64,000 nt of DNA from Flavobacterium circumlabens (GTDB lineage Bacteria > Bacteroidota > Bacteroidia > Flavobacteriales > Flavobacteriaceae): assembly GCF_004345565.1 (NCBI RefSeq), contig NZ_SLWA01000003.1, forward strand, positions 186,001 to 250,000. The letters run 5' to 3'. Under the pieces are notes generated by a model. It saw only the letters and a list, made by a program, of their open reading frames with translations, was not told the DNA's origin and did not search any database. Every line of letters begins with the position of its first letter. Position 1 is the first letter of the stretch. Of the stretch, positions 1 to 64,000 are shown one piece after another. Position numbers and translations under genes: made by a program.

Positions 1-174
1 CTCCTTCGTCGAAATGACATAAAATGAGGAAAAATCATTTTTAATCTTTTAATCTGTGGCTTAAAAAAAAACTTAGCGACTCTGTGACTTTGCGATAAAT
101 ATGTCTTCGCTAATCATGAAAAAATAGAATTAAATTTATCTGCGCAAAATGTCTACACACTACTGTTTGAATCT
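1..174. repeat. Intergenic repeat debris at the left edge
   Basis: The first 20 bases match one arm of the palindromic repeat found whole at 4155-4347 (core TTTCGACGAAGGAGAAATC in reverse orientation). It is followed by fragments of two other families seen elsewhere in the window, the 'aatctgtggc' repeat and the 'ctttgcgactttgcg' repeat. No gene is visible here; the upstream neighbour lies outside the window. Confidence 0.6.
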
Positions 175-198
175 TTGAAAAAAAATAAATTGATAGAT

Positions 199-768
199 AT
201 GAGAAATTCAGAATTTGAAATCCATCCTTTTAATCAAGCTTTTTATAGTCAAGCTTTATTAACCAAAACACGTTCAATTTTGAATGATGTTGAATCATTA
301 AATGATTTTTGGAAAAAAGACTATTATGATTGTAAAAACGATGATGTAATTCTAGATTTACTTGAGAATATTATTCTTAGTGTTGGAGGAATTTCTCGGT
401 TTTTTTGGCCTCCAAAGAGTAATTTATATTATAAGAATAGAGGAGAAAAGCTGCGCGAAGTTTATAATGTTAATGATTCAAGTATTTTAAAAAATAGAGA
501 TATGCGAAATCTTTTGGAACATTTTGATGAAAGATTAGATGATTTTTTAAAAGAATTTACTACATGGAAAGTGATGCCAAAATATGTAGGTCCAGTATTT
601 TTTTCATCTGATACAACAGTATTTTTTAGAGCATATTTTTATGATAAGTCTATTTTTAAGATTTTGAATGTTGAATACGAAATAAAACCAATAATAGCTG
701 AAATCAGGAGAATTCATGAAATTTTATTGCTGCAACAAAAAAATGGTGGTCGATTTATATTAGGATAA
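199..768 (+). CDS. Hypothetical protein with HEPN-like RNxxxH motif
   Basis: Unrecognised soluble protein of 189 residues from the ATG at 199; an in-frame TTG at 175 would add eight residues, and neither start has a clear ribosome binding site. It is mostly alpha-helical in appearance and contains RNLLEH at about residues 103-108 followed by FDERLDDFL. RNxxxH is the catalytic signature of HEPN ribonucleases and related non-catalytic HEPN domains, but the motif is short and the fold cannot be shown by eye. It is the first gene of a rightward run leading into an RNA ligase/kinase locus, so an RNA-related role is attractive but inferred. No signal peptide or membrane segment is seen. Confidence 0.5.
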   Translation: MRNSEFEIHPFNQAFYSQALLTKTRSILNDVESLNDFWKKDYYDCKNDDVILDLLENIILSVGGISRFFWPPKSNLYYKNRGEKLREVYNVNDSSILKNRDMRNLLEHFDERLDDFLKEFTTWKVMPKYVGPVFFSSDTTVFFRAYFYDKSIFKILNVEYEIKPIIAEIRRIHEILLLQQKNGGRFILG

Positions 769-875
769 ATGTCTTAAAAAAAAGAGTGTCGTCAGGAAAT
801 GGTTCCTTCGTTCCAAAGAAAATTAAACCATTCCTAAATATTACCTCTTTTTATAATTAAAAAATATTTTAAATT

Positions 876-1412
876 ATGACAATCAAAGAAATAATATACA
901 AAGCTGAAAAAAGGTTTAAAAAAATACAGCTTATTGATTATCTGTATGGATTCCAAATTCAGCCTAATACAAAGTTTACAAAAGGTATTAGCCGCAAAGA
1001 AATTGATCAGCTTGAAATTCTTTTTGGATTTAAATTTCCTTGGGAATACAGAGAGATGCTCTTAACTTTTTCAAATTTAGATACTCCCACAATTTCAATT
1101 AATCCTGAAGATAAATCCGATATTCAATATAATCAGGAGAACTTTTTTTATAATTATCCTGAGGATTATGATAAATCAAGATGGATTATTAATGAAATTG
1201 CTGAAAACAAATTTGAAGCAGAATCTGTTCTTACGGAAGCAGGTTTTGATGTTTCAAAAATAGTTGGATTCATTCCTACGTACCATCATCGGGTTCTTGT
1301 GGTTTTTGAAGATAAATATCTCTCACCAGTCATTTCTGTTTGGGGATCAGATATTATTATGTTTGGAAATAATATAAGGGAATATTTAAAAAATGAACTT
1401 TTAAGAATATAA
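876..1412 (+). CDS. SMI1/KNR4 (SUKH) family protein
   Basis: A 178-residue protein with the SUKH pattern: an acidic helix plus the LG-x-x-(F/L)P-x-(E/D)YR element, here EIDQLEILFGFKFPWEYREM at about residues 44-63, then the later strand VVFEDKYLSPVISVWGSDI. SUKH domains act as immunity proteins against nuclease and deaminase toxins and also occur in housekeeping contexts. The next gene starts two bases after its stop, so the two are probably co-transcribed. No toxin with a recognisable nuclease domain lies beside it; the HEPN-like protein upstream is the only candidate partner and that link is inference. Confidence 0.7.
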   Translation: MTIKEIIYKAEKRFKKIQLIDYLYGFQIQPNTKFTKGISRKEIDQLEILFGFKFPWEYREMLLTFSNLDTPTISINPEDKSDIQYNQENFFYNYPEDYDKSRWIINEIAENKFEAESVLTEAGFDVSKIVGFIPTYHHRVLVVFEDKYLSPVISVWGSDIIMFGNNIREYLKNELLRI

Positions 1413-1414
1413 TT

Positions 1415-2155
1415 ATGAACACACCAATATATCAAATGTTTGGTTCTGAAAATTCGCTAGATGTCGATGTAGTTTTCTTTGTTAAAGAAATGCCGGAAAC
1501 AATAGTAGAAAAACTGACATTATCAAAAGAATTCAGTAAGACCATAACTTCATTTTTTCCGGAAAAAGTAATTAATGCGAATATTGCTGTTTTAAAAAAT
1601 GGTCATTTAACTGGGGTTTATAAAGGAACGACAGATGAATTAAATAATGCGTTGTTTTATACTTATCGGTTTCACGAACAAAAACAGGAGAATCAAATAA
1701 CGAAACTTTTGGTACGGGATGTAGATTTAAAATTTTTGAGAAGCTGTCGCATGATTTTGTCTTTTGTAAGCAAAACCGAATATCGGGTTTTAGTAAAAAA
1801 AGCTTTAAAAGGAAATCTGAATGAAAAAATTCAGGCTTTAGAAACTATAAAACTAAGCGCTATAGCTTCCTTCGGGAAAGAAAAAAATAGTCCCGATAGT
1901 ATAAAATCAATAGCTTTTCAATTAGGGCAAACAATTGCGCTTCAGGAAGGAAAAGAATTTTATACCAAAAATCAAATTGCAGCTTCTTTTCCGGATTTAA
2001 GAAAATATCTTTCCAGAGAAGAAAATGTCGATTTGAATGATTTGCAGAAATGGCTTTCGACATTTATAGAAAACCTTAAAACAAGACTCTCTTTGATGAA
2101 AAACACATCAGAATACAAATATGAAGATGAAAATGATTTTAACTACGCAAAATAA
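1415..2155 (+). CDS. Unknown protein with GSx4DxD motif, beside RNA ligase
   Basis: A 246-residue protein I do not recognise with certainty. Near the N-terminus it has FGSENSLDVDVVFFV (about residues 9-23), which resembles the GS...DxD core of polymerase-beta-type nucleotidyltransferases but with a shorter gap (four residues) than usual. A beta-rich stretch follows to about residue 115 and then a helical C-terminal half. It starts two bases after the SUKH gene and ends 42 bases before the RNA ligase, so it probably belongs to the repair operon. A nucleotide-transfer or scaffold role is inference; the short motif could be coincidence. Confidence 0.45.
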   Translation: MNTPIYQMFGSENSLDVDVVFFVKEMPETIVEKLTLSKEFSKTITSFFPEKVINANIAVLKNGHLTGVYKGTTDELNNALFYTYRFHEQKQENQITKLLVRDVDLKFLRSCRMILSFVSKTEYRVLVKKALKGNLNEKIQALETIKLSAIASFGKEKNSPDSIKSIAFQLGQTIALQEGKEFYTKNQIAASFPDLRKYLSREENVDLNDLQKWLSTFIENLKTRLSLMKNTSEYKYEDENDFNYAK

Positions 2156-2197
2156 CTGCGCACCAAAAATTGAATCTTTGTTTAAAGATTAGAACTA

Positions 2198-3214
2198 ATG
2201 AATACAACGCTTTTAAAAGAAATGATTACAAAAAATTATGTAAAGGTGAACAAACATCCTGAACATGATTTATACATTTATAATTATACACAAAATGCCC
2301 AATTCGAACGTGTTTGGAATGAGGTAACCTTAGCCTGCAGAGGATTGATTTTAGATCAGAATGATAACGTAATTGCAAGACCTTTTCCTAAGTTTTTCAA
2401 TTTAGGCGAAATGGAAAATCAGGTGCTTCCGGATTCGACTTTTGAAGTATATGACAAAATGGATGGTTCATTAGGAATTTTGTATTGGATCAACGATGTA
2501 CCTTTTATGGCGAGCAGAGGTTCGTTTGCAAGCGACCAGTCCGATAAAGCGAATGAGATGCTGCACGGAAAATACAGAAATTCGTGGTCATTTCTGGATA
2601 AAACTAAAACCTATTTGTTCGAAATTATTTATCCTCAAAACCGAATTGTATTAGATTACGGCGTGGCGGAAGAACTGGTTTTATTGGCGATTGTTGATAT
2701 AAAAACCGGAGTAGAATTTCCATTAGAAGATATTGGTTTCCCTGTGGTTGAAAAATACGACGGAATCAAAGACATTATGACTTTAAAAGGATTGGATGTC
2801 AATAACAAAGAAGGTTTCATCATTAAATACGCGAACAATTTCCGTGTAAAAATTAAATTTGAAGAATACCTTCGTTTACACCGAATCGTCACTCAGGTTT
2901 CCAACGTGAACATCTGGGAATATTTAAAAACCAATCAGCCCATGGAAGAGATTCTGGAACGTGTTCCCGATGAGTTTTTCGACTGGGTAAAACAAACCAA
3001 AGGCGATTTAGAGAATCAATATTCGGTAATTGAAAATCAATGTAAAAACGATTTTAAAATTTTGGAATCGCGCAAGGAAACTGCTTTGTATTTTCTAACT
3101 TGTCAATATTCAGGAGTACTATTTGCGATGCTGGACAACAGGGAGTATTCGGAGATTATCTGGAAAATGATCCGCCCGACATTTGAAAAACCGTTTAATA
3201 AAGGAGAAGAATAA
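2198..3214 (+). CDS. T4 Rnl1-like ATP-dependent RNA ligase
   Basis: A 338-residue nucleotidyltransferase-fold ligase that should join 3'-OH and 5'-phosphate RNA ends with ATP. The diagnostic motifs are in order: adenylated lysine in YDKMDGS (K87), upstream ACRGL (R48), motif III FEIIYP (E142), motif IV KEGFIIK (E205) and motif V VKIK (K218 and K220). Spacing and length fit the Rnl1 family, whose T4 member repairs tRNAs cut in the anticodon loop. The next gene, an end-healing kinase/phosphatase, starts two bases after this stop, so translational coupling is likely. The pair reproduces the T4 Pnkp plus Rnl1 healing-and-sealing pathway. The natural RNA target is not shown by the sequence. Confidence 0.9.
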   Translation: MNTTLLKEMITKNYVKVNKHPEHDLYIYNYTQNAQFERVWNEVTLACRGLILDQNDNVIARPFPKFFNLGEMENQVLPDSTFEVYDKMDGSLGILYWINDVPFMASRGSFASDQSDKANEMLHGKYRNSWSFLDKTKTYLFEIIYPQNRIVLDYGVAEELVLLAIVDIKTGVEFPLEDIGFPVVEKYDGIKDIMTLKGLDVNNKEGFIIKYANNFRVKIKFEEYLRLHRIVTQVSNVNIWEYLKTNQPMEEILERVPDEFFDWVKQTKGDLENQYSVIENQCKNDFKILESRKETALYFLTCQYSGVLFAMLDNREYSEIIWKMIRPTFEKPFNKGEE

Positions 3215-3215
3215 A

Positions 3216-4088
3216 ATGAGAAAAGTAATTTTAATGAAAGGATTGCCGGGAAGTGGAAAATCGACTTTGGCAAAAAAGATAATTGCAGAAAACCCGGAAG
3301 CCTACAAACGAATCAACAGAGATGATTTGCGTGCGATGTTTGATAACGGAATTACCTCTCAAAGCAATGAAAAGTTTGTTAAAAAAGTACGTGATGTATT
3401 AATCGTAAAAGCTTTAGAAGAAGGAAAAAGCATTGTGATAGACGATACCAATTTATCGGAAACCAATCTTAGACGCGTTTCTCAATTGGTTCAGGAATAT
3501 AATGAAAAATTCAATCAAAAGGTTGAAGTTGAAGTGAGAGAAGTAGATACAGCTGTTGCGGTTTGTATTGAAAGAGATGCTTTAAGAGAAAAACCTGTGG
3601 GAGAAAAAGTAATCCGAAAAATGCACAGACAATTTTTTAAAGATTCTCCGGAATACTGCACCCAAAACCCCGACCTGCCAAAAGCCATAATTTGTGATCT
3701 TGACGGAACTTTAGCCTTAATGAACGGACGAAATCCTTTTGACGCCAGCAAATGCGACGAAGACGAAATCAATACTCCGGTGGCGAATGTTCTGAGAAAT
3801 TACAAGAAATTGGGATATCAGATATTGCTGGTTTCGGGAAGAGAAGACCGATACAAAGCACCGACCTTGCGTTTTCTCGAAAAACACGAAATCGAATACG
3901 ATGACCTGATCATGCGTAAAACGCAGGACAACCGAAAAGATTCCATCATCAAAACCGAAATCTATCACGAGTTTATAAAAGACAAGTACTTTGTAGAATT
4001 CGTTTTAGACGACCGAAACCAGGTAGTAGATACGTGGCGAAATGACTTGAAATTGCCGTGCTTCCAGGTGTATTATGGGGATTTTTGA
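3216..4088 (+). CDS. Polynucleotide 5'-kinase/3'-phosphatase (T4 Pnkp-like)
   Basis: Bifunctional RNA end-healing enzyme of 290 residues, close to the 301 of T4 Pnkp. The N-terminal kinase has the P-loop GLPGSGKST (residues 9-17), the catalytic region NRDDLR (D36) and lid arginines ERDALR (about 119-124). The C-terminal HAD phosphatase has DLDGT (161-165), VSGRE (about 206-210) and DDRNQVVDTW (about 265-274). I chose the ATG at 3216 over an upstream in-frame TTG at 3183 because AAGGAGAAG lies at a normal distance before it. It would remove 3'-phosphate or cyclic phosphate and phosphorylate 5'-OH ends for the ligase encoded just upstream. No cytoplasmic export signal is seen. Confidence 0.92.
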   Translation: MRKVILMKGLPGSGKSTLAKKIIAENPEAYKRINRDDLRAMFDNGITSQSNEKFVKKVRDVLIVKALEEGKSIVIDDTNLSETNLRRVSQLVQEYNEKFNQKVEVEVREVDTAVAVCIERDALREKPVGEKVIRKMHRQFFKDSPEYCTQNPDLPKAIICDLDGTLALMNGRNPFDASKCDEDEINTPVANVLRNYKKLGYQILLVSGREDRYKAPTLRFLEKHEIEYDDLIMRKTQDNRKDSIIKTEIYHEFIKDKYFVEFVLDDRNQVVDTWRNDLKLPCFQVYYGDF

Positions 4089-4420
4089 TTGGAAGATGCT
4101 AAGGTGCTAAGTTTCTAAGCAACTAAGTTTTTAAAGTATTAATTTCTCATCTTATGTCATTTCGACGAAGGAGAAATCTTCGCGAGAAGCTCTACAAAGA
4201 TTGGACTATCGTTAGGGAATTATTTGCAAAGATTTACCCCCATTTTATATCATTTCGACGGAGGAGAAATCTTCGTTGCAAGATCGACAAAGTATGGTTT
4301 TTGATTGCGGAGTTACTTGCGAAGATTTCTCCTTCGTCGAAATGACAAACTGTGTGTAAAAAACTTTGCGACTCTGCTCCCGACAACCATCGGAATTACG
4401 AGATTAATAATTAAAGAAAT
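4089..4420. repeat. Palindromic intergenic repeat (TTTCGACGAAGG family)
   Basis: This stretch between the kinase and the tRNA-like element has no gene. Arms at 4155-4183 and 4319-4347 are perfect 29-base inverted copies, with a diverged extra copy at about 4249-4275. A small CCGA/TCGG hairpin follows at 4380-4393. Related copies lie at 1-20 and 46445-46533. Short open frames inside it are translations of the repeat and are not called. Confidence 0.8.
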
Positions 4421-4493
4421 CCAAAAGACGAGGGTTCAAATCCTTCCTGCGCAGCTAATAAGTCGCGGTAGTTTAGCAAGGGAAAACAGTTGG
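4421..4493 (+). ncRNA. Putative circularly permuted tRNA-like RNA
   Basis: Read as RNA, this segment holds tRNA arms in rearranged order. A T-arm comes first: stem 4430-4434 with 4442-4446 and seven-base loop TTCAAAT. Then comes an acceptor-like strand 4447-4451 that pairs with 4464-4468 across a 12-base loop. Next are U8/A9-like T4469-A4470 and a D-arm: GTTT 4471-4474 pairs with AAAC 4484-4487 around loop AGCAAGGGA. Finally GTTGG at 4489-4493 can pair over four bases with CCAA at 4421-4424 as an anticodon stem. The ends therefore fall at the anticodon loop, like a tRNA cut there. No CCA and only five acceptor pairs, so not a canonical tRNA. It sits between repair genes. A chance mosaic remains possible. 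Confidence 0.5.
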
Positions 4494-4649
4494 TTTTTTT
4501 AAAGGAATAAAGAAGCACAGTTATACGTTTCAAAAAAAAAAGAACTTGTCACTTAACGCCTTCAAGGCAAAAAATAAATAATAATTAAAGACTCAAAGCG
4601 GATAAAACTCTGAACCTTTGCCCCTTTGAGCCTTTGCAACTTAAAAAAA
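4494..4649. other. Spacer between tRNA-like element and tatD
   Basis: A run of seven T at 4494-4500 directly follows the tRNA-like element and could be a termination or processing signal. The remainder is A/T-rich and includes fragments of the 'cctttg' low-complexity intergenic repeat at about 4611-4640. No gene is seen. Confidence 0.4.
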
Positions 4650-5450
4650 ATGAATACATACATAGACATAGGAATTAATTTAACCAATAAACAATTCCAA
4701 AACGACATAGACGATGTCGTACAAGACGCACTCGATGCCGATGTAGCAAAAATGATACTCACCGGCACCAGCGTCCGAAACAGTGAAGCCTCGGCTGAAA
4801 TCGCTAGGCAATATCCCGGAATACTGTACGCAACAGCCGGAATTCACCCGCATGATGCGAAGAGTTTTGATGCGCAGAGCATTTCAAAACTGCGCCATTT
4901 ATTAAAGCAGAAACACGTAGTTTCAGTAGGCGAGTGCGGACTCGATTTTGATCGTGACTTTTCGCCCAGAAATGTACAGGAAAGCTGCTACAAAGCCCAG
5001 TTAGAACTGGCGATTGAAGTCCAGAAACCGTTGTTCCTGCACGAAAGAGCCGCTTTTGCAAAGTTTATGGACATTACCAAAAACTATTTGCCGCAATTGC
5101 CAAAAGCAGTCGTGCATTGTTTTACCGGAAGTCTGCCCGAAGCCAAAACCTATCTCGATAACGGATTCTATCTGGGTTTTACCGGAGCGATATCCGACAG
5201 TAAACGTTTTGAGCATTTAAAAGAGGTGATTCAATACGTACCGCTCGACCGAATGATGATCGAAACCGATGCGCCCTTCATGCTCCCGAAAAATGTAGCG
5301 AACAGCCTCCTGAAAAAATACCACGAACGCCGTTGCGAACCTGCTTTTCTGCTTTTTGTGGCGGGAACGGTGGCGCAGTTTAAAAGGATTTCTTTAGATA
5401 AAGTGGCGGAGGAAACTACGAGGAATGCTAAGGAGTTTTTTGGGATTTAG
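4650..5450 (+). CDS. tatD: TatD family metal-dependent hydrolase
   Basis: A TIM-barrel hydrolase of 266 residues from the ATG at 4650; an earlier in-frame start at 4626 lies in intergenic repeat sequence. Recognisable motifs are the N-terminal YIDIGINLTNKQF, which is the TatD-proper form, GIHPHDA, VGECGLDFDRDF, LHERAAF, VVHCFTGS and IETDAPFMLP, covering the metal ligands. E. coli TatD (260 residues) is reported as a 3'-5' exonuclease on single-stranded nucleic acid, so an end-trimming role in the surrounding RNA-repair locus is plausible. TatD is also a common housekeeping gene, so the link is positional only. It has its own leader of repeat-derived sequence. Confidence 0.9.
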   Translation: MNTYIDIGINLTNKQFQNDIDDVVQDALDADVAKMILTGTSVRNSEASAEIARQYPGILYATAGIHPHDAKSFDAQSISKLRHLLKQKHVVSVGECGLDFDRDFSPRNVQESCYKAQLELAIEVQKPLFLHERAAFAKFMDITKNYLPQLPKAVVHCFTGSLPEAKTYLDNGFYLGFTGAISDSKRFEHLKEVIQYVPLDRMMIETDAPFMLPKNVANSLLKKYHERRCEPAFLLFVAGTVAQFKRISLDKVAEETTRNAKEFFGI

Positions 5451-5530
5451 GTTCAGAGAGGCAAAGGTGCAGATGTACAAAGTGTAAAACTAAAAAACTT
5501 TGTGTTTTAACGCCTTGGTGGTAAAAAGAA

Positions 5531-5591
5531 GCAGGCTTTTAAATCAGGTATTTTTACTGGGTTTAAAAGGCTTTTTGTTTAATTACATTTG
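5531..5591 (+). promoter_or_regulatory. Shared promoter block before RlaP-OLD-RlaP operon
   Basis: About 60 bases nearly identical to 14911-14971 upstream of the PHP-ATPase. It holds the box AAATCAGGTATTTTTAC at 5541-5557 and ends in a Bacteroidota -7 element TACATTTG at 5584-5591. The box begins 43 bases before the -7 element. The ATG at 5601 lies only nine bases downstream of the -7 box, so the message would be nearly leaderless. A regulator binding the box is inferred. Confidence 0.65.
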
Positions 5592-5600
5592 AAAATAATC

Positions 5601-6353
5601 ATGAAAGAAAAAATACTAGAGAAATTAAAAGAAATAGAAAAAAGCAAGAATGTAGAAATACTTTTGGCTGTAGAATCAGGAAGTCGTGCCTGGGGATTTG
5701 CTTCTCCGGACAGCGATTATGACATCCGTTTTATATACAAACACAAACCGGAGTATTATTTATCGCTTTGGGAAAAACCGGATGTAATAGAATTCATGAC
5801 CGAAGACGATCTTGACGGTTCCGGTTGGGACTTACGGAAAGCCTTAAAGTTGTTAGCAAAATCTAACGCACCTTTGATCGAGTGGTTGTTTTCATCTGTG
5901 GTGTATTATCAAAATGATGATTTCGTCAAACAAATGCAGGAGGTAGCCGTAGCCTGTTTTTCGCCAATAGCAGTTTTACATCATTATTTGGGAACGACAA
6001 AAAACTTTATGGAGGTTTGTGAAATGGAAGAAGTAAAACTAAAAAGTTATTTTTACGCCTTACGCACTGCTTTAGCAGGAAAATGGATTATAGAAAATGA
6101 TACTTTTCCTCCAGTTGCTTTTGCTGATTTATTGCCAATTGCGCCACAAAATATACAAGAGAAAATAATAGAATTACAAAATATAAAGGCCAATCAGGAC
6201 GAAAAATACCTGCATCCAAAAGAAGTTTTAATAACTGATTTTTTATTGGAAACAGTACAATTTAATCAGGAAAATGCCAGTAAGTTGGGAAGTGGGAAGA
6301 AGTTGAGTGAACAGTTGGATTTGTTTTTTAGAAATTTAATTAATAAAATATGA
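5601..6353 (+). CDS. RlaP-like nucleotidyltransferase (first copy)
   Basis: A 250-residue polymerase-beta-fold nucleotidyltransferase with GSRAWGFASPDSDYDIRF (G27-S28, D39, D41), which is the signature of the PF10127/RlaP group found beside RNA ligases. The ATG at 5601 is preferred to the TTG at 5589 because that TTG lies inside the predicted -7 promoter box. The stop overlaps the next start as ATGA (6350-6353), indicating translational coupling with the OLD-family gene. In comparative-genomics work RlaP is described as an RNA-ligase-associated nucleotidyltransferase; its reaction was not defined to my knowledge. Here it probably modifies RNA ends or carries out a conflict-related transfer. 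Confidence 0.8.
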   Translation: MKEKILEKLKEIEKSKNVEILLAVESGSRAWGFASPDSDYDIRFIYKHKPEYYLSLWEKPDVIEFMTEDDLDGSGWDLRKALKLLAKSNAPLIEWLFSSVVYYQNDDFVKQMQEVAVACFSPIAVLHHYLGTTKNFMEVCEMEEVKLKSYFYALRTALAGKWIIENDTFPPVAFADLLPIAPQNIQEKIIELQNIKANQDEKYLHPKEVLITDFLLETVQFNQENASKLGSGKKLSEQLDLFFRNLINKI

Positions 6354-8341
6354 AAAGTTTTTACGATTTAATTTTTTTTAAAAGTACTGGATTTAAAGAT
6401 TATTTCTTGAATGAAGAAGAAGAACCTATGTCTTTCTTACCAAAATTCAATAAGATTAATATCATTGTCGGAGCAAATAATAGTGGGAAAAGCAGATTTA
6501 TTAGAAATTTAATGTCTTTTCAAAATTTGGAAGGTGTTATTGATTTAGCTAAAATTAGAGTTTTTGTTCCTTTATATAATGAACAAGTCGCTGAAGCAAA
6601 TAAATTAATAGAATCAAATATTACAACATATCAGTATCGATCGGACAATACATATTATTCAGGCGGAACAAATCCTGATTTACAAAATGTAAAATTACTA
6701 TCTAATAATTATTTAAAGACTTTAGATATTGATTTATTTAAGGAATTTTCATCAATAATAAATGCTAATAAAAACAGTATAAATAATTTAAGTCATCTCG
6801 GTGTTAAAAATTTATATTTAAGAGATTTTAATGAAATCGATAACTTATTTTTGAAGGAATATAAAAGTATTAAAAGGTATTACATACCAACTTTAAGAAC
6901 AGCTCATTCCTTGTTTAATTTTGATTTAGAGAAGTATTCTAAAATTGAGACTGATGTTTTTTTAAAAACACTTAACAATTATTACAAATTGGATAAAATT
7001 GATGTAGAAGTTTTTACCGGAATTCATCTATACAAAGAAATTTTAAATGCAAGAAATTCAAAAAGAGAAATAAGACAGTCATTTGAAAAATTTGAAAATT
7101 TTATTGGGAAATATTTTTTTGATAATAAAAAGATTGATATTGTTGCCGAATTTAATAAGGATGAGAGTTTAATTGGAAACAATAATTTAGAAAATATTAG
7201 TGTTTATATTGAAGGTGATAAAGAAACTAGAGAGCTTTATGAGTTAGGAGATGGAATCCAGGCAATAATTATATTAATGTATAAAATTTATATGGCTGAA
7301 TCTGATTCTTTCATTTTTATTGACGAACCTGAAATAAATTTACATCCAGGAATGCAGAGATTGTTTTTAGAACAAATAACTGAAAATAAGGACTTAGAAA
7401 AGAAAAATCTAACTTACATAATTACTACACATTCTAATCATTTTTTAGATTTAACTATTGAAAAAGAAAATGTTTCTATATATTCATTTTCTCCAAAGAA
7501 AATTATAAATGGAGATAAACAATTTATAATTAAAAATGTAAATCGAGGAGATAATAAATTGCTTCAAGATTTAGGAGTTAATAATTCATCAGTTTTCATG
7601 GCGAATTGTAGTATTTGGGTTGAAGGAATATCTGATAGAAATTATATAAAAGCATTTTTAAAATCATATTGTCATTCAGTTGGAAAATCTTATCCTAAAG
7701 AAGATATAGATTTTGCATTTTTTGAATACGCAGGCTCAAATATTGATCATTATATTTTTAATGACAAAGTAGAAAAGGAAGATGTGGAGATTGTTTTAAA
7801 TGACATAAAAGCTTTGGCAATTAGTAATAGAATATTTCTTTTAGCAGATTCTGATGCTTCTAAACAAAATAGTAAAAAAGGTCTAAGATTAAAAGAACTT
7901 GAAGATGCAAAAGTTGATAATTTTATTCCTAAAGTTATTTGGAATACAAGAGAGGTTGAAAATCTTTTAACTAATGAAATGTGGAAAGAAATTCTCATTG
8001 AGTTTTGTAATAAAACTTTAGTTAAGTCAAATGAAGCGGATATTTTATTAAAAATTGATAAAGCATTTTCCGAAGTCGATTATTCAGGTTTTGCAAAAAA
8101 ATATGTTGGAGAATTTCTTGAAGAAATAAGAAATAAAATGGGAAAGATTTCTTCAACGTTTATAGTTAATCAATCTGCTTATGAAGTAAAGTCAGATGGT
8201 TCATTTGGGACAATAATTAACAAGCGAGAATTAAGTGAGTTAGTTTTTAATAAAAATTTTTCATGGGAAATCTTATCTAAAAACAAAGAAATTGAAAAAT
8301 TAACAATCGAAATTTATAATTTCATTACGCAAAAAAAATGA
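6350..8341 (+). CDS. OLD-family ATPase with TOPRIM nuclease domain
   Basis: A 663-residue protein. The ABC/SMC-type ATPase has Walker A GANNSGKS (residues 41-48), Walker B FIFIDEPEINLHPG (about 319-332) and the switch histidine in TTHSNHF (about 358-364). A TOPRIM-like domain follows with WVEGISDRNYIKAF (about 421-434) and LLADSDAS (about 496-503). This matches OLD (overcoming lysogenization defect) nucleases, several of which act in phage defence, for example GajA. It overlaps the genes on both sides by ATGA and lies between two RlaP-like genes, so the three probably work as a unit. The gene looks more A/T-rich than the flanking ligase and tatD genes, hinting at separate acquisition. Confidence 0.82.
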   Translation: MKSFYDLIFFKSTGFKDYFLNEEEEPMSFLPKFNKINIIVGANNSGKSRFIRNLMSFQNLEGVIDLAKIRVFVPLYNEQVAEANKLIESNITTYQYRSDNTYYSGGTNPDLQNVKLLSNNYLKTLDIDLFKEFSSIINANKNSINNLSHLGVKNLYLRDFNEIDNLFLKEYKSIKRYYIPTLRTAHSLFNFDLEKYSKIETDVFLKTLNNYYKLDKIDVEVFTGIHLYKEILNARNSKREIRQSFEKFENFIGKYFFDNKKIDIVAEFNKDESLIGNNNLENISVYIEGDKETRELYELGDGIQAIIILMYKIYMAESDSFIFIDEPEINLHPGMQRLFLEQITENKDLEKKNLTYIITTHSNHFLDLTIEKENVSIYSFSPKKIINGDKQFIIKNVNRGDNKLLQDLGVNNSSVFMANCSIWVEGISDRNYIKAFLKSYCHSVGKSYPKEDIDFAFFEYAGSNIDHYIFNDKVEKEDVEIVLNDIKALAISNRIFLLADSDASKQNSKKGLRLKELEDAKVDNFIPKVIWNTREVENLLTNEMWKEILIEFCNKTLVKSNEADILLKIDKAFSEVDYSGFAKKYVGEFLEEIRNKMGKISSTFIVNQSAYEVKSDGSFGTIINKRELSELVFNKNFSWEILSKNKEIEKLTIEIYNFITQKK

Positions 8342-9396
8342 CCATTTACGATTTAAAATCCCAAACCCTAATCCTCTTCGAAGTTATTTCAGGAAGTAAA
8401 TCTTTTGGGTTAAATACACCAACATCAGATACCGATATAAAAGGCGTTTATTATCTGCCCAAAGAAAAGTTTTTTGGGTTAGAGTATATTCCGCAGATCA
8501 GTAATGACACCAACGATGAGGTTTATTATGAGATTGGTCGTTTTGTAGAATTACTGCTTAAAAATAATCCTAATATACTCGAGATTCTGGCTTCGCCGGA
8601 AGATTGTGTTTTGTACAAACATCCGTTAATGGAGCATTTACAGATAGAAGATTTTTTATCTAAACTCTGCAAAGACTCTTTTGCCGGTTATGCCGTAACG
8701 CAAATCAAAAAGGCGAGAGGTTTAAATAAGAAAATTGTAAACCCAATGGCAAAGGAAAAGAAAAGTCTTTTGGATTTCTGTTATATTCTTAAAGGTTATG
8801 AAACTGTTGGGGCCAATACTTTTTTAGCAGAAAATAATTTAAAGCAGGAACAATGCGGTTTGGTGAATTTGCCTAATTCAAAAGGAATGTTTGCGTTGTT
8901 TTACGATCAGGATAAAACGTTAGGTTATAAAGGAATAATTCAAAAAGAAAGCTCGAATGAAGTTTCACTTTCTTCAATTCCTAAAAACGAAAAATTAATT
9001 GGTTATTTATCCTGTAATCAGGATGGATATTCTAAATATTGCAAAGAATATACGGAGTACTGGAGTTGGATAGAGAAACGAAACGAAGATCGTTACAATA
9101 CGAATCAGCAACACGGTAAAAATTACGATAGCAAAAACATGATGCATACGATTCGCCTTTTGCAAACTGCTGAACAAATTCTATCAACAGGGAAATTAAA
9201 TATTAGAGTTCCTAATCGCGAAGAATTACTGGATATAAAAGCCGGAAATAAAGAATACGATGATTTACTGGAGATGGCAGATAATTTGATCGTGTCGATA
9301 GAAAACCATTATCTGACATCAATTTTACCTGAAAAACCGGATGAAGAAAAGGTAATTCAGACTTTAATCAAAATCAGAGAAGAATTATATCAATAA
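8338..9396 (+). CDS. RlaP-like nucleotidyltransferase (second copy)
   Basis: A 352-residue member of the same nucleotidyltransferase group as the gene at 5601, with VISGSKSFGLNTPTSDTDIKG (G19-S20, D31, D33). It is about 100 residues longer; the C-terminal part contains the helical region WSWIEKRNEDRY and NMMHTIRLLQTAEQIL, typical of this family. The start overlaps the OLD gene as ATGA. The two copies are clearly diverged, so they are paralogues or separate imports rather than a recent duplication. A stem-loop follows at 9403-9430 and would end the operon. Confidence 0.8.
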   Translation: MTIYDLKSQTLILFEVISGSKSFGLNTPTSDTDIKGVYYLPKEKFFGLEYIPQISNDTNDEVYYEIGRFVELLLKNNPNILEILASPEDCVLYKHPLMEHLQIEDFLSKLCKDSFAGYAVTQIKKARGLNKKIVNPMAKEKKSLLDFCYILKGYETVGANTFLAENNLKQEQCGLVNLPNSKGMFALFYDQDKTLGYKGIIQKESSNEVSLSSIPKNEKLIGYLSCNQDGYSKYCKEYTEYWSWIEKRNEDRYNTNQQHGKNYDSKNMMHTIRLLQTAEQILSTGKLNIRVPNREELLDIKAGNKEYDDLLEMADNLIVSIENHYLTSILPEKPDEEKVIQTLIKIREELYQ

Positions 9397-9402
9397 AAGA
9401 TA

Positions 9403-9430
9403 AAAATCGCACTCACTTAGGGCGATTTTT
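9403..9430 (+). terminator. Terminator of the RlaP-OLD-RlaP operon
   Basis: AAAAATCGC pairs with GCGATTTTT around an 11-base loop, followed by T-rich sequence. It ends the rightward run and faces the leftward two-component operon. Confidence 0.75.
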
Positions 9431-9502
9431 AATTTAACGTAAGATCTATCAGTTCTAAAAGCAACTATTTTATACCGCCTTTTGTAGAGAGACTTTAGGA
9501 GA

Positions 9503-10297
9503 TTATAATTGTAATGGATAAACAAACAATAAGTAAGAACCTTTTTGTACAGGAACAATCCTAAAAGTTCCGTTGATAGCTTCCATTCGTAAAGACATAT
9601 TAGTTAAACCATTTCCTTTTTGAATTGTATCTGATAATCCAATACCATCATCGATGATTGCAATTTTAAAGGAAGAATCCGTTTGTTCAAACTGAATATG
9701 AATGTTCTTTGCCTGGCTATGTTTATAAACATTATGAACGGCTTCCTTAATCACTAGAAAAAGGTTTCGTCTTGCTTTTGCAGATAAATTAGTTTCCTTT
9801 TCAAGAATGCTTGAATCCAATTTTGAATCAACTGTAGTTTTATCCAAAAAGCGTTTGACATACAAACCGGTATATTCAATAAAATTGCCAATAGTATCAT
9901 TTTGCGAATTCAAACTCCAAAGAATTTCCCGCATGGCTAAATTCATATCCTCAGAAGTATTTATAATTGCTTCCAGATCTTCTGAATAAGTTTCCATTGG
10001 CATTTTATATTTTAAAAACTCAGCCTGAAGTTTTATAGCAGAAATTCCGGCACCTAAATCATCATGCATATCTTGAGAAATGCGTTCTCTTTCTAACTGA
10101 ATCGCTTTTTGACGCTCTAATTCTTTCTGCAACAATCGGTTTTTGAATTCACTTTCTTTTATCTGATCTTCTTGCTGCTGAATTAATTGTTTTTTATTGT
10201 AAATAAATACGACCATCACAATGAAACCGACAAAAAGTAACATCACAATAATGGCAATGATATAAGTGACTTTTATTTCTTGTGGAAGCTCTTTCAT
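9503..10297 (-). CDS. Sensor histidine kinase (HisKA_3/NarL class)
   Basis: A 264-residue kinase with a single N-terminal membrane helix (about residues 11-33), a coiled-coil linker rich in Lys/Glu/Gln (about 34-72), the phospho-acceptor box ERISQDMHDDLGAG (H78), the N box EAVHNVYKH (N189), and the G boxes DDGIG (216-220) and GNGL (about 228-231). It has almost no periplasmic part, so the signal may come through a partner, perhaps the multi-pass protein encoded just upstream, whose gene overlaps by four bases. It is the last gene of a four-gene leftward operon headed by a LuxR-type response regulator, its expected phosphotransfer target. Confidence 0.9.
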   Translation of the reverse strand: MKELPQEIKVTYIIAIIVMLLFVGFIVMVVFIYNKKQLIQQQEDQIKESEFKNRLLQKELERQKAIQLERERISQDMHDDLGAGISAIKLQAEFLKYKMPMETYSEDLEAIINTSEDMNLAMREILWSLNSQNDTIGNFIEYTGLYVKRFLDKTTVDSKLDSSILEKETNLSAKARRNLFLVIKEAVHNVYKHSQAKNIHIQFEQTDSSFKIAIIDDGIGLSDTIQKGNGLTNMSLRMEAINGTFRIVPVQKGSYLLFVYPLQL

Positions 10298-10935
10298 TTA
10301 TTTTTATTTTTTGCAATTGTTTCATATTTCATTAAACCCTTAAAAAATAAAAGATACATAATGCTATTTACGATGTATACCAATTCTCTTAGTAAAATTA
10401 AAAAACCCTGATCGGTACTATCAAAAAGATATCTTGGAATTACTCTAAAAATAAAAAAACAGCCCCAAAGCAGCAAAGCAGCTGAAATCCAAAAAATAGG
10501 ATCATCCGTAATTTTACCTTCTGATGGCAAAGCAATTTTTTGATAAAACCACAGCATTGTATTTAAAATATAAAAGATAGGTAAAGCGATGACTAATTTT
10601 GAATCTAAATTTTCAACCAGAAAGTTTGTAGATACTAAAATATAAATCATGAGAATAAAAGAAAACAAACTAGCTATCTTTTTTAGATTTTTATGGAATT
10701 GTATGGAGTAATAAAACGAAAAAAACAAAATACAGAATACACAATACACATTATACTGGAAACTCCATTTCGAATTTTTATCTATTAAAAGAATTATCCA
10801 GGAAAATAGTTCTACAAGAAAAGTAATAAAAAGATATATCAATAAATAGTTTTGACTAGAAAGATTAAATTTTCCAGCCAAAACTATTGATTTTAATAGT
10901 GTTATAAGTAATATTATCTCATAAACATATATCAT
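10294..10935 (-). CDS. Multi-pass membrane protein of the two-component operon
   Basis: A 213-residue hydrophobic protein with about six or seven predicted membrane helices and no motif I recognise. Aromatic-rich helices (LVELFSWIILLID, FWISAALLLWGCFFIF) resemble seven-helix sensory membrane domains in general. Its start overlaps the stop of the upstream gene by one base and its stop overlaps the histidine kinase by ATGA, so it is tightly co-translated with the kinase. A sensory or membrane-anchor role for the kinase is inferred from this arrangement alone. Confidence 0.65.
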   Translation of the reverse strand: MIYVYEIILLITLLKSIVLAGKFNLSSQNYLLIYLFITFLVELFSWIILLIDKNSKWSFQYNVYCVFCILFFSFYYSIQFHKNLKKIASLFSFILMIYILVSTNFLVENLDSKLVIALPIFYILNTMLWFYQKIALPSEGKITDDPIFWISAALLLWGCFFIFRVIPRYLFDSTDQGFLILLRELVYIVNSIMYLLFFKGLMKYETIAKNKNK

Positions 10936-11591
10936 TAAGGCCTTAAGTTGCCTAGGTCATAACCAATACTTTCATCATATAAGTTATTGCTTTTATTATA
11001 AAGTGCATGAACACTAAAGGCAATTCTATTATTTCTGTCTGTAAAATCGGCTAATATTTCATTCTCTGGATTAGTAGAACTATATTGAATCATAGTAAAT
11101 CTTAACGAAGTAATAGTAGGGTATAATCTTTCCATTTCTTCTATGTACGCTTCAATTTCATCTAAAGTATAAAAAATCAAAGTGTCTTTTGATCTAGTGT
11201 GATTATATAATTTATATCCTAAACCTTTGTCAAAATCACCTACAATACCTGTAATATCTTGCTCTATAAAAACGTCTCCTTGTAAAGTATATAAAACGTC
11301 ACTATCACTATTAGTAGTATCATATATAATCTCGCATCCTTCATTATCCGAAAATGATAAACCTAAGCTTAATAAGCTATTTTTTTCGGTATAATAAAAT
11401 TTACAGTTTTTTTTAGTTTTGCTTAAAATTAAGTTTTTAAATTCTTGAAAATCAATTAAAAAGCTTTTAGTTAGACCAGCGATATTAAGATCTTTATACC
11501 TTTTTGTAAAATGATTTTCTACTTCTTCGTCAATCTTTTTTTTAAAAAGAATTCCATCAATTTTTTCTTGTTGTAATTTTTCTAATTCCAT
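10935..11591 (-). CDS. Unknown soluble protein of the two-component operon
   Basis: A 218-residue protein with no signal peptide, membrane helix or known motif. It starts five bases downstream of the response regulator stop and touches the membrane protein gene, so it is part of the operon. The sequence mixes a charged helical N-terminus with a beta-rich middle (GCEIIYDTTNSDSDVLYTL, QDITGIVGDFDKGLGYKL). A cytoplasmic cofactor or signal-receiving role is only a guess. Confidence 0.6.
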   Translation of the reverse strand: MELEKLQQEKIDGILFKKKIDEEVENHFTKRYKDLNIAGLTKSFLIDFQEFKNLILSKTKKNCKFYYTEKNSLLSLGLSFSDNEGCEIIYDTTNSDSDVLYTLQGDVFIEQDITGIVGDFDKGLGYKLYNHTRSKDTLIFYTLDEIEAYIEEMERLYPTITSLRFTMIQYSSTNPENEILADFTDRNNRIAFSVHALYNKSNNLYDESIGYDLGNLRP

Positions 11592-11596
11592 GATTT

Positions 11597-12226
11597 CTAG
11601 TTTTTGGTGTTAAACTTGTTAATTGCTTCAATTTTGTTACTTACCTGTAATTTTCTGTAAATATTACCGATGTGTTTTTTAATGGTATCAATAGTGACAC
11701 TTTTTTTATCGGCAATTTCTTTATAGAGAAGCCCTTGCGCCAGCAATTCAAGAACTTCTTTTTCGGTTACCGTAAGTAATGCTAAAGTTTGTACTTGCAC
11801 TTTTGTTTCCTGAAAATGTTGTAAAACACGCTTAGCAATAGCAAAACTCATCGGGGCACCTCCATTGTGAGCTTCTGTAATGGCCTGAATAATTTTAGTC
11901 AGCGGGTCCCCTTTTACAAGATAACCGCTCGCACCTGCACGCAATGCCGAAAATATTTTTTCGTCATTCTCAAAACTGGTGCACATTACGAAAGTAGTGC
12001 CCGGCATTAATTCTGTTAGTTTAAAAACAATATCAATACCCGATAAATCCTGCAGTTGAATGTCCATCAGAACCACGTCTGGTTCCAGGGCTTCCAATTT
12101 TTGCAAAGCATTTTTACCATTAAAAAATTGAGCTACACATTCCATATCTTTCTGGAAGTCGATGATATTCTTTAAGGCCTGATTGTAATTCTTATCATCT
12201 TCTACTATGGCTACTCTTATTTTCAT
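11597..12226 (-). CDS. LuxR/NarL-type response regulator
   Basis: A 209-residue two-domain regulator. The receiver has the acidic pair EDD (residues 9-11), phospho-acceptor D55 in VVLMDIQL, the conserved Thr/Ser strand FVMCTSF and K in GYLVKGD. The C-terminal LuxR helix-turn-helix is LTVTEKEVLELLAQGLLYKEI...DTIKKHIGNIYRKL (about 147-195). It heads the operon with two unknown genes and a histidine kinase. A symmetric ACCC-N4-GGGT site lies 49-69 bases upstream of its start, and the same site stands before two divergent genes, so it probably regulates itself and those genes. Confidence 0.92.
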   Translation of the reverse strand: MKIRVAIVEDDKNYNQALKNIIDFQKDMECVAQFFNGKNALQKLEALEPDVVLMDIQLQDLSGIDIVFKLTELMPGTTFVMCTSFENDEKIFSALRAGASGYLVKGDPLTKIIQAITEAHNGGAPMSFAIAKRVLQHFQETKVQVQTLALLTVTEKEVLELLAQGLLYKEIADKKSVTIDTIKKHIGNIYRKLQVSNKIEAINKFNTKN

Positions 12227-12245
12227 GGCGTTACATTTTCTTTTA

Positions 12246-12295
12246 CAAAGTTGTGCAATAAGCTCATTGAGCGCAATTACCCTTTCGGGTGATAT
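12246..12295 (-). promoter_or_regulatory. Operator and promoter of the response regulator operon
   Basis: The inverted copy of the shared operator (ACCC-N4-GGGT flanked by ATATC and AATT) lies at 12275-12295. Reading leftward, a weak -7 box CAACTTTG (12246-12253, seven of eight matches to TAnnTTTG) follows after 21 bases, the same geometry as at 12374 and 13255. Confidence 0.6.
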
Positions 12296-12373
12296 TTGAA
12301 ATTAACATGGAAAGACGAATGTTAAATATCGAATAAACTTACAAAAAAATATATAAGAAATTCAAAAAATAAA

Positions 12374-12424
12374 ATATCACCCAAACGGGTAATTGATTGA
12401 TATGCTGTTCTCAAAATACATTTG
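12374..12424 (+). promoter_or_regulatory. Operator and promoter of gene 12452
   Basis: ATATCACCC-AAAC-GGGTAATT at 12374-12394, then a TTG element and the -7 box TACATTTG at 12417-12424, 22 bases after the operator. The block is almost identical to 13255-13305. Its place just upstream of the -33 region fits an activator site. Confidence 0.75.
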
Positions 12425-12451
12425 AACCAATAACTTTAAAACATAAAAATC

Positions 12452-13072
12452 ATGAAAAACTTAATTACAGCACTGTTTGTCCTTTTAATTAGTAACAATT
12501 TAGTAAAGGCACAAGACCAACCTACGAGATGCGAAAATGCAGTAACGCCCTTTGATGTTAATATGAAAGGAAAAATTACAAGTCAGGTTAGATCAGCACA
12601 TCAATATTATATGTATAGCAAAGATCCGGCTGCAGGAGATACTTACGCAGAGAGAACTTTAAATTTGCAAAAAGAAATAGTTAAAACTTTTCAGGCTTTT
12701 ATGAAAGCTCGAAGAGAAGAATATAGAAAAACAGTATGTTACTACTATAAAGTAGATTGGAATAAACCCGGTAATAGTAGTAATAGAACTTTAACAGTTC
12801 AACCAGGTTTTTATTTACTGACAGGTACTTTGAAAAGAACTTTGAATGGAGATTGGAAAGGAGGGCCTGTTTGGAGTCCAAATGAAATCAACCCAACATC
12901 AATTACATGGAGAACTGGGGGACATAAAAAAAGTAATACATTTGTAGACATTCAGGCTGTTTATGATCAGAATTATGTAGATAATACTATAATTAATGAA
13001 TTGAATCAAGCAAGAAAAGAACTCAATGATTTAGGTATTCCTACAGAATTACCTCCGTTTTTAGAAGTATAA
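12452..13072 (+). CDS. Secreted protein of unknown function
   Basis: A 206-residue protein with a clear signal peptide (MKNLITALFVLLISNNLVKA, cleavage likely before QDQ). I recognise no domain. The mature part has two cysteines (in TRCENAV and KTVCYYYKV), a helical first half and a polar, proline-containing second half with GGPVWSPNEINPTSITW. It has its own operator-controlled promoter shared with the divergent two-component operon, and a terminator at 13150-13182, so it is a single-gene unit that is a likely target of that regulator. Confidence 0.65.
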   Translation: MKNLITALFVLLISNNLVKAQDQPTRCENAVTPFDVNMKGKITSQVRSAHQYYMYSKDPAAGDTYAERTLNLQKEIVKTFQAFMKARREEYRKTVCYYYKVDWNKPGNSSNRTLTVQPGFYLLTGTLKRTLNGDWKGGPVWSPNEINPTSITWRTGGHKKSNTFVDIQAVYDQNYVDNTIINELNQARKELNDLGIPTELPPFLEV

Positions 13073-13149
13073 GTACTGCCTCTGCGTTATGCGAAAACTT
13101 CTGCTTTCGTAATGACCTCATAAATCAAAATTTTGCAAATAAATTGAAC

Positions 13150-13182
13150 TGCCCTCAAAAAGTAAAATACTAGTTGGGGGCA
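13150..13182 (+). terminator. Terminator after gene 12452
   Basis: TGCCCTCAA pairs with TTGGGGGCA (one G-T wobble) around a 15-base loop, followed by TTTTTA. Confidence 0.7.
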
Positions 13183-13254
13183 TTTTTATATTACAAATTA
13201 AGCTAAACCAGCTATAAAATTTAACAACAAATAGAGTTGTAAAAAAAAGAAAGA

Positions 13255-13305
13255 ATATCACCCAAACGGGTAATTGATTGATATGCTGTTGTCAGGATAC
13301 ATTTG
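13255..13305 (+). promoter_or_regulatory. Operator and promoter of genes 13333-14825
   Basis: A second exact copy of the operator at 13255-13275, TTG at 13278-13280, a 17-base spacer and the -7 box TACATTTG at 13298-13305. About 37 bases from the operator onward are identical to the block at 12374, which suggests duplication of a promoter module. Confidence 0.75.
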
Positions 13306-13332
13306 AAAGGTTAACTAAAAACACTAGAAATC

Positions 13333-13629
13333 ATGAAAACAATTAAGGTAAAAGTTAGAATTAGTGGTGGATTAGCACCCGTGCCAATTAAAGTTGAAAT
13401 CAAAAACGTGGATACTCGTGAAGAAATTGAGTATGAATCTCCAACTTCTTTTAATCAAGATTTTAATATAGAAAGCGGTCGATATACCCTTCAACTATTT
13501 GGAATGAACCCTATAAATGGAAAAACAGAAATTGAGGTATCGGGTAGTTTTACCAGAGGACCATTTCATAATGCTAAAAGAGTGACAGCGAAGCCATTCA
13601 TTACTGAATTATTTTATTTCGAAATTTAA
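13333..13629 (+). CDS. Small beta-rich protein of unknown function
   Basis: A 98-residue protein without a signal peptide. Alternating strands (TIKVKVRISGG, VPIKVEIKNV, GRYTLQLFGM, KTEIEVSGSF) suggest a small beta-sandwich. No family is recognised. It lies 11 bases upstream of a gene for an exported protein and behind an operator shared with the adjacent two-component system, so it should be co-regulated with 12452 and 13641. Confidence 0.6.
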   Translation: MKTIKVKVRISGGLAPVPIKVEIKNVDTREEIEYESPTSFNQDFNIESGRYTLQLFGMNPINGKTEIEVSGSFTRGPFHNAKRVTAKPFITELFYFEI

Positions 13630-13640
13630 ATAAACAGATC

Positions 13641-14825
13641 ATGAAAAAATATTTTATAAGCTTGCTACTTTTAATGTCTGTTCATGTTGTGTTAGCGCAA
13701 GATGAAGAAGTACAAAAATTCAGAGAAGCTACGGATAATTCAAAATCAGGAAATTACAAAGAAGTTTTATCTAATTTATTTCAATTAGGAACTAGTAATT
13801 TAACGGGGCCAAACAAAAGTGTCGAATTTAATTCTACTTTATACGGTATTAAATCTATTTTTTGCGATAGTATCACAACAGATAAAGTTTTTTCTGAACA
13901 GAAATTTTCAAGAAATTTAGAGTTCAATACGAAGCTTAATTTCGATGAACAATTTAATTACAAAGGATTTTCTGGCGGAATTACTTACGCTTTGATTAAT
14001 CAGAGAGACAAAGACGTTGCCAATTTCAAAGATACAGATCTATACAAGAATTTACAATTTTTTAATAATCAATCATCTGAAATACAGTTTGGTTTTGTTA
14101 ATGATTTAACTAAAATACATGATGATTTTGTTGATGAATTAACTAAAACAGGTGACAAGGAGTTAAGTGCAAAAATAGAAGCTATAAACATAGCAGCCTC
14201 TATACTTATAAATAAAGAATTTGATAAAATAGAGGAATTAAGTAAATCAAATATTTATTTTGATAAAATCATTACTGAGTTTGAAAACCGAAACAAATCG
14301 ATAAATTTGAAAGATTATATTACGAAAATTAATAAATTAAGAAAAGAAGAATATTCCAATCTTGAAAAAAAGGCATTATGGACGGTTTCTTTAAATGGAA
14401 CTACTAACGATAAGGGAAATAATCAGAAACTTACTTTCGGGACTGTTTTTTTGCAAGGTTTAAAACGCCTGGAATTAGATATTAGATCAAATTTAATTTA
14501 CTCCGACACTTTAATAGAAAAGAGCGTTCAACGATTAGAATTGAGAAATTGTGCTGGTCTTAACTATAAAATGTATAAAAGAAATGAACAAAGTGTATTT
14601 GAAATAAAATTATATATGGAGTATAATTCGATTTTGAAAAATCAATTACCTGATGAAAAAAAGAATAGTTTTTTAGCGAGTTCCGATTTCAGACTTCGTG
14701 TAACTAAAGACATTTGGATTCCTTTAACTATCAAGTATGATATTGAGAAATCTAATTTTCTTGGTTTTTTGAATGTTACTTATAATTTTGGAAAAGAGGA
14801 CAAAAATAAACTCGAAAATAAATAA
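13641..14825 (+). CDS. Exported protein, possible outer-membrane barrel
   Basis: A 394-residue protein with a signal peptide (MKKYFISLLLLMSVHVVLAQ). The middle is helical and charged (about residues 130-235), and the C-terminal third has alternating aromatic/polar strands ending in FLGFLNVTYNFGKED, which resembles the last strands of an outer-membrane beta-barrel. No family is recognised. It is the second gene of the operator-controlled unit starting at 13255 and is followed by a strong terminator. A target of the adjacent two-component system acting in the envelope is a reasonable inference. Confidence 0.6.
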   Translation: MKKYFISLLLLMSVHVVLAQDEEVQKFREATDNSKSGNYKEVLSNLFQLGTSNLTGPNKSVEFNSTLYGIKSIFCDSITTDKVFSEQKFSRNLEFNTKLNFDEQFNYKGFSGGITYALINQRDKDVANFKDTDLYKNLQFFNNQSSEIQFGFVNDLTKIHDDFVDELTKTGDKELSAKIEAINIAASILINKEFDKIEELSKSNIYFDKIITEFENRNKSINLKDYITKINKLRKEEYSNLEKKALWTVSLNGTTNDKGNNQKLTFGTVFLQGLKRLELDIRSNLIYSDTLIEKSVQRLELRNCAGLNYKMYKRNEQSVFEIKLYMEYNSILKNQLPDEKKNSFLASSDFRLRVTKDIWIPLTIKYDIEKSNFLGFLNVTYNFGKEDKNKLENK

Positions 14826-14851
14826 ATAAATCTTACAGTTTTTCATTGAGT

Positions 14852-14890
14852 AAAACACTGCTGCGCAAAATAATTGCGTAGCAGTGTTTT
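14852..14890 (+). terminator. Strong terminator after 14825
   Basis: AAAACACTGCTGCGCAA pairs with TTGCGTAGCAGTGTTTT around a five-base loop, with T-rich sequence on the downstream side. Confidence 0.85.
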
Positions 14891-14910
14891 TATTTTGGAA
14901 CTTGAGAAAA

Positions 14911-14971
14911 AGCAGGCTTTTAAATCAGGTGTTTTTACTGGGTTTAAAGGCTTTTTGTTTATATACATTTG
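14911..14971 (+). promoter_or_regulatory. Shared promoter block before the PHP-ATPase
   Basis: Near-identical copy of 5531-5591, with box AAATCAGGTGTTTTTAC at 14922 and -7 element TACATTTG at 14964-14971, 42 bases after the start of the box. About 190 bases separate it from the ATG at 15164. That leader shows short interrupted frames (for example 15086-15159, ending LNWYLDLFKDYKIKI) that may be a decayed gene, but nothing identifiable. Confidence 0.65.
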
Positions 14972-15163
14972 GAGGCAGAGATGATTTTTTAAAATTTAAA
15001 TTGAATTTTATGGAAATCCGTAAAGTTGTAATTGAAATGTAAGTCATCTTTGATGAAATGTTTTTTAAAGTAAACAAGGATTAGAAAAATGCTTATTAGT
15101 TGGTAATGAACTTAATTGGTATTTAGATTTATTTAAGGATTATAAAATAAAAATTTAAAAATT

Positions 15164-18139
15164 ATGGCTACTATCAATAGAGGTTCAGAATGGAGAAAAT
15201 GGGATTTACATGTTCATACACCAGCTACATTATGTTCAGACTATGGCGGTGATACTGATGTAATTTGGCAAAAGTATTTTGAAGAATTAGAAAGACTTGC
15301 AGTTGAAAAAAATATTAAAGTTATAGGTATTAATGATTATCTATTTATTGATGGATATAAGAAAGTATTAGAATATAAAAAAAATGGTGGACTTAGTTCC
15401 GTTGAACTTATTTTACCAGTTGTTGAATTTAGATTAAGAGAATTTGTTGGGAGTAAAGAATTAGGGAGATTAAATTATCATGTGATTTTCGCTGATGATT
15501 CTCTATTGACAATAGATCAAATAGAAACTCATTTTCTATCAAACTTGAAAGGAAAAGGAAATTTAGAAGCAACTTGTCCTGATGGTTTTACATGGGGAGG
15601 AGTTATAACAAGAGAGACATTAATTGATTTAGGTAATCATATAATTGAAAACACACCTGTTGATAAAAGAACTAACGTTAGTCCAATAGAAGTTGGTTTC
15701 AATAACTTAAATTTTGAATTATCTAAAATTCAAGAAATCTTAGGAGAAGGCTCAGAACCTAATACATTTCTTAAAGATAAATATTTTAAAGCTATTGGAA
15801 AGGCAGAATGGGAAGATTTCAGGTGGGATACCTCTGCGTTAGAAAAAAAGAGTATAATTAATGGAGCCCATTTTGTATTTTCAGCTTCTCCAACTTTTGA
15901 GCAAGCAAATAAAGGGAAAGAAACTTTAGAAAAACAAGGTGTTAGCAGTAGATTAATGCATTGTAGTGACTCCCATGGTTTTGCTAAAGATATTAATCAT
16001 ACTAATTCCAAAGAATTGGGACATTGCTTTACATGGATAAAAGCTAATCCAACTTTTGAAGGTTTGAAACAAATCATTTATGAACCAGAAGAAAGGGTTA
16101 AAATTCAAAAGGAGCAACCTGAATCTGAAAAATTAGATCATTTGATGATTGAAAAAATTACTTTTACATCTTCAAATCTCAGATTTACAAGAGAGCCAAT
16201 TTATTTTAATAAAAATCTTAATGTTATAATTGGAGGAAAATCCTCTGGAAAATCTATTTTATTATATGAAATAGCCAAAACTCTATATTCTAACGTTTCG
16301 GATAAAGTTTTAAAATATACAGATATAGAAGATTATAAAGAAAAAGATTTATATGATTTAAGTTTTATTTCGAAAGATGTCATTGATGCAGATTATAATT
16401 TTACAATAGAGTTATTTTCAAGAAGTAGCCAAACATTAAAAGACCGTGTTGTCAATTCTAGTATTTTACCAAGTATAAAATATATTCCTCAAAATCATCT
16501 TGCAAACCTTGTAGATAAGAGTAGAAAAAATGGTGCAACGCTAAAAAAATTAATCCGAGATCTAATATTAGAAGACCCTGAGTATAAAACTAAATATGAT
16601 GATTTTGTAGCTCACGCACAAAGGAATGACGAAAAAAGAAGTCAAGATATAGATTATTACTTTAATTTAAAAAATGAATTAAAGAAAAAAGAAGATGATT
16701 TGCTAACTAAAGGAGATACAAAAGCATTAAAAGAAGGTGTTGAATTTAATAAGCAAAAGATCACGCAACTTAATAAAGATTTTACACCTGAAGAACAAAG
16801 TCAATATAAGGAACTTAATGAAAAATTGAGTTCATTAAATATTAAAGAGAATGAAATTAATACAGATTTTGAAAAATTAGATATTTTTCGAGCTGATATA
16901 GCACGTTTCCTTATTGAATTTGCGAGTAAAAAGAAAATAGTTTTAGATTCCTTGCAAAATGAAAATATTAAAAATGAATATTCAAGTAAATTACAATTTG
17001 TTGATGATGCATTAATAAGTATAAATGAAATAACTAGGCAACTTCAGAAGGACGAGAATAATAAATTTATTGAAGATTCAACGTTTGCCAAAGAAACAAT
17101 ACTAATTAATGTTGCAAAAGAAAATGTTGATAATGGCTTGAAAGTTTTTAATAATAAGTTAGAAGATCAGAAACAAGTAGCAGCACTTCAGAAAAGTATT
17201 GCAGAGGATGAATCTAAACTTGCTGCTATTGAACAATTTTTAAAAGAAATAGAAACTACAAAAATCGCTATCGTTGCTCAAAGAGAAAAAATATTTAGCG
17301 ATTTTGCTACTAATTTGAAGCTATATGAAAGTATTATTGAAAATTTAAAACCCCGTATTTCAAATATTCAGAATGAAACTGATAAAATTGAAATCTTACC
17401 AGTGATAAAGTATAACTTTCCTAAGTTTAGGGAATTAGCAGATGAAGTTTTTAATGGTAGAAGTTTTAATAATCAAGGTTTTGGTTATTTATATCAATAT
17501 GCGAATGATAATCCAAAATCGGCACTTGCGGAAGTAGATTTTACAGAAATTGAAAAAGCATTACGAGTGATGTTCGAAAAAATTGAAAATAACCAATTAG
17601 TAACTAAAGGAGGGAACTCACAAAAAGACGCTTGTGAAAAAATATTTACAGATTTCTTTTTTGATCATTGGGATGTAAAATCGCAAGGAGATGATATTCA
17701 TAAAATGTCCACAGGAAAAGCAAGCTTCGTATTGCTAAAATTGATTATAAAACTAAGTAAAGAAGATGGACCGATTTTAATTGATCAACCTGAAGATAAT
17801 CTTGATAATCGGTCAGTTTCTCATGAATTGGTAGAATTTTTAAAAGAGAAAAAGAGAGAAAGACAAATTATTTTAGTAACTCATAATCCGAACATTGTTG
17901 TTAATGCAGATGCCGAAAACATAATTGTAGCAAATCAAAAAGGACAAAACGATACAGCAGAAAAAGAAAGCACAAGTGATTATCATTTTGATTATATTAA
18001 CGGAGCTTTAGAAGATTCATTTCCAAAAAATGGCAAAACCGATTTGTTAAAATCAATGGGAATTCGTGAACATATTGCAGAAATTGTTGAAGGAGGAAAA
18101 GAAGCATTCAAAAAAAGAGAGAAAAAGTATGGATTTTAA
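15164..18139 (+). CDS. PHP-domain/SMC-like ATPase (TrlF-type)
   Basis: A 991-residue protein. The N-terminal PHP phosphoesterase begins WDLHVHTPA (H16, H18) and has a later metal-site motif MHCSDSHG (about residues 261-268). A split ABC/RecF-type ATPase follows: Walker A IGGKSSGKS (about 353-361), a long coiled coil (about 460-760), signature-like MSTGKAS (about 847-853), Walker B PILIDQPEDNLD (about 868-879) and LVTHNPN. Such large PHP-plus-ATPase proteins sit in defence islands and are labelled TrlF-like. The likely activity is nucleic-acid cleavage controlled by ATP, inferred from domains. It stands alone between a shared promoter block and a terminator, and is A/T-rich. Confidence 0.8.
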   Translation: MATINRGSEWRKWDLHVHTPATLCSDYGGDTDVIWQKYFEELERLAVEKNIKVIGINDYLFIDGYKKVLEYKKNGGLSSVELILPVVEFRLREFVGSKELGRLNYHVIFADDSLLTIDQIETHFLSNLKGKGNLEATCPDGFTWGGVITRETLIDLGNHIIENTPVDKRTNVSPIEVGFNNLNFELSKIQEILGEGSEPNTFLKDKYFKAIGKAEWEDFRWDTSALEKKSIINGAHFVFSASPTFEQANKGKETLEKQGVSSRLMHCSDSHGFAKDINHTNSKELGHCFTWIKANPTFEGLKQIIYEPEERVKIQKEQPESEKLDHLMIEKITFTSSNLRFTREPIYFNKNLNVIIGGKSSGKSILLYEIAKTLYSNVSDKVLKYTDIEDYKEKDLYDLSFISKDVIDADYNFTIELFSRSSQTLKDRVVNSSILPSIKYIPQNHLANLVDKSRKNGATLKKLIRDLILEDPEYKTKYDDFVAHAQRNDEKRSQDIDYYFNLKNELKKKEDDLLTKGDTKALKEGVEFNKQKITQLNKDFTPEEQSQYKELNEKLSSLNIKENEINTDFEKLDIFRADIARFLIEFASKKKIVLDSLQNENIKNEYSSKLQFVDDALISINEITRQLQKDENNKFIEDSTFAKETILINVAKENVDNGLKVFNNKLEDQKQVAALQKSIAEDESKLAAIEQFLKEIETTKIAIVAQREKIFSDFATNLKLYESIIENLKPRISNIQNETDKIEILPVIKYNFPKFRELADEVFNGRSFNNQGFGYLYQYANDNPKSALAEVDFTEIEKALRVMFEKIENNQLVTKGGNSQKDACEKIFTDFFFDHWDVKSQGDDIHKMSTGKASFVLLKLIIKLSKEDGPILIDQPEDNLDNRSVSHELVEFLKEKKRERQIILVTHNPNIVVNADAENIIVANQKGQNDTAEKESTSDYHFDYINGALEDSFPKNGKTDLLKSMGIREHIAEIVEGGKEAFKKREKKYGF

Positions 18140-18171
18140 ATGCATTCTCGTCCAATTAAAATAAAACCTAA

Positions 18172-18203
18172 AAAAGCGCAAACCATAAAAAATTTGCGCT
18201 TTT
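18172..18203. terminator. Bidirectional terminator between PHP-ATPase and XRE gene
   Basis: AAAAGCGCAAA pairs with TTTGCGCTTTT around a ten-base loop; A/T runs on both sides let it serve the convergent genes. Confidence 0.8.
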
Positions 18204-18232
18204 CCAATTTTATATAAAAGAAAAAGAAAATC

Positions 18233-18634
18233 CTATTTCCCTTTCATCAATTTTTCTAAATACTCCACCTTATCCTTCTCCGCCTGAACCAAACGTTCGT
18301 AAAGTTCCACCACTTTATCAAGAGGATTGAAGGTGCAATGATTGTTATGAGTATTTCCTTGAGCACCAGTATTAGAACTATTATCGTAAAAGCTATTAAA
18401 GAAATTAAAAACAGATTCTTCCGAAAAGTTTTCAATAGCTTCTACCGTAACACCAAGTGCTTTTGCAATTTCTTTCAGTTTTTCGGGATCAACAGTTTCG
18501 CTGGATTCAATAACGGAAATATTTTTCTGGCTTGTTCCAATAGCTTCTCCAAGTATTTCTTGTTTCATACCACGAAGTTCTCTGATTCGGCTTATATTTC
18601 GGCCAATGTGTCTGGGTTTGGTTGCTGTGCTCAT
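18233..18634 (-). CDS. XRE-family helix-turn-helix regulator
   Basis: A 133-residue protein with an N-terminal Cro/CI-type HTH (about residues 8-62): IGRNISRIRELRGMKQEILGEAIG...NISVIESSE...LKEIAKALGV. An Asn/Phe-rich linker with NTHNNHCTFNP and a short C-terminal coiled coil (VVELYERLVQAEKDKVEYLEKL) that may dimerise it follow. The -7 box TATCTTTG lies at 18639-18646, only four bases before the ATG, so the message is probably leaderless. It faces the PHP-ATPase gene but does not share its promoter, and its targets are unknown. Confidence 0.88.
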   Translation of the reverse strand: MSTATKPRHIGRNISRIRELRGMKQEILGEAIGTSQKNISVIESSETVDPEKLKEIAKALGVTVEAIENFSEESVFNFFNSFYDNSSNTGAQGNTHNNHCTFNPLDKVVELYERLVQAEKDKVEYLEKLMKGK

Positions 18635-18638
18635 AGTT

Positions 18639-18646
18639 CAAAGATA
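18639..18646 (-). promoter_or_regulatory. -7 box of the XRE gene (leaderless)
   Basis: TATCTTTG on the minus strand, ending four bases before the start codon at 18634. The same TATCTTTG-N4-ATG layout occurs at the TonB receptor gene (34767). Confidence 0.6.
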
Positions 18647-18796
18647 ATAATTATGAATAAAAAAATTAGATAATTTGGTAATTAGATAATTAGATAATGT
18701 GAAAATGTTAGAAGTTATGGGTTATGAGTTTTGAGTTATGAGTTATGGGTTAGCCGTTAGATGTGAAAATGCAAACTGCGACTGTAAACTGCAACT

Positions 18797-19333
18797 CTAA
18801 AAAGACAGTTTCTCTTTCAGGCACTTTTCCTCGCATTGCAGGACCTGGAGTTTTACTTCGTACTGTTCCTGGAGGTGCAGGCTGTTTCTCTCGATAACGC
18901 CTTCTAATCGTGCTTTTAAGACTGGGAAAAATGTGTCTTTGCGTCTTTTTTCCATTTCATCTGCCACAAAATCAGCAGCCTGTGATTCGTCTGTTACAAA
19001 AGCAAGAAGCTCCAAACCTTTCCGTGCAGGCTTGTATTTTTCCTGATGCTCTCTGAGTTTTTTGATAATGTTATGCTGACTGATTTGGTTGAGGTTCAGC
19101 TTGTCTTCCCAGTGCTTCCTTTCTTCTGGTTGCAGCTGCCGTACAGCAGGAGGGTTATTTTTTTGTTGTTCTTCAAAAAGGATCATTTTGGCCAGTCTTA
19201 GGTAGGCTCTTGTTGGCAGACTGCGTCTTCCTATTGCATACATCGACCAGAGCCCTTGCGATACACCCACTATGTTGGCTATCTCATTGTGCCTGAATCC
19301 AAATAGTTCTCCAAATTGTTTCTCCTCTTTCAT
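18797..19333 (-). CDS. HTH protein with charged C-terminal region
   Basis: A 178-residue protein from the ATG at 19333 (an adjacent GTG at 19336 is also in frame). The N-terminus has an XRE-like HTH: FGFRHNEIANIVGVSQGLWSMYAIGRRSLP, with LSRT-like recognition residues. The rest is helical and highly charged, ending in a Cys-containing coiled coil (LQVLQCEEKCLKEKL). The family is not recognised. Just upstream lies an unusual array of three 55-bp direct repeats with GTTG/CAAC symmetry that may be its operators. It looks like a lone regulator. Confidence 0.7.
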   Translation of the reverse strand: MKEEKQFGELFGFRHNEIANIVGVSQGLWSMYAIGRRSLPTRAYLRLAKMILFEEQQKNNPPAVRQLQPEERKHWEDKLNLNQISQHNIIKKLREHQEKYKPARKGLELLAFVTDESQAADFVADEMEKRRKDTFFPVLKARLEGVIERNSLHLQEQYEVKLQVLQCEEKCLKEKLSF

Positions 19334-19403
19334 CACTTTGCTTAAGGTTATTGTATTTTAATATGGTTTACAATTTAATTTCTATTCTCTTTTTACAACA
19401 CGG

Positions 19404-19568
19404 TTGTTGTAGATTTTCTGTTGTAATTATTATTTCAACATAAGTTTCTCCAACAGAATTGTTGTAGATTTTCTGTTGTAATTATTATTTCAACATGAGT
19501 TTCTCCAACAGAATTGTTGTAAATTTTCTGTTGTAATTATTATTTCAACAGAAATTTTTACAACACAA
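19404..19568. repeat. Three 55-bp direct repeats with inner palindromes
   Basis: Units start at 19404, 19459 and 19514 and are nearly identical. Each contains TTGTTGTAGATTTTCTGTTG and then a GTTGTAAT...ATTTCAAC near-palindrome; CAACA-GAAT-TGTTG palindromes join the units. The array lies 70-235 bases upstream of the HTH gene at 19333. It probably is an operator cluster; no spacer diversity, so not CRISPR. Confidence 0.8.
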
Positions 19569-19853
19569 TTATTTTGCTTTTCATTTTGAATTTGTTTCAC
19601 AACGGAAATTTTTTCATGTGCATTTTTCGACAGAAACAAATGTAATAAAAAGATTACATTTTAAGCAAATGTAGTAAAAAATATTTTTTCATCAGAACCT
19701 GTGACAGATTTGGCTACAGCAGGAATCCTATACTTTATAATCCCCAACACCCCAATAAAAAGAAATATTTTTCTTATAAAAACAAAACTTCATTCCGGGA
19801 ATCCTCATCTATACAGGAAATTAGGATAATCTTAAACTGGGATTTTTACTACA
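19569..19853. other. Gene-free stretch between repeat array and copper promoter
   Basis: A/T-rich intergenic sequence with no open frame of note. A second TTTTTAC motif at 19843-19849 stands 20 bases before that in the promoter box, possibly a second half-site for the same regulator. Confidence 0.4.
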
Positions 19854-19903
19854 AAATCAGGTATTTTTACGCAGTTTTTTAATTCGCAATAGTTCTAAAT
19901 TTG
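19854..19903 (+). promoter_or_regulatory. Shared-box promoter before the copper module
   Basis: The box AAATCAGGTATTTTTAC starts at 19854 and the -7 element TAAATTTG is at 19896-19903, 42 bases after the box start, matching the spacing at 5541 and 14922. Outside the box this copy is diverged from the other two. Confidence 0.6.
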
Positions 19904-19946
19904 AAGTAGCAAATACAGTACAGTCTGCATTAATGGAAGTTTAGAA

Positions 19947-20888
19947 ATGAAAAAACGGAATCAAATTACACTGGTATTTTCTTTTTTATTCGTCAGTACC
20001 TTTTTGTTTTCTCAAAACGAACGATTAATTATTGGCCGTACCACAGGAAAACTGCTCATTGAAAAAAAGGCACCGATTCGGACTTTTGGTTTTACAAACT
20101 CGCTTTCAGGACAGGTTACTTTGCCGGGATCGGAGATTGATATGAAAGTAGGAGATAGCATCAATATTGATTTCTGGAATATTTCGCAGGGAAATCCGGT
20201 GTCGTTGTATTGCCGGGATATTGAATTTGTACAGCGTACTGCCGAAAATGAAGTCATGACCAAAAAAGAGCCGGTGCATCATATGGAACACGGGTTTTAT
20301 TCTTTTGTGGCTCAAAAAGCAGGAACGTATCTGTATTATAGTCCCGAAAATTATCCGTTTAATCTTCAGGCAGGCATGTTTGGGGTCATTATCATACGTC
20401 CGAAAGAAACCGATGCTTTACCCGCTAAAGCGCTGGCTGAGGTACTATGGTGCAGTACTGAAATTGATCCGAAATGGCATACCGATGCGATTATGGGTAC
20501 AGCATACGATACAAGTAATAAACCTGTAGTACTGCCGGATTTCAAACCACAGTACTTTTTGATTAATGGCAAGATCGCTACTAAAAATAAAGGGGTGCAA
20601 GTTTTGGCGAACAAAAAAGAGGCCGTGTTGCTGCGTCTGGTCAATGCAGGGCTGTACGGGAACGAAATACAGTTTCCGCCTCAGGCAAAAGTCAAATTAA
20701 TTTCCGGAAATGAGAAGAACCTGACTACATTTTCAGGATCGTGTAAAGTACAGCTTCCTCCGGGCGAATGCATGGAGCTGGAGGTTTTTTTAGAAAATGT
20801 TTCAGATCAGGAAAAAATCGGCTATCACTTTATAGATCCGGTTTCCAAAAAAATAAGCTACAACGCCGGTATTCCGGTATTTTATTAA
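19947..20888 (+). CDS. Secreted cupredoxin-like protein lacking copper motifs
   Basis: A 313-residue protein with a signal peptide (about residues 1-22, ending FSQ). The fold pattern is that of multicopper oxidase domains: GDSINIDFWN, KAGTYLYYSP...QAGMFGVIIIRP and VLLRLVNAG. However, the usual ligand motifs HWHG, HSH and HCH are absent; the HSH position reads YYSPEN. It is therefore probably a structural or binding relative rather than an active oxidase. It heads a three-gene unit with a small Cys-motif protein and a tyrosinase, which suggests a role in copper delivery or in handling tyrosinase products outside the cell. Confidence 0.65.
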   Translation: MKKRNQITLVFSFLFVSTFLFSQNERLIIGRTTGKLLIEKKAPIRTFGFTNSLSGQVTLPGSEIDMKVGDSINIDFWNISQGNPVSLYCRDIEFVQRTAENEVMTKKEPVHHMEHGFYSFVAQKAGTYLYYSPENYPFNLQAGMFGVIIIRPKETDALPAKALAEVLWCSTEIDPKWHTDAIMGTAYDTSNKPVVLPDFKPQYFLINGKIATKNKGVQVLANKKEAVLLRLVNAGLYGNEIQFPPQAKVKLISGNEKNLTTFSGSCKVQLPPGECMELEVFLENVSDQEKIGYHFIDPVSKKISYNAGIPVFY

Positions 20889-20905
20889 TATTAAAACCAA
20901 TCTTT

Positions 20906-21334
20906 ATGAAAACAACAGTATTTTATTTCATACTCCTTTTTTCATTTTCGTTCTCCTTTGCACAAATCAAACCTACTTTTACTGTAGTGGGCAATGCCAC
21001 CAATAAAGAGAGCGTATTGAAAACGAAACGACTGGATATTTCTAAAATTAAGGTCGAAAACATTTCCAGTAAACCCATCTATCTGGTTTGGGAAACAGTG
21101 TCGAATACCTTTCCTAAAGAATGGGATTGTTCGATGTGCCAGCATGGCGCCTGCCAGATCGGAATTCCAAAAGTTTCGGCTTTTAATAAACTCAATGCAG
21201 ATCAGCAGGGATTTATTGCCATACATGTCATTCCGGAGAACAAAAAAGGCAATGGTATTGTAAAATTTAAGATTTACGATAAAGCGAATCCTGAGTATGC
21301 CAAGATTTTAACCTTTGAAGTCGAAGTGCTTTAA
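20906..21334 (+). CDS. Small secreted protein with CxxC motif
   Basis: A 142-residue protein from the ATG at 20906; the open frame extends back into the upstream gene, but that part is a shadow. The signal peptide is MKTTVFYFILLFSFSFSFAQ. A beta-sandwich-like mature part contains WDCSMCQHGACQIGIP (about residues 73-88), with three cysteines and a histidine, resembling the conserved Cys segment found in many Bacteroidota exported proteins. Placed between the cupredoxin-like and tyrosinase genes, it could bind copper or assist maturation; this is inference. Confidence 0.65.
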   Translation: MKTTVFYFILLFSFSFSFAQIKPTFTVVGNATNKESVLKTKRLDISKIKVENISSKPIYLVWETVSNTFPKEWDCSMCQHGACQIGIPKVSAFNKLNADQQGFIAIHVIPENKKGNGIVKFKIYDKANPEYAKILTFEVEVL

Positions 21335-21373
21335 GGAAACTAATAATTCAATATTCACCCAAAAACAAACAAA

Positions 21374-22840
21374 ATGAAAAAAATTACGAACTTATTCTTT
21401 ATTATGCTGATCACGGGATTATCCTTCGGTCAGGGTAATGCCAATGCGAAATATACGCGCTGGAATGTTGATACGCCTGAAGGAAAGGCCAATCTGGTAG
21501 CCATGAATACCGCTTTTGAAAAAATGCGCGCCATGGGCTGCGATAATGGGCTGGCCTGGTATTATCAGGGTGCCATACACAATATTCCGACTGTTATTAA
21601 TGGCAAAAATGTACTTTGCCCGCAGTATCAGACCAGTAAAGATAAACTATGGGCATGGGCCGATTGTACGCACAACGGATCAGACAGTGCGTCTTTAAAT
21701 TTTCTTTTATGGCACAGAATGTACATTTGGTACTTAGAAAAAATTGTCCGTGAATTATCCGGAAAAGAGGATTTTGCCCTTCCGTACTGGAATTACGGCA
21801 GTAAAGTAGTTGCCGAGAATATTATGCCGGCACAATTAACAGACAAATCGGGTTCTTTGTATACGGCAGCGCGATATAGTATCCTGAACAACGGAAAGCC
21901 GATTCTTAAGGATCAGGTCGATCAGATTCAGGCGTCACTGGGAGAATTGCAAACCAACCCTTCCTTTAGCGGAAAGGCCGGATTTAGCAAAAGTCTCGAA
22001 ATCGCTCCTCACGGGTATATGCACGATCTTATAGGAGGAGAATACGCCAATCCGAGCGAAACGTATTATAATGAAATCTACCAGAAGGAATATTCAGGTT
22101 TAATGGCCAATGTTCCGTCTGCCGGGTTTGATCCTGTGTTTTGGTTACATCATAGTATGATTGACCGTATTTGGGAATCCTGGGATGTTTCGGCTTATGG
22201 CCAGCGTCCAAGCCTGGAAGACCTAAAAGCGAATCCGTGGCCTTATGAGTTTATCACTCCCGATGGCAAACATATTACTTACACGATGGAGGAAGTATAC
22301 AAGATTGTTTTTAATCTCGATTATAAATATGATAACCTGCTTTACGGATCCAAGACTCCGGTTTTAGCTTCTAATGAATCGACTGCAAAAAAGAAAATTG
22401 CCTTTCAGGATTCAAAAGAGCAGGTGGTCTGGGAACAGAAAATAGGGAAGGTGCTTGGGACTAGTGCTTTTACGCACAAAGTAACCAGTACATTCGCCAA
22501 AAGCACGAATAAAGTTTTTAAAAGTGCGAATTCTAAATTAGTACTAAATTTAAGTGTATCGGTATACAAAGAACCGAAAGATTACTATACCGTTTTTCTG
22601 AGATATCCGGGCAAAGCAGATCAGTATGTAGGCACAATGACTTTCTTTGGCGTAGCCCACGATCATGGCATGGAAGATGATCATCCGATAAGCGAAGACG
22701 GGATAAAAGTGAATTTCTCCTACTATATTTCAGATGACTTAGCCAATACAGACAAGAACTTCGAAATTATCATTAAAAAATCCGGAGCCGGAGATGCTAA
22801 AGTAACACTGGAAAAAATTAGTGTAACGAAAGCAAACTAA
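21374..22840 (+). CDS. Secreted tyrosinase (type-3 copper oxidase)
   Basis: A 488-residue protein with a signal peptide (ending FGQ at residue 20). Copper site A candidates are H69 (QGAIHN), H100 (CTHNGSD) and H114 (FLLWHRMYIWYLEKI). Copper site B has H213 and H217 (APHGYMHDLIGG) and the HH pair in FDPVFWLHHSMIDRIWESW (about 252-270). These are the tyrosinase/polyphenol oxidase signatures, so oxidation of phenols to quinones, as in melanin formation, is expected. The C-terminal 150 residues are beta-rich, include a His-rich run (GVAHDHGMEDDHP) and probably form a lid or extra copper-binding domain. It is the last gene of the copper module. Confidence 0.9.
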   Translation: MKKITNLFFIMLITGLSFGQGNANAKYTRWNVDTPEGKANLVAMNTAFEKMRAMGCDNGLAWYYQGAIHNIPTVINGKNVLCPQYQTSKDKLWAWADCTHNGSDSASLNFLLWHRMYIWYLEKIVRELSGKEDFALPYWNYGSKVVAENIMPAQLTDKSGSLYTAARYSILNNGKPILKDQVDQIQASLGELQTNPSFSGKAGFSKSLEIAPHGYMHDLIGGEYANPSETYYNEIYQKEYSGLMANVPSAGFDPVFWLHHSMIDRIWESWDVSAYGQRPSLEDLKANPWPYEFITPDGKHITYTMEEVYKIVFNLDYKYDNLLYGSKTPVLASNESTAKKKIAFQDSKEQVVWEQKIGKVLGTSAFTHKVTSTFAKSTNKVFKSANSKLVLNLSVSVYKEPKDYYTVFLRYPGKADQYVGTMTFFGVAHDHGMEDDHPISEDGIKVNFSYYISDDLANTDKNFEIIIKKSGAGDAKVTLEKISVTKAN

Positions 22841-22865
22841 GCATAAAAGAAAACTAAACGAACAA

Positions 22866-22897
22866 AAAAACGGCTGTCATCTGACGGCCGTTTTGCA
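22866..22897. terminator. Terminator after tyrosinase (CGGCTGTCA family)
   Basis: ACGGCTGTCA-TC-TGACGGCCGT hairpin with A run before and TTTT after. The same hairpin recurs at 24021-24040 and 29784-29804. Confidence 0.8.
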
Positions 22898-22916
22898 TTA
22901 ACCCGTTGAGCCTAAT

Positions 22917-23284
22917 TCAAAACTGATGTCAGGCTGAGCGGAGTCGAAGCCCTTTTCATGCAAAAAGCCTTCGACTTCGCTCAGGGTGACATTGATTTCT
23001 ATAAGAGTAAAAATGTTTTATTGAAATTTCCGTAAATAGATATTTAATAGTAACCCGTTGGGTGTAATTCAAAACTGGTGTCAGGCTGAGCGGAGTCGAA
23101 GCCCTTTTCATGCAAAAAAGCCTTCGACTCCGCTCAGGGTGCCCTTCGACTCCGCTCAGGGTGACATTTATTTCTATAAGAGTAAAATATTTGATTCAAA
23201 TTTCCGTAAGTAGATATTTAATAGTAACCCGTGGGGTGTAATTCAAAACTGGTGTCAGGCTGAGCGGAGTCGAAGCCCTTTTGT
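22917..23284. repeat. Array of palindromic GAGCGGAGTCGAAG repeats
   Basis: Three copies of a palindromic intergenic repeat: an arm with GTCAGGCTGAGCGGAGTCG, a short loop, and its complement ending CGCTCAGGGTGACAT. Copies start at about 22927 and 23081, and a half copy is at 23248-23284. Linking sequence ('taacccgttgggtgtaattcaaaact') is repeated too. No gene is present. Confidence 0.85.
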
Positions 23285-23345
23285 TTATTAGATCACATCA
23301 GCGTTTCTGTACATTCCACCCAACGCGGTAATTACTATTTATTTC

Positions 23346-23353
23346 TATATTTG
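23346..23353 (+). promoter_or_regulatory. -7 box of kinase-like gene
   Basis: TATATTTG, a perfect match to the Bacteroidota TAnnTTTG box, 14 bases before the ATG at 23368. Confidence 0.6.
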
Positions 23354-23367
23354 CAGTATACAAAATC

Positions 23368-23994
23368 ATGAAGGATGAACTACAAAATATCATTTCAGGA
23401 AAGAGCCAGGTTAGGCATGGAAATACTATCCAAACAATCTCCCGTTACCTTAGAAAAAGCAAGAGCCCAGGCGGAACGTTTGAGTCAGGAAAGCAAATCA
23501 AAAGTGAAGAAAGAGCGTTAATAAGAGAATTTTGTAACAGGAATAGTTTTTGGATTACGAATATAAATATCAATGCTTTTATCTCTTCGGGTGCTGAGCA
23601 AAAAGTGTATCTTCAAAACAAACATAAAGTAATCAAGCTTAACGATACTATCTACTACGAATCCTGGGAAGATTATTTGAATAATTTACTACTACATAAT
23701 TATTTCTTTCCGGATACCGCTTACCAGTTAATCGGGTTTTATGAACAAAAGGATATACTTTATGCTGTTGTCGAACAGAAATTTGTAGAATCTAATAGTG
23801 CTACAAAATTAGAAAACGTCGGGGAATTTTTAATTTCAAACGGTTTTATCAATACCAGAAATAACGATTATTTTAATCCTGAAGCAGGCATTATTCTTGA
23901 AGATTTGCACGACGAAAATGTTCTGACTTTTGATAGTAATCTGTTTTTTATCGATACGGTTTTTTATCTCACAGCAGCATTTTATAAATCATAG
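23368..23994 (+). CDS. Small protein kinase-like protein (polyvalent-kinase type)
   Basis: A 208-residue protein with a reduced kinase pattern: a beta-3-like lysine in HKVIKLND (about residue 90), then the catalytic-loop-like LEDLHDENVLTF (about 179-190) and the metal-loop-like FFIDTV (about 194-199). This resembles the kinase domain found in phage/plasmid 'polyvalent' proteins. The N-terminal 50 residues are basic and low in structure. It stands alone between a repeat array and a terminator. Targets are unknown; an association with mobile elements is known for the family, but none is visible here. Confidence 0.6.
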   Translation: MKDELQNIISGKSQVRHGNTIQTISRYLRKSKSPGGTFESGKQIKSEERALIREFCNRNSFWITNININAFISSGAEQKVYLQNKHKVIKLNDTIYYESWEDYLNNLLLHNYFFPDTAYQLIGFYEQKDILYAVVEQKFVESNSATKLENVGEFLISNGFINTRNNDYFNPEAGIILEDLHDENVLTFDSNLFFIDTVFYLTAAFYKS

Positions 23995-24018
23995 TGACTT
24001 AAAAATAAGAATATATAT

Positions 24019-24046
24019 AACGGCTGTCATATGACAGCCGTTTTTT
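24019..24046. terminator. Terminator (CGGCTGTCA family)
   Basis: ACGGCTGTCAT-ATGACAGCCGT, a nearly perfect palindrome, followed by TTTTTT. It ends the kinase-like gene. Confidence 0.85.
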
Positions 24047-24162
24047 GTTGGTCATATTATTTTTGATTAATAATGTTTTTTTAATGTAGACAACAGGTCT
24101 TTTTATGCAATCTTATCTTATAATTTATTACTTTACGTATTTAAAATAATAATCAGAATCAA

Positions 24163-24597
24163 ATGAATGTTAGTATATCGGTCAGGCAGTTAGGGAAAAA
24201 ACATCCTCTTCTTCAGGAAAAAAGTATAGCCTTGGTTATCGAAAATCCTGTAATTTCTACCCGGACGCTTATCGAATTAGTGGTCGATTATCAGGTTCAG
24301 CTCTTCAATTCTTCCTCATTTGAATTTGATGACGAAGATAAAATTCACCTTCCGAAAGAAAATTATTTACCCATTCTGACAGATACCGGAAAAGTTGGTT
24401 TTGGTGCCCTTTACAACCACAATAAAGTTGATTTAGCGGTAGCACAGGAAAATGCAATTCTGGCTTTTGAAGATGGCATGTATGCTGTTTTTTACGGCGA
24501 TGACGAACTGGAGAACTTAAGTCAGGAAATAAATCTTGAAGAAAATAAAACGCTCACTTTTATCAGACTGACTTTTTTGGCGGGGAGTTACTGGTAA
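24163..24597 (+). CDS. Unknown protein upstream of the DUF4132 gene
   Basis: A 144-residue soluble protein without a recognised domain, signal peptide or membrane segment. Beta strands (NVSISVRQLG, ALVIENPV, MYAVFYGDD, LTFIRLTFLAG) and an acidic C-terminal half are seen. It lies 84 bases before the 1691-residue DUF4132 gene, with no terminator between them, so it is probably a co-expressed small partner. No function is proposed. Confidence 0.6.
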   Translation: MNVSISVRQLGKKHPLLQEKSIALVIENPVISTRTLIELVVDYQVQLFNSSSFEFDDEDKIHLPKENYLPILTDTGKVGFGALYNHNKVDLAVAQENAILAFEDGMYAVFYGDDELENLSQEINLEENKTLTFIRLTFLAGSYW

Positions 24598-24681
24598 GAA
24601 ATGCATTTTCTGACAATGAAACTTTGCATTTTCAAAAACCTTTTTACAATAAATACAATATATAATTTTTAAAATAATAAC

Positions 24682-27600
24682 ATGATGTCTATAGAAGATG
24701 TTCTTAAAAGTAAAATAATAGAAAACCCTATACAAAGGTTTAAAAAAGAATTAGAAGAAATTGTCAATAGTAATTTGGTAACAAAGCTATTGTCAAAAAA
24801 CAAGTTGAAAAAAGAAGTAGCCGAGTTTGGTCTGGAACTTTTAAAACTAAAAGATAATTATTACAACACGTATGTTTCTTTTGGTTCTAAAGAATGCACC
24901 GAATTCGAAAAATGGATAAAAGAAGATTTATGGGAAGACAAAAATTACTATGAACTCCTGGTCTACTTTTTTGGTGAAGAAAATGCCGTTTATATAAAAG
25001 AAGCCTGGAACCAACTTCCTCAAAAAATGTATCAGATTGGTTATACGCGACGCTCTTTCAGGGCGCCAAACAATAAAAAATATTTGCTTGTCAACCAGGT
25101 TAATTTTTTGCGTTCGCTGCTTAATGGTCCAAAGATTTACAATTACCACGACAACAATACCGTACATTACGATTTAAGTATTGAGGACCACATTCGCTTT
25201 GATACCGAGATTTCCAGTTCTGCGAATCAGTTTATGATTTGGTCGGCAGCGATTGATTTAAACAAAGAAAATCTTTTTCAGTTATTTGAAGATATTATTT
25301 TCAACAAAGACCCAAGAGGAAAAGTTTCGCGAAACATTATCAAAGCACTTTTAAACAGCGAGAAAAAAGAAAGCTGGGAACTGGTCGAAAAACTTTTATT
25401 GGCCGCACAGCGTCAGGAAGGCTTACGCCAGACGGTTTTGGAAGCATTGGACGAAACTAGTATCGGTGCTTTGCACTATATGATTAAGGTCATTATAGAT
25501 AATAAATTAACCCGCTTTTCATCTGTCGTGCGCGGCATTGATACCTGGACGGGTTTGGGTTGGGAATCTGAAAAAGAAACTACAGTTCGGAACATCATCA
25601 ATCTGGCGTATGGTTATTTCTCGAATCCGGAAACAATTCCGGCAGGAATTCAGAGTAAAAACAATAATGAAGTTTATATGGCGCTTTGGGTTCAGGGCGT
25701 TTTCGATGTCGAAAAAACCGTTCCGTATCTGCATGATTTATTAGCGAAAGGTTCGATCGAAAAGAAATCGCTCGCCTTAAAATTTGCCGGGGAGACTAAC
25801 GATCCCTATATCGAAATGCCATTGTATTTTAAAGCGCTGGACGATGAAAATCTTCAGGTTTTGGCCTTTACACTTCCGAGACTAAATGCATTTTTAGACG
25901 CTAATGCAAAATCGAGATATTATGCTGAAAATGAAGCTTATCCGAACTTCTTTGATAAGGTTTATAATCTCGCGCAAAATATAACCGAAAAAGAAAAAAC
26001 TTTCGAAGGGAAAGTATTTTCGTGGCTCAATGCCAAGTTCGAGAAAGATTCCTTGTATGCTGCAGCGATAAATTTAATTGGCGATAACAGCGAAAGATTA
26101 GAAATTATTCTGAATCATTTTGAAGGTTTTGCAATTAATTTAAGAGAAAAACTGGCCAGAGAAATTCTGGGTGATTATTATTGTTCTTCTTTTTACAGCT
26201 TTAAAAACGATGGAGGTAAAGACAAAAAAGAACCAACCAGTTTTCAAAGAAATTTTGCACTTCGCATCTTAAAAGACAGAGGCGAATCTTTGGTAGCTTC
26301 AGCGGTCAATACTTTAAATAATTTGAGTTTAACAGAAGATGAACTGGCCATTTTTCAGGAATTATACAAACGTAAAAATTCTAATTTAAAGAAAAACCTA
26401 ACCGCAATTTTACTCAAGCAGGAAGATCAGAAAATAAGCTCCTTTGTAGAAAAGACGTTAGAAAATGGCGATTTGGAACAACGCATGTCGGTTTTGGATT
26501 TGATGCTGCAGTTGCAGAAAAATGCGAAGCTGACAGATAAAGTTAATGACTGGGTCGCCGCTTATTCGACAAGACCCAAAATTACCGAAAAAGAAACCAA
26601 ATTTATAGAGCAGTTAGAACCTTCAAAAAAGAAAGATAGTATAAGTGCCGAAAACGGATTCGGTTTTTATACACCAAAGGAAGTTTCACCCTATGCCTTG
26701 CCAAAACCACAGGCAGATTCCCTGTATGTTAAATCGGTGAAGGAGCATCAATATGGTTTCTCAAAATCAATGTCTCAGATACAAACCGAAATTTCTAAAC
26801 TTTATAAATTATATGAAGAAAACAGAAATCACGAATATGAAATCGAAAACTACGATAACAGCAAATCGACTGTTTTACTTGGAAATACTTTTAGAGAGGT
26901 AAAAAATCTAAAAGATGAAAAAGATCCTGAAATTGCAGCGACAAATTATCCGTTGTACGAAGTTTGGTCGGGCTGGTTTGAAAATTCGGGATTAACTGAA
27001 AAAGATCTATTTCTACTCACACTTGTAAGCAGTTGTGACCGGAAAGTATGGCGCGATTTTCTGGAAAAATATGTTTTTTATTATAAAGAATTATTGCCGC
27101 ACCAAAACAAAAGAGGTTATGATTGGGACAATGCCATTTTACAAATTTTAAATGCGCTACAGCTTAAATATTCTTTTAAAGAAAAGGCAGATTTCTTAAT
27201 TGACGCCTGCAGCACTTTGTATGCAAATCTTCCGGAATCAGTTTTAGAGTTTGAATACAAACCTTCAAAAGAGGAATATTATTATAATTCAGATAACGGA
27301 AACGGCTGGCAGAATCAGGGCTTTTTTGATATTTATCTCAATAAAATCAATTTACTGGATTTATCAGAAGAACAAAATAATAAAGTTTGGAACCTGCACA
27401 GATGGAGACAGTTAAACGGATTAGAAAGAAATATTTCTTATAATAAACCACCAATTCATTTGTATTGCGTGGCTTTTGAGCAAAATTTAATTACCGAAGG
27501 CGAATTGTACGAAGGTATTTTAGAAAGTGAAAGAATTTCTGTTTTAACAGGCGATGGGAAACACTACAGACATCCCGGAGGTGAAGATTTAATTAAGACA

Positions 27601-29757
27601 TTTCCATTTTTAGTTTCGATGATTGATAAAATTCGCGAAACCTTTTTGGATATTGAAGTAAAAAGAGGCGATTCCAATACATCGGTGACACATTTGGTTC
27701 AGAGTTTCCGGAAGATTTTCGGAATCAATCGTTTGGTCGAAATGCTGACGGCTCTCGGGAAAGCAAGTTTGTACAAAGGCTATATTTATTCGTGGAGCTA
27801 CACCGAATTAACCAAGCAAAAACTGTTTAGTTATTTATTGAAAAGATGTTATCCGTTGGCTACTGACACTCAGGAAATTTTTAACGACGCCATTACAAAA
27901 GCCAAAATCTCTGAAGAAAGATTGATTCAGGCCGCTATTTATGCACCGCAATGGCAGAAGTTTATCAGCAATTATTTAAAATGGAACGGTTTAGATGAAG
28001 GAATCTGGTGGTTTCATGCACATACCAAAACAGCCAGTTACAGAGCTGTAAATTCGGAGTTAGAAAGTGAAATGGCGAAATTCTCCTCTATCGATCTGCA
28101 GGATTTTAAAGATGGAGCAGTGGATAAAAATTGGTTTGTATCGGCTTATAAACAATTGGGAAAAGCGAAATGGGAAATGCTGTATGAATCGGCAAAATAT
28201 GTAACCGACGGAAACGGACATCGCAGAGCGCGATTATACGCAGACACGATTACGGGCGATTTGAAAATTAGAGAAGTTACGGCCAAAGTAAAAGACAAAC
28301 GCGATCAGGATTATTTAAGAGTTTACGGTCTAGTGCCTTTAAGCAAAACAAGTCCTGAAAAAGATATTTTGGCACGCTATGAATATTTGCAGCAGTTTAA
28401 AAAAGAAAGCAGGGAATTTGGTTCGATGAAGCAGGCAAGTGAAGCTTTGGCAATTCGTGTGGCGTTGGAAAACCTGGCCAGAAATGCCGGTTATCCGGAT
28501 CCTGTTCGACTGACGTGGGCGATGGAAACCAAACAGGTTCAGAATATTTTATCAAAAGAAACCGAAGTTGTTTTAGATGATATACGAGTAAATCTGGTCA
28601 TTAATAAAGAAGGAAAAGCAGATCTGGTTACTTTTAAAGCGGATAAAGAATTAAAAGCGATTCCGCCAAAATATAAAAAAGACAAGGGAATTCTGGAATT
28701 AACGAATTACAGAAAAACGATGCGTGAGCAATGGACGCGTTCGAGAAAAGGACTGGAGGAAAGCATGATTCGTGGTGATGAATTTTTATATCCCGAAATG
28801 CAGAACCTTTTCGAACATCCAATTATTTCTAAACATCTTGAAAAATTGGTTTTTATCTCAAATGATGCTAAAATTGGTTTTTATATTGATGGAAATCTGG
28901 TTACGGCTTTAGGTGAAGTGAATACACTAAATGAAAATCAGACTTTTAGAATTGCACATTGTTACGATCTGCACAAACACAATGTCTGGACAGATTTTCA
29001 AAGCTATTGTTTTGACAACAAATTGCAACAGCCCTTTAAGCAGGTTTTTAGGGAATTATATGTTCCAACACCTGATGAATTACAGGAAAAATCAATTTCA
29101 AGACGTTATGCCGGACATCAGGTACAGCCCAGCCAGACTTTGGCTTTGTTGAAAACCAGAGGATGGAAAGTAGATTATGAAGAAGGATTGCAAAAAGTTT
29201 TTCATAAAGAAGGCTATCAGGTTAAAATGTACGCCATGGCTGACTGGTTTTCTCCGGCAGATGTCGAAAGTCCAACTTTAGAAACAATTGAATTTCATTC
29301 GTTAAAAGATTATAAAAACATTGCATTTGAAGATATTAATCCGCGCATTTTTTCAGAAGTAATGCGTGATATTGATTTAGTAGTAAGTGTCGCACATGTT
29401 GGCGGAGTTGATCCTGAGGCAAGCCATTCATCAATTGAGATGAGAGCAGTTTTACTGAGAGAAACATTACGATTGTTTAAAATCAAAAATGTAGAGATTA
29501 AACAAAGCCATGCGTTGATTAAAGGAGAAATGGCTAACTATAGTGTTCATTTGGGAAGTGCAGTTGTACATCAGATGCCAGGGAAATATTTGTCAATACT
29601 TCCGGTTCATTCGCAACACAGGGGACGTTTGTTCCTGCCTTTTGCAGATGACGATCCTAAATCGGCTGAGGTCATGTCTAAAGTTCTTTTGTTAGCCAAA
29701 GACAATGAAATACAAGATCCGACAATTTTAAGTCAGATTGATAAGGTGTTTGTCTAA
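24682..29757 (+). CDS. DUF4132 (MolR/YehI-like) giant HEAT-repeat protein
   Basis: A 1691-residue cytoplasmic protein. A helical-repeat body covers about residues 1-1250 (pairs of helices, such as DPYIEMPLYFKALDDENLQVLAFTLPRLNAFL). Near 1280 begins the DUF4132 core (ARNAGYPDPVRLTWAME...), and a conserved C-terminal domain ends the protein (VSVAHVGGVDPEASHSSIEMRA, YSVHLGSAVVHQMPG, FLPFADDDP). Start codons ATG at 24682 and 24685 are adjacent. Family members include E. coli YehI and MolR; the biochemical role is unknown. The size and helical repeats suggest a scaffold. A terminator of the shared CGGCTGTCA type follows. Confidence 0.85.
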   Translation: MMSIEDVLKSKIIENPIQRFKKELEEIVNSNLVTKLLSKNKLKKEVAEFGLELLKLKDNYYNTYVSFGSKECTEFEKWIKEDLWEDKNYYELLVYFFGEENAVYIKEAWNQLPQKMYQIGYTRRSFRAPNNKKYLLVNQVNFLRSLLNGPKIYNYHDNNTVHYDLSIEDHIRFDTEISSSANQFMIWSAAIDLNKENLFQLFEDIIFNKDPRGKVSRNIIKALLNSEKKESWELVEKLLLAAQRQEGLRQTVLEALDETSIGALHYMIKVIIDNKLTRFSSVVRGIDTWTGLGWESEKETTVRNIINLAYGYFSNPETIPAGIQSKNNNEVYMALWVQGVFDVEKTVPYLHDLLAKGSIEKKSLALKFAGETNDPYIEMPLYFKALDDENLQVLAFTLPRLNAFLDANAKSRYYAENEAYPNFFDKVYNLAQNITEKEKTFEGKVFSWLNAKFEKDSLYAAAINLIGDNSERLEIILNHFEGFAINLREKLAREILGDYYCSSFYSFKNDGGKDKKEPTSFQRNFALRILKDRGESLVASAVNTLNNLSLTEDELAIFQELYKRKNSNLKKNLTAILLKQEDQKISSFVEKTLENGDLEQRMSVLDLMLQLQKNAKLTDKVNDWVAAYSTRPKITEKETKFIEQLEPSKKKDSISAENGFGFYTPKEVSPYALPKPQADSLYVKSVKEHQYGFSKSMSQIQTEISKLYKLYEENRNHEYEIENYDNSKSTVLLGNTFREVKNLKDEKDPEIAATNYPLYEVWSGWFENSGLTEKDLFLLTLVSSCDRKVWRDFLEKYVFYYKELLPHQNKRGYDWDNAILQILNALQLKYSFKEKADFLIDACSTLYANLPESVLEFEYKPSKEEYYYNSDNGNGWQNQGFFDIYLNKINLLDLSEEQNNKVWNLHRWRQLNGLERNISYNKPPIHLYCVAFEQNLITEGELYEGILESERISVLTGDGKHYRHPGGEDLIKTFPFLVSMIDKIRETFLDIEVKRGDSNTSVTHLVQSFRKIFGINRLVEMLTALGKASLYKGYIYSWSYTELTKQKLFSYLLKRCYPLATDTQEIFNDAITKAKISEERLIQAAIYAPQWQKFISNYLKWNGLDEGIWWFHAHTKTASYRAVNSELESEMAKFSSIDLQDFKDGAVDKNWFVSAYKQLGKAKWEMLYESAKYVTDGNGHRRARLYADTITGDLKIREVTAKVKDKRDQDYLRVYGLVPLSKTSPEKDILARYEYLQQFKKESREFGSMKQASEALAIRVALENLARNAGYPDPVRLTWAMETKQVQNILSKETEVVLDDIRVNLVINKEGKADLVTFKADKELKAIPPKYKKDKGILELTNYRKTMREQWTRSRKGLEESMIRGDEFLYPEMQNLFEHPIISKHLEKLVFISNDAKIGFYIDGNLVTALGEVNTLNENQTFRIAHCYDLHKHNVWTDFQSYCFDNKLQQPFKQVFRELYVPTPDELQEKSISRRYAGHQVQPSQTLALLKTRGWKVDYEEGLQKVFHKEGYQVKMYAMADWFSPADVESPTLETIEFHSLKDYKNIAFEDINPRIFSEVMRDIDLVVSVAHVGGVDPEASHSSIEMRAVLLRETLRLFKIKNVEIKQSHALIKGEMANYSVHLGSAVVHQMPGKYLSILPVHSQHRGRLFLPFADDDPKSAEVMSKVLLLAKDNEIQDPTILSQIDKVFV

Positions 29758-29780
29758 GGACTATTCCTAAAAGAAATAAA

Positions 29781-29808
29781 AAAACGGCTGTCAGATGACA
29801 GCCGTTTT
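29781..29808. terminator. Terminator (CGGCTGTCA family)
   Basis: ACGGCTGTCA-GA-TGACAGCCGT with A run before and TTTTT after; serves the convergent DUF4132 and acyl-CoA synthetase genes. Confidence 0.85.
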
Positions 29809-29829
29809 TCGTTGGTTATATTATTTTGA

Positions 29830-31611
29830 TTATGAATTTTGTCCGTAAATTTTAGCGTAAAGATCTTTGTAGATTTCCTTGATGATTTTACGTTTCAATT
29901 TTAATGTAGGAGTCAATTGTCCGCCATCGATAGACCAGACATCGGGAGTCAGCTCAAAACGTTTGATTTTTTCCCAGTGACCGAATTTTTCGTTGATTCC
30001 TTCGATTTCTTCGTCGATGCGTTTGATTACATCCGGATTCGAAGCGATTTCAGCATTGGAACTTCCTAAAGTAATTTTATGGATTTTAGCCCATTCTTTT
30101 ACGAATTCAAAGTTAGGCTGAATAAAAGCAGCCGGCATTTTTTCGCCTTCACCAATCACCATGATCTGCTCGATAAAACGGGATTGTTTCATGGCATTTT
30201 CGATCAATTGCGGAGCGATGTATTTTCCGCCTGAGGTTTTGAACATTTCTTTCTTACGGTCTGTAATTTTAAGGAAACCTTCGCTGTCAATTTCTCCGAT
30301 ATCTCCGGTGTGGAAATATCCATCCTGTAAAGCTTCTGCTGTTTTTTCAGGGTCTTTGAAGTAGCCTAACATTACGTTTGGTCCTTTGCAAAGGATTTCG
30401 CCGTCCTGGGCAATTTTCACTTCAACGTTACGGATTACTTTTCCAACGGTTCCAATTTTGAAACCTTTATTTCTTTCGTCGTTTACAGCTATTACAGGTG
30501 ATGTTTCAGATAAACCGTAACCTTCCATAACCGGAATTTCGGCAGCAGCAAAAACTCTTGTTAAACGCGGCTGTAAAGCAGCACTTCCGGAAACCATTAA
30601 ATCTAAATTACCTCCCAAACCTTCTTTCCATTTGCTGAAAATAAGTTTTCTGGCGATTTTTAACTGAAATTCGTACCAGAAGCCATTGGCTCCGTAAGGC
30701 TCATATTTTAAACCGAGGTCAATAGCCCAGAAGAATAATTTTTTCTTGATGCCGGTTAATTCGGCACCTTTTGCGTAAATTTTATCATAAACCTTTTCCA
30801 GAAGTCTTGGAACAGCCGTAATCACGGTTGGTCTTACTTCTTTCAGGTTATCACTGATTTTGTCAATAGATTCTCCAAAATAAACAGAAACGCCATAATA
30901 CTGATAAATGTATAAAATCATTCTTTCAAAAATATGACAAATAGGAAGGAAGCTCAGTGCCGTACTTTTTCCCGGATCAAACGGAATTCTCGGTGCACTG
31001 TCTAAAACATTCGAAACAATGTTTTTGTGTGAAAGCATCACTCCTTTTGGTCGCCCTGTAGTTCCTGAAGTATAAATAATAGTAGCTAAATCATCTTCCT
31101 TAATGCTGTCTTTTCTGGCCTCAACCTCAGACTGATTGCTTTCGTCTGCCCCTAAAGTCAGTAATTCTGACCAGTGTTTGCAGCCTGCAATTTCATTAAA
31201 AGAATACACCTCTTTTAAAGTGGGAACGTTGGCTTTGATGGCAAGTACTTTCTGAAATACTTCATCATCTGAAACGAAGCAGAAAATGCTTCCGCTGTGA
31301 TTTAAAATATATTCGTAATCTTCTTCAGCAATCGTTGGATAAATCGGAACGTTTTGTGCCCCGGTCTGTAAAATACCAATATCCATGATATTCCATTCCG
31401 TGCGGTTATTTGAAGTGATTAATGCAATTTTATCCTCTTTCTGAACGCCCATGCGCAATAATGCCCTTGAAACGGCATTTGCTTTAGCAATATATTCCTG
31501 AGTGGATGTTTTTTCCCAGGCTCCATTTTTTTTGGTTGCCAGAGCAACCGGAAGATCGTAAGTTTCTTGTTGATAATAAGGGAAATCAAAAAGGCGTGTG
31601 ATTGAAACCAT
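29830..31611 (-). CDS. Long-chain fatty acid-CoA ligase
   Basis: A 593-residue AMP-forming acyl-CoA synthetase that activates fatty acids with ATP and CoA. Motifs: the AMP-binding signature IIYTSGTTGRPKGVMLSHKN, the second core motif GYGLSETSPV, the HTGDIGEIDSEGFLKITDRKKE hinge region and the lysine-containing C-terminal SGGKYIAP. Length and order match the FadD15-like group. It is a single gene with no obvious operon partner; the upstream region to 31782 holds no gene. Confidence 0.92.
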   Translation of the reverse strand: MVSITRLFDFPYYQQETYDLPVALATKKNGAWEKTSTQEYIAKANAVSRALLRMGVQKEDKIALITSNNRTEWNIMDIGILQTGAQNVPIYPTIAEEDYEYILNHSGSIFCFVSDDEVFQKVLAIKANVPTLKEVYSFNEIAGCKHWSELLTLGADESNQSEVEARKDSIKEDDLATIIYTSGTTGRPKGVMLSHKNIVSNVLDSAPRIPFDPGKSTALSFLPICHIFERMILYIYQYYGVSVYFGESIDKISDNLKEVRPTVITAVPRLLEKVYDKIYAKGAELTGIKKKLFFWAIDLGLKYEPYGANGFWYEFQLKIARKLIFSKWKEGLGGNLDLMVSGSAALQPRLTRVFAAAEIPVMEGYGLSETSPVIAVNDERNKGFKIGTVGKVIRNVEVKIAQDGEILCKGPNVMLGYFKDPEKTAEALQDGYFHTGDIGEIDSEGFLKITDRKKEMFKTSGGKYIAPQLIENAMKQSRFIEQIMVIGEGEKMPAAFIQPNFEFVKEWAKIHKITLGSSNAEIASNPDVIKRIDEEIEGINEKFGHWEKIKRFELTPDVWSIDGGQLTPTLKLKRKIIKEIYKDLYAKIYGQNS

Positions 31612-31782
31612 GTTTAATATATTGAATTTTACCGCAAATTAAATAAAAAATGGGTATAATTTTTAGTTTTATGAAATTTTATGGCAAAAATTATAGGTAC
31701 TATTAAAAATCAACGAAAACGTTTTCTTTTTTATAGTAAATTTTCGAAAAAAGCAAGAATTGTTTAATTTCAGGACCGCAAT

Positions 31783-32217
31783 TTATTGCACGTTAAAATC
31801 CTCGTAGCTTTTTACCCTTTCTCCCATCAGGAACATTTTCTTTTTGGCGAAGTGAATAGAAAGCTGGGTGTAATTCCACTCATCGCTATCATTGGTTCTG
31901 TACCAGAATGTGTAGGATTTACTATTGAAACCTTCTTTAAAAACCGGAACACCTTCTTCCGTACATTCAATTCCCCAGTTGATCTTTTTTTTGCTTAAAT
32001 CTTCGTCCTGAATAACTCCTGTTCCGTCAGGATTTAATACAGTGCTGGGCTCTTTTTGTCCGATAGGTAAAAAAGTTCCCTGTATCGGATAAGCAATAGT
32101 AGTAGTGATATAACGTTCGCGGCCTTTAAATACAATTTTATCTATATTAATTTCTTGTGAATAGGATTGCGTAGCTATAAAAAATAATGCAAAAAGGTAT
32201 GCTTTTAAAATTTTCAT
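31783..32217 (-). CDS. Small secreted protein of unknown function
   Basis: A 144-residue protein with a signal peptide (MKILKAYLFALFFIATQSYS). The mature part is beta-rich (KIVFKGRERYITTTIAYPI, KSYTFWYRTNDSDEWNYTQL) and has one cysteine. No family is recognised. It lies downstream of the TonB-dependent receptor on the same strand but is separated from it by about 145 bases, so joint transcription is uncertain. Confidence 0.6.
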   Translation of the reverse strand: MKILKAYLFALFFIATQSYSQEINIDKIVFKGRERYITTTIAYPIQGTFLPIGQKEPSTVLNPDGTGVIQDEDLSKKKINWGIECTEEGVPVFKEGFNSKSYTFWYRTNDSDEWNYTQLSIHFAKKKMFLMGERVKSYEDFNVQ

Positions 32218-32361
32218 TTCTAGTAGGTTTTAGTGTTTTTGGAGCTTCAAAAAATCCCGTGGCAGGATTTTTTAGGCGAATATAGTTCAAATTTTAATAA
32301 AAAAATGAATCCAAATTACAAGAATGAGATTTTTTTTAAACAATTCATTTCCAAAGGGAAA

Positions 32362-34767
32362 TTACTCGGTTGAAAATTGATTTTCGAGTAGTTTTTCTTT
32401 GAAATCAGATTTGAAAGTATAGGCAAAAGTAAGCAGTAAAGCCCTCGTATCTGATTTTGAAGTCCGGTTGCTGCTAAAGAGAGAAGTAGTGTTTTTATAC
32501 CCGCTTTTCAGGGTGTTAAACATATCGGTAACCACGAGGCCTAGACGCGCATTTCCTTTTCCTAATTTTTGCTGAAAACCGAGGTCAGCATTATAAACCG
32601 GAATTCTTTTTCCCTGCGGAGTGGCCAATGCCGAATTGTAATTGCCAATTAGCTGCAGTTTGGCACCTTTCCACGGAATAAAATTATGAATCATTTTTCC
32701 ATACCAGCTAAAAGCATTCTGAACCACATCCTGAGCCAGATTACCGGCATTTATATTTTGCTGAAAAGCCGTTACACTAATGTTGGTATCATAAAAAGGA
32801 GATGGTTTAACGCTGAAAATAGTTTCTAAACCATAGGTAATCGTATTTCCAATGTTTTGAGGCTGCAGTAAAACAACGCCATTGTCCTGAAGCACTGCAT
32901 ATTGTTTGATCGTGTTATTGGCATTTCTGTAAAAAGCATTGGTTGAAAATGAATAGTTCTCCCATGCTGCATTGTAACTCATTTCGACAATATGAACGAT
33001 CTCGGGTTTTAAATAAGGATTTCCACCATGCGGATTCAGGGCATCGGTAATGTCGACAAAGGGATTCAGATCGTCTAAATCGGGACGATTGATGCGTTTG
33101 CTGTAACCGAATTTTAAAAATTCACTGGATTGTAAGTTGAGCTGTAAAGAGGCCGACGGAAAAAGTTTTGCATAATGATTGGAAAAAGTGTCACTGTTGT
33201 TTTGCGTCTTTCCGTTATTGGAAACCTGCTCGGCACGAATTCCTAAATTGTATTGCCACTTTGGATTTTCCGTATTTCCAATAAAGGAATTCAGCATTCC
33301 GTAAACCGCATTTATTTGTTCATTGAAATCAAAAATATTCGTGGCCAACGGATTAATTACATACTCCGAATTGATTTGATCTGCACTTTGAAAATCGGAA
33401 TTAAAAAAGCGAAAGGTTCCTTTGTACCCCGTTTCGATTATCGATTTTTCTGCAACCGGAAAAGTATAGTTTAAAAAAGCATTCGAGATATTTTCTTTTT
33501 CATAATTACGGGTTCTTTGCAGCAAAGGATTTCCGGTCACCATTTCATTTTCATCGTAAGTATTGGTGTCAATATTGGTATTTTCCCTGTGGAAATTGAA
33601 AGAAGAAGTAATACCCGCATTCAGGTTTTTTCGGTCATCAGAAAATTTTCGGTCGTAATGAAAAGCCAGTTCGGCTACTTTTGAACGTTCTAATTCCAGG
33701 GAATGTCTGGTATTGTCCGAAAAAAAGGCATTGGTATTGGTATTGATTTTGGTTTGCAAAGTTTCGTCATTATCCTGACTTTCTAAATTGCCAAGTGCTT
33801 CAAAAGAAAAAGTATTCCTTTCATTTGGAGCAAAATCAATATTGAATTTCAAATTTTGCAATCCTTCCGTGCGTTCGTCGTTTCTGTTTTGAGTGATAAA
33901 ATGTTCGTCATCAATCAAATAATTGGTTCGGTCTCCTTTTATTTTTTTAGTCCTTCCTGCAAAACGATTGTCATAGGCCAGACCAAAATTCCATTTTTCT
34001 GTTTTCTGGTTCAATTGGACAGAACTGTTCATTCTTCCTTTGGCTCCAAAACCACCACCCAAAACAACAGCACCATTAAGACCGTCTTGGTTGTTCTTTT
34101 TAAGTTTGATATTTATGATGCCGCTTTCTGCATTGGCATCGTATTTTGCTGTCGGATTACTAATGATTTCAATACTTTCTATGCTGCTTGCCGCAATCTG
34201 ATCCATATTGGTAAGGGCAGAGTTTTTTCCGTTAATTAAAATCATGGGTGTTTTTCCTCTGAGCGAAATAGCGCCATCCGCATCAACAGCAACAGTCGGA
34301 ATGCTTTTTAGCATATCTGTGGCAGTTCCGCCCGTTTGTGATATATTCGAAGCCGCATTAAAAATAAAGCCTTCGTCTGTTTTCTGAATTTGTTTTTTCT
34401 TTGAATTTACGGTAACCGTATTTAATAATTGACTGTCATTTTGTAAAACCAGGATTCCGAGATTTACTGGACTACCGGTAAATTTTATTTTTTGAAAGAC
34501 GGTTTTAAATCCGATTAATTTGAATTGCAACTGATAATCGCCTGAAACAATATTTTCTAATGAAAAATTTCCTGAAGCATCCGTCACTGCATAAGAAGCG
34601 ACTTTGGTGGAGTCCTGGCTGTTTTTTAGGATAACATCCACAAATTCTACAGGAAGTTTCCCGTCGGTAACAGTTCCTTTTACAGCGGCTGAATTTTGAC
34701 TAAAAGCATAGGGGCTTATCATAAGTAAAGTGATCAGCAGCGTTATCTTTTGCAGGTGTTTTTTCAT
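32362..34767 (-). CDS. TonB-dependent receptor-like outer membrane protein
   Basis: An 801-residue outer-membrane protein. It has a signal peptide (ending AFSQ), a carboxypeptidase-regulatory-like domain (about residues 27-110, VKGTVTDGKLPVEFVDVILK), a plug domain (about 120-225, TDMLKSIPTVAVDADGAISLRGKTPMILING) and a long beta-barrel ending in LLLTFAYTFKS. This layout is that of the 'outer membrane beta-barrel' TonB receptor family without an obvious SusD partner, so the substrate is not predictable. The -7 box TATCTTTG ends four bases before the ATG, so the message is probably leaderless. Confidence 0.88.
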   Translation of the reverse strand: MKKHLQKITLLITLLMISPYAFSQNSAAVKGTVTDGKLPVEFVDVILKNSQDSTKVASYAVTDASGNFSLENIVSGDYQLQFKLIGFKTVFQKIKFTGSPVNLGILVLQNDSQLLNTVTVNSKKKQIQKTDEGFIFNAASNISQTGGTATDMLKSIPTVAVDADGAISLRGKTPMILINGKNSALTNMDQIAASSIESIEIISNPTAKYDANAESGIINIKLKKNNQDGLNGAVVLGGGFGAKGRMNSSVQLNQKTEKWNFGLAYDNRFAGRTKKIKGDRTNYLIDDEHFITQNRNDERTEGLQNLKFNIDFAPNERNTFSFEALGNLESQDNDETLQTKINTNTNAFFSDNTRHSLELERSKVAELAFHYDRKFSDDRKNLNAGITSSFNFHRENTNIDTNTYDENEMVTGNPLLQRTRNYEKENISNAFLNYTFPVAEKSIIETGYKGTFRFFNSDFQSADQINSEYVINPLATNIFDFNEQINAVYGMLNSFIGNTENPKWQYNLGIRAEQVSNNGKTQNNSDTFSNHYAKLFPSASLQLNLQSSEFLKFGYSKRINRPDLDDLNPFVDITDALNPHGGNPYLKPEIVHIVEMSYNAAWENYSFSTNAFYRNANNTIKQYAVLQDNGVVLLQPQNIGNTITYGLETIFSVKPSPFYDTNISVTAFQQNINAGNLAQDVVQNAFSWYGKMIHNFIPWKGAKLQLIGNYNSALATPQGKRIPVYNADLGFQQKLGKGNARLGLVVTDMFNTLKSGYKNTTSLFSSNRTSKSDTRALLLTFAYTFKSDFKEKLLENQFSTE

Positions 34768-34771
34768 AAGA

Positions 34772-34779
34772 CAAAGATA
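34772..34779 (-). promoter_or_regulatory. -7 box of the TonB receptor gene (leaderless)
   Basis: TATCTTTG on the minus strand, four bases before the start codon at 34767, the same layout as at 18639. Confidence 0.6.
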
Positions 34780-34971
34780 TTTATCAGAGGAAATACACTG
34801 AAATAAACTGGCTTAAGATAGTATTAAATTAATCTTAGAATGTTTTAAGGATTAAGTGCAGAGAAGAAAAAAGGGGCTTTTTACCCTGTAAAAAACAGGA
34901 AATGACATAAGCGTTATAAATTCTGTACAGGGTAGTTTTGAAATGAATTAAATGCGTAAGCCGAAAAGCAA

Positions 34972-35289
34972 ATGAGTAGGCATTATTTTAAAAAATACAA
35001 AATGGAAACAGCTTTCTTTTTGATAATGGGATGGTGCGGTACAGGTTATCCCGGATGGTTAAGGGATTTATTGAAAAAATGGCCACCGCCGCCGCCGGAT
35101 CCGGAACCATGGCGTCATATCAGCATTATTGTTTTGGGATTAGTCGCAGGATTAGTTGGCGGACATTTCTTTAGTAATGCCATTGCAGAAAATCAGTTTT
35201 TTGCAGGTCAGCGTACAATTGCTGCCGGACTGTTTGCTTTCGGAGCATCAAATGTTGCCACCGTAATCGCTTTATCACTGAAACGTTAA
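34972..35289 (+). CDS. Small membrane protein with proline-rich linker
   Basis: A 105-residue protein with a hydrophobic N-terminal segment (METAFFLIMGWCGTGYPGWL), a linker KKWPPPPPDPEPW, then two membrane helices (ISIIVLGLVAGLVGGHFF and TIAAGLFAFGASNVATVIAL). The start may be ATG 34972 or ATG 35002. A -7 box TAGTTTTG at 34933-34940 and a strong terminator at 35296-35330 bracket it, supporting a real single-gene unit. Function unknown. Confidence 0.6.
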   Translation: MSRHYFKKYKMETAFFLIMGWCGTGYPGWLRDLLKKWPPPPPDPEPWRHISIIVLGLVAGLVGGHFFSNAIAENQFFAGQRTIAAGLFAFGASNVATVIALSLKR

Positions 35290-35295
35290 AAAAAA

Positions 35296-35330
35296 ATGCC
35301 TCAGCTATAGGGATAGTGCTGAGGCATTTT
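35296..35330 (+). terminator. Terminator after small membrane protein
   Basis: AATGCCTCAGC pairs with GCTGAGGCATT, followed by TTTTTT. Confidence 0.85.
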
Positions 35331-35350
35331 TTTATGGTGAAATATAGAGT

Positions 35351-35518
35351 TTTTTTGCCACTAATTTCACGAATTAATTAATTTGTAGTGCGAAAAACCT
35401 GCCACTCCCGATAGCTATCTGGATACAGGATTAAAAATAATTTTAATATTGTTTTAATTGTTTGCAATTAGCAAACAATTAAAACAATTAATAATTCGTG
35501 AAATTAGTGGCAAAAAAA
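35351..35518. repeat. Nested inverted repeat (GCCACTAATTTCACG family)
   Basis: Outer arms at 35351-35377 and 35492-35518 are perfect 27-base complements, and an inner pair (35451-35465 with 35471-35485) forms a 15-bp hairpin. A related element lies at about 62148-62240. No gene is present in this interval. Confidence 0.85.
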
Positions 35519-35553
35519 ATCGTTATAAATCATTTAATCTGTGGCAAAAAAAA

Positions 35554-35575
35554 AACGCTCGAATTATCGAGCGTT
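35554..35575 (-). terminator. Terminator of purL
   Basis: AACGCTCGA pairs with TCGAGCGTT; the A run on the plus strand gives the T tract of a leftward transcript ending after purL. Confidence 0.8.
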
Positions 35576-35584
35576 TTATATTTT

Positions 35585-38500
35585 TTAGATTTTCTCAATC
35601 CATTTTCTGGCATTGACAAAAGCTTCATGCCAAGGAGAAACCTCGTCATTTCTGTCTTTCGGGTAATGTGCCCAGTTCCATTGGAAAGTCGAACGCTCGA
35701 TATGAGGCATCATCACTAAATGTCTTCCGGTTTTATCACACATCATTGCTGTGTTGTAATCAGAACCATTTGGATTTACCGGATACCCTTCATACGCATA
35801 TTTAGAAACAATGTTATAGTTTTCTTCGGCTAAAGGCAAATTGAATTTTCCTTCTCCGTGAGAAACCCACACTCCTAAAGTACTTCCGGCCAATGTCGAT
35901 AACATTACCGAATTATTCTCCTGAACTTTTACAGAAGTAAAGATACTTTCGTGTTTCTGGCTTTCGTTATGCAATAATTTTCCGTGTACTTCATGCTCCG
36001 GATTGATTACTTCCAATTCCATAAACAACTGACAGCCGTTACAGATTCCGACAGATAAAGTGTCTTCTCTTTTGAAGAAATTATCCAAAGCTGTTTTTGC
36101 TTTTTCGTTGTATAAGAAAGCACCCGCCCAGCCTTTGGCAGAACCTAAAACATCTGAATTGGAGAATCCTCCGACAGCACCGATAAACTGAATGTCTTCC
36201 AAAGTTTCACGACCTGAAATCAAATCGGTCATGTGAACGTCTTTTACATCAAAACCAGCTAAGTACATGGCGTTTGCCATTTCACGCTCGGAATTACTTC
36301 CTTTTTCACGGATAATAGCTGCCTTAGGTTTTGGTTTTGAAGCGTCGATTACTGGTTTTTTTCCTGTAAAGTGAGTTGGGAAAGTATAGTTTAAAACCTG
36401 ATTTTTATAGTTTTCGAAACGTGCCTGAGCTCTTCCGTTTTTAGATTGTTTCTGGTCTAGTAAATAAGAAGTTTCAAACCAGATATCTCTGTACTTCGTA
36501 ATATCCAAATTCCATCCCGAAGCTTCAGTACCAACTTGTAAAGTTTCTGTAGAAGTTACCGAACCAATTTTAAAAAATTCAACATTGTTTCCTTTTAATT
36601 TAGCTTCAACAGCTGCATCTGATTTCGCCTGGAAAACGATTCCGATGTTTTCTGCGAAAAGGATTTTCAACAGATCTTTTTCGGCGAAAGCAGAAAAATC
36701 AATTTTAGCACCCAAATTTACATCCGCAAAACACATTTCCAATAAAGTGGTGATTAAACCACCGCTTCCGATATCGTGTCCTGCCAGGATCTGATCGTCT
36801 AAGATTAATTCCTGAATCGTATTGAAGGCAGTTTTAAAGAAAGAAGCATCTTTTATAGTTGACGTTTCTTTTCCGATAGTGTTTCTGATTTGAGCAAAAG
36901 ACGAACCTCCTAACTGGAAAGCATCCTGAGACAAATTGATATAATAAATAGAATCTCCGTTTTTCTGTAAAACAGGTTCTACTACTTTTTTGATGTCGAT
37001 ACAATTTCCTCCCGCAGAAATAATAACCGTTCCCGGTGCAATTACTTCGTCATTTGGATATTTTTGTTTCATCGAAAGTGAATCTTTTCCTGTCGGAATA
37101 TTGATTCCCAATTCGATTGCAAATTCTGAACAGCCTTCAACCGCAGCATACAAACGGGCGTCTTCCCCTTCGTTTTTACAAGCCCACATCCAGTTGGCCG
37201 ATAATGAAATTCCTTTCATTCCGTCTTTAATCGGAGCCCAGACAATGTTGGATAACGATTCTGCAATAGCATTTCGGCTTCCTGCCACCGGATCAATCAA
37301 AGCGGCGATAGGAGCGTGGCCAATAGAAGTAGCAATTCCTTCTTTTCCTAAATAATCCAAAGCCATTACACCCACATTATTCAAAGGCAATTGTAACGGT
37401 CCTGCATTTTGTTGTTTGGCAACTTTTCCACCCACACAACGGTCAACTTTATTCGTTAACCAGTCTTTGGAACCAACGGCTTCTAAACGTAAAACGTCTT
37501 GTAAATATTTTTCAAAATGGGCACTGTCATAAGAAACATCCGCATATTTTCTATCGATTGTTTTATCGGTCATTACCGTTTTTGGAGAACTTCCGAAGAA
37601 ATCTTCCAAAGCATAATCCATCGGTTTTGAACCATTTGATTTTGATTCGAAAGTAAAACGGTGGTCTCCCGTTACATCTCCAACCTGATACATTGGCGAA
37701 CGCTCTCTGTCGGCAATTCTTTGTAAAATATCAATATCTTTCTGGCCGATCACCAGTCCCATTCTTTCCTGAGACTCGTTTCCGATAATTTCTTTTGCCG
37801 AAAGTGTCGGGTCCCCAACAGGCAATTTATCTAAATCGATCAAGCCTCCGGTTTCTTCCACCAATTCAGAAAGACAGTTTAAGTGTCCACCTGCACCGTG
37901 ATCGTGAATTGATACAATCGGGTTATGATCGCTTTCCACCAGACCACGAATGGCGTTAGCCGCACGTTTTTGCATTTCGGGATTGGAACGTTGAATCGCA
38001 TTTAACTCAATTCCTGAACCAAAAGCTCCGGTATCTGCAGAGGAAACCGCAGCACCACCCATTCCGATTCTGTAATTTTCTCCACCTAAGATGACGATTT
38101 TGTCGCCTTCCTGTGGTTTCTTTTTGATGGATTGATCCAGTTTTCCGTAACCAATTCCGCCCGCCTGCATGATTACTTTATCGTAACCAATTTTACGGTC
38201 GTTTTCCTGGTGTTCGAAAGTTAAAACCGAACCTGTAATTAACGGTTGCCCGAATTTATTTCCAAAATCAGAAGCTCCGTTGGAAGCTTTGATTAAAATA
38301 TCCATTGGCGTCTGGTACAGCCATTTTCTTTCTTCCACTGCATTTTCCCATTTTCTGTCTTCTTTCAAACGGGAATAGGAAGTCATATAAACTGCAGTTC
38401 CTGCCAATGGCAAAGAACCCTGGCCACCTGCTAAACGGTCACGAATTTCTCCTCCTGAACCTGTTGCTGCTCCGTTGAAAGGCTCTACAGTGGTTGGGAA

Positions 38501-39250
38501 ATTGTGTGTTTCTGCTTTTAATGAAATAACCGAATCAAATTCTTTTACTTCATAAAAGTCTGGTTTGTCAGCTGATTTTGGTGCAAACTGCTGCACTTTT
38601 GGTCCTTTTACAAAAGCAACGTTGTCTTTGTAAGCAGAAACAATATCGTTAGGGTTTTGCTGTGATGTTTTCTTGATTAATTTGAATAAAGAAGTTTCTT
38701 TTTCTTCACCGTCAATAACAAATGTTCCGTTGAAAATCTTGTGACGACAGTGCTCTGAATTGGCTTGTGAGAAAGCAAAAATCTCAGAATCGGTTAGTTT
38801 TCTTCCCAGTTTTGTTGCAAGATTGTCTAAATAATCTACTTCTTCCTGGCTTAAAGCCAAACCTTCTACTTTATTGTATGTGGCAATATCATCGATTTCC
38901 AGAATAGGTTCCGGCTGTACGTTGATCGTGAAAATTTCCTGATCCAGCTGGCTGAATTTTTGAGAAAGCATCGGATCAAAATCGGTAAAGTCTTCCGTTG
39001 CCGGATGAAATTCTTCAATTCTGATAATGCCCGGAATACCCATATTCTGAGTAATCTCTACAGCATTTGTACTCCAGGGTGTGATCATCGTGGCACGTGG
39101 ACCAACAAAAAAATCCGTCAGTGCGGATTTTTCGATCTTATTGGAGTTGGCAAAAAGCCAGTTTAGTTTTGAAATGTCTTGAGCCGAAATTTCGTTTTGC
39201 GTTTGTACTGCAAAAACAGTTTTGCTTTGGTTTTCAAAGAAATGGATCAT
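35585..39250 (-). CDS. purL: Phosphoribosylformylglycinamidine synthase
   Basis: A 1221-residue single-chain FGAM synthase, step four of purine synthesis, converting FGAR with glutamine and ATP to FGAM. Seen: the N-terminal PurS-like part, a linker with LTDSEIFAFSQANSEHCRHKIFNG, the ATP-binding halves (KAETHNFPTTVEPFNGAATGSGGEIRD, HDHGAGG; later GHDIGSGGL), and a C-terminal glutamine amidotransferase with the nucleophile in SVGICNGCQL. I start at the ATG at 39250, which gives MIHFFENQ; the frame continues upstream to 39307 but that part overlaps the promoter. A -7 box TAAATTTG (39277-39284) with TTTG 20 bases upstream supports this start. Confidence 0.95.
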   Translation of the reverse strand: MIHFFENQSKTVFAVQTQNEISAQDISKLNWLFANSNKIEKSALTDFFVGPRATMITPWSTNAVEITQNMGIPGIIRIEEFHPATEDFTDFDPMLSQKFSQLDQEIFTINVQPEPILEIDDIATYNKVEGLALSQEEVDYLDNLATKLGRKLTDSEIFAFSQANSEHCRHKIFNGTFVIDGEEKETSLFKLIKKTSQQNPNDIVSAYKDNVAFVKGPKVQQFAPKSADKPDFYEVKEFDSVISLKAETHNFPTTVEPFNGAATGSGGEIRDRLAGGQGSLPLAGTAVYMTSYSRLKEDRKWENAVEERKWLYQTPMDILIKASNGASDFGNKFGQPLITGSVLTFEHQENDRKIGYDKVIMQAGGIGYGKLDQSIKKKPQEGDKIVILGGENYRIGMGGAAVSSADTGAFGSGIELNAIQRSNPEMQKRAANAIRGLVESDHNPIVSIHDHGAGGHLNCLSELVEETGGLIDLDKLPVGDPTLSAKEIIGNESQERMGLVIGQKDIDILQRIADRERSPMYQVGDVTGDHRFTFESKSNGSKPMDYALEDFFGSSPKTVMTDKTIDRKYADVSYDSAHFEKYLQDVLRLEAVGSKDWLTNKVDRCVGGKVAKQQNAGPLQLPLNNVGVMALDYLGKEGIATSIGHAPIAALIDPVAGSRNAIAESLSNIVWAPIKDGMKGISLSANWMWACKNEGEDARLYAAVEGCSEFAIELGINIPTGKDSLSMKQKYPNDEVIAPGTVIISAGGNCIDIKKVVEPVLQKNGDSIYYINLSQDAFQLGGSSFAQIRNTIGKETSTIKDASFFKTAFNTIQELILDDQILAGHDIGSGGLITTLLEMCFADVNLGAKIDFSAFAEKDLLKILFAENIGIVFQAKSDAAVEAKLKGNNVEFFKIGSVTSTETLQVGTEASGWNLDITKYRDIWFETSYLLDQKQSKNGRAQARFENYKNQVLNYTFPTHFTGKKPVIDASKPKPKAAIIREKGSNSEREMANAMYLAGFDVKDVHMTDLISGRETLEDIQFIGAVGGFSNSDVLGSAKGWAGAFLYNEKAKTALDNFFKREDTLSVGICNGCQLFMELEVINPEHEVHGKLLHNESQKHESIFTSVKVQENNSVMLSTLAGSTLGVWVSHGEGKFNLPLAEENYNIVSKYAYEGYPVNPNGSDYNTAMMCDKTGRHLVMMPHIERSTFQWNWAHYPKDRNDEVSPWHEAFVNARKWIEKI

Positions 39251-39276
39251 TTTGTGTAGTTTGTTGTATTGAGGTG

Positions 39277-39308
39277 CAAATTTAGTGTAAATAAATAGTA
39301 AGCGCAAA
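39277..39308 (-). promoter_or_regulatory. Promoter of purL
   Basis: On the minus strand TTTG (39305-39308), a 20-base spacer, then TAAATTTG (39277-39284), matching the Bacteroidota -33/-7 consensus. Confidence 0.65.
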
Positions 39309-39344
39309 TTTGAAAACGAAGTCTTTTTAAAAAAAATGGAAGGG

Positions 39345-39822
39345 TACTTTTTTTACCATATAAGTGTTCAAAGGTTCAAAGTTTCAAAGGGCCAAGGGAA
39401 CAAAGTTGGAATTTAAGCGTGACAAATAAAAAAACTTTGCGACTTTGCGTCTTTGCGTGCAAAATTTACACTTTTTTTGACCATGTAAGTGATGTAAGTT
39501 CATTTAAGAAGTGGGAATAAATCTGTTTGCTGTGTTTTAATTTTAAAGGGGCAAAGGGACATAAGGACAAAGTTTGAATTTAAGCGTGACAAATAAAAAA
39601 ACTTTGCGACTTTGTGACTTTGCCTGCAAAATTGACGCTATTTTTTTGACCATGTAAGTGATGTAAGTTCATTTTAGAAGTTCGATTGTGTTTTGTTTTT
39701 TAATCTCCCGCAGATTTTGCAGATTGAGCAGATACAAGGATTAGTAAAAGTTTTCACAGATTTATAATACCGTAATTCAATAAATCCGCTCAATCTGCAA
39801 AATCTGCGGGAAACTAAAACAA
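39345..39822. repeat. Gene-free cluster of dispersed intergenic repeats
   Basis: Two copies of a block with 'aagcgtgacaaataaaaa', 'ctttgcgactttg' and 'gaccatgtaagtgatgtaag' (about 39415-39500 and 39579-39675) are followed by a large inverted repeat: CCGCAGATTTTGCAGATTGA at about 39708-39727 and its complement at about 39789-39810. A third, related block is at 41862-42062. No gene is visible. Confidence 0.8.
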
Positions 39823-39823
39823 A

Positions 39824-39846
39824 AAAAGCGGCAATTTGCCGCTTTT
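39824..39846 (-). terminator. Terminator of the secreted nuclease gene
   Basis: AAAAGCGGCAA pairs directly with TTTGCCGCTTTT; the plus-strand A run is the T tract for the leftward transcript. Confidence 0.8.
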
Positions 39847-39870
39847 AGTTTATGAGAATCTAATTTTAAA

Positions 39871-41718
39871 TTAGTTGATGATGATTTTTTTATACACTGT
39901 TTTTTGATCTTTCGTGATGACAACAATATATATTCCTTTCGCAAGATGACTCACGGCTATTTCCGGATTGGTTGCATTTTGTTTTTCGAAAACTTTTTGT
40001 CCCGAAAATGAAATGATTTCAATCGAATATGGAGCGTCTGAGTTATTATAGCCGATATTGAAATTTCCATTGGAAGGATTCGGGTAAATTATAATTTCAT
40101 CAGAAACGGATTCAGCTTCTTCTTTAGATGCAATGGCTGTTTTGCTGGCTAAGTTATTACAGGTATCGGTAGTGTACGAATCCCATTGTGAACTTAAGTT
40201 GAAGGTTGTGCTCGGAGAAGTTACTGTTGATTTTCTTCTTAAAGTAACATCTGCGGCAAAGTTTGCAGTTCCGCCATTGAAAGTTCCGATGATGTCTATT
40301 AAAACGCCATTTTTGAATAATCCCACAGCGTCATTTCCGTTAAACATTAACTCCGTTCCGCTTGTCGAAATATTGGCTGCACCTGTAGAAAAACAAGTCG
40401 AAGAAATAGAACTGTTTACAATTACAAATTTACTTCCTGTCGTTAAAGTTCCGCTCAGGGCTAAACCGGTACTCCAGGCACCTGCACCATTCGTTTGTTT
40501 TTTAACCGTATAGGCCGATAAACTAACAGAACTTCCGGTATTGTTGGCAATCTCTAAAGCTTTATTGTTTCCTGAACCTTCAATGTATTCAGAGAAAAGC
40601 AGTTCGGAAGCTGTTCCTGTTCCGCCGCTGTTTGTGGTAACAGCAATGGTATTGCTTGACGAAGAAATGTTTCCGGCGGCATCTTTGGCTTTTACATAAA
40701 TAGAATAACTTGTTGATGCCGTTAAACCCGTAATAGTTGCTGTTACTCCTGAAACAGTTGTTTTCAGAACACTGTTGGCATAAACATCATATCCGGTAAC
40801 GGCAGTATTATCTGTAGAAGCAGTCCAGGAAAGTGTAATGGATGTTGAAGTTTTGGTTGTTGATGCTAAACTTGTCGGAGCGGTTGGAGCAGTAGTATCT
40901 CCGGAGGGTGGTGTACCTCCCCAGATTTGATTTACATATTCCGGATGATCGATATACGGATTCCTGTTGTTCTGACGGGCATAAATAGCATTATTTCGGG
41001 CAATTTCTCTTGCACTTACCGGATCTTGTGCGTTCCAGGCCAAAAGAGTACTTAAAAAAGCAGCTGTAAACACTTTATTGCTTGATCCGTCAAACATAGG
41101 ATAAGAATATCCTGCAACCGTATTTTCATAACGTGTTGCAAAATAGAAATACATTCTTGCAATATCTCCTTTAAAAGCATTTACAGGTTCAAAAACAGTT
41201 CCTGAATATCCGGATACCGAACTTGATCCCAATTTGCTTCCGTTTTGAGAAGTATAAGTTACTGAACTCACCGTTCCATGCGGATAATTGGAACGGATTC
41301 CGTTTACTTTTCCATCGGTTGGTGTGATAAAATGAGCATCTGCAACCATTGGGGATTGTTCGTTAAAGACAGATTGCGGAATGATGTGTTCCCTGTTGTA
41401 ACAATCACCTTCTACGGAATAACTGCCACATCTTTGTGTGCTGCCTGTAGTATAGTTGTAAGGATCTGTTCCGGAAGGATTTTCAGAATACATGTCTAAA
41501 ACGGTTCCGTCATTTTCATAGAAATTATCCACATCAGAGGTTTGATAGGTGGTATATAAACCTGCATATCCGTTATCGGTATGCCCTTTAATGATGTTGT
41601 ATAATTGTGTTTTTAAAGTGTAGCCGGTTCCGGTGGCAGTGCTGTAATAACCCGATGGAATTTGGGCAAAACTGACTGTAAAAAATAACAGTAATAGATA
41701 AGAGTAGATTTTTTTCAT
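39871..41718 (-). CDS. Secreted EndA-type endonuclease with FN3, LTD and T9SS tail
   Basis: A 615-residue exported nuclease. Order: signal peptide (ending FAQ), endonuclease I domain (about residues 20-265) with the active-site region CYNREHIIPQSVF and the segment HFITPTDGKVNGIRSNYP, a fibronectin type III domain (about 275-365), a lamin-tail-like domain (about 370-520, ASELLFSEYIEGSGNNKALEI) and a type IX secretion sorting tail (about 545-615, IIYPNPSNGNF...LAKGIYIV). It should degrade extracellular DNA or RNA, for nutrients. A -7 box TAGATTTG lies at 41783-41790 on the minus strand, giving a leader of about 60 bases. Confidence 0.92.
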   Translation of the reverse strand: MKKIYSYLLLLFFTVSFAQIPSGYYSTATGTGYTLKTQLYNIIKGHTDNGYAGLYTTYQTSDVDNFYENDGTVLDMYSENPSGTDPYNYTTGSTQRCGSYSVEGDCYNREHIIPQSVFNEQSPMVADAHFITPTDGKVNGIRSNYPHGTVSSVTYTSQNGSKLGSSSVSGYSGTVFEPVNAFKGDIARMYFYFATRYENTVAGYSYPMFDGSSNKVFTAAFLSTLLAWNAQDPVSAREIARNNAIYARQNNRNPYIDHPEYVNQIWGGTPPSGDTTAPTAPTSLASTTKTSTSITLSWTASTDNTAVTGYDVYANSVLKTTVSGVTATITGLTASTSYSIYVKAKDAAGNISSSSNTIAVTTNSGGTGTASELLFSEYIEGSGNNKALEIANNTGSSVSLSAYTVKKQTNGAGAWSTGLALSGTLTTGSKFVIVNSSISSTCFSTGAANISTSGTELMFNGNDAVGLFKNGVLIDIIGTFNGGTANFAADVTLRRKSTVTSPSTTFNLSSQWDSYTTDTCNNLASKTAIASKEEAESVSDEIIIYPNPSNGNFNIGYNNSDAPYSIEIISFSGQKVFEKQNATNPEIAVSHLAKGIYIVVITKDQKTVYKKIIIN

Positions 41719-41782
41719 AAAAATTTGTTTAATGTTTGGTTGGTAATAAATTGATTAATAGTGTTTTAATTTATTGTTGTAC

Positions 41783-41790
41783 CAAATCTA
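41783..41790 (-). promoter_or_regulatory. -7 box of the secreted nuclease gene
   Basis: TAGATTTG on the minus strand, 65 bases before the ATG at 41718. Confidence 0.5.
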
Positions 41791-41861
41791 CTATTTTTAT
41801 GAATACGCTGGGTTAAGGAATGATTATTTTTAGATATATTTTCTTACGGTTGTTTTTTTTA

Positions 41862-42062
41862 CTATATAAGTGTTCAAAGATTCAAAGGTTCAAAGGGACA
41901 AAGGTGCAAAGGTGCAAAGGTGCAAAGGTGCAAAGTGACAAAGTTTGAACTTAATCCTTACAAATAAAAAACTTTGGGACTTTGCGTCTTTGAGAGCAAA
42001 TTTTGACGCAAACTTAAATGTACTTACATCACTTATATGGTAAAAAGCGTCATCTTTACGCC
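41862..42062. repeat. Dispersed repeat with AAGGTGCA tandem units
   Basis: Four perfect tandem copies of the 8-base unit AAGGTGCA at 41901-41932 sit within a third copy of the 'ctttgcgactttg' block also seen at 39415-39675. No gene is seen between 41719 and 42075. Confidence 0.8.
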
Positions 42063-42075
42063 TTGTAGCAAATCT

Positions 42076-43590
42076 TTATTTTGGAAAGTCAGCACTCTGA
42101 TAAGCACCCAAATCCGGTGGAGAAGTTCTTGTAGTTCCCAGAATGTCCAGCGGAATTGCATACGCCTGATTTCCTTTCGCGAAAGCGGCAGAAGTTTTAT
42201 CAATATTAAATTTGTTCTGAGAAACTTTATAAAACTTTGGATTTTCATTCAGAATGATCTGGTTGTAATGAACGGCATCGTCCTTAAACTGATAATCCGG
42301 ATTCTTGCTGGTACTGCTGAATTTTAACAAACAACTATTCAATTGATAGACGAATTGCGCGTTTGTACTTTTGTCCAGATTAAATTCATTGGTACTGGAA
42401 CCATAAATAATACAATTGTTAAACGTAGCCTGAGTCAGGTCTTTCGTTTCCGGAGTTGCTCCGGACAGGCGGTTGCTTAAGTTAACGGCAAAATGGTCGC
42501 TACTTTGCCAGTTGTTATAAAAAGTAGCATGCGTAAAGCTATAATCTCCGCCATAAATACAGGATAAACTAGCCAAACCGGCATAATTAATAACGATATT
42601 CTCTGCTTTGATTCGTGCATGCTGCGCTAAAATGCCATATTGGGAACAGTTGTAAATCTGTGTGTTTTTGATCTGAACCGTCGTAGCATCCTGATTCCTG
42701 ATCGATAAACCAATGGTTGCATTTTTTAGTGTCAGGTGATTGATGGAATGATTGGTACTTCCGTCAGCCAGAATAATGGCGCCCCATTGTCCGGGAATAT
42801 CCGAATACAGGGATTCTAACCTATCGCCTTCAAAAAAGACTTCATTTTCTAATTTTTCAGTTGTAGAAATCGTTCCGTTAATTTGCAGGGAAGCATTTTT
42901 GTCCACGAAAAGCCCTGAATTAGCATGAAAAAACACTTTGGAACCGGCTTCGAAAGTGACAGTCTTATTTTCAGGCACTCCTGCATACCCGTAAATGACA
43001 TACGGTTTTTTGTTCGTAAAAAGAAGCTCATTTCCGTTTGCAGCATCATTTTGATCCAGATAAAAACCATCCACAGGTTTACCATCGATCTGGATTTTTT
43101 CCTTGCTTCCGTCCGGATTTTGTTTGGGAAATAAAAAAACGGCATCCTGAATTAAGGTAACCAAAGCTACTTTTTGAAGATTGGCTCCGCTGTCAAATTG
43201 AATTTCGTCGGTATATAAAAAATCAGTCGGATCGGCATCGGTGATATCTGCTGTTGTTTCTATAAAAATATACAGGCTGTCTTTGGCCAAAAGGGTAATA
43301 TTATTGAAAATTTTACCATTGTTTCCGCTTGTTCCGTCTACCGTCATTCGGTATTTGGAGTTTAATCCTTTTTTAAGCTGAATAACGGGAATTGAAATAT
43401 CATCTTTGCTTTTGTTGTACACTTTAAGCTGATACGTACTTGAACCTATGTTTTTAAAAACCGTATCCAGGTAAACGGTATCTTTTGAAAACTTTAAATT
43501 TCCGGAACTGGCTACGGTGTCAAAATCAGTTCGACAGGAACTGGCAGTTAAAAATATTCCGAAAATGAAGAGTATATAGTAATGACGCAT
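42076..43590 (-). CDS. Lipoprotein with right-handed beta-helix
   Basis: A 504-residue protein from the ATG at 43590; a further in-frame ATG at 43617 would place the signal too far inside. Signal peptide MRHYYILFIFGIFLTASSC has a lipobox-like ASSC, so membrane anchoring is likely. Residues about 230-430 show parallel beta-helix repeats (NHSINHLTLKNATIGLSIRNQ, TVQIKNTQIYNCSQYGILAQH, AENIVINYAG), as in pectate-lyase-like or adhesive proteins. No catalytic motif is recognised. It is a lone gene; its substrate is unknown. Confidence 0.75.
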   Translation of the reverse strand: MRHYYILFIFGIFLTASSCRTDFDTVASSGNLKFSKDTVYLDTVFKNIGSSTYQLKVYNKSKDDISIPVIQLKKGLNSKYRMTVDGTSGNNGKIFNNITLLAKDSLYIFIETTADITDADPTDFLYTDEIQFDSGANLQKVALVTLIQDAVFLFPKQNPDGSKEKIQIDGKPVDGFYLDQNDAANGNELLFTNKKPYVIYGYAGVPENKTVTFEAGSKVFFHANSGLFVDKNASLQINGTISTTEKLENEVFFEGDRLESLYSDIPGQWGAIILADGSTNHSINHLTLKNATIGLSIRNQDATTVQIKNTQIYNCSQYGILAQHARIKAENIVINYAGLASLSCIYGGDYSFTHATFYNNWQSSDHFAVNLSNRLSGATPETKDLTQATFNNCIIYGSSTNEFNLDKSTNAQFVYQLNSCLLKFSSTSKNPDYQFKDDAVHYNQIILNENPKFYKVSQNKFNIDKTSAAFAKGNQAYAIPLDILGTTRTSPPDLGAYQSADFPK

Positions 43591-43599
43591 CTGAATATG

Positions 43600-43695
43600 T
43601 TTGTTGTTTTTTGCCACAGATTTAAAGATTTAAATGATTTTCTACTTTAAATAAATAAATTTTTAATCGGTGATAATCTGTGGCAAAAAAATAAT
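43600..43695. repeat. Intergenic AATCTGTGGC repeat
   Basis: TTTTGCCACAGATTTAAAGA near 43605-43630 and its partial complement AATCTGTGGCAAAAAA at about 43673-43690. Same family as at 57013-57082. No gene. Confidence 0.65.
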
Positions 43696-43836
43696 TTCAG
43701 CCAAAGATGAATATTGATTGTTTGTGTAAAAATAACAAAAAACTGACAGGTTCGAAGATCATTTTAATAATACAATTGTATTTTATAATTTGTATCTCTT
43801 CTTTTCTTTAATTTTACGGCTTTAAATTCCATTTTA

Positions 43837-44265
43837 ATGAATTACACAAAAGAACAAATATTAGAGCGTTGCAATCAGTTCACTAAAAACACACTGATGG
43901 AAACCCTGAAAATAGAATATATAGATGCCGGCGAAGATTTTCTGACTGCAAAAATGCCTGTAAATCCAGCGGTTCACCAACCGATGGGACTGTTACACGG
44001 AGGCGCTTCAGTCGCTTTGGCTGAAAGCGTTGGAAGTGCAGCCTCCTTTTTCTTTATAGATCCGAAAGAGCAGGAAGTCCGGGGCATCGAGATTTCTGCC
44101 AATCACCTGAAAAGTATTCGCGAAGGTTATGTTTTCGGAACCGCACGCATCATTCATAAAGGAAGAAGCATCCATCTTTGGGAAATTAAAATTACCGATG
44201 AAGAAGGCAATCTGATTTCACTTTGCAAATTGACGAATATGGTTCTGGACCGAAAGAAAAGCTAG
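43837..44265 (+). CDS. menI: Hotdog-fold thioesterase (DHNA-CoA hydrolase type)
   Basis: A 142-residue hotdog thioesterase of the PaaI/MenI group, with HQPMGLLHGGASVALAESVGS (about residues 48-68) holding the conserved HGG and the catalytic-type acidic residue nearby, and later ISANHLKSIREG. It ends five bases before isochorismate synthase, so hydrolysis of 1,4-dihydroxy-2-naphthoyl-CoA in menaquinone synthesis is the best assignment. A general acyl-CoA thioesterase cannot be excluded from sequence alone. Confidence 0.8.
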   Translation: MNYTKEQILERCNQFTKNTLMETLKIEYIDAGEDFLTAKMPVNPAVHQPMGLLHGGASVALAESVGSAASFFFIDPKEQEVRGIEISANHLKSIREGYVFGTARIIHKGRSIHLWEIKITDEEGNLISLCKLTNMVLDRKKS

Positions 44266-44269
44266 TGGA

Positions 44270-45337
44270 ATGATGAATAATTTCTTTTCTAAAATAAAAC
44301 TGCATAAAGAACAAAATTTACCATTTGTACTTTATTCCAAACCCAATTCAACTAAAATGATTGGGCTTTTACAACAAAATAATGTTTTGTATACCGTTTC
44401 CGATTTTACCGAAAAGGGATTTGTCTTTGCTTCTTTTGATGAAAAGCAACTGATTCTGATTCCGGAAAACGAATCTGAAATAATTACTTCCGAACAGGAA
44501 AATATAGAATTCAGTCTGATTGAAAGGAGTGATTCCGGTTTTGATCCGGTTGCTAAAAAACAATATGAAGATTTAGTTGCCAAAGGAATTCAGGCGATTA
44601 AAAACGAAGAGTTCAAAAAAGTGGTCTTATCAAGAAGCGAAAGTGTGGTGGTAACGGATTTTGATTTTATAACGACTTTTCAGCAGTTGATTCAATTGTA
44701 TCCGACTACTTTTAGTTATTGCTTTTTTCATCCTGAAATCGGCTTCTGGATGGGGGCAACGCCGGAACAATTATTAAAAGCCAACGGAAATGTATTTGAA
44801 ACCACTGCTTTGGCCGGAACGCAAAAAGCCGAATCAGAAGTTGAAATTTCCTGGCAGCAAAAAGAAAAAGACGAACAGCAATATGTAACTGATTTTATTG
44901 TAAAAAGACTTCGTGAAGTGGCGCTATCGGTTCAGGTGACGGAGCCTTACAGTATCAAAGCGGGATCGATCTGGCATATTAAAACCGATATTTCGGGTGT
45001 TTTAAATGAAAATTCGACTTTGGAAGAAGTAATTGATACGCTGCATCCAACACCTGCAGTCTGCGGTTTGCCTAAAAAGAAAGCAAAAGCATTTATCATT
45101 GCAAACGAAAACTATGACCGGACTTTTTACACGGGTTTTTTAGGGGAATTAAACAGCAGTCTCGCATCAAACGCCGTAAGTTCTGATTTATTCGTAAATT
45201 TACGCAGCATGCAGATTATGGAAAATAAAGCCATTTTGTACATGGGCTGCGGTATTACCAAAGAAAGTATTCCTGAGAAAGAGTGGGAGGAAAGTGTCAA
45301 TAAATCGATGACGATGAAAAGAGTTTTGGGGAAGTGA
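44270..45337 (+). CDS. menF: Isochorismate synthase
   Basis: A 355-residue chorismate-binding enzyme converting chorismate to isochorismate, the first committed step of menaquinone synthesis. Motifs: KKVVLSRSESV, FCFFHPEIGFWMGATPEQLL (with Y/F variant), ETTALAGTQ, WHIKTDISGVL, LHPTPAVCGLPKKKA and YDRTFYTGFLGE near the C-terminus. The length is at the short end, typical for MenF/EntC relatives in Bacteroidota. Two ATG codons (44270, 44273) are adjacent. It is probably co-transcribed with the thioesterase gene upstream. Confidence 0.9.
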   Translation: MMNNFFSKIKLHKEQNLPFVLYSKPNSTKMIGLLQQNNVLYTVSDFTEKGFVFASFDEKQLILIPENESEIITSEQENIEFSLIERSDSGFDPVAKKQYEDLVAKGIQAIKNEEFKKVVLSRSESVVVTDFDFITTFQQLIQLYPTTFSYCFFHPEIGFWMGATPEQLLKANGNVFETTALAGTQKAESEVEISWQQKEKDEQQYVTDFIVKRLREVALSVQVTEPYSIKAGSIWHIKTDISGVLNENSTLEEVIDTLHPTPAVCGLPKKKAKAFIIANENYDRTFYTGFLGELNSSLASNAVSSDLFVNLRSMQIMENKAILYMGCGITKESIPEKEWEESVNKSMTMKRVLGK

Positions 45338-45447
45338 AAAATAGTCGCAGTATGCAGTCGCAGTTTTCAGTCGCAATGCATACTGAGACTGAAAACTGCA
45401 ACTCAAAACCTGAAACCTGAAACAAAAAAAACAAACAAACAAACAAA

Positions 45448-46164
45448 ATGAAATTAGATATACTAGCCTTTGGCGCACATCCGGATGATGTGGAATTAGG
45501 TTGTGCCGGAACCATTTTAAAAGAAGTATCACTGGGTAAAAAAGTAGGTATTGTTGATTTAACACGTGGCGAACTGGGTACGCGCGGTACGGCTGAAATT
45601 AGAGATCAGGAGGCAGCGGATGCAGCAAAAGTATTGGGTGTTGTAGTTCGTGAGAATCTGGCCATGCGTGATGGCTTTTTTGTAAATGATGAAAAACATC
45701 AGCTGGAAGTCATTAAAATGATCCGGAAGTATCAGCCTGAAATTGTATTGTGCAATGCTATTGAAGATCGTCATATCGACCACGGGAAAGGAAGTAAATT
45801 AGTTTCAGATGCTTGCTTCTTATCCGGTTTAATGAAAATCGAAACTTCAATTGACGGAGTGAATCAGGAAGCCTGGCGACCAAAAGTTGTTTATCACTAC
45901 ATTCAGTGGAAAAACATTGAACCGGATTTCGTAGTGGACATCACAGGTTTTGAAGAGAAAAAAATAGAAGCTATTCTGGCGTATAAAACGCAATTTTATG
46001 ATGCCAATTCCAAAGAGCCCGCTACGCCCATTACAAGTAAAAACTTCCTTGAAAGTTTAAATTACCGTGCACAGGACTTAGGAAGGCTTGTTGGGAAAGA
46101 TTTTGCGGAAGGATTTACTGTCGAAAGATGTTTGGCTGTCAATAGCTTAGAAAATTTGATGTAA
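45448..46164 (+). CDS. bshB1: Bacillithiol biosynthesis deacetylase BshB1
   Basis: A 238-residue LmbE/PIG-L family zinc deacetylase that removes the acetyl group from GlcNAc-malate in bacillithiol synthesis. Motifs: ILAFGAHPDDVELGCAGT (zinc ligands H11 and D14), LTRGELGTRGTAEIRDQEA, and the third ligand region DRHIDHGKG. Length and the whole sequence match the Bacteroidota BshB1 group. Upstream, 45340-45425 holds a short inverted repeat (CAGTTTTCAGTC with GACTGAAAACTG). It ends shortly before the tRNA-His promoter. Confidence 0.95.
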   Translation: MKLDILAFGAHPDDVELGCAGTILKEVSLGKKVGIVDLTRGELGTRGTAEIRDQEAADAAKVLGVVVRENLAMRDGFFVNDEKHQLEVIKMIRKYQPEIVLCNAIEDRHIDHGKGSKLVSDACFLSGLMKIETSIDGVNQEAWRPKVVYHYIQWKNIEPDFVVDITGFEEKKIEAILAYKTQFYDANSKEPATPITSKNFLESLNYRAQDLGRLVGKDFAEGFTVERCLAVNSLENLM

Positions 46165-46180
46165 TTTTTTCAAATTTTTC

Positions 46181-46211
46181 TTTGTAGAAGTAAACCTTTG
46201 TTGTATATTTG
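46181..46211 (+). promoter_or_regulatory. Promoter of tRNA-His
   Basis: TTTG (46181-46184), a 19-base spacer and TATATTTG (46204-46211), a near-ideal Bacteroidota promoter 17 bases upstream of the tRNA. Confidence 0.75.
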
Positions 46212-46228
46212 CAACCGCAAAGAAAAAT

Positions 46229-46303
46229 GGTGGTTGTAGCTCAGCTGGTTAGAGTATTGGTTTGTGGTGCCGAGGGTCGCCGGTTCGAACCCGGTCAGCC
46301 ACC
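46229..46303 (+). tRNA. tRNA-His (anticodon GTG)
   Basis: Complete cloverleaf. Acceptor GTGGTTG (46230-46236) pairs with CAGCCAC (46296-46302), D-arm GCTC...GAGT, anticodon loop TTGTGGT with GTG, T-arm GCCGG-TTCGAAC-CCGGT. An extra G at 46229 opposite discriminator C at 46303 is the G-1 typical of tRNA-His. CCA is not encoded. Confidence 0.97.
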
Positions 46304-46312
46304 CAGAAATTT

Positions 46313-46340
46313 AAAGCCTTGAAGAAATTCAAGGCTTTTT
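46313..46340 (+). terminator. Terminator after tRNA-His
   Basis: AAAGCCTTGAA pairs with TTCAAGGCTTT around GAAA, followed by a T run. Confidence 0.9.
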
Positions 46341-46361
46341 TTGTGCCTTTAATTTAAATCG

Positions 46362-46432
46362 CAAATCTTAAACTCCAAATTCCAAATTTCAAATTCCAAA
46401 TCCCAAATTCCAAATCTCAGCAATTAGAATTG
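46362..46432. repeat. Low-complexity 'aaattccaaat' repeat
   Basis: Degenerate tandem copies of a 7-8 base unit (CAAATTC/CAAATCC). No gene. Confidence 0.6.
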
Positions 46433-46444
46433 AGTCAATATTTT

Positions 46445-46533
46445 TTGTCATTTCGACGTAAGGAGAAATCACATGCGCATAGACGCACAGCACGGAATAG
46501 GTGATGTGATTTCTCCTTACGTCGAAATGACAA
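46445..46533. repeat. Perfect 30-bp inverted repeat (TTTCGACGTAAGG family)
   Basis: Arms 46445-46474 and 46504-46533 are exact complements with a 29-base loop. Same family as 4155-4347. No gene. Confidence 0.9.
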
Positions 46534-46601
46534 CATTGTGCAGCACTATAAAGTTTGGAATTTAGATTTTAAAGATTGTCTTTTTTTTTTGATACAAAAA
46601 A

Positions 46602-46623
46602 AGCATGACGTTTAAGTCATGCT
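46602..46623 (-). terminator. Terminator of the zinc metallopeptidase gene
   Basis: AGCATGAC pairs with GTCATGCT; the plus-strand A run serves the leftward transcript. Confidence 0.75.
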
Positions 46624-46652
46624 CCAATTGGTTTATTATATTTGGTTGTGTA

Positions 46653-47501
46653 TTATCTTATTTCTTCAAAAGTGGTTCCCTGTTTGATATCTCCGGTGCT
46701 AAAACCTTTTTTAAACCAGTACATTCTTTGTTCGGATGTACCATGTGTAAACGAATCCGGAACTACATGACCCTGCATTTTACTCTGAATAGCATCATCT
46801 CCAACCGCATTTGCGGCACTTAAGGCTTCTTCTATATCGCCAGCTTCAAGATATTGCTGGTTATCATGAGCCCATACTCCGGCGTAAAAATCAGCTTGTA
46901 GTTCTAAAGCTACGGATAGTTTATTAGCCTCTGCTTCGCTTTTCCCTTGCTGCTCTTCACGCATTTTTTCTGAAGTCCCGAGTAAGGTCTGAATGTGGTG
47001 GCCAATTTCATGCGATATAACGTATGCAATTGCAAAGTCCCCGCCCTTGGCTCCAAATTTTGTTTTTAGTTCCTCAAAGAAGTCTAAATCCATATATACT
47101 TTTCGATCACCGGGACAGTAAAATGGTCCGGAAGCAGAGGATGCTCCGCCACAGGCTGTTTGTACGGAACCTCTGAAAAGTACTAATTTAGGCTTTTCGT
47201 AGGTCATGCCATTTTCGGCAAAAATTTTGCTCCAGGTGTCTTCATTATAAGCTAGTATCGTCCTAACAAAGTCCCCCATTTCCTTATCTTCTTTGCTTAG
47301 CGGTGCTGCAGCTTCCGTGGATTGCTGTCCGCCTTGCATTTGTTCTAAAGCATTCCCGACAGTTTGGCCGGTTTCACCACCAAAAACATTTAATAACAAA
47401 ATAATTATACCAATAATTCCGCCTCCTGCGGCAACTTTTCCGCCAGACAAACCTCTTCTGTCTTCAACGTTATCACTTTGTCTTCTGCCTAACCACTTCA
47501 T
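46653..47501 (-). CDS. YpfJ-type neutral zinc metallopeptidase
   Basis: A 282-residue membrane-anchored peptidase-like protein of the YpfJ/KPN_02809 family (PF04228). It has the conserved MKWLGRRQSDNVEDRRG start, one membrane helix (about residues 27-41, GGGIIGIIILLLNVFGG) and the zinc motif HEIGHH (about 167-172), with ELQADFYAGVWAH further on providing the third ligand region. CPGDRKVYMDLDFF is also typical. The physiological substrate is unknown for the family. It is a single gene with its own terminator. Confidence 0.92.
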   Translation of the reverse strand: MKWLGRRQSDNVEDRRGLSGGKVAAGGGIIGIIILLLNVFGGETGQTVGNALEQMQGGQQSTEAAAPLSKEDKEMGDFVRTILAYNEDTWSKIFAENGMTYEKPKLVLFRGSVQTACGGASSASGPFYCPGDRKVYMDLDFFEELKTKFGAKGGDFAIAYVISHEIGHHIQTLLGTSEKMREEQQGKSEAEANKLSVALELQADFYAGVWAHDNQQYLEAGDIEEALSAANAVGDDAIQSKMQGHVVPDSFTHGTSEQRMYWFKKGFSTGDIKQGTTFEEIR

Positions 47502-47591
47502 ATTGTGTTGTGTTTATGATTATAATAATTTCAGCTGTACGAATTTATAGCTTTTTTTGGAGAATTTGTTGTATTAAAACGAATATCATTT

Positions 47592-50500
47592 CTATTTTAT
47601 CCATTTGGATAAAGCCTCTTCAACCGTACCGCGAATGATCGGTTTTGAAATGTAATCATTCATTCCGGCAGATAAACATTTGTTTCGTTCGTCTTTTTCG
47701 GCACCGGCGGTAACTGCAATTATCGGAATGCTTTTTCCTGTTAATGTATTCCTAATGGCTCTTGTAGCTTCATAACCATTCATAATCGGCATTTGAATGT
47801 CCATAAAAACCAGATCGGGACTAATATTTTCGATTTGATTTACAGCTTCATAACCATTTTCACATTCATAAATAATCGTGTTGAGATTCAGGTTTTTTAA
47901 GATTGTTTTGAGCAAAAGCATGTTTACTTTGTTGTCTTCTACAATTAAGATGCTTAGTTTTTTTTGATTGGAATAGTAATTCAGATCAAATTCGTGGTTG
48001 ATTGTTTTGGATACTATTTTGTATTTTTCATTAATGCTTTTGTGACTGATATTTAAATTCAGGTCAAAATAAAAATTACTTCCCTCGTCTATTTTGCTTT
48101 TGAGCTGTAAACGGCTTTCCATCAAAGCGAGCAGCTGATTAGAGATGGTTAGACCTAAACCGGTTCCTCCGAATTTTCTGGTCGTAGAACTGTCTTCCTG
48201 AGAAAAAGCCTTGAATATTTTCTTCTGGTTTTTTTCCAGTATGCCAATTCCGGTATCAATAACCGAGAAACGGATGATGTAATTTTCTTCTGATTTTTGC
48301 TCAATAACCGAAACGTTTAGTTTGATGCAGCCTTCGTTTGTAAACTTAATGGCATTGGATAAAAGGTTGATCAGGATTTGTTTTAGACGTACAATATCGG
48401 TCCAGATGTATTTCGGCACGTTTGGATCGACGTTCAGTTCAAGTTGAAGACTTTTTTGATTGGATTCATAAACGATTAAATCAAATATTTGTCCTAATAT
48501 TTTCTGGATGTCGTAGAGGTCTATAAAAAGCTCCAGTTTTCCGGCCTCAATTTTAGAGAAATCAAGGATATCATTGATGATTTCCAATAAAGAATGCGCG
48601 GACTGATTGATGGTGGTCATGTACTTTTCCTGAATTTCTTCAAGATTCGTTTTCATCAGTAAATGTGTAAATCCGATAATGCCGTTTAAAGGCGTACGAA
48701 TTTCATGAGACATATTGGCAAGGAAATCAGATTTTGATTTATTTGCCGCTTCTGCCAGTTCTTTGGCTTTTATGGCATCTTCGCTTTCTTTGATTTTCGC
48801 CTGATTTCTGTTTCGGTCCAAAGCTGATGAAATATTATTGGCCAGTGTCTGAAAAATATAGATTTCATCATCCGTCCATTTTCTGTCTTTGGTGCAGTCA
48901 TCAAAACCGATAAAACCTGAAAAGGTATTATTGGTATATAAAGGCAAAATCAAAATAGATTTGATTTCATTGGCAATCAGCAATTTTTTGAAAAAAGTAT
49001 CTTCGAGGTTTTGTGTTAAAGTGCTTAACACTTTTTTACTTTGAGAATGTTCAATTATTTCTTTTAAATCTTCTTCTGTAAAATGTTGTAATTCTGTTAT
49101 TTGATGTTTCACGCCATCTCTGGACCATTTGTATTGCTGGGTAATGGTTTTGGTTTCAAAGTCTTTTTCGTAATAAAAAATATGATCGACATTTGAGGCT
49201 TCCCCTATAATTTCGTAGGTCTCCTCAAACATTTTATGCGTGCTTTTGCTCATTAAAAACTTTTCTGTACAAAGGGCCAGTGCAGAAAGTAATTCACTTT
49301 TCAGTTCCAGTTTTTTCTCTGCTTTAAGCCGCATTTGGGATGAAATGGCCAGCGATATCACATCTGATATGGTTCTGGCATAATTGATATCTTCATTATC
49401 CCACTCTCTTTTTTCCTCGGTACTTTCAAAACAAGCCACGCCAGCTAGTTGCCCGTTCAGGAAAATAGGCACGTCCAGCATCGATTTTATTTTATTCCGG
49501 GTAAAATAGACTTCCTTAAATTCGGAGGTTTCTAATTTATTAAAAACATCCGGAGCGTTTATAATGGCTTTATTTTTTAAGGTTTCAAAGTAAATCGGAT
49601 ACGATTCCTTATCGAGAACATTTTTATCACTTAAGCTCTGATTATCCCAGCTAAATAAGTTTTTGCAGGTTATAATGTCATTGGAATATCTCCAGAAACT
49701 CACTCTGTTTGTCCTGGATACGGTCGCAGCTTCCTGAATGATATAATCAATTACGGTTTGAAAATTGCTGTAATTCCGAAAATCGGTGGTTGATAATTTT
49801 TTGGTGGAATTGTTGTAGGATTCGATTTTTTCGAGACGCCTTTTTTTCTCGTTTTCGATATCTTTTATTTCCGTAATATCTCTTGCGATACCTGCAAAAC
49901 CAATGGTCTGGCCTAAGTCGTTTTTACGAATAATTACTTTTTGGGAAATCCATAATTCCTCGCCGTTTTTCTTTAAGATTGGAATTTCAATAGTGGGATA
50001 ATTGATTTCATTCTGCTCTAAATTTTCGTAAAAATCAACGGCGTTTTTTATATAATCTTCATGGATGAAATTGGAATAATGCTGCATAATTATTTCACTT
50101 TCATAATAGCCTAAAATAGAAAACCCAAATTCATTTACAAACGTAAAATAACCATCTACATTGATTTCAAATATGATATCCGTAGCGGTCTGAATCAGGT
50201 TTTTGTATTGGTCCTGAACTATAATCTGTTCCGTAACATCCTGACCAATGCTGATAATTAAATCTTCAGAAAACTTTTTATCTTTCCATTGGATGTATTT
50301 GTACTCGCCATTCTTATTTTTTAATTTCTGAATATACAGTTTATCATCAATCTGCATTTTATTGTGATTTTCTTGTATGAATTCCTGGTCTTCAGTGAGT
50401 TTCCAGAATTTCATGGCCATAACTTCATCCGGCAGATACCCTAAAATAGAGGTAATGGTTTCACTGCAAAATAATATTTCACCTTTTTGATTGGTTGCAA

Positions 50501-51275
50501 TGGTAAGCGAATTTCCTTTGTGAACAATTTCATTTGTAAATCTGAAATTATCCCGGCTGTTTAATAAAACGGCGTATTTTACCTGATTGATAATGAAAAT
50601 CAGAATCGAAAAATTGATTAATAATATGGAGGATTTTAATGGAATTAAATGAAAAGCAATTGTAATGATCTGAAAGGTAAAAGCCAAGGCGACGAAAATC
50701 CAGTAAATCCTGATGGGCTTTAAAATATTATAAGCAAAGAAAAACGAAATTAAAAAAACAATAATCGGTACAACATCATTAGAAAGGTAAGTAATATTGT
50801 AGGCAACATAGGAAATATAAATAAAGAAAGAGAAGATAAAAATGGGCTGAATTTTATCTCTCAGTACTTTTATTTTATCGGTTACAAAATAAATCAGCAG
50901 TACAAAAAAACCAAGGGATACATTTGCGATCAATAAACTTTTAGGTCTGATCTTAAAGATTTCATTGATAATTTCGATTACAATAATGGCGATCCCAAAG
51001 AACAGAATGTAGAGCTGGTATTCCCTGCTGGCAGTGTCATCTTCTCTTTTCTTTTCGATGAAATATCCAATTTTAGCCTTAATTCTAAAAAATTGATAGA
51101 TCAGCAAAGTAAGAAATCCAGCTAAAGACAATCCTAAAATAATGATTTTAGGATTGTTATAGAAAATAATATCAGAATTAAATACAAACCAGTTTAATCC
51201 GCTTGCTTTCAGGGCATCTCCAAAAGTGGTGATTCCCGAAATCAATGAATGAATACAACTATAGTTTTGTACCAT
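47592..51275 (-). CDS. Hybrid sensor histidine kinase (7TM, PAS, GAF, REC)
   Basis: A 1227-residue signalling protein. Order: about seven or eight membrane helices (to residue ~235), PAS 1 (~250-350), PAS 2 (~355-475, including [17 protein letters not shown]), GAF 1 (~500-650), GAF 2 (~670-820), a dimerisation domain with phospho-acceptor H in [17 protein letters not shown] (~850), ATPase domain with [21 protein letters not shown] and FGGTGLGL (~960-1070), and a receiver with D in [11 protein letters not shown] (~1157). No response regulator gene is adjacent, so output would go by phosphorelay to a distant partner. The signal is unknown; GAF/PAS suggest small-molecule or redox input. Confidence 0.92.
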
Positions 51276-51371
51276 AGTATTTGGGGTATATTTGGTTTAG
51301 TAAATAGCCTTTTTGAGTTTCTAAAAAAGAGTAGGTTAAGCTCTTTTTTTTATTTAGAAAATCTGCAATTA

Positions 51372-52163
51372 TTATAAATCCGACTGACCAATAGCGTCAA
51401 TAGAATTTTCGTCTTCATCATTTAATATGATAGCTCTGTAAATCGCATAATTTACGGAATATGTAATTGGAATTGTAAATACAATACCAATACAACAGCC
51501 AATAAAACCAACCATAGAAGCCAATCCTCCAACGATCACTAAAAGAAGAATTACAAAGGGTTGTTTACTTACGATCATAACGCTCGATTTGATAGCATCT
51601 ATCGCGTTTAGTTCACCAAAAATGATCAAAGGAATTGTTAGCGTAGTAAATAAGGTAATCACAACTGTAATGAGGGTATCTACGAACATAATGCCCAGTA
51701 AGCTGAAACCAACTGAAATTAGCCCTCCCAACAAAGAGATTGACAAGGTGGCTATAAAAAGGTTTGGAAAGTGACGTGACGTATAATAAGAAAAAATAGT
51801 GGAAACATTAAACGCTTCATCTTTATCTGCACAATCAGCCATTTTTAGAAATCCTGCTGTAAACGGACTTAAAAATGCAGCTACAAAAGCAATCACTAAA
51901 GTGTAGATCATTAAGATTGAACTGTCTGTCTGTTCGCTTTGAAGGTTTTTGAAGAATTGTTCGTTAAAATGCTCAACTCCATAAAGTGCTACTAAAATTC
52001 CTCCGCCAAGGAAAAAAGCTAAAATAGAAAATACCAATAATATCAATCCTGCATAAAGTGCTATTTTTTTGTAGTTTTCGAAAGCGTGGTTGAATACATT
52101 CGAAAAATCTAACGAATAGCCATTTTTCCTAATGTCTTCGATTTGGTCAAGTGTAGATTTCAT
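51372..52163 (-). CDS. Multi-pass membrane protein of unknown function
   Basis: A 263-residue protein with about six membrane helices (for example IALYAGLILLVFSILAFFLGGGILVALYG and FVILLLVIVGGLASMVGFIGCCIGIVF) after a cytoplasmic N-terminus (DQIEDIRKNGYSLDFSNVFNHAFENYKK). The pattern is common in Bacteroidota as an uncharacterised membrane family. The acidic C-terminal tail ends in DEDENSIDAIGQSDL. No operon partner is evident. Confidence 0.65.
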   Translation of the reverse strand: MKSTLDQIEDIRKNGYSLDFSNVFNHAFENYKKIALYAGLILLVFSILAFFLGGGILVALYGVEHFNEQFFKNLQSEQTDSSILMIYTLVIAFVAAFLSPFTAGFLKMADCADKDEAFNVSTIFSYYTSRHFPNLFIATLSISLLGGLISVGFSLLGIMFVDTLITVVITLFTTLTIPLIIFGELNAIDAIKSSVMIVSKQPFVILLLVIVGGLASMVGFIGCCIGIVFTIPITYSVNYAIYRAIILNDEDENSIDAIGQSDL

Positions 52164-52282
52164 TTTTTTGAGTAAAATTGTTTTATAGTCTTGTTTTCTT
52201 TGATGTTATTCAGACGTAAATATAATATTTTTAATCAATTCCATATAAAAATCTACAAAACATTACTAAAATGTTTTAGTGC

Positions 52283-53611
52283 TTATAACCAGTCTAATAT
52301 GCGTTTAATTGCCGTTAATTTATCTTTATAAGGAGCATAACGCATCGGCAGGTCCAGCCAGTTTCCTTTTTTGACCACTCCTTTGTGATGCGAGAAAATA
52401 TCAAAGCTTAGTCGGCCATGATACGCTCCTATACCACTATGGCCAACACCGCCAAAAGGGAGTCTTTTATTAGAAAAATGTACCACAGTATCGTTGATAC
52501 AACCGCCTCCGAAAGAGTAAGTTGTAATTAGTTTTTTGGCAAAAGATTTGTTATCACTAAAAACGTAAAATGCAAGAGGTTTCTCATATCTGCTGATTAC
52601 ATTTTTAATTTCTTCTTCCGTCTCATACGTAAGGATAGGTAAAATTGGACCAAAAATTTCTTCTTTCATCACAGGACTGTCCAAACCTGGTTCTTCAAGA
52701 AGTGTCGGTGCGATATATAAGGCGTTAGCATCTGTTTCTCCGCCAAATATTACTCTTTCCGGATCAATCATATTCACTAAACGCAACCAGTTTTTGGTAT
52801 TGATGATTCGGGCAAAATCAGGCGATTTCTCCATTTTTTTGCCATAGGCTTTTGTAATTTCTTCCATCATAAAAGAGAGAAAATTGATTTTCATATTCTT
52901 TTGAATCAGGATATAATCGGGAGCAATACAGGTTTGGCCGGCATTGATAAACTTGCCCCAGATAATTCTTTTGGCAGCTAATTTTAAATCGGCAGTTTCA
53001 TCAATAATACAAGGGTTTTTTCCGCCTAATTCAAGGGTAACGGGAGTCAGATTTTCCGCAGCGGCTTTGGCAACCACTTTACCTACGGCTACACTTCCGG
53101 TAAAGAAGATATAATCCCATCGTTGTGCCAGTAGTTTATTTGAAACTTCTACACCACCTTCAAAAACTTCAACGTGATTGATATGAAAAGTCTTCTGAAT
53201 GATCTTCGTTATGATTGCTGATGTATGGGGTGTAAGTTCCGAAGGTTTTAAAACCACGCTGTTTCCCGCCGCAACAGCCGAGATAAGCGGGCACAAGGCA
53301 AGCTGAAAAGGGTAATTCCAGGGTGCAATTACCAATACTTTTCCGTACGGTTCTTTGTAAATATAATCAGTGGAAGGAAAATTAAGAAGCGATGGGAAAA
53401 TACGTTTTGGTTTTGCCCACTTATGGATATTCTTAATGGTGTCTTTCAATTCTGAAATGACATAATTGGTTTCGGTTAAAACAGCTTCAAATTCAGGCTT
53501 TTTAAAATCATCGTATAAAGCTTTTACAATTAGATCCTCGCTTTTCTGAATGTTATACAATAACTTTTTTAGCGTTTCTTTTCTATATCCGATGTCGTTT
53601 TTGTAGTCCAT
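52283..53611 (-). CDS. Aldehyde dehydrogenase (class 3-like)
   Basis: A 442-residue NAD(P)-dependent aldehyde dehydrogenase. Catalytic residues are in place: N99 in APWNYP, the glycine motif FFTGSVAVGK (about 169-178), E194 in TLELGGKNPCI and C228 in NAGQTCIAPDY. The shortened length and the C-terminal membrane-facing segment fit the YwdH/ALDH3 group, which oxidises medium and long-chain aldehydes. It is a single gene; the substrate is inferred only at class level. Confidence 0.92.
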   Translation of the reverse strand: MDYKNDIGYRKETLKKLLYNIQKSEDLIVKALYDDFKKPEFEAVLTETNYVISELKDTIKNIHKWAKPKRIFPSLLNFPSTDYIYKEPYGKVLVIAPWNYPFQLALCPLISAVAAGNSVVLKPSELTPHTSAIITKIIQKTFHINHVEVFEGGVEVSNKLLAQRWDYIFFTGSVAVGKVVAKAAAENLTPVTLELGGKNPCIIDETADLKLAAKRIIWGKFINAGQTCIAPDYILIQKNMKINFLSFMMEEITKAYGKKMEKSPDFARIINTKNWLRLVNMIDPERVIFGGETDANALYIAPTLLEEPGLDSPVMKEEIFGPILPILTYETEEEIKNVISRYEKPLAFYVFSDNKSFAKKLITTYSFGGGCINDTVVHFSNKRLPFGGVGHSGIGAYHGRLSFDIFSHHKGVVKKGNWLDLPMRYAPYKDKLTAIKRILDWL

Positions 53612-53686
53612 TTTGCGATTAACTTGATTTTTTGACTCTGCAAGTTAAATGATAAAATTTAAAAAAATAACAATTTCATCATAAAA

Positions 53687-54376
53687 TCACAGCGCATTCC
53701 AGATCGTTTCATCCGGCACAGGCGCAATAATTGTAGTGTTTTCTTTAGAAACAGGATGTACAAAAACTAATTTTCTGGCGTGCAGATGAATCCCTCCGTC
53801 GGGATTACTCCGGTCGGCTCCATATTTTAAATCTCCTTTTATCGGAGAGCCGATTGCGGCCAATTGAGCACGAATCTGATGATGGCGGCCTGTATGAAGA
53901 TTGATCTCTAAAGCCACATAATTCTGAAGTTCTTTGAAAACAGTATAGTCCAAACTGGCAATTTTACTGTCTGGAACTTCTTTTAAATGGGCTTTTGAGG
54001 TATTATTTTTTTCATTTCGCTTTAGAAAATGAACCAATTTGGCAGTTGTTTCAACGGGTTTGTTTTTAACAACTGCCCAATATGTTTTTTGTGTTTCGCG
54101 ATTGCTGAACATTTCGTTCATTCGCGTTAACGCTTTGCTGGTTCTGGCAAAAACCACTATTCCCGTAGTAGGCCTGTCCAAACGATGAATGACTCCCAGA
54201 AATACATCACCCGGTTTATTGTATTTGTCTTTAATGTATTCCTTAACCACATCAGATAAAGGTTTATCACCGGTTTTATCACCCTGTACAATATCACCCA
54301 CACGTTTATTGACCACAATAATGTGATTGTCTTCGTGTAGGATTTGGAGATTGTTTTTATCTGAAATAATTTTCAT
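53687..54376 (-). CDS. RluA-family pseudouridine synthase
   Basis: A 229-residue RNA pseudouridine synthase with the family motif GVIHRLDRPTTGIVVFART (catalytic D67), KTYWAVVKNKP and the closing motif GRHHQIRAQLAAIGSPIKGD. No S4 domain is present at the N-terminus, so it is the short RluA-like form. It modifies rRNA or tRNA uridines, but which site cannot be told. The gene upstream is a four-helix-bundle protein; no operon link is clear. Confidence 0.9.
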   Translation of the reverse strand: MKIISDKNNLQILHEDNHIIVVNKRVGDIVQGDKTGDKPLSDVVKEYIKDKYNKPGDVFLGVIHRLDRPTTGIVVFARTSKALTRMNEMFSNRETQKTYWAVVKNKPVETTAKLVHFLKRNEKNNTSKAHLKEVPDSKIASLDYTVFKELQNYVALEINLHTGRHHQIRAQLAAIGSPIKGDLKYGADRSNPDGGIHLHARKLVFVHPVSKENTTIIAPVPDETIWNAL

Positions 54377-54464
54377 TTTAGACTTGCTTAGATTTTTGGA
54401 CTGACTTAGACTTCTTAGAGTGCAGCACTTGGTTGGATTGTTTTGATTAGTGTCTTTGGAAAAA

Positions 54465-54815
54465 TCATAATAAAGTCGCTCTAAATCTTGATGTCATCTT
54501 AATAATTTCCTCCAACATAGTTGTTAATTCATTTGTGCTTTCTTCATTTATAAATCCTAAATCAGATGAAATTAAAAGTTGTGTTTCTACTTCATAAGCA
54601 GAACCGATTGCAATTTCTAAAAATCTTGCAAAGTCTTTATTAGAATTTCGTGAAGAACCTTCTGCAATATTTGAAGGAATTGAAACCGAAGCTCTTCGCA
54701 ATTGATTTGTTATTCCAAATTTTTCTTCACTTGGAAAATTAGCTGTTGCGCTATAAATTTCAGAACAAAACAATCTGCTTTTCTTCCAGATTAAAAGCTC
54801 TTTAAATTGATGCAT
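54465..54815 (-). CDS. Four-helix-bundle protein (23S rRNA intervening-sequence type)
   Basis: A 116-residue helical protein with the family signature FKELLIWKKSRLFCSEIY, FPSEEKFGITNQLRRASVSIPSNIAEGSSRNSNKDFARFLEIAIGSAYEVETQLLIS. The family was first noted in 23S rRNA intervening sequences, but here it stands free in the chromosome, as often in Bacteroidota. It is followed upstream (54837-54905) by a strong inverted repeat. Function unknown. Confidence 0.88.
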   Translation of the reverse strand: MHQFKELLIWKKSRLFCSEIYSATANFPSEEKFGITNQLRRASVSIPSNIAEGSSRNSNKDFARFLEIAIGSAYEVETQLLISSDLGFINEESTNELTTMLEEIIKMTSRFRATLL

Positions 54816-54836
54816 TTTTTAGATTAGTTAGATTCT

Positions 54837-54905
54837 AGACTGTCTTAGACTTCTTAGATTGTTCAGATTTTCAAAGAATAAGATCTAAGAAGTCTAAGAC
54901 AGTCT
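54837..54905. repeat. 23-bp perfect inverted repeat between four-helix gene and panB
   Basis: Arms 54837-54859 and 54883-54905 (unit AGACTGTCTTAGACTTCTTA plus TAG-like extension) are exact complements with a 23-base loop. Further diverged 'tctaagaagtctaa' copies flank it. It could fold into a long hairpin in a leftward transcript. Confidence 0.85.
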
Positions 54906-54926
54906 AATATCTAAGAAAGTCTAATT

Positions 54927-55745
54927 TTAGTATTGTTCACTGGAATTCGGAAAATCACTAGACTTAACATCAGCAGCATACTGACCAATTGCTTTGGTCA
55001 TTTCGTCGTATAAATTTAGATAACGACGTAAGAAACGCGGACTGAATTCGTTGTTCATTCCTAACATATCGTGAATAACCAAAACCTGCCCGTCAACGCC
55101 GCCTCCGGCACCAATACCAATAACCGGGATGGAAATGCTTTTGGCAACCTGCTCTGCTAAATGTGCTGGTATTTTTTCTAAAACAACACCAAAACAGCCT
55201 ATTTTTTCAAGCATTTTGGCATCTTCAATTAGTTTTTCAGCTTCTTCGTCTTCTTTTGCACGAACGCTGTATGTTCCGAATTTATAGATGGATTGTGGGG
55301 TTAAACCCAAATGTCCCATAACCGGGATTCCGGCGTTTAATATTTTTTTGATCGATTCCTTAATTTCTTTTCCTCCTTCAAGTTTTACGGCGTGACCGCC
55401 ACTTTCTTTCATGATTCTAATAGCAGAACGCAAAGCTTCTTTTGGATCAGACTGGTAACTTCCAAAAGGTAAATCAACTACCACCAATGCTCTTTCTACC
55501 GCACGAACTACAGACGAAGCGTGATAAATCATCTGATCTAAGGTAATTGGCAATGTCGTTTCGTGACCCGCCATAACGTTTGAGGCTGAATCGCCGACTA
55601 AAATCACATCGACTCCTGCGGTATCCACAATTTTAGCCATTGTAAAATCGTAAGCCGTAAGCATAGAGATTTTTTCTCCGTTGCTTTTCATTTCGATTAG
55701 TGACTTTGTTGTGATTCTTTTATAATCTTTTTTTGCTACTGACAT
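54927..55745 (-). CDS. panB: 3-methyl-2-oxobutanoate hydroxymethyltransferase
   Basis: A 272-residue PanB, which makes ketopantoate from 2-oxoisovalerate and methylene-tetrahydrofolate in pantothenate synthesis. Motifs: [44 protein letters not shown] (metal-site region), [28 protein letters not shown] and [22 protein letters not shown]. Length fits the family. No other pantothenate genes are adjacent. Confidence 0.95.
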
Positions 55746-55794
55746 TTTATTTTTTTTTGAAGATGTAAAAGTATTGAATAATTATAGATTGAAA

Positions 55795-56991
55795 TCAGCA
55801 ATAGAAGAATATTTCGATGTTAAATAACTTTCCATCTCTGAACTCTATTTTAAATTCACTGTCTTCCAATTGTATGGAGTAAAGATGTGGTGCCTTTATG
55901 GAGGCGCCAATATAAGGACCGTATTTTTCGACAAATGCTTTTTCGGATACCGAATGGTCTAAAGTTGCATTGGCATTAAAAACGAGTTTGTTGTTTTCGT
56001 TAATAAAAACTTTGGTTATTTCTGCCTGATTTTGTTTTTCATCGACAGACGCTTCCAAATCCGGGTAATAATAAAAAAGGTCACTTAAGTAAACGCTGCA
56101 TTCATCGCTTATGGTTGCTTTTTTTACCGGTTTTCCGAATATCTTCACTAAATCTTTCTGAGTTAAAAACAGCGATTTGGTTTTTACTCCTTTCAGAACA
56201 AATTCTGATTTTTTAACGAAAGCAAGAATTTCTTCCGGATTTTTATGCTTAGCTAATCCTTTGGCTATGATCATATTCAATTCGGTATCAGCCAGAAGTT
56301 TTGGATCGTTTATTTGTTTGACTACCTCATAATATTTTTGATAAGCCGGAGCTAAAGTTGCACTGTTGCTATTCCAGGCCAGTTCTACAAGTCGCTCGCC
56401 AACCGTTTTGCGTTCTTGAATATTAGTAACATCGAGTTTGTCAAACTCTTTGAGTAAAGTATTGAAGTCAGGTCTTTTTCCAACGAATTTTCTTAATGTA
56501 AATTTAGCGTATTCATCACTAAAATTCCCGCTTATATTTACCCATTCTTCCTGGTTTTTAGGAAGATAATTAATTGCCACAGGATCACCTGTATTCAGGA
56601 TTTCTTTAATTTTTGAATTTTTATCAGGCTGGGCACGCGCTTTCAAACCGGCCACTAAAACAAAAAGATGGTTGCTGCCATAATAATTATCATTGCCTTC
56701 TATAAGTGGATTTTCATTGTCTCTGACTTTAACATCGGCTGCGTTTAATCGTGTGGTAACGAATTTCTCGGGAATATAGCCTTCCGATAAATTATCTGCT
56801 TTTACTTTATACCAGCCGTTTTTACTTTCGGATAATAATTGAACTTCGGCGCCATATTTAAAATATCCTAAAAATTCAGCAGAAGTGTTTGGTGAAGTGT
56901 ACAAACGAGTATCTGAATTGAGGAAGTAGCGTTCCTGAGCGTGCAGTATAACGGAGCAAAATAGGATTGCTAAAAAGTAATATTTTTTCAT
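55795..56991 (-). CDS. Secreted protein with two SH3b-like domains
   Basis: A 398-residue protein with a signal peptide (MKKYYFLAILFCSVILHAQ). Two bacterial SH3-like domains lie near residues 20-80 (LYTSPNTSAEFLGYFKYGAEVQLLSESKNGWYKVKA) and 105-170 (LKARAQPDKNSKIKEILNTGDPV), then a helical segment and a beta-rich C-terminal half. Such SH3b proteins usually bind peptidoglycan or act in the envelope. No catalytic domain is recognised. Confidence 0.75.
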   Translation of the reverse strand: MKKYYFLAILFCSVILHAQERYFLNSDTRLYTSPNTSAEFLGYFKYGAEVQLLSESKNGWYKVKADNLSEGYIPEKFVTTRLNAADVKVRDNENPLIEGNDNYYGSNHLFVLVAGLKARAQPDKNSKIKEILNTGDPVAINYLPKNQEEWVNISGNFSDEYAKFTLRKFVGKRPDFNTLLKEFDKLDVTNIQERKTVGERLVELAWNSNSATLAPAYQKYYEVVKQINDPKLLADTELNMIIAKGLAKHKNPEEILAFVKKSEFVLKGVKTKSLFLTQKDLVKIFGKPVKKATISDECSVYLSDLFYYYPDLEASVDEKQNQAEITKVFINENNKLVFNANATLDHSVSEKAFVEKYGPYIGASIKAPHLYSIQLEDSEFKIEFRDGKLFNIEIFFYC

Positions 56992-57012
56992 GAAGTATTT
57001 TTTGAAAGAGTT

Positions 57013-57082
57013 TTTTTGCCACAGATTAAAAGATTTAAAAGGATTATTTAATCTGTGCTAATCCTTTAATCTGTGGCAAAAA
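57013..57082. repeat. Inverted repeat of the AATCTGTGGC family
   Basis: Arms TTTTTGCCACAGATTAAA (57013-57030) and TTTAATCTGTGGCAAAAA (57065-57082) are exact complements, and an inner 'aaggat/atcctt' pair extends the stem. It may act as the terminator between serine dehydratase and the SH3b gene. Confidence 0.8.
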
Positions 57083-57099
57083 TAAATTAAGCAAACGTT

Positions 57100-58527
57100 T
57101 TAACAATCCGCCATATTTACGGCAATTGCCAAACCGCCTTCAGAGGTTTCTTTGTATTTAGAATTCATGTCTTTTGCGGTTTGCCACATGGTATCGATTA
57201 CCTTGTCTAATGGCACTTTTGCATTTTTCGAATCAGTTTCCAGCGCTAACTCGGCAGCATTTATGGCTTTTATGGCACCCATCGTATTTCTTTCAATACA
57301 TGGAATCTGAACCAGACCGCCAATAGGGTCACAGGTCAGACCTAAATGATGCTCCATGGCAATTTCGGCAGCCATCAGAACCTGAGCAGGACTTCCGCCC
57401 ATTAATTCACAAAGTGCAGCAGCAGCCATAGAAGACGAGACGCCAATTTCTGCCTGACAACCGCCCATTGCGGCCGAAATGGTAGATCCTTTTTTGAAGA
57501 TACTTCCAATTTCTCCGGCAACCATCAGGAATTGTTTGATTTCTTTTTCTCCGGCGTTATGGTTTTCGATCACCAGATAGTACATCAATACAGCAGGGAT
57601 TACACCAGCACTTCCATTGGTTGGTGCTGTTACCACACGGCCGAGGGATGCATTTACTTCATTCACGGCAAGTGCAAAACAACTTACCCATTTTAGGATC
57701 TGACGAAATTTTACTTCGGTTTTTCGAATCTCTTCCAGCCAGGTCTGCGGGGAATTGTAGTTCGATAAACCAATTAAACCCTGATGCATGTCAAAAGCTC
57801 TCCTGCGAACGTGTAAGCCGCCCGGAAGAATTCCTCCGGTATGGCAGCCGATGTACATGCATTCGAGCATCGTAGTCCAGATACGCATTAACTCGGAATG
57901 GATTTCCGCTTCCGGACGCATAGATTTTTCGTTTTCGTAAACAATTTCAGAAATCAGTTTGTTCTCCGAAACGGTATAGCTCAGAAGCTCAACCGCATTT
58001 TGAATCGGGAAGGGGAAGGCACATTTTATAACTTCTTTGATTTTGGCATTTTCGCGTTCTTCCTTCACAACAAAACCGCCGCCAATAGAATAAAAAGTCG
58101 ATTCATATTCAGAGTCATCGGCTTTATAAGCGGTAAATTTTAATCCGTTGGCATGGAAAGGAAGAAACTCTTTATTGAAAACAATGTCCTGAAGAAAATA
58201 AAACGGAATCGTAATCTGATTTCCCAGAACGATTTCATTTTTGTCTTCGATATTTTTTATAATTCCGGCAATATTTTCCACCGGAATATATTCGGGATCC
58301 TGACCGCTTAAACCTAACATAACGGACAAATCGGTAGCATGGCCTTTACCGGTTAAAGAAAGGGATCCGTATAAATCGACTTTTACCCGTTTAATCTGGT
58401 CTAAAATTGATTCGTTTTTTAACTCTTCCAAAAAACGTTCGGCCGCACGCCAGGGACCAAGTGTATGCGAGCTTGAAGGCCCGACACCAATTTTAAGCAT
58501 ATCAAAAACAGAGATACATTCTTCCAT
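57100..58527 (-). CDS. sdaA: L-serine ammonia-lyase (iron-sulfur)
   Basis: A 475-residue L-serine dehydratase that converts serine to pyruvate and ammonia. The beta domain has the substrate motif [19 protein letters not shown] near the N-terminus; the alpha domain has [32 protein letters not shown]-like segment [17 protein letters not shown] and the cysteine pair in [18 protein letters not shown] that binds the [4Fe-4S] cluster. The single-chain length fits the bacterial fused type. The promoter box TATCTTTG is at 58547-58554 on the minus strand. Confidence 0.94.
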
Positions 58528-58546
58528 TGTTCAATTTTTATTAAGA

Positions 58547-58554
58547 CAAAGATA
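58547..58554 (-). promoter_or_regulatory. -7 box of the serine dehydratase gene
   Basis: TATCTTTG on the minus strand, 19 bases before the ATG at 58527. Confidence 0.5.
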
Positions 58555-58847
58555 ATTGAATAATGCAAAGAAGTTTTATTATCATTTATAAATCTTGCGG
58601 TTTTGTTAAAAAAGATATTAAATTTTAATAATTTGACAACGAAATAAATTTAAATGCTTAATATAGAACTTTCGTAAAAAGTTCGTCGTTTTTTTAGGTA
58701 TTTTTGTACTGAAGCATATACTAAAGAATTTGATTTTTTTATCCTTTTAAAAAAATCAGTAAACTAAAACTTCCGTGGGTTTCATTTTAATTGATACGCC
58801 TTTTTTACGAACAACTAAAATACCACCAAGAAGATAAAATTACACTA
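58555..58847. promoter_or_regulatory. Intergenic region with promoter of the antiporter gene
   Basis: A/T-rich spacer between divergent genes. The best rightward -7 candidate is TATTTTTG at 58699-58706, about 140 bases before the ATG at 58848. Nothing else is visible. Confidence 0.4.
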
Positions 58848-60995
58848 ATGATAGAATTTTTTCAGCATTTTTTACAAGAATTTGAATTACCACTAAGCAA
58901 TCCAGTATTAATTTTTTCGTTGATACTTTTCATTATTTTATTGTCCCCGATTTTATTAAAGAAAATAAATATTCCCGGCATTATTGGTTTAATAATTTCC
59001 GGAGTAATCATCGGACCTCACGGGCTAAATATTCTGGCAAAAAACTCGGCTGTTGATTTATTTTCAACAATAGGGCTTTTGTATATTATGTTTATTGCAG
59101 GTCTGGAACTCGATATGAACGAATTTAAAGCCAACAAAAATAAGAGTTTATTATTTGGTTTTTTCACCTTTATCTTTCCTCTAACAATCGGATTTCCGGT
59201 ATGTTTTTATTTGTTGCAATACGATTTTAACGCCAGTTTTTTAACGGCAAGTATGTTTGCCACGCATACTTTGGTGGCCTATCCGATCGTAAGTAAATTA
59301 GGAATCGCCAAAAATCAGGCGGTTGCCATAACTGTTGGCGGAACGATTCTGACGGATACTGCGGTTTTAATCATTCTGGCGATTATTATGGGAAGCAGTC
59401 AGGGCAACCTGAACCAGGCTTTCTGGATAAAATTAGGCGTTTCGCTGGCCATTTTCTCAGCGATTATGTTTTTGGTCATTCCAAGAATTGCAAAATGGTT
59501 CTTTAAAAAACTGGAAAGTGAAAAACACGCTCATTATATCTTTGTACTTTCTGTCGTTTTCTTTGCAGCCTTTTTGGCGGAAGTAGCAGGAGTGGAACCT
59601 ATAATTGGAGCTTTCGTTGCCGGTTTGGCATTAAACCCTTTAATTCCGCATTCCTCTGCTTTAATGAACAGGATTGAGTTTATCGGAAATTCATTGTTTA
59701 TTCCGTTTTTCCTGATTTCTGTTGGAATGTTGGTTGATATCAGCGTGATTTTAAGTGGACCAACGGCTTTGATTGTCGCCGGAACACTGAGTGTTGTTGC
59801 TATTTTCGGGAAATGGATTGCCGCCTTTTTTACACAGGTCGTTTTTAAATATACCAAAACCGAAAGACAGCTTATTTTCGGATTGAGCAGTGCGCATGCC
59901 GCGGCAACCCTGGCGGTTATTCTGGTAGGTTTTAAAGCCAAAATTCTGGATGAAAATATCTTAAACGGGACGATTATTCTAATTTTAATAACGTGTATCG
60001 TAGCTTCTTTTGCTACTGAAAAAGCGGCTAAGAAAATTGCAATCTGCGAAGAAGAAGTTTCTCACGAAGATGCCAATAAAGATCAGATTTTAGAAGAACA
60101 TATTCTGATTCCGCTGGCCAAAACTTCGGCAACGGCAGGTCTTTTGGATTTTGCACTTTTAATAAAGGATAAGAAATCAACCAATCCGGTCACTTTGCTG
60201 ACTATCGTACCCAATAATGATCAGGCCGAAATTAACATTCTGAAATATAAAAAAGCGGTTGATAAATTCGTTATTCAGGGTTCTGCTTCAGAAGTGAAAA
60301 TCAATACCATTGCCAGAATTGACCATAATCCGGCAAGTGGAATTGCCCGTACTTCAAAAGAAATTATGGCAGATATTGTCATTATTGGCTGGCCACGAAA
60401 AACGGGTTTCCTGGATAAGATTTTTGGGGAAAACGTAGATTCAATTATTAACAATGTCGATAAAAGTTTGTTTATCTGCAGGTTTCAAAAGTCATTTATA
60501 GAAGAAAAAAGACTGGTTTTCATTTGTCCGCCTTTTTCTGAAAGAGGCGTAGGGTTTCATCTTTTACTTCAGAAAATTTGTCGTTTATCTCAGGAATTAA
60601 GCATTCCAATTGTTATTTATGCGGAATATAAAACACATCAGACGATTTCGCAGATTGCGACTAATTTAAGGTTAAATGCGAAGTTAGCTTTCAAAAGTAT
60701 TCTGGACTGGGAGGATTTTGAAGCTATTTCAGATGAAATCACGCCGACTGATTTAATTGTATTTAATTTATCGCGCAAAGGTTCTGTTTCCTATCAGTCG
60801 ATCTTTGATAAACTGCCTCAGAAATTCGAAAAATCATTTGATGATAATAACCTGATTTTAGTGTATCCGCAAGATGATCGTAAAGCCACTTCTATGGATG
60901 CTTACGAGGATTTTACGGCTACACCATTAACAAAAGGTCTTGAAGCGATTGAGCAAATCGGTAGAGGGTTAGGGAGTATTTTGAAGAAAAGCTAG
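58848..60995 (+). CDS. CPA2-family cation/proton antiporter with USP-like domain
   Basis: A 715-residue membrane transporter from the ATG at 58848; the in-frame TTG at 58791 seems too far upstream. About 12-13 membrane helices fill residues 15-415, with ISGVIIGPHGLNIL, MFIAGLELDMNEF, the ion-site region VEPIIGAFVAGLALNPLIP and HAAATLAVILVGFK. The C-terminal 290 residues are soluble and carry two universal-stress-like alpha/beta parts (VTLLTIVPNN, IPIVIYAEYKTHQ). It exchanges Na+ or K+ for protons. The next gene begins 10 bases after the stop. Confidence 0.92.
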   Translation: MIEFFQHFLQEFELPLSNPVLIFSLILFIILLSPILLKKINIPGIIGLIISGVIIGPHGLNILAKNSAVDLFSTIGLLYIMFIAGLELDMNEFKANKNKSLLFGFFTFIFPLTIGFPVCFYLLQYDFNASFLTASMFATHTLVAYPIVSKLGIAKNQAVAITVGGTILTDTAVLIILAIIMGSSQGNLNQAFWIKLGVSLAIFSAIMFLVIPRIAKWFFKKLESEKHAHYIFVLSVVFFAAFLAEVAGVEPIIGAFVAGLALNPLIPHSSALMNRIEFIGNSLFIPFFLISVGMLVDISVILSGPTALIVAGTLSVVAIFGKWIAAFFTQVVFKYTKTERQLIFGLSSAHAAATLAVILVGFKAKILDENILNGTIILILITCIVASFATEKAAKKIAICEEEVSHEDANKDQILEEHILIPLAKTSATAGLLDFALLIKDKKSTNPVTLLTIVPNNDQAEINILKYKKAVDKFVIQGSASEVKINTIARIDHNPASGIARTSKEIMADIVIIGWPRKTGFLDKIFGENVDSIINNVDKSLFICRFQKSFIEEKRLVFICPPFSERGVGFHLLLQKICRLSQELSIPIVIYAEYKTHQTISQIATNLRLNAKLAFKSILDWEDFEAISDEITPTDLIVFNLSRKGSVSYQSIFDKLPQKFEKSFDDNNLILVYPQDDRKATSMDAYEDFTATPLTKGLEAIEQIGRGLGSILKKS

Positions 60996-61005
60996 AATAA
61001 TAAGT

Positions 61006-61749
61006 ATGGCAAGGAATTTTTTTATAATAATAGTGATGTTTATAACTCTTGTGACATCAGCACAAAATAAAATGAAACAGGCTGACGAACTTATAAATAA
61101 AGCTGATCCGGGATGGACTGTTGTAGAAGACTGGATTAAAAATGCAAAAAACAAAGTAGAAGTTTTACCGGCAGAAGCATCAAAAGCAAAAGAAGCTTTG
61201 TATCAAACACAAGTTACAACTCACTCACCAATGGGAGCAATTGTTTTTATGACCGGAGGAATTTTGATTGATGATGGCTGGATAAGAATTTTAGGTTCCG
61301 GAAACGCAAAATTTAACAGAACGCTGCCTGACTGGAATAAAGGAAAATCATTTAAAGAGTTTGGTGAAAACCCTTCTTTTTTATTGATTGCAGATGATGC
61401 AGTCGGAGGTTTTTATATTTTGAACGGAGGAGCATTAGGGAGTGATTCCGGGAAGGTATATTATTTTTCACCTGATAATCTGGAATATGAGCCACTTGAT
61501 ATTACTTATTCGGAATTCCTGCAATTTTGTTTTGGTAACGATTTGGAGAAGTTTTATGAAGGAAGCAGATGGAAAGGATGGAGAGCAGAAGTTTCGAAAT
61601 TAAAGGGTGATGAAGTTTTTAATTTTTATCCCTTTCTGTGGAGTAAAGAAGGAAGCGATATCGATAAAAATGCAAGAAAAATTATTCCCATTGCCGAACA
61701 GTATAGTCTGAATATGGATTTAAGGAAACAAATGGGTTTTGATAAATAA
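61006..61749 (+). CDS. DUF2625 family secreted protein
   Basis: A 247-residue protein with a signal peptide (about residues 1-19, ending TSAQ). The rest matches the DUF2625 pattern: DPGWTVVEDWI, THSPMGAIVFMTGGILIDDGWIRILGSG, FLLIADDAVGGFYILNGGALG, VYYFSPDNLEYEPLDITYSEFL. The family resembles SUKH-like proteins in style, but I cannot prove common fold. It lies 10 bases downstream of the antiporter gene and 35 bases upstream of a VOC gene on the same strand. Function unknown. Confidence 0.8.
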   Translation: MARNFFIIIVMFITLVTSAQNKMKQADELINKADPGWTVVEDWIKNAKNKVEVLPAEASKAKEALYQTQVTTHSPMGAIVFMTGGILIDDGWIRILGSGNAKFNRTLPDWNKGKSFKEFGENPSFLLIADDAVGGFYILNGGALGSDSGKVYYFSPDNLEYEPLDITYSEFLQFCFGNDLEKFYEGSRWKGWRAEVSKLKGDEVFNFYPFLWSKEGSDIDKNARKIIPIAEQYSLNMDLRKQMGFDK

Positions 61750-61784
61750 ACCAGGTTTGAACATTAATTTCAAAAAACATAAAA

Positions 61785-62147
61785 ATGGAACATAAAATCA
61801 AATCAATCAGGCCTTTTATTGGTGCTAAAGATTTCGAAATATCAAGAAGTTTTTACCGTGATCTTGGATTTGAGGAAACGGTTTTAGAATCTAATTTTTC
61901 GGTTTTTAAAAGTGATGCAATTGCCTTTTATCTTCAGGATTACTACGCAAAAGAATGGATCGAAAACACGATGGTTTTTCTTGAAGTCGATGATGTGGAG
62001 CGTTATTACCAGGATTTGCTGGCACTTAATGTAGCAGAGAAATACGGGGTAAAATTAACTCCAACACGTCATTTAGAGTGGGGAAGCGAATGTTTTCTGC
62101 ATGATCCGTCCGGTGTTTTATGGCACTTTGGGAAGTTTAATAAATAG
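61785..62147 (+). CDS. VOC-family (glyoxalase/bleomycin resistance-like) protein
   Basis: A 120-residue vicinal-oxygen-chelate protein with the typical start RPFIGAKDFEISRSFYRDLGFEETVLE, mid segment NTMVFLEVDDVERYYQDLLAL and the C-terminal FLHDPSGVLWHFGKF with the expected Asp/His region. Members bind small molecules or act in resistance, and the substrate cannot be told. It is the third of a short same-strand cluster with the antiporter and DUF2625 genes. Confidence 0.85.
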   Translation: MEHKIKSIRPFIGAKDFEISRSFYRDLGFEETVLESNFSVFKSDAIAFYLQDYYAKEWIENTMVFLEVDDVERYYQDLLALNVAEKYGVKLTPTRHLEWGSECFLHDPSGVLWHFGKFNK

Positions 62148-62240
62148 TTTTTTTGCCACTAATTTCACGAATTGGCACGAATTTTATTAAAATTAAGCAT
62201 ATTTCAATTAGTGAAAATTCGTGCCAATTCGTGGCAAAAA
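62148..62240. repeat. Inverted repeat of the GCCACTAATTTCACG family
   Basis: TTTTTTTGCCACTAATTTCA followed by CACGAATT faces the complement AATTCGTGGCAAAAAAA over about 92 bases. Same family as 35351-35518. Likely also serves as bidirectional terminator. Confidence 0.8.
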
Positions 62241-62260
62241 AATATGTGCGCCAAAAAAAA

Positions 62261-62941
62261 TCAAATCATGAAATCTGCTAAATGAATGGTGTTGCTTTTC
62301 CTCTGATACCAATCATTATAAACTAATTCTAAGTTTTCCACCGTAAACTCCCCAAAATCAAAATTACGGAATTTTTCGACGGCCTCGATTAATTGCTTCG
62401 AATGCTGAAGTTCTTCCTGAAATCGCATTACGGTAGAATGTGCAGCAGAGATAGTATAGCGGCTGTCTATAGTTTGTTGTAAAGTTGAATTCTTAAAATT
62501 CTCACGCAGTTTATTTCGTAAGTTATTCAGGGATTCATCAGTCGGGAAGCCTTGAATCATCAAGGCGGAAGGAGAAGCTGTAACTCCTTTGAATTTAATT
62601 GTAATGCCGTCTAAATCTACCAGGCTTTTACAAATAACTTCAATGTAATCGTTAGGCGAAATCTGATTTAAGCGAAATTCCTCCGAACAGGAAATAATTG
62701 ACATTACCGTAATGTGAATATCTGAATCAGGATAATAATATTGTGTAGGTTCCACTTCTTTTAAGGCTTCTAAAAACAACTTAATCTTTGTTTTTACGGT
62801 ATCGTTTGGGCGAATGAGCAGTGTTATTCCAAATCGGGAATCAGATTCATTATTGATTTGAGAATCAGGAATGCAATTTCCGGCCAGAATAGCTTCGGAA
62901 GATTTTTTATAGAGCTGATTGTAATGTTCAGTTAGATTCAT
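62261..62941 (-). CDS. 2H phosphoesterase superfamily protein
   Basis: A 226-residue protein with the two HxT motifs of the 2H fold: DIHITVMSI (H76, T78) and AAHSTVMRF (H168, T170). Such enzymes open cyclic phosphodiesters or 2'-5' bonds in RNA and nucleotides, so it may act on RNA 2',3'-cyclic ends. It is far from the repair locus in this window (about 53 kb) and the upstream neighbour is a gene remnant, so a direct link is not supported. Size is normal for the family. Confidence 0.85.
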   Translation of the reverse strand: MNLTEHYNQLYKKSSEAILAGNCIPDSQINNESDSRFGITLLIRPNDTVKTKIKLFLEALKEVEPTQYYYPDSDIHITVMSIISCSEEFRLNQISPNDYIEVICKSLVDLDGITIKFKGVTASPSALMIQGFPTDESLNNLRNKLRENFKNSTLQQTIDSRYTISAAHSTVMRFQEELQHSKQLIEAVEKFRNFDFGEFTVENLELVYNDWYQRKSNTIHLADFMI

Positions 62942-62946
62942 TGGGG

Positions 62947-63140
62947 TTATTTGATTTTTCCTTTTTCTAAATTTTCCTGTAGCCTGAATTTTACAATTTT
63001 GGTAATTAAGGCAAATGGCATTGGTTGGTTTAAAGGAAATTGTAGAGAACCTTTTCCTGATTTGTATTTATAAAGTTCCTCTTTAAAAGTTTCATGACCG
63101 CTGGGCAAAGCATACAGGCCAATGTGCTTTTTTTGTTTCA
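62947..63140 (-). pseudogene. Remnant of a DUF1801 (YdhG-like) gene, C-terminal part only
   Basis: The minus strand encodes about 60 residues ending at the TAA at 62947-62949: KKHIGLYALPSGHETFKEEL, then KYKSGKGSLQFPLNQPMPFA and LITKIVKFRLQENLEKGKIK. This is the typical second half of DUF1801/iron-chaperone-like proteins. No start codon with the first half is present; the 5' side runs straight into a GTTTCAGGTTTCAGG repeat (about 63135-63190) that seems to have replaced it. Confidence 0.8.
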
Positions 63141-63190
63141 GGTTTCAGGTTTCAAGTTCCGTACAGAACCTGAAACTTGAAACTGAGAAC
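63135..63190. repeat. GTTTCAGGTTTCAGG repeat
   Basis: A short inverted repeat of the 'ctgaaacttgaaac' family (arms 'gtttcaggtttcaag' and 'cctgaaacttgaaac') that abuts the truncated DUF1801 remnant. Confidence 0.65.
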
Positions 63191-63195
63191 TCCTC

Positions 63196-63663
63196 CTACG
63201 CCAGCCCTTTCGGGAATCTGTCCAGCACCAAATTAAGTTGAATATGATGTTCTAAATAGGCTTTTGCACCGGCTAAAACTAAAGTAAAACCTTCAGTTGA
63301 ATTTCGGACCTGATCAATTATGGTGTCAGAATCTCCTTTTAGACCTGAATTGGTGATGCTTACAAAAGTTTCGCTTTCGTTTAACGGGGTAAAAATCCAT
63401 TCTACTAAAGTGATTTCATCCGGATTTCCCCATTCGATCACAATCTTCTGATTTTCTTTGATCACTTTCGTTAAGACCGTCAGCGAAAAGCCATACATTT
63501 CCCAGGTCCATTCAGTCGATTGGTCTTCTTCTAATTTTCCCGAACCCTTGCTAAACCAAAAGTTACTGGTGATTTCGGGATTTATAAAAGCCTGAAAAAC
63601 TTCTGAAACAGGTTTTCTTATCAGCATTTCGGCTTTTGCGAATTTATTGTTCTCGGTTTTCAT
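63196..63663 (-). CDS. AHSA1-like SRPBCC family protein
   Basis: A 155-residue START-like protein with the AHSA1 pattern: ATAEMLIRKPVSEVFQAFINPEITSNFWFSKGSGKL (here KAEMLIRKPV...), TEWTWEMYG, VIEWGNPDEITLVEWIFTPL and SFTLVLAGAKAYLEH (here EGFTLVLAGAKAYLEHHIQL). The family binds hydrophobic ligands or acts as an Hsp90-activator-like domain; the substrate is unknown. It lies just downstream, on the same strand, of the LOG gene at the right edge, separated by a low-complexity spacer. Confidence 0.85.
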   Translation of the reverse strand: MKTENNKFAKAEMLIRKPVSEVFQAFINPEITSNFWFSKGSGKLEEDQSTEWTWEMYGFSLTVLTKVIKENQKIVIEWGNPDEITLVEWIFTPLNESETFVSITNSGLKGDSDTIIDQVRNSTEGFTLVLAGAKAYLEHHIQLNLVLDRFPKGLA

Positions 63664-63769
63664 AGAATATAAATGTAGAATGTTTTTGTAAAATGTAAAA
63701 TGTCATCTGAGACCTGAGACTGAGACCTGAGATCTAAAACCTCTAATTTATGAAATTTAATTTTAAGGT

Positions 63770-64000
63770 TTATATTTTCTCTTTATCAATCCATTTTCCG
63801 GTAGTTGGCGCTACGTAATGCTTCATTTTGTGTAATAAATCCTCGATATTGTCACTTACCAAAAGCATTTCTTTATTGACGTTTTTCAGGAAACCTTTAT
63901 CGACCATGGTCTGGGTCAGTGCTATTAGAGAATCGTAAAAGCCGTTTATGTTTAAAATCGCAATGGGTTTTTTATGTAAGCCTAATTGCGCCCATGTCAG
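63770..64000 (-). CDS. LOG-family protein, cut by the window edge
   Basis: The minus strand from 64000 to the TAA at 63770 encodes the last 76 residues of a LOG (lonely guy)/TIGR00730 Rossmann protein: LTWAQLGLHKKPIAILNING, FYDSLIALTQTMVDKGFLKN, then NIEDLLHKMKHYVAP. Members are nucleotide 5'-monophosphate phosphoribohydrolases. The N-terminal part with PGGxGTxxE lies outside the window. Confidence 0.85.
   Translation of the reverse strand: MTWAQLGLHKKPIAILNINGFYDSLIALTQTMVDKGFLKNVNKEMLLVSDNIEDLLHKMKHYVAPTTGKWIDKEKI

Follow-up and report, generated by a model that had tools for sequence, protein, structure and literature searches.

The role of the tRNA-like Y RNAs found in RNA-repair operons is unsettled and is usually explained through Ro60. 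YrlA, one of them, is a target of the tRNA-modifying enzymes DusA and TruB and has a link to PNPase. A tRNA-like RNA was reportedly also found linked to SPFH/Band-7 scaffolds in the survey of RNA-repair systems by Burroughs and Aravind in 2016. In the excerpts consulted of two publications, YrlA is described as having D, T and acceptor arms that sit on a stem formed by its paired ends, with the stem binding the Ro60 homologue, and as encoded in the rtcBA operons of some bacteria (PMC8394870, PMC7790460). An excerpt of the latter gives the suggestion of Hughes et al. that the tRNA-like part of YrlA might competitively inhibit an anticodon nuclease (PMC7790460). A Pseudomonas rtc locus with an SPFH gene has likewise been published (excerpt of PMC13086221). 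Archaea and algae have circularly permuted tRNA genes (excerpt of PMC3978253), with the 3' half ahead of the 5' half.

We analysed a 64-kb stretch (the window) of a 5.76-Mb Flavobacterium genome comprising 33 contigs, in which a tRNA-mimic RNA with a conserved core at positions 4417–4497, measured from helix end to helix end, was recognised by covariation and by model matches in 20 loci. It lies downstream of genes for an Rnl1-type RNA ligase (2198–3214; PF09511, E = 1.4e-15) and a polynucleotide kinase-phosphatase (Pnkp, 3216–4088; PF25109, E = 2.4e-50, plus AAA_33). It is followed by genes for a TatD-family nuclease (4650–5450; PF01026, E = 2.9e-69), an RlaP nucleotidyltransferase (5601–6353; PF10127, E = 1.3e-74), an AAA ATPase (6350–8341) and a second RlaP-matching protein (8338–9396; PF10127, E = 2.3e-23). 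All of these are on the forward strand, as are the RNA and three genes further upstream, of which two are uncharacterised (175–768 and 1415–2155) and one is weakly SUKH-1-like (876–1412). An earlier note on this DNA had placed the RNA in an RNA-repair operon: the repair genes (ligase, Pnkp, TatD, two RlaP matches) are present, and their order and strand suggest a single operon. Repeated ATTTCTCCTTCGTCGAAATGAC-type sequences were seen between Pnkp and the RNA, at 4140–4350.

The 5' strand of a terminal, anticodon-like helix (4417–4424) pairs with its 3' strand (4490–4497). Between them lie the place of tRNA nucleotide 48 (4429), a T-arm (4430–4446; stem GAGGG/CCTTC, loop TTCAAAT, or UUCAAAU in the RNA), an acceptor-like stem (4447–4451 with 4464–4468; CTGCG/CGCGG, including one G-U pair) with a 12-nt loop that carries UAAG at 4459–4462, a U8-A9 linker (4469–4470) and a D-arm (4471–4487; stem GTTT/AAAC, loop AGCAAGGGA). 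C4429 and G4476 are able to form the tRNA tertiary pair 48-15. The T-arm, acceptor-like stem, T-A at the U8/A9 place and D-arm had all been proposed by the earlier note, and each lies where it was drawn when read and register-checked on a comparative alignment (A4) of 20 rows, 19 of them distinct, from 19 genomes and a named locus of F. branchiicola (L126). The terminal stem is also present; instead of the four pairs proposed (4421–4424 with 4490–4493) it spans eight positions with one mismatch, T4420-T4494 in the window, which is a standard pair in 10 of the 19 distinct rows. The permuted order of T-arm, acceptor and D-arm, with the ends at the anticodon position, is conserved and covarying. 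All features of a tRNA elbow were found (T-loop UUCRA, U8, A14, G18, G19 and pair 15-48): U8, A9, A14 and the tested T-loop places did not vary among the 19 distinct rows, A21 was kept in 18 and G18-G19 in 17. UAAG was present in the acceptor loop of every row (20/20), at loop lengths of 11–14 nt.

The RNA shares the order of the halves with permuted tRNA genes. Unlike those genes, the RNA has no anticodon loop, no 7-bp acceptor and no CCA position, and a role in translation is not expected. A canonical or permuted tRNA gene is not supported: an anticodon arm with a 7-nt loop is absent, the terminal helix having open ends, and the acceptor is a stem of 4–5 bp capped by its loop of 11–14 nt and lacks a CCA end. 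ARAGORN called no tRNA at the site, and Rfam at gathering scores returned nothing there; elsewhere in the window, a DUF805b cis-regulatory RNA (RF02914, 37.7 bits against a threshold of 35.6) was observed at 34951–34982. Folding of 4400–4520 as a single sequence gave no support (MFE −18.7, with shuffles averaging −18.63; z = −0.03), and one sequence alone was unconvincing because its fold was no better than those of shuffles. No description of the RNA appeared among the matches listed in full-text searches of open-licence papers, and viral contigs scanned for the pattern gave no match.

Relatives were sought by a DNA search of 150 congeners (own genome included), in which at least 145 genomes had a match at E up to 1. 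At least eight genomes, the own one included, had a match with an E-value below 1e-7 and at least 58 of 101 bases covered; the other matches among those listed were short and were dropped. A covariance model (R1) built on eight sequences, the own and seven clear DNA copies, gave matches with an E-value of 0.1 or lower in 130 of 398 genus genomes, and with 50 bits or more in 19 of 398. The 19 genomes were kept together with L126; eight of these 20 loci had trained R1, so their scores follow by construction. Nine loci among the weaker matches were examined, and 102 genomes were left out. The nine were six junctions of neighbouring tRNA genes (L219–L224), two SPFH loci (L216, L217) and one degenerate copy (L218). 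An E-value limit removed eight of the 28 rows of the preceding alignment (A3) to give A4: L216, L217, L218, two L213 rows on tRNA-gene junctions, the unassigned L213:470, and L210:15954 and L211:1655, both shortly before SPFH genes. With a second model (R2), matches at E up to 1e-4 were obtained in 30 of 329 genomes of the family and 12 of 395 of the phylum, numbers that are not a tally of true members outside the genus. Of its 39 new loci, 31 were on called tRNA genes and eight elsewhere: five with SPFH downstream (L225, L232, L236, L239, L258), one with TROVE (L261), one with no hit (L262) and L254. The last is a further member outside A4 (87.3 bits), with Hen1-ligase-Pnkp upstream and TatD downstream.

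In A4, whose rows were fitted to the model's structure and are biased towards it, and whose related rows inflate such scores, 88.9% of cells were paired, compared with 77.9% in shuffles and 33.5–56.9% when the strands were slid. Both sides had changed in 16 of 23 tested pairs (9.5 in shuffles), and the covariation score was reached by none of 500 shuffles. One of five measures was not above shuffles, namely the number of further pair types (34 versus 31.8, reached by 105 of 500). The strongest evidence came from the acceptor stem, where each of the five pairs has changes on both sides, one of them taking C-G, A-U, G-C and U-G among relatives. In the terminal helix seven of eight pairs change on both sides, with 82.2% of cells paired. 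The D-arm is 97.4% paired; its stem hardly varies and so contributes little covariation evidence. Position 4429 covaries with 4476: this pair 15-48, which lies outside the model structure, is C-G in nine, U-A in nine and C-A in one of 19 rows. Its state switches at least four times on a tree from which its two columns were left out. Relatedness contributes to this covariation, since the adjacent column 70 has about equal mutual information. The earlier note had made its reading depend on conservation and covariation of the stems in related loci; the stems were conserved and compensatory changes were found. The fold is supported by covariation, and comparison of relatives confirmed the feature at 4417–4497 as real at the level of sequence. 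The same data bear on whether it could be a decayed YrlA or tRNA fragment, functionless and carried along with the flanking genes. The patchy distribution (19 of 398 genus genomes at the 50-bit level) and the degenerate copy in L218 would fit such decay, which is nonetheless very improbable: the covariation, with 16 of 23 pairs changed on both sides, and the fixed UAAG largely refute it, and the RNA is 91% identical to that of L041 amid unrelated flanks.

The best Rfam match of the RNA was YrlA (RF02553), full length and in the same register (22.7 bits, E = 0.008, with a 211-base query), below the YrlA gathering threshold of 69 bits. This score varies with query length: longer queries brought up YrlA in 3 of 19 related loci (E up to 10; 22.6–23.6 bits), and L007, one of seven loci, gave 25.8 bits at the same place as L179, which was unlisted in the longer-query search. 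Applied to the entire own genome, the YrlA model did not list the RNA even with E-values of up to 10 allowed. Two weak matches elsewhere in the genome (L082, L083) were rejected; whole-genome YrlA matches were not used as evidence, since 13 of 14 control genomes match YrlA at an equally lax limit. The topology is that of YrlA (T-arm, loop-closed acceptor, D-arm, ends paired together), the tRNA elbow residues are shared, and, as described for YrlA of some bacteria in the excerpts consulted (PMC8394870, PMC7790460), the RNA sits at RNA-repair genes. Unlike YrlA, it stays far below the gathering score, lacks the putative Ro60-linked motif, occurs in a genome without TROVE, is tied to ligase cassettes and not to Ro60, and has a fixed UAAG in the acceptor loop. 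Our interpretation of these sequence comparisons is that the RNA is a relative or analogue of YrlA that is independent of Ro60.

TROVE was absent from the own genome and present in only two of the 20 loci (L046, L206), so the RNA is not as a rule encoded with Ro60/TROVE. Eleven RNA-bearing genomes were searched both for TROVE and for a 746-aa scaffold protein. TROVE was found in one (G068) and the 746-aa protein in four (own, G004, G042, G136); neither exceeded the cut-off in six (G013, G040, G048, G056, G139, G141), G040 having a sub-threshold TROVE match. The motif TTACTTC, a putative Ro60-linked motif that is our own reading of the scaffold-linked arrays of congeners, occurred within 60 nt of the RNA in none of the 20 loci. 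All six loci with both the scaffold gene and the RNA (own, L041, L042, L126, L046, L206) have a TTACTTC-repeat array 2–9 kb upstream.

The gene of the 746-aa protein lies just left of the window (L094:2537–4777; G000:C3:183536–185773) and is preceded by a tandem array (L094:2100–2530; motif GGTCAA...TTACTTC) of Y-RNA-like elements, some with tRNA-like arms. A lone Y-RNA-like element was also observed within the window at 781–850 (GTGTCGTCAGGAAATGG...CTTCG...CCATTCCT...TTACCTC), in this genome without TROVE; it resembles the array elements beside TROVE genes of congeners (L074, L075). Searches found the protein in 21 of 150 congeneric genomes as well as at 80 named loci, most of them in Bacteroidota. 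Its model, made from 22 relatives, had a mean pLDDT of 80.7, and the domain at its C-terminus resembles TerD (Z up to 13.2). Over the longer chain, three Ro60 entries were among the best VIA-align matches, with Z = 7.4, 7.3 and 6.8 over 271–328 residues and 5.4 for the next match, where values below 8 denote a possibly common arrangement. Foldseek gave no PDB match at E 0.001, an absence that excludes nothing, and the nearest NCBIfam model was NF041916 (RING_SCO0854; E = 3e-38, below the model cut-off). Judging from the model, the protein may be an unrecognised Ro60 analogue with a Ro60-like helical ring.

RNAs linked to SPFH genes form a second point of comparison. In two congeners (L216, L217; about 41 bits with R1) the order is WYL-type regulator, tRNA-like RNA, SPFH/Band-7 (PF01145, E = 9e-32) and RtcB. 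The five SPFH loci of other genera carry permuted tRNA-like modules upstream of SPFH, some in tandem, and the RNA of L225 also has UAAG; the SPFH-upstream stretches of these loci are about 1.4–1.7 kb. Within Flavobacterium, YrlA-shaped stretches were seen 0.5–0.8 kb before SPFH genes at L109:21329, L138:7039, L210:15954 and L211:1655, and another at L101:21539, where any SPFH gene would lie beyond the stretch covered. L210 and L211 hold an SPFH-type RNA and a window-type RNA in one stretch, as separate copies. No SPFH match was found in the 64-kb window, and SPFH adjoined the RNA in none of the 20 loci, three of which (L208, L210, L211) have SPFH 7–9 kb away at the stretch edge. Unlike the SPFH-linked RNAs, the RNA described here lies downstream of ligase genes. 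The scores of the SPFH set (41–51 bits) overlap that of tRNA-gene junctions (41.9 bits, L213); common descent is therefore unproven, and it is their location, not their score, that speaks for these RNAs.

The gene directly upstream of the RNA was a repair gene in 19 of 20 loci. It belonged to RtcB in seven (L041, L046, L047, L210–L213), an RtcB-like protein of 28% identity in one (L207), Rnl1-Pnkp in five (own, L042, L043, L205, L206), Hen1-ligase-Pnkp in four (L044, L209, L126, L215) and the phosphatase part of Pnkp alone in two (L045, L208). L126 and L215 have an additional Rnl1 gene further upstream, and the Pnkp of L215 is in two pieces. In the remaining locus (L214) the RNA was present with no repair genes around it. 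Downstream, TatD starts within about 1.3 kb in ten loci and RlaP within 0.2 kb in four more. The Hen1-ligase-Pnkp cassette of the four loci recalls the Pnkp1-Rnl-Hen1 complex; in the excerpt of its description no RNA part is mentioned, unlike in the repair loci here (PMC4411300).

Two pairs of loci indicate that the RNA persists through exchange of the upstream ligase genes. The RNAs of the window and L041 are 91% identical, whereas the 1500 bases upstream have no similarity (Rnl1-Pnkp versus RtcB). The downstream flanks are unrelated until a displaced TatD, so that the RNA is an island of conservation. L044 and L046 share an RNA of 92% identity and downstream sequence of 85%, and their upstream regions are without similarity (Hen1-ligase-Pnkp versus RtcB). 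Such exchange makes it less likely that the role of the RNA is tied to one particular ligase. It also weighs on the idea that the ligase of the operon has the RNA as its substrate or product, the helix-held ends of the RNA at the site of anticodon nucleases being healed and sealed into a circular RNA. The topology does place the ends at the anticodon site, RNA ligases are neighbours, and from the topology alone circularisation is possible. Yet the RNA is also kept where the neighbouring enzymes differ in end chemistry, where only a phosphatase remnant is left (L045, L208) and where repair genes are missing (L214), and we consider such a substrate or product improbable. Conversely, among eight close Rnl1 loci in the 150 congeners the RNA occurred in only three (own, G004, G042), and reading the gap after Pnkp in the five without a DNA match (L048–L052) found no such RNA. 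Rnl1-Pnkp thus does not need the RNA, which is optional. No protein family that was sought is common to all 20 loci, and none stands out as a partner.

The spacing of the RNA to its neighbouring genes differs widely. Its terminal helix begins 2–6 nt after the upstream stop codon in three of 20 loci (L045, L207, L208), and the next ATG follows 20–21 nt beyond the helix in three (L044, L046, L210); the corresponding values for the window are 328 and 152 nt. TAnnTTTG, the promoter motif of Bacteroidota, was absent from the 60 nt upstream in all 22 loci examined. Given the tight gene spacing in some loci and the missing promoter motif, the RNA is probably part of the repair-operon transcript, from which it would be excised or in which it would be used in place.

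This embedding makes a cis-acting element a serious rival. The permuted order would give the mRNA a tRNA-shaped fold without free ends, which might mark a processing site or control the stability or expression of flanking genes, as tRNA-like operators do. Besides the close spacing in the loci just named and the promoter-like motif missing from 22 of 22, the position of the RNA agrees with this, since in 14 of 20 loci it is flanked by ligase genes on one side and by TatD or RlaP on the other; so do the similarly shaped RNAs upstream of SPFH genes. However, the RNA was kept when upstream genes were replaced (between the window and L041 the near downstream as well), and the distances range from 2 to 328 nt to the upstream stop and from 20 to 371 nt to the next ATG. 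On balance we regard a cis-acting role as rather unlikely.

The reading we favour, with a probability of roughly 0.5, is that the RNA mimics a tRNA without being cleavable and binds tRNA damage or repair enzymes, serving as a docking site or a decoy, whichever ligase cassette is present. Positions 4417–4497 would copy the body of a tRNA, with T-arm, D-arm, elbow contacts and a short acceptor stem. The loop with the fixed UAAG caps the acceptor, and both ends leave through the extended anticodon-like helix. The topology is that of YrlA, but the RNA stands alone, without the motif of the congeners' Ro60-linked RNAs. Cut out of the repair-operon transcript or acting within it, the RNA could be bound by proteins that read the tRNA elbow, while charging, translation and cleavage in an anticodon loop would not be possible. 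Its transcription, excision, binding partner and function we infer. More tentatively, the RNA may represent a Ro60-independent family of tRNA mimics absent from Rfam, the constant RNA of loci whose cassettes (RtcB, Rnl1-Pnkp, Hen1-ligase-Pnkp) are exchanged. It would then be a shared, uncleavable stand-in for damaged tRNA, with the UAAG loop replacing the acceptor end, and possibly processed by the ligases.

A YrlA-shaped mimic without the Ro60-linked motif that stays constant across chemically different ligases would separate the tRNA-mimic part from Ro60. The locus would allow a role in tRNA repair to be tested by the removal of 81 nt.
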